From Actinomycetota bacterium (GTDB lineage: Bacteria > Actinomycetota > Humimicrobiia > Humimicrobiales > Humimicrobiaceae): DNA of 21,831 nucleotides. Numbering within the stretch: the first letter of the stretch is position 1; each line of letters starts with the position of its first letter. The position numbers and the translations under genes are program-made. Positions 1 to 21,831 of the stretch are shown one piece after another. The notes below the pieces were generated by a model, which was given only the letters and a program-made list of their open reading frames with translations, was not told the origin of the DNA and did not search any database. The stretch spans positions 1 to 21,831 of the forward strand of contig JALHTA010000378.1 in the NCBI GenBank assembly GCA_022865545.1, given 5' to 3'.

Positions 1-22
1 AGAATGAATTGTTTATTTGTAA

Positions 23-28
23 TATAAT
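23..28 (+). promoter_or_regulatory. Possible -10 box of the solute-binding protein gene
   Basis: A consensus TATAAT lies 52 nt before the chosen start of the first gene. The matching -35 region would fall at or before the left edge of the window, so only the -10 can be judged. This is inference from the motif alone. Confidence 0.4.
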
Positions 29-80
29 TTGGTAGATGTGTTTTAAAAGGAGCTTGATCCTAAAGACCCAGGGTGAAATA

Positions 81-1475
81 ATGTTTGAAAATAAGAAAAA
101 ACTTAAATATATATTAGTTGATTTAAAAACACGCGGCGCAATATTATTTTTACTTACAGCCCTTGTCCTATCTGGCGCAGCAGGGTGCAGCCTTTTTAAC
201 GGGAAAACTACCGGACCTGAAGAAGATCCGGCAGTAGTGGAAGAAACAGAGACTCCGAAAGAAGAGGAGATTTCTGGAGATCTTATCACAACAATTACCC
301 TCTGGGATTGTCTTGATCCAAGGGAAAGAATGGCCCTTATGGAGAGCCGTGACAGTTTTGTGTCTTCATTCAGGGATATAAATATTGAGACAAGGCATTT
401 CAGGAGCCAGGAAGAACTCCAGGATCAATTTGAAGCCGCAAGTCTTGCGGGAGCCGGACCGGAAATAATCCTTCTGGATCTTGATGGTGTGCAGCGGCTT
501 GCTCCGTCGAATGTTACAAAAGAAATAGTAGATGAGGTAGATTATGCACTAATACTTGAAGGCTTAAGGGAAATATCTTCATATAATAATAAGAATTATA
601 TAGTTCCTTTTAGAAGCTATGATTTTTTGACATTCTATTATAATAAGGACTTTGTAGAAAATCCGCCTTCAGATTTTGAGGAGGTCCTGGAATATGCACA
701 AAATATAGCCGGATCCGGGGATTTTGAAGAAGGTACTTATGGTTTTATATTAAATGAAAGCGAGGCGGACTGGATAATACCTTTTATAGGTGGTTATAAT
801 GGCTGGATAATAGACTATTCCACAAACTCATTAACCCTTGACTCACAGGCTACACAGTCAACATTGGAGTTCTTGGATCATGCATATACTCAGAGCCTGA
901 TACTTGAGGCTGGCATGGAATATGGTGAAATAAATGAGCTTTTTAAAAACGGCAGCGCTCATATGATAATAGACTACTATACTGCTGCAGAAGAATATAT
1001 TGAAGCAGGAGTAAATATAGGGCTCTCAGAAATACCCAGGGTATGGGGAGGAACAAGATATCCCACACCCATGATCTCAGGGCTGGGTTTTATGATAAAT
1101 ACTAATACTTATGGAGTCGAGCTAGAGGCAGTAAGGGACTTCATAGATTTTATGCTGACTGAAGAAATCCAGCTTGCATGGAACGGGAGCACATCAACCC
1201 TGCCGGTACTTGAATCAATTGATGAGAGCGGGGAGATGGCTAAGAATATTATTTTAAAGGCTGCCTATGAGCAGGCAAAGATATGCAGGGGCAAACCTTA
1301 TGAGCAGATTTTAATGGTAATAAGAAATGCTATAAGTGACAATGTAGATAGTCTGCTTGCGGGAGATATATTGCCTGCAGATGCTGCATTAAAGATCCAG
1401 GAAGATGCCATAAGGCTGAGGTCCGGAACACTCCCGCTTGAGAAATCATCCGAACCGGAACAGGAAATCCAATAG
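81..1475 (+). CDS. Extracellular solute-binding lipoprotein (ABC sugar-type, SBP family 1)
   Basis: Probable substrate-capture lipoprotein of a carbohydrate ABC importer, anchored outside the membrane. I chose the ATG at 81 over one at 36 because AGGGTGA sits 4 nt before it and the protein then starts with a normal lysine-rich export region, a hydrophobic stretch (about residues 20-33) and a lipobox-like AAGC with Cys36. An acidic, Pro/Glu-rich linker follows, then about 400 residues with the look of the family 1 periplasmic-binding fold: an early ITLWD strand, an RSYDFLTFYYNKDF segment near residue 190 typical of sugar-binding members, and a C-terminal helical region. At 464 aa it has the usual length. 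No permease genes are adjacent; the only other transporter part in the window is the broken UgpC-like ATPase near 20.5 kb. The substrate cannot be read from the sequence. Confidence 0.8.
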   Translation: MFENKKKLKYILVDLKTRGAILFLLTALVLSGAAGCSLFNGKTTGPEEDPAVVEETETPKEEEISGDLITTITLWDCLDPRERMALMESRDSFVSSFRDINIETRHFRSQEELQDQFEAASLAGAGPEIILLDLDGVQRLAPSNVTKEIVDEVDYALILEGLREISSYNNKNYIVPFRSYDFLTFYYNKDFVENPPSDFEEVLEYAQNIAGSGDFEEGTYGFILNESEADWIIPFIGGYNGWIIDYSTNSLTLDSQATQSTLEFLDHAYTQSLILEAGMEYGEINELFKNGSAHMIIDYYTAAEEYIEAGVNIGLSEIPRVWGGTRYPTPMISGLGFMINTNTYGVELEAVRDFIDFMLTEEIQLAWNGSTSTLPVLESIDESGEMAKNIILKAAYEQAKICRGKPYEQILMVIRNAISDNVDSLLAGDILPADAALKIQEDAIRLRSGTLPLEKSSEPEQEIQ

Positions 1476-1577
1476 TCCGGTAAAAATGATGAAGACAATG
1501 GATAGAACCGGTAAAGTGACCGGAAACGCCAAAGTCAATTGTAATAATTAATATCATTAGTATAAAGGAAATATTTT

Positions 1578-2840
1578 ATGAAGGATCATGATCTTGAAAA
1601 ACAGGATAAGAGGAAATCATTTTTTATAAAGGGCTGCGTTTCAATAATAGCTGCAGCCATATTTGTCGTCATCGGCGCTCTTTTTATGCTTGGAACACTA
1701 TCTATCGTATATAAAGTATCCCCGGGAGAACTTTTATCCGGAAATGCGGGAATTTTGGCAAGGAGTACGAAAGAAGATGCACGAGCCGATACCGGGAAGG
1801 ACGATCAAAAAGCAGAAGTGGAAAAACCGCGGGAAAAAATAGACCTGCCGGGCCTTGAAGAAAAAATTGAAGGAAAAGAATTCCTCCTTGAGGAATTTGA
1901 CAATGCCGTAAGCAGGATCGTTGAAGAAGTGAGACCGATGGTAGTAAATATAAAGGTAAGTGCCATGCTGAAAAATAATCTTGGTGAAGAGGTGTTGTCA
2001 GAAGGTCTTGGTTCAGGAGTTATTTTTACAAGCGATGGCTATATCATTACAAATAATCATGTAGCTGGGGCCGCAGAAGATATAGTGGTCACCCTGTATG
2101 ACGGAAAAGAATATCCTGCTGAGCTGATAGCAGGGGACCCTAATACTGATATAGCAGTTATAAAGATAGAAGCAGAAGAAATGCTGGAAGCAGCAAGTTT
2201 TATATCTATAGATGATGTAAAAGTGGGAGAATTTGTCATAGCAGTAGGAAGCCCGTTTGGACTTCAGCAGACAGTAACGACCGGAGTGATAAGCGCAAAA
2301 GGGCGGGATATTACTATTTTTGCAGACACCCTTCCTATGGTCAATCTCCTGCAGACAGATGCAGCCATTAATCAGGGCAATAGCGGGGGCCCGCTAATAA
2401 ATTCCACAGGACAGGTGATCGGTATCAATACACTTATTTTTTCTCCTTCTGGAGGAAGTGCAGGGATAGGTTTTTCGATACCCAGCGATACCGCAGTAAA
2501 TATTGCCGAGCAGATCATTAATTATGGAAAAGCCAGGATCCCATATATTGGTGTGGAAATGGGGGATAATGAGACCGAAATTATAGGTGTGTATATACTG
2601 AACACAGTAGGTGGTTATCCAGCCTGGGAAGCAGGGATAAAGCCGGGGGATATAATAGTCGAATTTGATGGAGCACCGGTTAGCACCCCATATGAATTAT
2701 TTGCAGAAATACTTAAGAGAAATGTCGGCCAGGAAGTGGAAATAAGGATATACCGGGATGGAAATTATATAACAGTGACCCTCATCCTTGCCGAAGCACC
2801 GTATACAGAAAATAATGAGGATACAGAACAGGAACAATAA
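1578..2840 (+). CDS. HtrA/DegP-like membrane-anchored serine protease with one PDZ domain
   Basis: Trypsin-like quality-control protease acting on the outer face of the membrane on misfolded or signalling proteins. Residues 15-46 form an uncleaved N-terminal membrane anchor, as in the HtrA proteins of Gram-positive bacteria. A charged linker follows (about 50-110), then the protease domain with the full catalytic triad: His161 in TNNHV, Asp191 in NTDIAVI and Ser269 in GNSGGP. A single PDZ domain fills about residues 325-410 (IGVE, then AGIKPGDIIVEFDG). The length of 420 aa is normal. AAAGGA lies shortly before the ATG. The gene is followed after only 14 nt by an ECF sigma factor gene, so the two are probably co-transcribed and may belong to an envelope-stress unit. 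Which family member it is (DegP, DegQ or HtrA) cannot be decided. Confidence 0.93.
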   Translation: MKDHDLEKQDKRKSFFIKGCVSIIAAAIFVVIGALFMLGTLSIVYKVSPGELLSGNAGILARSTKEDARADTGKDDQKAEVEKPREKIDLPGLEEKIEGKEFLLEEFDNAVSRIVEEVRPMVVNIKVSAMLKNNLGEEVLSEGLGSGVIFTSDGYIITNNHVAGAAEDIVVTLYDGKEYPAELIAGDPNTDIAVIKIEAEEMLEAASFISIDDVKVGEFVIAVGSPFGLQQTVTTGVISAKGRDITIFADTLPMVNLLQTDAAINQGNSGGPLINSTGQVIGINTLIFSPSGGSAGIGFSIPSDTAVNIAEQIINYGKARIPYIGVEMGDNETEIIGVYILNTVGGYPAWEAGIKPGDIIVEFDGAPVSTPYELFAEILKRNVGQEVEIRIYRDGNYITVTLILAEAPYTENNEDTEQEQ

Positions 2841-2854
2841 GGGAATAATAGATT

Positions 2855-3448
2855 TTGGATATAAAGGATAAAAAACCTGAACCAAGAATACCTGATGACA
2901 AGGAACTTGTAGCGCGAGCAAAAAAAGGAGATAAAGCAGCTTTTGAAGGCCTGGTAAAGATGTTTTCGAAATATGTCTACACTACTGCCTTTTTTATCTT
3001 AAGGGATTCCCATGAAGCAGAAGATGCGAGCCAGGAAGTATTTGTCAAAGTATATTTATCGATAGGAGGATTCAGGGGTCTTTCAAGTTTTAAGACATGG
3101 ATAAGAAAGCTTACAGTTAATACCTGTATTGATAAGTTGAGGCTCCGGTCAAAACTTAAAGACAAAAAAGTCAGCCTGGATAAGATAACTGAGGAATATG
3201 AAGTAGTCTTTACGAGATTTTCACAAAACCTGGAAAAGAAGTTCTTTAGCCAGGAAGCCGTAAAAGATGTCTTAAAGATCGTAGTAGATATGGAAGAAAA
3301 TTATAGGATCCCCCTGATCCTCAGGGATCTTCAGGATTATAGCTATAGGGAGATAGCAGAGCTTACAGGAAAGCCTATTGGTACAGTAAAGACAAATATT
3401 CACAGGGCAAGAAAGATCATAAAGGAAAAATTAAAGACTTATAAATAA
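2855..3448 (+). CDS. ECF-type RNA polymerase sigma factor
   Basis: Alternative sigma-70 factor of the extracytoplasmic function group, which redirects RNA polymerase to a stress or envelope regulon. Region 2 spans about residues 28-95, with the typical DSHEAEDASQEVFVKVY stretch and the FKTWIRKLTVNTCID block. Region 4 spans about 135-190, with LRDLQDYSYREIAELTGK and GTVKTNIHRARK forming the helix-turn-helix. The 197 aa length is normal and no region 3 is present. The start is a TTG; no ATG lies nearby and a purine-rich AAGGGAATA region precedes it. It sits 14 nt after the htrA-like gene and before a one-TM protein, an order that suggests a protease, sigma and membrane-regulator unit. The regulon is unknown. 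Confidence 0.93.
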   Translation: MDIKDKKPEPRIPDDKELVARAKKGDKAAFEGLVKMFSKYVYTTAFFILRDSHEAEDASQEVFVKVYLSIGGFRGLSSFKTWIRKLTVNTCIDKLRLRSKLKDKKVSLDKITEEYEVVFTRFSQNLEKKFFSQEAVKDVLKIVVDMEENYRIPLILRDLQDYSYREIAELTGKPIGTVKTNIHRARKIIKEKLKTYK

Positions 3449-3540
3449 ATTTTGATTTGTTTTATGGCAGGTCAGGATCTTTTAAGCAAAACTTTGATGT
3501 GGTGGGAAGACTGAAACAAAAAAATCCAAAATCAATCTAA

Positions 3541-3546
3541 TATAAT
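3541..3546 (+). promoter_or_regulatory. Possible -10 box inside the sigma operon
   Basis: TATAAT occurs 82 nt before the ATG at 3623 and 12 nt before a tiny frame starting at 3558. No good -35 is visible at the right distance, so a promoter is only possible. If active, it would let the membrane protein be made separately from the sigma factor. Confidence 0.3.
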
Positions 3547-3557
3547 AGAGAAAGAAA

Positions 3558-3626
3558 ATGGTTTTAAGAAAAATCAAAATTGTATGGGCCATAAGGGCAG
3601 TTAAAAACATAAAGGTCAAAATATGA
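3558..3626 (+). CDS. Possible 22-residue basic leader peptide
   Basis: A 23-codon frame starts with ATG and its TGA stop overlaps the ATG of the next gene in an ATGA arrangement, a common sign of translational coupling. The peptide is rich in Lys, Arg and hydrophobic residues. A purine-rich GAGAAAGA lies just before the start and a TATAAT at 3541. I do not recognise it. Coding is supported only by position and overlap, so it may be chance. Confidence 0.25.
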   Translation: MVLRKIKIVWAIRAVKNIKVKI

Positions 3627-3922
3627 GTGAAGTGAATAAATATCTAAAAATAGCAAAAGATGCAGTCATAGAGCCAGAAGGCGGTATTGAAGATAAAATA
3701 ATAGACAGGATTTCCCATATAGAAGAAAAAGATAAGGGACTTCTTGATGAGAATTTCAAGGTTTTTTTTGAAAAAAACAATTCAAGACCTTATCTTGTTG
3801 GAGAAAAGATAAAGGACCATCCGGGAACCTTTTCTTTTATGATTATTGTCCTTATTGGAATATTTGCAGTATTTGCTTATTTTCTAAATATGCTGATACC
3901 GGATAATAAGAGATCTGGTTAA
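3623..3922 (+). CDS. Small one-TM protein in the anti-sigma position
   Basis: A 99-residue protein with a hydrophilic N-terminal part (1-72), one membrane segment (about 73-92, FSFMIIVLIGIFAVFAYFL) and a short positive tail. An AAAGGT ribosome-binding site lies 6 nt before the ATG. It follows the ECF sigma gene on the same strand after a 174-nt gap. Anti-sigma factors often sit here and have a cytoplasmic sigma-binding domain plus one TM helix. This one has no HxxxCxxC zinc motif, so if it is an anti-sigma factor it is not of the classical ZAS type. The role is inferred from context and I do not recognise a family. Confidence 0.65.
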   Translation: MSEVNKYLKIAKDAVIEPEGGIEDKIIDRISHIEEKDKGLLDENFKVFFEKNNSRPYLVGEKIKDHPGTFSFMIIVLIGIFAVFAYFLNMLIPDNKRSG

Positions 3923-3939
3923 AACGTATCCGGGACATG

Positions 3940-4140
3940 CTATCTTTTCCTAAAGAGTATCCCAAGGACAAGAAGAACTATAAGTATTATCCAGAACCAG
4001 GGATTTACAAAAAGGTCCCGCAGAGGTTCATAGCCCATACCCCCAAAAACTGTATCAAGGATATTTTCCAGCCATGCGTAAAACCTCTCAAAAAGTATTG
4101 TAAAATTATCTTTTGTAAAAAAACCTTTTATGAATTCCAT
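3940..4140 (-). CDS. Small tail-anchored membrane protein
   Basis: A 66-residue protein of unknown function. Residues 1-45 are amphipathic and rich in Phe, and residues 46-63 form a single C-terminal membrane helix (NPWFWIILIVLLVLGILF) ending in the basic RKR. I preferred this strand to the opposite frame over the same bases, whose product is low in hydrophobic order and full of Lys, Cys and Pro. A TATAAT on the minus strand ends 9 nt before the ATG with no Shine-Dalgarno site, so the mRNA may be leaderless. It converges with the sigma-operon membrane protein gene, with only 17 nt between their ends. Confidence 0.55.
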   Translation of the reverse strand: MEFIKGFFTKDNFTILFERFYAWLENILDTVFGGMGYEPLRDLFVNPWFWIILIVLLVLGILFRKR

Positions 4141-4149
4141 GGTTTTTAA

Positions 4150-4155
4150 ATTATA
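4150..4155 (-). promoter_or_regulatory. -10 box close to the start of the small membrane protein gene
   Basis: Minus-strand TATAAT, 9 nt from the ATG at 4140. The -35 region 17 nt upstream (TTTTAA) is weak. The distance matches that at the 13193 gene and suggests transcription starting at or next to the ATG. Confidence 0.4.
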
Positions 4156-4211
4156 TCGGTAATCATCACTTTTTAAAAGGCCTAAAACCAGCTAATTTCT
4201 TCATTTTTTTA

Positions 4212-4240
4212 TTGTTTAAATCCTACTCCCAAATTATAAT
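4212..4240 (+). promoter_or_regulatory. Sigma-70-type promoter of the purine permease gene
   Basis: TTGTTT at 4212-4217 and a perfect TATAAT at 4235-4240 are separated by 17 nt. Transcription would start near 4247, leaving a leader of about 30 nt that holds the strong Shine-Dalgarno AGGGAGGTGA. I see no purine riboswitch fold in this short leader. Confidence 0.6.
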
Positions 4241-4277
4241 CATTATTAATATTCATTTCTAAAAGGGAGGTGAAAGT

Positions 4278-5651
4278 TTGAGTTACTTCAAGCTCAAGGA
4301 AAGAAAAACCACCGTTAGGACAGAAATCGTTGCTGGAATCACCACATTCATGACCATGGCCTACATCATCTTCGTGAACCCGGCTATACTTTCTGCTGGT
4401 GGTGCTACTGGAATTCCTTTTGAAGCGGCGGTTATTGCTACATGCATTGGTGCGGGACTTATGAGCATGATCATGGGTCTTGTGACTAATACACCTTTCG
4501 CATTAGCTTCCGGAATGGGAATAAATGCGGTAGTCATCTTTACTATTGTCTTCGGTCTGGGACTTTCATGGCAGCAGGCCATGGGTATTATCGTGATCGA
4601 AGGCATCATCGTAACCATCTTCGTACTTACAGGACTGAGAAGTATGATCATGCGGGCAATCCCAATGGGACTAAAATATGCTATCGGGGTAGGCATAGGT
4701 CTATTCATAGCATTTATCGGTGCCCAACAGGGAGGATTTGTGGATATGAATCCGGTAACAGCAGTAACCCTGGGAGATTTTACAGCAAGCTATACCCAGC
4801 TTGCAGCTTTTGGTCTGGTCCTTACTACTATATTGGTTGCATTCAGGATAAAAGGCGGAATACTTCTTGGTATCGTGGGAACTGCTGTTGCAGGTATGAT
4901 CTTTAGGGTAATACCACTTCCAACACAACTGGTCAGTGTTCCGACAAAAGAAAGTTTTTCAACTTTCTTCCAGGCTGATATTGTAGGCGCAGTCTGGAGC
5001 AATGGAATGCTCAATGTCGCAGCACTTGTGATGGTCTTCGCACTGTTTATGACCGACTTCTTTGATACTATGGGCACAGTTATCGGAGTCGGCGGGGAAG
5101 CCAAGCTACTGGATAAAGACGGAGCACTTCCCAATCTGAGAAGGGTTCTCCTGATAGATTCACTGGCTGCAGTAGCCGGCGGACTTTTTGGTGCAAGTTC
5201 GATCACTACTTATATTGAGAGTGCATCGGGTGTGTCTGATGGAGGAAGAACAGGTATTATGCCGACCGTGACTGGCTTCCTATTCCTGGTCTCTATCTTT
5301 TTTGCTCCCCTGATCGCTGTTGTGGGAGGCGGAGTTGAGATAGCTGAAGGAGTATATAAATATCCAGTTACAGCTTCTGCGTTGATAATCGTAGGATTTT
5401 TGATGATGACTGTAATGACAAAGATAGACTTTGTTGATTATGAGATCGGGATACCTGCATTTCTCACAATAATAATAATGCCTTTTACCTATAGCATATC
5501 CTATGGTATAGGCTTTGGTTTTATAAGTTATACACTTATAAAAATTTTCAGGGGCAAGATAAAGCAGCTTCATCCGCTTATGATAATTGTAAGTATATTA
5601 TTTGCGGTAGCATTTGTAGCCCAATTCCTTGCTGAGAAATTCATCGGTTAA
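4278..5651 (+). CDS. NCS2-family purine permease, AzgA type (adenine/guanine/hypoxanthine)
   Basis: Multi-spanning membrane symporter that imports nucleobases, probably hypoxanthine, guanine or adenine. The N-terminal VRTEIVAGITTFMTMAYIIF stretch (about residues 13-32) followed by VNPAIL is the hallmark of the AzgA branch of NCS2. Other conserved blocks are FALASGMGINA (about 74-84), DFFDTMGTVIGVGG (about 260-273) and SSITTYIESASGVSDGGRTG (about 307-326). The 457 aa length and about 12 or more hydrophobic segments fit the family. The start is a TTG with AGGGAGG 7 nt upstream, one of the strongest ribosome sites here. The first third uses noticeably more C-ending codons (ATC, GTC, ACC) than its neighbours, perhaps for high expression. 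The exact base transported cannot be told. Confidence 0.92.
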   Translation: MSYFKLKERKTTVRTEIVAGITTFMTMAYIIFVNPAILSAGGATGIPFEAAVIATCIGAGLMSMIMGLVTNTPFALASGMGINAVVIFTIVFGLGLSWQQAMGIIVIEGIIVTIFVLTGLRSMIMRAIPMGLKYAIGVGIGLFIAFIGAQQGGFVDMNPVTAVTLGDFTASYTQLAAFGLVLTTILVAFRIKGGILLGIVGTAVAGMIFRVIPLPTQLVSVPTKESFSTFFQADIVGAVWSNGMLNVAALVMVFALFMTDFFDTMGTVIGVGGEAKLLDKDGALPNLRRVLLIDSLAAVAGGLFGASSITTYIESASGVSDGGRTGIMPTVTGFLFLVSIFFAPLIAVVGGGVEIAEGVYKYPVTASALIIVGFLMMTVMTKIDFVDYEIGIPAFLTIIIMPFTYSISYGIGFGFISYTLIKIFRGKIKQLHPLMIIVSILFAVAFVAQFLAEKFIG

Positions 5652-5681
5652 GGTAAGGATCAAAATTTAATATTTTTAAAT

Positions 5682-5725
5682 AAGGTCAGGGACAGTGATC
5701 AATATATATGTTTGTCCCTGACCTT
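5682..5725. repeat. Perfect 13-bp inverted repeat: terminator or REP-like palindrome
   Basis: AAGGTCAGGGACA at 5682-5694 and its exact complement at 5713-5725 enclose an 18-nt AT-rich spacer. It lies 30 bp after the permease stop and 14 bp before the next gene. No run of T follows on the plus strand, so it is not a textbook terminator. Hairpins with a GGTCAGGGACA/TGTCCCTGACC core resemble the REP-type palindromes linked to RAYT (IS200-like) transposases in other bacteria. This is pattern memory, and no transposase is present in this window. Confidence 0.6.
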
Positions 5726-5739
5726 CAAATATCTATAGA

Positions 5740-7566
5740 TTGAAATTGAACATTAAAACAATAAAAAAAATTTTACTATTATTCATCACAGCGGTAGTCA
5801 TTGCGGCTGTATCCTCATCCTGCACACTACTGGAAAACCTTATATCATCAGCAAGCGGCAGTGGAGATCCCAGTGGCGCAAATACTGGCAGCAATGTATC
5901 CGGTACTGATAATAATACGGACAATAGTCTGACCACCAGCGGTAATGGTGAAAATAATAATACTGCCCCTCTGGCAATAATGGATATATACCAGCAAAAT
6001 TCAAACGGCTATTATATTGAGGCTGGTAATCCGGTATTTTTTACCGCAGAAAACTCATCCGATACAGACGGGGACATACTTGAGTACCAGTGGGAAATAG
6101 GGGTCATCGGCCAGCTTAATGGAGTTGACCAGGAGCATACCTTTACGGAGTTAGGGAAATACACCATCATACTTATGGTGTCTGACGGAAAGGACCAGTC
6201 GCTGGTAAAAAGACAGATCGAAGTCGTAGAAATAGGTGGAAGCATAATAATTGAAGCCGAGCATAGCCTGACAGTAGAGATACAATATGTTTTTGAAAAT
6301 ATGGGACCCGGGGACGTAGAAGACCTCTTTTGTTTTATTGAAATTCCCCAGACCCATCACCCATACCAGGTGGTTATGGACAGGAGATCAAATTATGCTA
6401 AAGGGGACCAGCTTTTTAATGACGAGTTTAATATAATAGCCCAATTTAACCTTGGAAAACTTGCCCAGGGGAAATCAAAAACAGCATATATAAACTGTGA
6501 TGTAGCCCTTTATGAATATGATTATGCTGATATTGGCGGGGCGGCTTCCTATGAATTCGGGGATAGCGACCTGGATGATTATACAAAGAGCGAATATTTT
6601 ATAGATAGCGACTCAAATATTATAAGGTCCGCGGCCCGGACCGCAGCAGGACAGGAAAAGGACCCCCTGATAATTGCCGAAAAGCTTTATGATCTTGTTG
6701 CAGCCACCCTGGATTATGACCATAGTGTTTTAGAAAATGGAAAATTTGGATTTAACTATGCCTCACAAATACTTCAGAATGGAAAGGGAGTATGTACCGA
6801 CTATTCAGTACTTTATACAGCCCTTTGCAGGGCAGCGGGTATTCCGGCAATGATAGTACAGGGGATACCGGTATTCAGCATCTTGAATGAACCCGAAAAA
6901 GAACTTTCATACGGACATGCCTGGGTGGAAATAAAATTACCAGGATATGGATGGATACCTGTCGATGTGACCTCGGAAGAGGACTTTATGGGATATAATT
7001 ATTTTCTAAACCTCCAGACATATAAGGGATCCGGCATATTTCATAAAAGTCTTAAAATAGATGGTGAAAATTATTATCCTGCAGGATTTTATTATACATG
7101 GGCAGGAGAGAGCGAACCAAATATAGTACAGAGAATATCATACAGGGTAAAAGGCCTGGATACATCCGAATTAAAGGTTTCCAGGGAGAGTAGTTTTCTG
7201 GATAATATAAGTGCTGTATTGTCTGAATATAATGCGGCCATAAATCATATAAATAATGCGCATAAACAGGGCTGGACATTTAATGATCCTGAGGAGATAG
7301 CGATAGAAGAAACTTTCCTGCAAAAACTTATTGAGCTATCTGCTGATCTTAAAAATATCGCAGGTGCAGGCAGTTTTAGCCAGGGACATAATGACCTTAT
7401 AGAGATATCAAATGATATCATATACCAAAAGGAGAACCAGATTAACTGTATGAGGTCTGGTGATTATGATTGCAGCATCATAAAAAATAATGATTTTAAT
7501 GATTCAGTTAATGAACTATTCGAATATTTTAACGGGATGGTCGAAAACTATAATGAAAAATATTGA
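5740..7566 (+). CDS. Lipoprotein with PKD-like and transglutaminase-like domains
   Basis: Exported lipoprotein, probably acting on peptide or protein substrates at the cell surface. Residues 1-27 form a signal peptide, with a weak lipobox SSSC at Cys28. A Ser/Gly/Asn/Thr-rich linker (about 33-73) follows, then a PKD-like beta domain (about 75-163; SSDTDGDILEYQW and the closing YTIILMVSDGKD). A transglutaminase-like/cysteine-protease core (about 295-425) shows the full triad: Cys352 in GKGVCTDYS, His393 in YGHAWVE and Asp409 in IPVDVTS. The C-terminal 140 residues are helical and unassigned. The TTG start has no clear ribosome-binding site and no nearby ATG exists, so the start is less certain. 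The 608 aa length suits a multidomain surface protein. Transglutaminase folds of this kind in bacteria are often proteases, so cross-linking activity should not be assumed. Confidence 0.85.
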   Translation: MKLNIKTIKKILLLFITAVVIAAVSSSCTLLENLISSASGSGDPSGANTGSNVSGTDNNTDNSLTTSGNGENNNTAPLAIMDIYQQNSNGYYIEAGNPVFFTAENSSDTDGDILEYQWEIGVIGQLNGVDQEHTFTELGKYTIILMVSDGKDQSLVKRQIEVVEIGGSIIIEAEHSLTVEIQYVFENMGPGDVEDLFCFIEIPQTHHPYQVVMDRRSNYAKGDQLFNDEFNIIAQFNLGKLAQGKSKTAYINCDVALYEYDYADIGGAASYEFGDSDLDDYTKSEYFIDSDSNIIRSAARTAAGQEKDPLIIAEKLYDLVAATLDYDHSVLENGKFGFNYASQILQNGKGVCTDYSVLYTALCRAAGIPAMIVQGIPVFSILNEPEKELSYGHAWVEIKLPGYGWIPVDVTSEEDFMGYNYFLNLQTYKGSGIFHKSLKIDGENYYPAGFYYTWAGESEPNIVQRISYRVKGLDTSELKVSRESSFLDNISAVLSEYNAAINHINNAHKQGWTFNDPEEIAIEETFLQKLIELSADLKNIAGAGSFSQGHNDLIEISNDIIYQKENQINCMRSGDYDCSIIKNNDFNDSVNELFEYFNGMVENYNEKY

Positions 7567-7668
7567 ATTATAAGGTTAAAGCGTCTTTCCCATCAGAGCA
7601 TTAATTTCTAAAAATTTAGCGCCCTAATGATCTTCTTTTTTGTATGAATATCTAAAAATGAATGAATA

Positions 7669-7699
7669 AACTTGAAATCACAAAGTGTGATTTCAAGTT
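7669..7699. terminator. Hairpin between convergent genes
   Basis: AACTTGAAATCACA (7669-7682), a 3-nt loop AAG and the exact complement (7686-7699) give a 14-bp perfect stem. It lies between the transglutaminase gene and the convergent minus-strand acetyltransferase gene. Reading on the minus strand, the stem is followed by a T-rich tract, so termination of the acetyltransferase operon is most likely. Confidence 0.7.
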
Positions 7700-7710
7700 C
7701 TACAAATGGT

Positions 7711-8334
7711 TTAAAGCATCTTTCCCATATAGACCCAGTCACGGAAACCAAAATATTTCTCGGCTATTCTTGAGGACCTGAACACCAGATGCTCGAAACC
7801 GGACTTCCTATATAGATGATAGGCATCACTGTTTTTTTGCGCGACCCAGAGGCGCAGTTTATTCTTTTTTCGTTTGAGTGCAAGATCCTCAACAAAGGAG
7901 ATCATATGTGTTGCCACACCCCGATGGCGCTTATTTATGTCCACTGCGATATTGTCCAGGTATATCGTGTTTTCATCAAGGTGGGGCATATCTAAAAATG
8001 TTAAAAAATATGCACGGACAGCGCCAATGGGACCAAGATATTTAAGGTAAAGATAAAAGTCCCTCTTATAGTCTTCAGAACTTTCCTTTGTGACAAGCTC
8101 AATTATTCCCACCGGTCTGTCTTTGTAGAGGGCGTTCATAAAGCGCCCTGAATCAAAATTACTGGTGATCTCAGCCTTTATAATATTGTAGGCAGCATTG
8201 CGGCGGTTTCCGTATATGGAGCTTAATTTTGGATAAAATGCATCAAATTCTATCTTGAGGTAATCATCTATATCTTCATATTTTAGAGATCTCATCCTGA
8301 TATCATCGAGTTTTGGCTTTTTAGTATCGGTCAA
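7711..8334 (-). CDS. GNAT-family N-acetyltransferase
   Basis: Acetyl-CoA-dependent N-acetyltransferase of about 207 residues; the acceptor (amino acid, ribosomal protein or small molecule) is unknown. Motif A is clear: the strand IYLDNIAVD (124-132), then RHRGVAT (136-142), which matches the R-x-x-G-x-A/G pyrophosphate-binding turn, and a helix. N168 and YRKSGF (175-180) form the motif B end, as in RimI-like enzymes. The start is TTG and its first bases overlap the TGA stop of the upstream DUF2007 gene (TTGA), so the two are translationally coupled. It converges with the transglutaminase lipoprotein gene and ends next to a strong hairpin. Confidence 0.88.
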   Translation of the reverse strand: MTDTKKPKLDDIRMRSLKYEDIDDYLKIEFDAFYPKLSSIYGNRRNAAYNIIKAEITSNFDSGRFMNALYKDRPVGIIELVTKESSEDYKRDFYLYLKYLGPIGAVRAYFLTFLDMPHLDENTIYLDNIAVDINKRHRGVATHMISFVEDLALKRKKNKLRLWVAQKNSDAYHLYRKSGFEHLVFRSSRIAEKYFGFRDWVYMGKML

Positions 8335-8552
8335 AGAGATTCTTCCTTACTATCCAGGAGGGCCCTGGCTTGTTCAAGGTTTTTTTCAGCCGTAATAAGC
8401 TTTACTCCCCTAACGACTCCGAGAGAAGGATATAGCTGGTCAGCATCATCTGAGACTACCCGGGTTTTTATTTCCATAGTTTCAAGATAACCCCTGGCAA
8501 GTTCGGCCTCTATCCTTGATGCAAAGACTTTTATGACTTCAAGTTTGCTCAT
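8331..8552 (-). CDS. DUF2007 small protein (putative signal-transducing domain)
   Basis: A 73-residue protein matching the DUF2007 pattern: a strand with VIKVFASRIEAELARGYLE, then a turn and strand in KTRVVSDDADQLYP, and the closing VKLITAEKNLEQARALLD. The fold is a small ferredoxin-like domain annotated in databases as a putative prokaryotic signal-transducing protein; its real role is unknown. AGGA lies 9 nt before the ATG. It is the first gene of a two-gene minus-strand operon with the GNAT acetyltransferase, and ends with a TGA that overlaps the next start. Confidence 0.8.
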   Translation of the reverse strand: MSKLEVIKVFASRIEAELARGYLETMEIKTRVVSDDADQLYPSLGVVRGVKLITAEKNLEQARALLDSKEESL

Positions 8553-8597
8553 ATTGACCGGTCCTATTATCGGCGGTTTTCATTAAGCTATAATAAG

Positions 8598-8606
8598 ATT
8601 ATACCA
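8598..8606 (-). promoter_or_regulatory. Extended -10 promoter of the DUF2007-acetyltransferase operon
   Basis: On the minus strand TGG precedes a perfect TATAAT (extended -10 pattern TGnTATAAT), about 45 nt before the ATG at 8552. The -35 is poor, as is usual for extended -10 promoters. It diverges from another extended -10 at 8639. Confidence 0.6.
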
Positions 8607-8638
8607 TAAGTAAATGGCAGACATTATGTCATTTTTTT

Positions 8639-8647
8639 TGTTATAAT
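8639..8647 (+). promoter_or_regulatory. Extended -10 promoter of the HD-domain gene
   Basis: TGT followed by TATAAT, again an extended -10, facing the HD-domain gene about 93 nt upstream of its ATG. The leader of about 85 nt also contains a six-codon ATG frame (8679-8699) after an AAAGGA, which may be chance. Confidence 0.5.
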
Positions 8648-8739
8648 TAGAAAAGCGGTAAATCAAAGGAAAAACATTATGGGAATGTTAGTTTTTTAGG
8701 TTTTAAAGAAACTTACTTATTCTAGGGTAATTATACTAT

Positions 8740-9882
8740 ATGGATTTAAATTCACTTCTATTAAAGATTTATGAAGCTGCAAGCATGCAACGCTGGAATG
8801 ACCAGATAAAGACTGTAGAATTTACAGAGCTTGATAAGCAGGCCCACAAGATGATCGTGGCATATATCCTCGGAAGATGCGAAGAGGACCTTGGCGCAGA
8901 AGCCAGGGAAAAGTTACAGATCGACTGGATCAGGGTAATAGAGACAGGGATATTTGATTTTCTAAAAAGGATAGTCCTGACAGACCTAAAGCCCCCGCTT
9001 ATCTATAAAATAAAGGAAGATAAAAAGAAATACCGCAAACTCAATCAGTGGGTCTTTGACAGGGTGAGCCCCTTTGTCCAGGCCATGGGCAGCAGCTTTG
9101 TAGAAAAACTTAAAAATCACCTATACAGCACCGAAGAAGTCCTGGAAACAAGGATAGTAAATGCTGCGCATTTTTATATTACTGAATGGGAGTTTTCTAT
9201 AATCAGTCAATCCGGTCCCCGGAACTTTTTATTCGAAGAGATAGACCAGAGCATAAAACGGGAGCAGGAGGAATACCAGGACTTAAGATGCATGAAATAC
9301 TTTCTTAGGAAAGAAAGTAAAAGCTTAAGGGATTTTGCAGGTATTGCGGGCCAGCTCAGATTCCAGCAGAGATGGAGCCACCTTTACCGCATCCCGAAAA
9401 CATCCGTACTCGGACATATGCTCATTGTTGCCATGTTCTCATATCTTTTTTCCCATAGATTGGGACTTGATGAAAAGAACCTGATCAATAACTACTTCAC
9501 AGGTCTTTTCCATGATCTCCCCGAAGTCCTTACCAGAGATATTATAAACCCGGTAAAAAAATCCATAGAAGGCCTTGATGACTTGATCAAGGAATATGAG
9601 ATCCAGGAAATGAAGGCAAAGATCTATAAATTGATCCCGGAAAGCTGGCATAAAGATATAGGCCGCTTCACCGCAGATGAATTCACAGATACAGGAGAAA
9701 GAGACGGAGCCTTGGTAAAGGGTGCAGATGACCTGGCGGCATATATGGAGGCGCATCTTGCCCTGGGCAATGGAATAAAAAATCAAGCGCTTATAAATGC
9801 TATGCAAAATCTTAAAAACAAATACAGGGATAAGCCGGTAATGGGTATAGATTTTGAAAAGATCTATAGAGATTTTGAATAA
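8740..9882 (+). CDS. HD-domain hydrolase (YfbR-like/HD_3 type), 380 aa
   Basis: Predicted metal-dependent phosphohydrolase. The N-terminal 200 residues are helical, with several Arg/Lys-rich stretches and no clear match. The C-terminal half holds the HD signature: His226 in VLGHML, His258-Asp259 in LFHDLPEVLTRD and Asp330/Asp331 in KGADDLAAYMEA, the order expected for metal-binding HD enzymes. The sequence after the HD pair (LPEVLTRDI) resembles the 5'-deoxynucleotidase/HD_3 branch more than the HD-GYP branch. The substrate could be a nucleotide, but that is inference. The ATG has only a distant AGGG 12 nt upstream. A second HD protein follows 35 nt later on the same strand, so they are probably one operon. 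Confidence 0.82.
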   Translation: MDLNSLLLKIYEAASMQRWNDQIKTVEFTELDKQAHKMIVAYILGRCEEDLGAEAREKLQIDWIRVIETGIFDFLKRIVLTDLKPPLIYKIKEDKKKYRKLNQWVFDRVSPFVQAMGSSFVEKLKNHLYSTEEVLETRIVNAAHFYITEWEFSIISQSGPRNFLFEEIDQSIKREQEEYQDLRCMKYFLRKESKSLRDFAGIAGQLRFQQRWSHLYRIPKTSVLGHMLIVAMFSYLFSHRLGLDEKNLINNYFTGLFHDLPEVLTRDIINPVKKSIEGLDDLIKEYEIQEMKAKIYKLIPESWHKDIGRFTADEFTDTGERDGALVKGADDLAAYMEAHLALGNGIKNQALINAMQNLKNKYRDKPVMGIDFEKIYRDFE

Positions 9883-9917
9883 TAGAAGCATATTTGAGCA
9901 AGGGAAAGGAAGAATCA

Positions 9918-10490
9918 ATGGATAGGGAACAGGCCCTTAAGTTAGTGAAGGAAAAAATAAAGAATAAAAATCTTGTAAGCCACTGTCTTGCCGTAGAAGC
10001 TATAATGAGAAGATTGGCCGAAGAATTGAACGAAAGAGATGGCAGTAGTGGGTTTGATGAGGACAAGTGGGCCATCACGGGATTGGTTCATGATATCGAT
10101 TATGACCAGACAGCAAAAGAGCCTGATAAACACTCCCTTATTGGAGCAGAAGTTCTTAAGGATCTTGGATTTACCGATGATATTGTATATGCAGTCAAGG
10201 TCCACAATCAAATGCACGGGCTCCCTTTCAAGAATGATTTAGACAAAGCTTTATATGCTGCAGATCCTATTTCGGGACTTATTGTGGCAGCGGCCCTTAT
10301 CAGGCCTGAAAAAAAACTTAATGCTGTAAATGCAGCTTCTGTACTGAAAAGATTTGGAGAAAAGGCATTTGCAAGGGGAGCAAACAGGGAACAGATAATG
10401 GCATGTGAGGAATTAGGCATAAATCTTGAAGACTTTATAAAGATAGCACTAGAATCCATGCAGAAGATTGATAAGGAACTCGGATTATAA
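9918..10490 (+). CDS. HDIG-type phosphohydrolase (COG2316-like), 190 aa
   Basis: Compact HD-superfamily hydrolase. I start it at the ATG at 9918, which has AAGGAAG 5 nt before it, rather than at an in-frame TTG at 9894. Metal ligands are visible: His22 in VSHCLAVEAIM, His58-Asp59 in GLVHDIDYD, a histidine in the KVHNQMHG block and the late Asp in YAADPISGLIVAAALIRPEK. That last block is typical of the small predicted HD hydrolases grouped as COG2316. The substrate is unknown. It lies 35 nt behind the larger HD protein gene and probably shares its mRNA. Confidence 0.88.
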   Translation: MDREQALKLVKEKIKNKNLVSHCLAVEAIMRRLAEELNERDGSSGFDEDKWAITGLVHDIDYDQTAKEPDKHSLIGAEVLKDLGFTDDIVYAVKVHNQMHGLPFKNDLDKALYAADPISGLIVAAALIRPEKKLNAVNAASVLKRFGEKAFARGANREQIMACEELGINLEDFIKIALESMQKIDKELGL

Positions 10491-10567
10491 TAAAAGTAGG
10501 GTTAAACATAGAAACCAAATATTCCCGATCTTTACTGGTACAAATTAATATTTTCCCACGCAACGAT

Positions 10568-10596
10568 TTGACTGGACATATAAAATATCCTATTAT
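10568..10596 (+). promoter_or_regulatory. Sigma-70-type promoter of the first VapBC operon
   Basis: TTGACT at 10568-10573 and TATTAT at 10591-10596 have the ideal 17-nt spacing. The -10 is the first six bases of a 30-bp palindrome, so a repressor bound there would block the polymerase. Confidence 0.7.
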
Positions 10597-10620
10597 GTAT
10601 ATGGAGCCATATACATAATA
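10591..10620. promoter_or_regulatory. 30-bp palindromic operator of the first VapBC operon
   Basis: A perfect inverted repeat with 14-bp arms (left arm TATTATGTATATGG) around a 2-bp AG centre. It covers the -10 box and the expected transcription start, and ends 23 bp before the antitoxin ATG. Ribbon-helix-helix antitoxins, alone or with their toxin, typically bind such a site and repress their own operon. Confidence 0.8.
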
Positions 10621-10643
10621 AATTTTATCAGGGAGTAACGACT

Positions 10644-10895
10644 ATGGCCTTAAAAAAAACAACTCTTCTATTTGAAGAAGATGTATACCTTAAGCTAAAA
10701 GAAAGGGCAAAGAGAGAGAAAGCGTCTATCGGCGGACTGGTTAGGGAAGCTGTTGCGACTTTCTATGGTATAAAAACCAAAGAAGATAAATTTAAAGCTC
10801 TTGAAAACTTAAAATCTCTGAACCTTGCAATAGATGATCCTGAAAAAATAGAGAAAGAAATAATTAAGGGAGCATTAAATGACACAGAGGACTAA
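10644..10895 (+). CDS. Ribbon-helix-helix antitoxin (VapB-like)
   Basis: 83-residue antitoxin. The first 45 residues form a ribbon-helix-helix DNA-binding domain (KKTTLLFEEDVYLKLKERAK, then ASIGGLVREAVATFYG), and the remaining acidic/basic tail would wrap the toxin. AGGGAG precedes the ATG at normal spacing. It overlaps the PIN toxin gene by 17 nt, so translation is coupled. It would neutralise the toxin and autorepress through the 30-bp palindrome just upstream. Confidence 0.87.
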   Translation: MALKKTTLLFEEDVYLKLKERAKREKASIGGLVREAVATFYGIKTKEDKFKALENLKSLNLAIDDPEKIEKEIIKGALNDTED

Positions 10896-11298
10896 AGTCT
10901 TTATCGACTCAAATATCCCGATGTATGCTGCCGGTGGGGATCATCCCAATAAAGAACCATCAATTAAAATATTAGAATTGATCTCGAGGGGCGATATAAC
11001 AGGGATTACTTCTACAGAAGTCTTACAAGAAATACTGTACCGCTACCAGGCAATAAATTTATTAAAAAAGGGCCTGGAAGTCTTTGATAATTTTTCCAGT
11101 ATTATTGATGATGTATTGTCCATTAATCTTCAGATCATGAATCAAGCAAAAAAAATCCTTGAGGGTAAGCATAATAGTAATGTTTATCCCAGGGATGCAG
11201 TACATATTGCTACTATGGATCATTATGAGATAAGCTATATTGCTACACATGATAAACACTTTAAGAAGTTTAAGCATATAAGATATTTTAAACTGTAA
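10879..11298 (+). CDS. PIN-domain ribonuclease toxin (VapC-like)
   Basis: 139-residue PIN-domain toxin, expected to cut RNA (often tRNA or rRNA in this family) with Mg2+ held by acidic residues. The four acidic positions are present: Asp10 in FIDSNIPMY, Glu47 in TSTEVLQE, Asp106 in PRDAVHIA and Asp125 in ATHDKHF. It overlaps its antitoxin gene by 17 nt. The RNA target cannot be predicted. The gene is intact. Confidence 0.9.
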   Translation: MTQRTKVFIDSNIPMYAAGGDHPNKEPSIKILELISRGDITGITSTEVLQEILYRYQAINLLKKGLEVFDNFSSIIDDVLSINLQIMNQAKKILEGKHNSNVYPRDAVHIATMDHYEISYIATHDKHFKKFKHIRYFKL

Positions 11299-11316
11299 GC
11301 GAATTGAAAGATCTTT

Positions 11317-12828
11317 GTGAATAGAAATAAAAGAATAATCATATCAAAATCAAAATATATGGCCGGACTTCAATGCCGTAAGTATCAGTGGTATCGCGAA
11401 AATGCAAGAGATGAGATCCCGGAACCGGATTTTTCCACAAGGTTCATGTTCAAGCAGGGAATGCTGGTCGGGGAATATGCTAAGAAATTATTTCCCGGAG
11501 GTATAGATCTTGGGAAATTAAGGAATATTGGGGAGCAGCTTGGAAAGACTTCCGAAGTACTTCCTGAAAGGCGGCCCATCTTTGAGGCTTCGGCAGGTAC
11601 GGATAAAATCTATAGCCGGGTAGATATCCTAAAACCCGCCTCTGGAGATAGCTGGGATTTAATAGAGGTAAAAAGTGCCACACAATTAAAAGAGGGATAC
11701 TTGCATGATATAGCCTTCCAAAAACATACATTCCTTCAGGCGGGGATAAATATAAGTAATTGTTATCTTGCATTTATCAATAATCAGTATATAAAGCAGG
11801 GCGAGATAGATCCTGAAGGGTTCTTTGATATGCGTGATATAACAGTTGAGGTAGATGAAGTGATGATGTCTATTCCCGATACAGTAGAGGAAATGTTGGA
11901 AGTACTCCAGAGACCTGATCCGCCAGATATAAAAATAGGGCGCCAGTGCGACCATCCCTATTCATGTCCGCTTAAAGGAAAATGCTGGGAATTTATGCCG
12001 GAAAACCATGTATTTAATCTTTATGGTAAAAAGGATAAAGCTGCAAATCTCTATAGTCAGGGGATCTTATCCATTGAAGAGATACCTGAAGGATATGGTC
12101 TAAATTTAAAACAGCAGATCCAGAAAGATTGTGCCACTACAAAAAAGCCAAGAGTGGACAGGGGACAAATATCAGCTTTTTTAGATAGGCTGAAAGCACC
12201 CATATATTTTTTTGATTTTGAGACTTATTCGACCGCACTTCCCATATATGAAGGAACAAAACCATTCCAGAGGATCCCTTTCCAGTATTCCGTACATGCA
12301 TTGGACGATCTTTATGGAGAATCTGTCCATTATGATTTTTTAGCATCCGGGAATGGAGATCCAAGAAAGGAACTTCTTGAAAACCTAAAGAAGCATCTGG
12401 GTGATAGCGGCAGCATAATAGTATATTATGAATTCTTCGAAAAAGGAGTCTTAAATGAACTTGCCGGAGATTTTCCGGAATATGAAGAGTGGGTAGAATC
12501 GGTAATACCCCGGATAATCGATCTTTACAGGCCATTTGGAGATTTTTATTATTATAATTCCATACAGCAGGGAAGTGCCTCTGTAAAAAGTGTGCTTCCT
12601 GCTATTACGGATTATAGCTATAAGGATATGGATATAGCAGACGGACTCTCAGCAAGCGTATATTTTCTTTATGCCTGCGGCCATTACAAAATTGGGGAGA
12701 GCTGCCCGACACCAGAAGAGGTGGATAAAATTCGGAAAGACCTAATAACTTACTGCAGGATGGATACCGGAGGGATGATACATATACTTCGGGGACTAAA
12801 AGAAGTGTTGGGAAAAAGCCAGCGCTAA
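11317..12828 (+). CDS. DUF2779 protein: Cas4/RecB-like nuclease half plus DEDD exonuclease-like half
   Basis: 503-residue predicted nuclease. The GTG start is supported because the family begins with an SKSKYMAGLQC block, here at residues 10-20. The N-terminal half has PD-(D/E)XK residues: Asp103 in RVDIL, Glu117-x-Lys119 in LIEVKSA and a QKHTF motif. Cys20 together with Cys211, Cys217 and Cys223 looks like the split four-cysteine iron-sulfur site of Cas4 and AddB. The C-terminal half carries Asp300-x-Glu302 in FFDFETYS, a middle FEKGVL block, and Tyr479-x3-Asp483 in YCRMD, which fits a DEDDy/YprB-like exonuclease fold. DUF2779 proteins are uncharacterised, so the enzymology is inference from motifs. 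It lies 18 nt after the VapC gene with a weak ribosome site, and may be read from the same transcript. Confidence 0.85.
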   Translation: MNRNKRIIISKSKYMAGLQCRKYQWYRENARDEIPEPDFSTRFMFKQGMLVGEYAKKLFPGGIDLGKLRNIGEQLGKTSEVLPERRPIFEASAGTDKIYSRVDILKPASGDSWDLIEVKSATQLKEGYLHDIAFQKHTFLQAGINISNCYLAFINNQYIKQGEIDPEGFFDMRDITVEVDEVMMSIPDTVEEMLEVLQRPDPPDIKIGRQCDHPYSCPLKGKCWEFMPENHVFNLYGKKDKAANLYSQGILSIEEIPEGYGLNLKQQIQKDCATTKKPRVDRGQISAFLDRLKAPIYFFDFETYSTALPIYEGTKPFQRIPFQYSVHALDDLYGESVHYDFLASGNGDPRKELLENLKKHLGDSGSIIVYYEFFEKGVLNELAGDFPEYEEWVESVIPRIIDLYRPFGDFYYYNSIQQGSASVKSVLPAITDYSYKDMDIADGLSASVYFLYACGHYKIGESCPTPEEVDKIRKDLITYCRMDTGGMIHILRGLKEVLGKSQR

Positions 12829-12891
12829 TAATGCTTTAAAATAAATTAAAATACTCAGGTAATTTAAAACCTAGCCCCTTCATCGAAAAAA

Positions 12892-13116
12892 TTATAAATA
12901 TTTCTTAATATAATTAAGTTTCTTTTCATCAAATCTCATAACAGAACCAAAATCATGTGTTGAATATGGTATTAGTTCCAGATGCTATTTCTAAATATGT
13001 TCTTTTATTTCAGGTTCTGCCCATTCAACGGCCCTTCTGAAATGACATAAATAAGGTATCCCAGAAATAATCAGCTCAGGTCTCGCGTCGATGGCGAGAG
13101 GTCCAGTCTTAAGAGT
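12892..13116 (-). pseudogene. Decayed C-terminal gene fragment, unidentified
   Basis: One minus-strand frame of 75 codons reads like real protein (ARPELIISGIPYLCHFRRAV near the start, PYSTHDFGSVMRFDEKKLNY near the end) but is broken by two TAG codons at 12991-12993 and 12985-12987, three codons apart, and has no start. It ends with a TAA at 12892. This is best read as the remains of a lost gene. I could not place the family. It sits in the 364-bp gap between the DUF2779 and first DUF4143 ATPase genes; the rest of that gap is AT-rich, apart from the promoter of the ATPase gene. Confidence 0.45.
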
Positions 13117-13148
13117 TTACAATTTGGAAATATTTATTAATAATTAAA

Positions 13149-13201
13149 ATTTCCTTTACATAAGGAAATATATTTAATATAATTTCCTTATTATGAGGAA
13201 A
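13149..13201 (+). promoter_or_regulatory. Promoter and double inverted-repeat operator of the first DUF4143 ATPase gene
   Basis: TTTACA (13155-13160) and TATAAT (13178-13183) have 17-nt spacing, and the ATG comes 9 nt later, so the mRNA is probably leaderless. Inverted repeat 1 (ATTTCCTT at 13149-13156, AAGGAAAT at 13162-13169) overlaps the -35. Inverted repeat 2 (TTTCCT at 13183-13188, AGGAAA at 13196-13201) encloses a 7-nt loop that contains the ATG. The centres are 33 bp apart, about three helical turns. Confidence 0.7.
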
Positions 13202-14482
13202 GAAATAATAAAAACTCTAATAATAGATTTTCATGAAAAAGGTATACCTGCTGCAAAACCCAGGCTCTTAGAGATTCCTGTCAACTCGAAAAAGATAATT
13301 ACCTTAACAGGTGTACGCAGAGGTGGGAAGACCTATCAGTTATATAATGTGATCAATGAATTGATCAGAAAAAAAATCAATATAAAGAATTGCCTCTATT
13401 TTAATTTTGAGGATGAAAGAATAGATAAAAATACATTTGAACTAAATAGTATAATTGAATCTTATCAGGAGCTATATCCTGAAATAGACCTGGATAACTG
13501 TTACTTTTTATTTGATGAGATCCAGAATATAAACGGCTGGGAAAGATTCGTAAGAAGAGTATATGAACAGATCTCAGATAATGTATTTATAACTGGTTCT
13601 AATTCAAAACTTTTAAGCAAGGAGATATCGACCTCTTTAAGGGGCAGGAGCATAAACTATGAGATCTATCCTTTAAATTTTAAAGAATACTTAGATTTTA
13701 AAGATATAGAAATAAATTTAAATTCCACAAGATCAGTTTCAAAAATTATTAATGAATTTGAAAAGTTTTTATCCGGCGGAGGTTTTCCAGAACTTATTTT
13801 CATAGATGGAGAGATTAAAGACAGAGTCCTTCAAGAGTATTTTAATGTTATGATATTTAGGGATCTTATTGAAAGATATGAAATCACACAAACAGCCATT
13901 CTTAAATATTTTTGCAAAAGAGTAATAGGAAATAGTGCAAAGGAATTCAGTGTAAATAAGATCTATAATGAGATAAAATCCCAGAATTATAAAATAAGTA
14001 AAGATACAATATATGAATTCCAGGACTATATTGAATCCATATATCTGGCATTTTTTATACCAAAATATTTACCATCTGTTGTAAAACAGGAATTTTCAAG
14101 GAAAAAAGCCTATTCCATTGATAATGGCCTTGCCACCTCTGTTGATACCTTTTTTATAAGAAATAAAGGATCTGCTCTGGAGAATTTAGTGTTTTTGGAG
14201 CTTGTAAAATCTGGTAAAAATATTTTTTATTACCATGGTAATTACGAATGTGATTTCTTATTAATAGAAAACGAAAAAGTCAGTGAAGCTATTCAGGTTT
14301 GTTATAATATTAGTGACAGTGATACGAAAAAAAGGGAAGAACAAGGTCTTCTGAATGCATGCAATGAATATAAATTAAAGAGAGGATGGGTCCTTACTCT
14401 AAGCGATGAACAAAAATATACTATAGATGGAATTACTATTGAGATTATGCCAGCATATAAGTATTTTCTTTTAGATCATTAA
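13193..14482 (+). CDS. AAA ATPase with C-terminal DUF4143 domain (first copy), 429 aa
   Basis: Predicted ATPase of the AAA_14/DUF4143 group, common in accessory islands and without a known cellular role. Walker A is GVRRGGKT (40-47), Walker B is FLFDEIQN with Asp108-Glu109, the sensor is TGSNS (134-138) and an arginine pair in RGR (150-152) may serve as finger. The middle is helical with a probable winged-helix part (NKIYNEIKSQNYKISKDTIY). The C-terminus has a PD-(D/E)XK-like fold with Glu330 and Asp354, but the usual E-x-K is Gln368-Val-Cys370, so nuclease catalysis is doubtful; this variant also occurs in related proteins. No Shine-Dalgarno is present and a -10 box lies 9 nt before the ATG. 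It is not closely similar to the second copy at 15433. Confidence 0.88.
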   Translation: MRKEIIKTLIIDFHEKGIPAAKPRLLEIPVNSKKIITLTGVRRGGKTYQLYNVINELIRKKINIKNCLYFNFEDERIDKNTFELNSIIESYQELYPEIDLDNCYFLFDEIQNINGWERFVRRVYEQISDNVFITGSNSKLLSKEISTSLRGRSINYEIYPLNFKEYLDFKDIEINLNSTRSVSKIINEFEKFLSGGGFPELIFIDGEIKDRVLQEYFNVMIFRDLIERYEITQTAILKYFCKRVIGNSAKEFSVNKIYNEIKSQNYKISKDTIYEFQDYIESIYLAFFIPKYLPSVVKQEFSRKKAYSIDNGLATSVDTFFIRNKGSALENLVFLELVKSGKNIFYYHGNYECDFLLIENEKVSEAIQVCYNISDSDTKKREEQGLLNACNEYKLKRGWVLTLSDEQKYTIDGITIEIMPAYKYFLLDH

Positions 14483-14592
14483 AGTATTAAATATTTTTGT
14501 TATTTTTATTTTTACTTCTGTTCCATCCATAGGGTCTTTAAAAGGCAAAACTCCTAAAGTTTTTGCTTTATCTCATAAAGATTTAAAAATTT

Positions 14593-14991
14593 TTAATTCA
14601 TTATAAGAAAAAGCCCTCGGACCTTCTTGAAATGCTTATCCATTGTAAAGAGTTTAGTTCCGTGCTGTAAAGCAAGCGCAGCGATCCAGAGATCATTTGT
14701 CGGAATAGGATCCCCGGACCTTTTTAATTCATCATATATTTTTGCATAGAATTCTGATGTCTCACTGTCTATATCATAAATAACGACTCTTGGAGAATAT
14801 ATAAACTGGTCAAGTTCCTCAAGGTTTTCTTTTTCCCTGCCACCATTTTTAAAACCTGACAAGAGCTCAGCGATAGAGATCACACTGAATGCAATAATAT
14901 CAGGTTTTTTTAAAAGATTTGCCACAGATCGGTTTCCGCGCAATAATTCACTATAAATATTTGTATCTATCAAGACTCTTTTTATTTCCAT
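14593..14991 (-). CDS. PIN-domain ribonuclease toxin (VapC-like), second system
   Basis: 132-residue PIN toxin with all acidic ligands: Asp9 in LIDTNIYSEL, Glu42 in SIAELLSG, Asp100 in TNDLWIAA and Asp118 in TMDKHF. The GDPIPTNDLWIAALA block is very typical of VapC/FitB proteins. It overlaps its antitoxin gene by 10 nt on the minus strand. The predicted action is cutting a specific RNA when freed from antitoxin. The 110 bp downstream of it, up to the convergent ATPase gene, holds only a 33-codon open stretch without a start. Confidence 0.92.
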   Translation of the reverse strand: MEIKRVLIDTNIYSELLRGNRSVANLLKKPDIIAFSVISIAELLSGFKNGGREKENLEELDQFIYSPRVVIYDIDSETSEFYAKIYDELKRSGDPIPTNDLWIAALALQHGTKLFTMDKHFKKVRGLFLIMN

Positions 14992-15242
14992 AATTCTTTA
15001 TCGATTTTTCGCTGGTCTTTGATTTCTTGTGTTATTAAATAATACTGTTCTTCATTCCATTTGCCTGAAAAGCTATCAAGGTCTGTAAATCTTTTTTTCT
15101 TTTTTATTTGCTCTTTAAAACCAAGTTCACTCCTTAAAACTGACAGAACGTATTTATTAATACTCATTGAGTTCAAGCCTGCCTGCTTTTTTATTTCCTT
15201 GTATAAATTATCTTCAAGACTCCTTAATAAAAATGTCTTCAT
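14982..15242 (-). CDS. Antitoxin of the second VapBC/FitAB-type system
   Basis: 86-residue antitoxin. I start it at the ATG at 15242 (GGGAG 5 nt before it) rather than at an upstream TTG at 15254. Residues 1-40 fit a ribbon-helix-helix domain of the FitA/Arc kind (LLRSLEDNLYKEIKKQAG, then MSINKYVLSVLRSELG). The basic and aromatic tail ends in ELWK. It overlaps the toxin gene, and two matching palindromes in its upstream region are the likely operator. Confidence 0.82.
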   Translation of the reverse strand: MKTFLLRSLEDNLYKEIKKQAGLNSMSINKYVLSVLRSELGFKEQIKKKKRFTDLDSFSGKWNEEQYYLITQEIKDQRKIDKELWK

Positions 15243-15292
15243 TATTACTCCCAAATTATTTTAAACTAAGTAGATATTATATAGAATTATAA

Positions 15293-15328
15293 TATGATAT
15301 CATAAATAATACTATATAATGATATCAT
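15293..15328. promoter_or_regulatory. Twin palindromic operator of the second VapBC system
   Basis: TATGATATCATA at 15293-15304 and ATGATATCAT at 15319-15328 are both perfect palindromes with the same ATGATATCAT core. Their centres are 25 bp apart. They lie 51-86 bp upstream of the antitoxin ATG, and a minus-strand TATAAT (complement at 15286-15291) sits between them and the gene. Two identical sites fit a toxin-antitoxin complex that bridges two operators. Confidence 0.7.
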
Positions 15329-15387
15329 ATAATCATTTTTATAAAAAAAGCAAATAGAAATATTAGATTAATGATAATATAAAAATA

Positions 15388-15442
15388 GTAAAATGGAATT
15401 GTAAATTCCATTTTTTAGTGTAAAATGGAAGCATGTATTCCA
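15388..15442 (+). promoter_or_regulatory. Promoter and double inverted-repeat operator of the second DUF4143 ATPase gene
   Basis: TTGTAA (15399-15404) and TAAAAT (15421-15426) are spaced 16 nt, with the ATG 6 nt after the -10. Inverted repeat 1 has 11-bp perfect arms (AAAATGGAATT at 15390-15400 and its complement at 15404-15414) around the -35. Inverted repeat 2 (TGGAA at 15426-15430, TTCCA at 15438-15442) has a 7-nt loop containing the ATG. GTAAAATGGAA occurs at 15388 and again at 15420. The centres are 32 bp apart. Confidence 0.7.
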
Positions 15443-16566
15443 GAATAATAAAAATACCAAAAAATAAAAGCTTCTTTCTTTTTGGCCCCAGAGGAACAGG
15501 TAAGACGACATGGGTCAAAAAGAATTTTACAGATGCCATATATATTGATCTCCTGGAGTCGCGTCTATTTAATGATCTGCTCGCTGATCCCCAGAGGATA
15601 GAAGATTTCATACCAGAAGATTTTAACGATTGGATCATTATTGATGAAGTCCAAAAAATACCACTGATCCTAAATGAAGTGCATAGGCTAATAGAAAGTA
15701 AGGGATACAAATTTATTTTGACAGGTTCAAGTGCAAGGAAAATAAGAAGAAAAGGTCAAAATCTTTTAGCCGGAAGAGCGCTTACATGCTCTATGTATCC
15801 ACTGACTGTAGAAGAGCTAGGCAAAGATTTTAATCTTGAGCACTCATTAAAATATGGCAATCTTCCTTCTGTTTATATGGAAGAAGACCAACAGGCATTC
15901 CTTGAAAGTTATATAGAGACCTATTTGCAGGAAGAAGTCCGTCAGGAAGGACTCACAAGAAACCTTGGCGCGTTTGCACGATTTCTTGAAGCAGCAAGTT
16001 TTTCCCAGGGATCCATATTAAATATTTCCGAGGTCGCAAGAGAGTGTTCGGTGGAAAGAAAAATAGTTGAAAATTATTTCAGTATCCTGGAAGATCTATT
16101 GGTAGGGTTCCGTATCCCTGTTTTTAACAAAAAGGCCAAAAGGAGGATGGCCAGGCACCCAAAATTTTATTTCTTCGATGTTGGAGTCTACAGGACCATA
16201 AGACCCATGGGCCCCCTTGATTCTCCTGAAGAAGCCGAAGGGATAATATTTGAAAGCCTTTTTTTACAGGAACTCAGGGCTCTAAATGATTATTATGGTC
16301 TGGGATATAATATATATTACTGGAGAACAGCCGGCGGGCTTGAAGTAGATTTTATCCTTTACGGCAAAAGAGGGATAAAAGCATTTGAAATAAAGCGCCG
16401 AAACAGGGTTGCGGCCGGCGCTCTGTCAGGGCTTAAAGCTTTTTTAAAGGATTATTCATCTGCACAGGTATTTTTTATTTATGGGGGTAAAAAAACATTA
16501 TATATTGATGGCATCAAAATAATTCCCATAGACAAGGCTATTAGAGATCTAAAAGAAATACTTTAA
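15433..16566 (+). CDS. AAA ATPase with C-terminal DUF4143 domain (second copy), 377 aa
   Basis: Predicted ATPase of the AAA_14/DUF4143 group. Walker A is GPRGTGKT (18-25), Walker B is WIIIDEVQ with Asp71-Glu72, the sensor is LTGSSARKI (96-104) and an arginine near 115 follows in LLAGRA. The middle holds the helical DUF4143 core (YIETYLQEEVRQEGLTRNLG, and SEVARECSVERKIVENYFSIL as a winged helix). The C-terminus keeps a complete PD-(D/E)XK set: Glu274, Asp306 in EVDF and Glu319-x-Lys321 in FEIKR, so nuclease activity is possible here, unlike in the first copy. Possible leaderless start. It is transcribed divergently from the second VapBC operon, with 190 bp between their start codons. Confidence 0.9.
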   Translation: MYSRIIKIPKNKSFFLFGPRGTGKTTWVKKNFTDAIYIDLLESRLFNDLLADPQRIEDFIPEDFNDWIIIDEVQKIPLILNEVHRLIESKGYKFILTGSSARKIRRKGQNLLAGRALTCSMYPLTVEELGKDFNLEHSLKYGNLPSVYMEEDQQAFLESYIETYLQEEVRQEGLTRNLGAFARFLEAASFSQGSILNISEVARECSVERKIVENYFSILEDLLVGFRIPVFNKKAKRRMARHPKFYFFDVGVYRTIRPMGPLDSPEEAEGIIFESLFLQELRALNDYYGLGYNIYYWRTAGGLEVDFILYGKRGIKAFEIKRRNRVAAGALSGLKAFLKDYSSAQVFFIYGGKKTLYIDGIKIIPIDKAIRDLKEIL

Positions 16567-16577
16567 TGAGATTTTTC

Positions 16578-16787
16578 CTACCCCACCTTTATAACTGCCT
16601 TTACTACATCAGAAGGATTGGCTATTACAAAATCAAAAGCCTTTTTTGTGTCCTCAAAATCAAATGTGTGGGTCACTATATCTTTTATTTTAATAGCTCC
16701 GCTTGCTATGGCTTCAATTGCTACCGGGTATTTATTTCTATATCTAAATACCGTTGCAAGTGAGGCTTCCCTTACAAGTAGCTTCAT
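16578..16787 (-). pseudogene. C-terminal remnant of a zinc-type alcohol/polyol dehydrogenase
   Basis: About 70 codons reading FRYRNKYPVAIEAIASGAIK, then DIVTHTFDFEDTKKAFDFV and PSDVVKAVIKVG. This is the typical end of a medium-chain dehydrogenase (sorbitol, threonine or alcohol dehydrogenase group), whose full length is about 345 residues. The catalytic zinc and NAD-binding domains are absent, and upstream bases on the minus strand show no continuation. No ribosome site precedes the internal ATG. It ends 12 bp from the convergent second DUF4143 gene, which suggests that insertion of the neighbouring modules cut it off. Confidence 0.75.
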
Positions 16788-16832
16788 AAAATTATATTCT
16801 TATGAATCTTTTATGGAAACATGTGAGATAAT

Positions 16833-16868
16833 ACAATATAAATTATATTGTGATATATACAATAATAA
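16833..16868. promoter_or_regulatory. Inverted repeats upstream of the PemIK-type operon
   Basis: ACAATATA (16833-16840) and TATATTGT (16844-16851) form a perfect 8-bp inverted repeat with a 3-nt centre, and a further ACAAT follows at about 16859. A TATAAA at 16885-16890 is the best -10 for the antitoxin gene. The repeat lies 56 to 74 bp before the ATG, so it is a plausible autoregulatory site, though AT-rich sequence makes chance repeats common. Confidence 0.45.
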
Positions 16869-16906
16869 TTTATAATAATAATAATATAAATAATCGATCT
16901 TTAACA

Positions 16907-17179
16907 ATGAAAGAAAAATTAAAAAATACCACATTTTCGCTGCCGGTCAAATCAATTGAAAATCTGAAAGAGGCAGTTAAAGAAGGATATGCAAAATCAC
17001 TTAATTCGGCTGTCAGGGAAGCAGTAGAGCTTTACACAGCAAAAGTAAGCAAAGAAGCATTAAAAAAGGAAATGGAAGCTGCATCAAGGGATCCATTATT
17101 TCTAAAGGATACAAAGGAATTAATGGATGATTTTAAGACTTCTGATAAAGAAACAGCTGAATTAATAACTGATTGGTAA
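16907..17179 (+). CDS. Antitoxin of a PemIK/MazEF-type system
   Basis: 90-residue antitoxin. I start at the ATG at 16907 rather than at an in-frame GTG at 16850, because the extra residues would be an Asn/Ile-rich translation of AT-repeat DNA. The N-terminal part (TTFSLPVKSIENLKEAVKEG, then AKSLNSAVREAVELYTAKV) fits a ribbon-helix-helix domain. The tail (about 50-90) is charged and ends in ELITDW, probably the toxin-binding part. It has no clear Shine-Dalgarno site. The toxin gene follows after 15 nt. Confidence 0.8.
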   Translation: MKEKLKNTTFSLPVKSIENLKEAVKEGYAKSLNSAVREAVELYTAKVSKEALKKEMEAASRDPLFLKDTKELMDDFKTSDKETAELITDW

Positions 17180-17194
17180 ATATGGAGAGTTCTA

Positions 17195-17545
17195 ATGTAT
17201 GAGTATCAGTGGAATATATTCTGGGCCGAGCTTGATCCGGTCAGGGATTCAGAGCAATCTGGTAAAAGACCTGTTATTGTTATATCTTCCGAAGCTATAA
17301 ACTCAAGTCTTCCCATTGTTGGAGTATTGCCCCTGACTTCTATGAAGAAAGGTAGAAAGATATACTCCACAGAAGTTTTTTTATCCAGGAAAGAGACTGG
17401 ACTTGAGAAGGATTCGATATCAATGTCACACCAGGTAAGAGCATTATCAAAAAACAGGCTTGGAGAAAAATGTGGTGAGATAAGGTCTTCTGAAATAATG
17501 GAAAGAATACATCAATCAATCAGGGTATTTCTGGATATAGAATAG
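17195..17545 (+). CDS. MazF/PemK-type endoribonuclease toxin
   Basis: 116-residue toxin of the MazF/PemK/CcdB fold, expected to cut mRNA at short motifs. Family features are the N-terminal FWAELDPVRDSEQSGKRPV block with catalytic-type Arg25, VISSEAINSS, Thr48 in VLPLTS and the SMSHQVRALSKNRLG block (76-90). GGAGAG precedes the ATG at good spacing. The 15-nt gap from the antitoxin gene shows an operon. The cleavage sequence cannot be predicted. Confidence 0.93.
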   Translation: MYEYQWNIFWAELDPVRDSEQSGKRPVIVISSEAINSSLPIVGVLPLTSMKKGRKIYSTEVFLSRKETGLEKDSISMSHQVRALSKNRLGEKCGEIRSSEIMERIHQSIRVFLDIE

Positions 17546-17584
17546 TCACCCGAGATTTATAAAATTCTTGAATAAAACACATAA

Positions 17585-17596
17585 AATGTTAACATT
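17585..17596. promoter_or_regulatory. 12-bp palindrome upstream of the third VapBC pair
   Basis: AATGTTAACATT is a perfect palindrome 33 bp before the antitoxin ATG, just upstream of weak -10-like boxes (TATAAG at 17610, TAAAGT at 17617). Its position fits an operator for an autorepressing antitoxin. Confidence 0.5.
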
Positions 17597-17629
17597 AAAA
17601 GCACATACATATAAGATAAAGTAACTATT

Positions 17630-17893
17630 ATGGAAACAAAGAAAAGAACACATGTGGTGGTACCTGAAGAATTAATAAGGGAAGTGGACAGACTCTCAGG
17701 TAAAAGAAAACGGAGCCAATTTATCACCCGGGCAATAAAGAGGGAAATTCAGAGGCTAAACTATATAATGGCCGTAAAGGAAACAACCGGAGCCTGGGAG
17801 GAAAAAGATCACCCTGAACTAAAGGACGGATCCGAAAGCTGGGTAAGGAAGCTAAGGGATGAAGATAAAAAAAGACTAAAAGATTTTAAATAA
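17630..17893 (+). CDS. Ribbon-helix-helix antitoxin of the third VapBC pair
   Basis: 87-residue antitoxin. Residues 5-45 form the ribbon-helix-helix part (RTHVVVPEELIREVDRLSG, then KRSQFITRAIKREIQRL), and the tail includes ETTGAWEEKDHPEL and the tryptophans common in VapB toxin-wrapping segments. No Shine-Dalgarno site is seen; a weak -10 lies 7 nt before the ATG. Its TAA shares one base with the toxin ATG (TAATG). Confidence 0.87.
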   Translation: METKKRTHVVVPEELIREVDRLSGKRKRSQFITRAIKREIQRLNYIMAVKETTGAWEEKDHPELKDGSESWVRKLRDEDKKRLKDFK

Positions 17894-18276
17894 TGACAGA
17901 ATATCTCCTGGACACTACTATAATAATTGATCACCTGAGGGGCGATAAAAAGGTGAACTCCTATCTTGAAAAAATCGGGCAGCGAGGTGATATTGCCGGA
18001 TGCTGTTGTATTAATATAGCAGAGATATATTCTGGTATGCTGGAAAAAGAAGCAGAGAAGACAGACAGATTTATTAACAGTCTATACTATTATGAAGTTA
18101 CCCGGGAGATTTCGAAGGTGGCAGGCAAGCTAAGGCAGAAGTATCAGAAAAAGGGCAAAACTCTTGCAACCACAGATATAATTATTGGAGCTGCCGCTCT
18201 TATATATGATCTAATACTTGTAACTAAGAATATAAAGCATTATCCTTTTCCAGAACTTGAGATGAAGGAGATATAG
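17893..18276 (+). CDS. PIN-domain ribonuclease toxin (VapC-like), third system
   Basis: 127-residue PIN toxin with Asp7 in LLDTTIIIDHLRG, Glu44 in NIAEIYSGM and Asp95 in ATTDIIIGAAAL. The fourth position is Asn113 in VTKNIKHYPF, as is usual for this VapC subgroup, so it is not a defect. One-base overlap with the antitoxin gene gives coupled translation. It is followed 16 nt later by the DUF6062 gene on the same strand. Confidence 0.92.
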   Translation: MTEYLLDTTIIIDHLRGDKKVNSYLEKIGQRGDIAGCCCINIAEIYSGMLEKEAEKTDRFINSLYYYEVTREISKVAGKLRQKYQKKGKTLATTDIIIGAAALIYDLILVTKNIKHYPFPELEMKEI

Positions 18277-18292
18277 CAGGGACCAGGCTTAT

Positions 18293-19000
18293 ATGATAAA
18301 AAATATTAAAAGTTTTATTACCAGCAATTTCAGCAAGTCAGGTGATGTTAAAAATACATATTATACTGAACTTCTGGAGACATTTGACACCCAGGGATGT
18401 GTTATCTGTAAACTACTGGAGATTTCTGTTTTAAAATACCTTGAAAACCTGCTCCACGAATTTACCATGGATCCTATATCCAGAAGAGAGATCAGGGAAG
18501 CATTCGGATATTGTAAAAAACACACTGAGCAATTAATAGAGGTCACTAAAAATACCAATCAGAGACTCTCAGCTTCTATTGTAGCAGAAGACCTGGCCAA
18601 TTATTTTATTAAGCACAGTAAGAAACTCTTGAAGAGCGGTATAAAATCTGGTACTGGAGTATTTAAGATGAGGAGAAGCTGCCCGATCTGTAAGTATTAC
18701 AGCAAACATGAAAAGATGTATATTTCCGAGTTTTCGAAGGGAACAACAAAAGAAGAATTCTTAAGAAAATTTGAAGGGAGTCCCGGCATCTGTTTGGAGC
18801 ATCTAATTAAAGTGTCAAAATCAATAAAGGACCGAACAGCTCTTAAAAGATTGCTTAAACCCCAGATAGCAATGATCGAAGAAACTGACCATGAATTGAA
18901 TAATTTCATAAAGAAATTTGACCACAAAAGCAGTGAAAGAATAACAGACAATGAAGCTTCTGCCTGGTACAGGCTGTTTGAGCGGATAAACAGCAGATAA
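18293..19000 (+). CDS. DUF6062 protein with two CxxC...CxxH repeats
   Basis: 235-residue soluble protein of unknown function, recognised as DUF6062-like. Two matching units are visible. The first has Cys36 and Cys39 in GCVICK, then Cys74 and His77 in GYCKKH. The second has Cys130 and Cys133 in SCPICK, then Cys167 and His170 in GICLEH. Spacing between the CxxC and CxxH pairs is 34 and 33 residues, pointing to an internal duplication and two metal sites, probably zinc. The rest is helical and Lys-rich. No DNA-binding motif is clear. The ribosome site is weak, and it may be co-transcribed with the toxin gene ahead. Confidence 0.75.
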   Translation: MIKNIKSFITSNFSKSGDVKNTYYTELLETFDTQGCVICKLLEISVLKYLENLLHEFTMDPISRREIREAFGYCKKHTEQLIEVTKNTNQRLSASIVAEDLANYFIKHSKKLLKSGIKSGTGVFKMRRSCPICKYYSKHEKMYISEFSKGTTKEEFLRKFEGSPGICLEHLIKVSKSIKDRTALKRLLKPQIAMIEETDHELNNFIKKFDHKSSERITDNEASAWYRLFERINSR

Positions 19001-19015
19001 ATCTTATTTCATATT

Positions 19016-19057
19016 ATCCTATTTTTTGTATTTAAGTGTTAATATAAAAAGTAGGAT
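19016..19057. terminator. Possible stem-loop after the DUF6062 gene
   Basis: ATCCTATTTTTT (19016-19027) and AAAAAGTAGGAT (19046-19057) can pair over 12 bp with one G-T pair across an 18-nt loop. It lies between the DUF6062 and MATE genes, but much of the stem is A-T pairs, so a terminator is only possible. Confidence 0.35.
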
Positions 19058-19091
19058 TTATTCAATAAAAAGATATTTTTCTGATTAAAAT

Positions 19092-20456
19092 ATGATGAAT
19101 AGCAAAAGGCAGAAACTTCTTAATGGAAATTTAAGAAAACTTCTCTTCACATTTTCCCTCCCGACAGTGATAGGGATGATAGTCGCATCCCTTTATAATC
19201 TTGTAGACACAATATTTGTGGGCAAGGGAGTTGGTCCTCTTGCCATAGCAGCCATTACCCTGATACTTCCCATAATGATGGTTTTTCTGGCAATAGCAAC
19301 GATGATAGGCATGGGTGCTGCTTCAATAATCTCCCGTGCCCTCGGAGCCGGAAACCGGGAAAGGGCAATATCTGCAATGGCTGGCGCATATACCCTGGGT
19401 CTTTTATTGATAACTCCTCTTATAATACTCCTGTATATATTTAAGGATAGGATACTTGTATTATTTGGGGCCGATCAGGTAGTTTTTCAGTATGCAAGCA
19501 GTTATCTTGCAATAGTGCTTCCAGGGTTTTTCTTTTTTACACTTTCCTTTATTGCGAGCCAGATAATAAGAGCAGAGGGAATGGAGAGGGCGGCTACCTA
19601 TCCCCTGATAATCGGTGCAGTACTAAATATTATCCTTGACTGGTTATTTATATTTGGGATGAATATGGGAGTAGAAGGTGCAGCGCTTGCAACTACCATA
19701 AGCCAGTTTACGATGTTTGTGGTTGTGATCCTATATTTTACATTTGCAAATACAATTTTTAAACTAAAGAAAAATAAATTCCATTTAAAGCTGGCGCTTT
19801 TAAAGGATAATCTAAGGATAGGGTTTCCCTCATTTATCGAACAGATATCGTCAAGTATAATCTTTATACTCATTAACAGCCTGATATTGCAATATGGAAA
19901 TGAGATCTATCTTGCAATTGCTGGTGTTGGGCAGAGAATAATACTTATTGCGCTAAGACCTGTTTTTGGGATAGGATTTAGTTTTTCTACAATTACTAGT
20001 TTTAATTATGGGGCAGAAAGATTAAGGAGGGTCAAAAAAGTATTAAGGGAGGCAATACTATGGGTGGTCCTTCTATTGTGTGTGGTCTATATCATAATAT
20101 TTACCATACCGCATCTAATGCTTTCAGTATTCTCAAATGATAAAACACTAATACTACAGGGGATGATGCCCTTAAGGATAATGGCTCTGCTGCTTCCGTT
20201 CAGGGGATTCTTTATTATTGGAAGATCATTTTTCCAGGCTATTGGAAAACCCAGGCAGGCACTTATAATCAATGTCTCATATATCTTTATCCTGATACCT
20301 CTTTTCTATATACTCCCACTCATTATGGGAATAAACGGGGTCTTTGCCTCCTGGCCCATAGCAGTATTTATCTCAGCATGTCTATCAGGAATCTTTCTTT
20401 TTAGAGAAATAAAGGTATTGGATCATAACATCAGGCAATTGGGGATGGGGTACTAA
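19092..20456 (+). CDS. MATE-family multidrug/cation antiporter
   Basis: 454-residue, about 12-helix exporter of the MATE superfamily (DinF/NorM-like), which uses Na+ or H+ gradients to expel cationic drugs or metabolites. Typical features are the N-terminal LRKLLFTFSLPTVIGMIVAS and LYNLVDTIFVGKGVGPLAIA blocks, GMGAASIISRALGAGNRERA in the second loop, and the matching half near residue 250-300 (FIEQISSSIIFILINSLIL, FGIGFSFSTITSFNYGAERL). Two adjacent ATG codons begin the gene and no ribosome site is clear, so the start may be at 19092 or 19095. It is intact. The substrate is unknown. Confidence 0.92.
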   Translation: MMNSKRQKLLNGNLRKLLFTFSLPTVIGMIVASLYNLVDTIFVGKGVGPLAIAAITLILPIMMVFLAIATMIGMGAASIISRALGAGNRERAISAMAGAYTLGLLLITPLIILLYIFKDRILVLFGADQVVFQYASSYLAIVLPGFFFFTLSFIASQIIRAEGMERAATYPLIIGAVLNIILDWLFIFGMNMGVEGAALATTISQFTMFVVVILYFTFANTIFKLKKNKFHLKLALLKDNLRIGFPSFIEQISSSIIFILINSLILQYGNEIYLAIAGVGQRIILIALRPVFGIGFSFSTITSFNYGAERLRRVKKVLREAILWVVLLLCVVYIIIFTIPHLMLSVFSNDKTLILQGMMPLRIMALLLPFRGFFIIGRSFFQAIGKPRQALIINVSYIFILIPLFYILPLIMGINGVFASWPIAVFISACLSGIFLFREIKVLDHNIRQLGMGY

Positions 20457-20488
20457 ATATAGACAATAAAACGATTCTTTATTCTTTG

Positions 20489-20507
20489 TGATATAATATA
20501 CGTATAT
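20489..20507 (+). promoter_or_regulatory. Extended -10 promoter with a palindrome at the start site, before the ABC gene
   Basis: TGA followed by TATAAT (20489-20497) is an extended -10. Overlapping it is the 12-bp palindrome ATATACGTATAT (20496-20507) at the expected transcription start, a possible operator. The gene's ATG is at 20545 behind AGGGGGTG. Confidence 0.5.
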
Positions 20508-20544
20508 GCCATTATAATCTTATGCACAAGGGGGTGTGTTTGAA

Positions 20545-21639
20545 ATGGCTAACATATCACTTAGAAACATCACCAAGTATTATGGCAATAACCTTATCCT
20601 GGATAAGATCTCACTGGACATAAAAGACTGAGAATTTTTCTGCATAACAGGTCCCTCAGGATGCGGCAAGACCACGCTTCTCAGGATCATTGCAGGTCTA
20701 GATAATGACTATGGCGGGAAGGTATTTTTTGATGGAGAGGATGCCACCAGTTTAAGCTCTGCCAAGAGAAACATAGCCATGGTATTTCAGGACTATGCGC
20801 TTTATCCCAATATGGTGGCCAGGGAGAATATAGTTTTTCCTTTAAGGATAAGAAAATACAGCCAGGAAAGACTCACAACTAAACTTGACACTACTGTCAA
20901 ACAGATAGATATTGGTGTAGATAAATACCTGGATTATCTGCCGAGACAGCTTTCTGCAGGACATCAGCAGAGAGTAGCGACAGGAAGGGCAATAATCAGG
21001 GATGATCCCAGGGTGTTCCTTCTTGATGAGCCACTTACGAACCTGGACGCCAAAATAAGGATGAATACCAGGACATATCTAAAAAAGCTGGTAACAGACA
21101 TTAAGTCTACTACTATCTATGTAACTGCGGACAGCAATGAGGCACTGGCCCTTGCGGACAGGCTGGCAGTACTTGATGAGGGAAGATTTGTACAGGTGGA
21201 CAGGCCCTTTGATATGTATTTTCATCCAAAGACAATGCTGGTGGCTGATTTCTTTGGAACCCTTGGGATGAATTTTCTTGAAGGTATGGTCATGGATGGA
21301 AGATTTATTTTTGAAGATAAAAAGCTTGGAGTACCTGCATATATTGATAAAGAGACAATAGATGACCTTGATGGCAAAAAAGTAATTCTGGGTATAAGAC
21401 CCGAGGATGTGGCCTTTTCAAAAGAGCCATCCCGTGAAAGCATCAAAGTAGAAGTTCAGCTGATCCAGACCTTTCCGCCAAAGGCAAATATGATCTGTAC
21501 TTTTAAGGAAAAAACAATAAATGTAGTTGCATTCATAAAAAATACCAGGGGAATAAAACCTGGAGGCAGCATCTATTTTGATATAGCGGGATCCAATACC
21601 CATCTATTTGATCCTGAAACCAGGGAAGCCATAATTTGA
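20545..21639 (+). pseudogene. UgpC/MalK-type sugar ABC transporter ATPase interrupted by an in-frame TGA
   Basis: Full-length frame of 364 sense-or-stop codons for the ATPase of a carbohydrate importer, broken only by a TGA at 20629-20631 (codon 29), where the family normally has Gly (GGA to TGA is one base). The ribosome site AGGGGGTG and the ATG are intact. After the stop, the reading frame is open to the end. Walker A is GPSGCGKTT (36-44), the Q-loop is in VFQDYALYPN, Walker B is FLLDEP with Asp161-Glu162, and a C-terminal TOBE-like region (IRPEDV, HLFDPETRE) follows. The signature reads LSAGHQQR (136-143) instead of LSGGQQQR, and the H-loop has Ala195 (VTADSNEA) where His is expected. Either it is a decaying gene or a non-standard product is made. 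Permeases are absent nearby. Confidence 0.85.
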
Positions 21640-21716
21640 TGGTGGGCGATATTGGATTTGAACCAATGACCTCTGCGATGTCGACGCAGCACTCTAACCA
21701 GCTGAGCTAATCGCCC
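21640..21716 (-). tRNA. tRNA-Val (anticodon GAC)
   Basis: Complete minus-strand cloverleaf: acceptor GGGCGAT/ATCGCCC (7 bp), D arm GCTC...GAGT-type, anticodon stem CTGCG/CGCAG with loop TCGACAT giving anticodon GAC, and T arm ATTGG-TTCAAAT-CCAAT. The discriminator is A and the CCA end is encoded. GAC reads valine GUC and GUU codons. Its 3' end directly abuts the stop of the convergent ABC gene. The intact gene shows no attachment-site duplication in the window. Confidence 0.97.
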
Positions 21717-21727
21717 CCAGTGTATGA

Positions 21728-21736
21728 ATTTTATCA
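21728..21736 (-). promoter_or_regulatory. Extended -10 promoter of the tRNA-Val gene
   Basis: On the minus strand TGA precedes TAAAAT, an extended -10 ending 11 nt before the mature tRNA 5' end, so transcription would start a few bases upstream of the tRNA. The -35 match is weak. The last 95 bases of the window upstream of it show no gene. Confidence 0.6.
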
Positions 21737-21831
21737 GAGTGTCGGGATAAATTAAATTTGTTTTTTTCCTTTTAAAAATAGATCAGTTCTATTGCTTTAT
21801 GCAGCAAATATCTATTCTTATTAGAATTTAA

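Follow-up and report, generated by a model that had tools for sequence, protein, structure and literature searches.

Two neighbouring genes, A and B, of the window (the whole 21,831-nucleotide stretch analysed here) each encode an ATPase with AAA_14 and DUF4143 domains, and each carries, over its promoter and start, a pair of palindromes built on a half-site of its own (Table 1). These palindromes look like operators, most likely of the ATPase itself, and we think it quite probable that each of these two DUF4143 (PDC-S01) genes is a one-gene self-repressing unit. Autoregulation, which the sequence-only reading had put forward, appears to be the likeliest use of the sites, because exact sites lie only at their own gene, the pairs are conserved across phyla, and protein B has a predicted winged helix.

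Table 1. Genes A and B, their putative operators and promoter-like hexamers, and the modelled winged-helix segment of B (positions within the window).
Feature	Position	Strand	Description
A operator O1 (putative)	13150..13168		TTTCCTT-TACAT-AAGGAAA, centre 13159, on -35
A promoter-like hexamers	13155..13183	+	TTTACA (13155-13160)-17-TATAAT (13178-13183), 11/12 bases
A operator O2 (putative)	13183..13201		TTTCCTT-ATTAT-GAGGAAA, centre 13192, across ATG
Gene A	13193..14482	+	AAA_14 + DUF4143 ATPase, 429 aa; PADLOC PDC-S01
B operator O1 (putative)	15390..15414		core TGGAATT-GTA-AATTCCA 15394-15410, centre 15402, on -35
B promoter-like hexamers	15399..15426	+	TTGTAA (15399-15404)-16-TAAAAT (15421-15426), 9/12 bases
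B operator O2 (putative)	15426..15442		TGGAA-GCATGTA-TTCCA, centre 15434, across ATG
Gene B	15433..16566	+	AAA_14 + DUF4143 ATPase, 377 aa; PADLOC PDC-S01
Winged-helix segment of B (predicted), residues 178-247	15964..16173	+	AlphaFold2 model; recognition helix 209-221

The layout is the same at both genes: O1 is centred on the -35, and O2 begins at the final base of the -10 and crosses the ATG, with the two centres 33 bp apart in A and 32 bp apart in B. This confirms the architecture described in the sequence-only reading, namely one site on the -35 and a second 32-33 bp (three helical turns) further on; a 7-nt loop in the second repeat that holds the ATG (so placed by the coordinates in both genes; in A the loop is TATTATG, with the ATG at 13193); a private half-site for each gene (TTTCCTT in A vs. 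TGGAATT in B, each pair repeating one half-site, with the promoter between the sites); and a -10 ending 6-9 nt before the ATG (9 nt in A, 6 nt in B). Leaderless transcription of both genes would fit this position of the -10, and is predicted because the hexamer sits so near the ATG. The hexamers of A rank top among 17 promoter-like sites at positions 12900-16700, a number for which shuffles give a mean of 17.7. For pairs sharing a half-site, both genes reached P = 0.005, the lowest value that 200 shuffles allow; the single best palindrome gave P = 0.01 for B and P = 0.16, not significant, for A.

Both proteins pass the curated Pfam cut-offs (27 bits for AAA_14, 28.1 bits for DUF4143), protein A with 122.9 bits for AAA_14 (PF13173) and 59.1 bits for DUF4143 (PF13635), and protein B with 85.4 and 106.4 bits, respectively. 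No matching NCBIfam model was found for either. The PDC-S01 models of PADLOC match A (E = 4.3e-103) and B (E = 3.2e-52), so the earlier statement that such ATPases are annotated only as DUF4143 was incomplete. DUF4143 genes are multi-copy and patchy in distribution: the genome of A and B has six matches, and up to 20 paralogues per genome were seen among the matches listed for the 61 genomes searched, a survey of higher-scoring matches from which weak members are missing. In the window, A and B are surrounded by toxin-antitoxin genes.

Across 65 sequences, D306 and E319 in the C-terminal part of protein B are invariant and K321 occurs in at least 90%. An arrangement D...E-x-K in a C-terminal fold is, we presume, the PD-(D/E)XK nuclease motif, and our reading of these three residues would make B a putative nuclease. 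The motif of A appears incomplete, because its Asp is kept (D354, nearly invariant) but Q-V-C-Y stands where B has E-I-K. The AlphaFold2 model of B (mean pLDDT 89.9, pTM 0.88), which superseded an earlier model that was poor in mid-chain (pLDDT 67.7), places helices 178-189, 198-205 and 209-221 before strands 225-228 and 244-247, an order of helices and strands that we read as a winged helix-turn-helix. A search by sequence for relatives with solved structures found none, and a winged-helix fragment returned a single chance-level match from the PDB (E 1.5).

To ask how widely such palindromes occur, we took the stretch from -90 to +25 of each gene and scored its best palindrome against dinucleotide shuffles, significance being set at P ≤ 0.05. 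A first family set, from the window's genome and its relatives and including 100 regions added beside given loci, held 144 distinct frames (short or cut frames left out), of which 123 passed filters for score, Walker A, start codon and upstream DNA. A significant palindrome was present at 45 of these 123 DUF4143 genes vs. 12 of 126 controls (P = 4e-7), the latter comprising RecA (3 of the 29 usable among 30 loci), AlbA_2 (1 of the 19 usable among 27) and neighbouring frames (8 of 78). A further 24 genomes, hand-picked from named loci bearing B (60 regions and 30 loci, yielding 87 genes), gave 46 of 87 DUF4143 genes (39 of 73 once B orthologues were excluded), whereas among neighbouring frames the figure was 15 of 143 (P = 4e-12 for 46 of 87). 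By the shuffle test, roughly one half to two thirds of the genes in the family had no significant palindrome.

Pairs sharing a half-site (P ≤ 0.02) were found at 20 of the 123 genes, 15 of them spaced at 32-33 bp and 2 at 22 bp, vs. 5 of 126 controls and none at 32-33 bp. At least one significant pair occurs in each of eight protein clusters; the 15 are spread over five of these, with 11 in one cluster, and the half-sites differ among pairs: TGGAAT, TTGGTA, ATTTCC, TTTCAT, TATTAC and AAATAG (the last weak). The 24 further genomes, which lie outside the home phylum, added 12 significant pairs among 87 genes, six at 32 bp, all of B type, the other six at 20, 21, 23, 23, 52 and 53 bp. With 15 of 123 and 6 of 87 genes, the 32-33 bp pair is not a general family trait; start-proximal palindromes are common in the family, and the three-turn pair marks certain subfamilies only. 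Paired repeats upstream of DUF4143 genes, which the sequence-only reading had proposed as a check, are kept in the A-type and B-type subfamilies and not family-wide.

For B, a scan of named genomes confirmed 513 orthologues, the best 80 of which, at 54-84% identity, come from many bacterial groups. We aligned 78 sequences, consisting of 74 of those 80 (L290, L307, L308, L315, L323 and L326 were left out, their start or upstream DNA being missing or the aligned codon being neither ATG nor GTG) and four home-phylum genes including B. The consensus of O1 is TGGANTT-GAC-AAYTCCA, centred at -31 with the -35 TTGACA within it, and that of O2 is TGGARTT-ATG-TAYTCCA, centred at +1, with the -10 TAAAAT ending inside it. 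Full matches to the four half-sites H1 to H4 numbered 22, 37, 34 and 39 of the 78.

Within O2, the base at -3 and the silent third position of codon 2 (+5) covary, with an odds ratio of 8.2 and P = 5e-4, although the kinship of these sequences means that covariation P values overstate independence. The counts at -3/+5, from 68 of the 78 rows, are A-T 31, A-C 4, G-T 16 and G-C 17; use of TAC elsewhere in the B genes is 0.33 in both -3 groups. The next codons are biased as well, Ser3 being TCC in 39 of 43 cases vs. 247 of 1475 Ser codons elsewhere, and Arg4 being AGA in 59 of 74 vs. 407 of 2059. The two B palindromes did not covary significantly with each other (P = 0.19 and 0.41), nor was covariation within O1 significant (P = 1), and double departures in the core half-sites were complementary in 15 of 36, 14 of 37 and 13 of 38 cases, the expectation being one third.

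Seven genes, the window's own A among them, are A-type at 52% identity or more, and six of the seven carry both operators. Five of these come from the same family as the window; the sixth, L441 (52%), is from another phylum, its genome belonging to the phylum of a Roizmanbacteria record. The seventh, L238 (63% to A), has no such operator; its A frame continues from an unrelated upstream frame, a junction that may be an assembly join or a fusion. Mean pairwise identity among the six rises from 0.34 over the 50 bp that precede O1 to 0.93 in O1 (partly by construction, since the six were picked by the O1 pattern), and is 0.67 between the sites, 0.82 in O2, which was not used in the picking except for an ATGA nearby, and 0.62 in the stretch after O2. 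The O1-O2 spacing is constant at 33 bp, and the distance from the first base of O1 to the ATG is 40, 43 or 57 bases. L239 retains O2 although its ATG falls outside the site, which shows that O2 does not arise as a side effect of coding. More distantly, L442 (39%) had no operator within 100 bp upstream of its start, and viral contigs yielded one distant relative of A, L443 (34%).

The start codon in the loop, noted in the sequence-only reading, is not supported as a general design and is not obligatory: the ATG leaves O2 or moves inside it in the A relatives L239 and L441, and likewise in some B orthologues, for example L281 and L316. Placement relative to the promoter also varies, for in the L034 group (judged by eye) both sites are downstream of the TTGACA and the 32 bp pair is kept, so that the spacing seems tied to the binder and not to the promoter. 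L080 and L087 add a third site one further 32 bp step upstream, and L281 likewise has an array.

Which protein reads the sites was approached through their specificity. For A as for B, the 2.13 Mb genome (92% complete) has the exact palindrome at a single place, O1 of the gene itself. We also considered a wider regulon and rejected it: near-matches with at most two mismatches were about as numerous as those to a reversed-pattern control (25 vs. 20 and 19 vs. 20), in a scan where B's own O2 is unlisted on account of three departures from the pattern. Nor does B have a conserved neighbour, no flanking frame within about 1.2 kb being common to more than three of 80 loci.

A pointer to the ATPase comes from R209, the first residue of the recognition helix in the model of B. 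In a set of 91 B orthologues (duplicates removed; of 21 added loci, L437 and L440 lacked a start), the TGGA/TCCA core, as defined here, is present in 67 of the 85 that have R209, and is absent from all five with R209A and from the one with R209G. Four of the five R209A orthologues share AAGTC(G/T)TTTT instead, mirrored by an A-run and then GACT in L329, L420 and L421. Helices of the form ERK..E go with the core (48 with and 3 without, vs. 19 and 21 for other helices, P = 5e-7), an association that is confounded because divergence links other residues too. Indeed A346, Y148 and others beyond the helix also associate with loss or presence of the core, and the five R209A orthologues are one group on the tree; the association between R209A and the operator is for these reasons a pointer and not proof.

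Palindromic operators are often read by dedicated small repressors, and a separate regulator encoded elsewhere could in principle bind these palindromes and control the ATPase gene. We regard this as unlikely. Half-sites differ between A and B within one genome and each tracks its own gene across phyla, which would call for a separate regulator per subfamily; moreover, none of the neighbours of B recurs at more than three of its 80 loci, and ATPase B itself has a winged helix according to its model. A little less likely again is that the palindromes are working sites (for loading, partition or self-recognition) that merely happen to lie inside a promoter and form no switch. The three-site arrays at 32 bp steps (L080, L087; L281) and the L034 group, whose sites lie away from the promoter hexamers, speak for such a role, but the sites of A and B lie precisely over the -35 and the start, and exact sites occurring once per genome suit a switch.

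Two further explanations are highly improbable. Since the second repeat flanks the ATG in both genes, O2 might fold as a hairpin in the RNA and mask the start codon; we rejected this, as its left arm begins with the final base of the -10, so that RNA made from this promoter would not carry the arm in full, L239 keeps the site though its ATG lies outside, and there is no Rfam family at the site (the one Rfam match is a tRNA). Equally remote is an origin of the repeats as ends of a mobile unit or as chance structure of AT-rich DNA. That the genes are multi-copy, patchy and here placed among toxin-antitoxin genes would suit mobility, but a matching downstream copy was detected for only 2 of 44 at P ≤ 0.05, no excess over chance, and chance structure is excluded for the family by the shuffles and control genes.

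Returning to self-repression, we envisage that the protein's own winged helix, acting as a dimer or higher oligomer, would bind O1 and O2, with the units of the oligomer spaced by three turns along the same face of the DNA. Occupancy of both sites would close the promoter at the -35 and at the start, and the gene would hold its own level low. More speculatively, binding might depend on the nucleotide state of AAA_14, with ATP, assembly or capture of the protein by foreign DNA freeing the promoter. The resemblance to toxin-antitoxin control that the sequence-only reading had suggested would then hold for the control logic and not for the second, linked antitoxin gene of a type II or IV system, there being no conserved neighbour at B.

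A broader proposal is tentative, and we hold it to be possible rather than probable: the PDC-S01/DUF4143 family may be made up of many self-repressing ATPases, each private from the rest and bearing a nuclease-like domain, in which every lineage has an operator of its own for its recognition helix to read and the promoter acts as a sensor. Removal of the protein from its operator, through ATP-driven assembly on invading DNA or by a phage factor, would both arm it and raise its expression, and half-sites diverging along with the helix would let many copies coexist without cross-talk. A private operator would give each PDC-S01 protein a DNA target predictable from sequence, and could explain the coexistence of many paralogues in one genome.

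Searches of the PMC literature (subscription papers and preprints being outside their scope) showed, among the titles and abstracts listed, nothing on regulation or operators of the DUF4143/PDC-S01 family. PDC-S01 is a candidate one-gene defence system; one survey reports it as the fourth commonest defence system of all prokaryotes, counting 9,986 in archaea and 29,494 in bacteria, and most such candidates are unvalidated (PMC12988326). As in A and B, which both match its models, an ATPase is fused to a PD-(D/E)XK-type domain; the portion of the published account available to us describes no operator or regulation for PDC-S01, and gives no validation of its defence activity (PMC12988326).

Among characterized regulators, AbiEi is likewise linked to defence and represses its own gene through inverted repeats in the promoter, two sets of them in the case of Rv2827c; according to the sections available, it differs from A and B in belonging to a two-gene toxin-antitoxin system, where the repressor is the antitoxin and has no ATPase domain (PMC7319586). 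The archaeal Orc1-2, from a partial account, resembles B in joining an AAA+ ATPase to a winged helix as a DNA-binding regulator, whereas it belongs to another AAA+ group and acts as a global DNA-damage regulator, a comparison made by description (PMC9738581).

A close parallel to our proposal is rhizobial RepA, a ParA-family ATPase with a helix-turn-helix that represses its own repABC operon, its operators being, like those of A and B, private imperfect palindromes over the promoter, with paralogues that do not cross-react. In the excerpts available, RepA is unlike A and B in belonging to a plasmid partition operon of three genes, alongside RepB and parS, in its ParA fold, and in having no nuclease-like domain (PMC4492784). 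The RepA of Rhizobium binds only its own palindromic operator, and does so specifically with ADP, as far as that source is available (PMC4492784); by analogy, the promoters of A and B may be subject to nucleotide-dependent switching.

Between A and B, the two AAA_14 + DUF4143 ATPase genes, the opposite strand carries a toxin-like PIN-domain gene and its small partner gene, and upstream of the former stands a near-perfect inverted repeat made of ATGATATCAT units. Three further putative pairs of toxin-antitoxin type, with Pfam matches in two of them, are listed in the table. Toward the 3′ end of the window, an ABC-transporter-like ATPase frame contains one TGA within the frame of its PF01637 match, the listed ORF beginning past it, at 20779.

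Features flanking and separating the two DUF4143 ATPase genes
Feature	Position	Strand	Remark
Toxin-antitoxin-like pair (putative)	10644-11298		
PIN	10879-11298		Pfam match
PIN-domain toxin-like gene, small partner and upstream repeat	14593-15254 and 15285-15337	- (14593-15254)	Between A and B
Toxin-antitoxin-like pair (putative)	16850-17545		
PemK/MazF-like	17195-17545		Pfam match
Toxin-antitoxin-like pair (putative)	17630-18276		
Apparent further PIN protein	17893-18276		Judged by eye only
ABC-transporter-like ATPase frame	20629-21639	+	PF01637 match
tRNA-Val(gac)	21640-21716	-	End of window

Among relatives of B, five orthologues (L322, L324, L329, L420 and L421) have Ala in place of Arg209, the first residue of the modelled recognition helix, and are without the TGGA/TCCA core; a different half-site is common to four of the five. 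Within the first 400 bases of L238, an A-type frame is continuous with an unrelated frame that precedes it; its initial residues and the operators are lost, which may reflect either an assembly join or a fusion. L443, on a contig of the IMG/VR viral collection, is a distant relative of A (34%).

A row of three operator sites with a step of 32 bp was seen at L281, L080 and L087, and a third cluster of DUF4143 genes (L105, L112 and, weakly, L106) has operator pairs spaced by 22 bp, that is, two helical turns rather than three.
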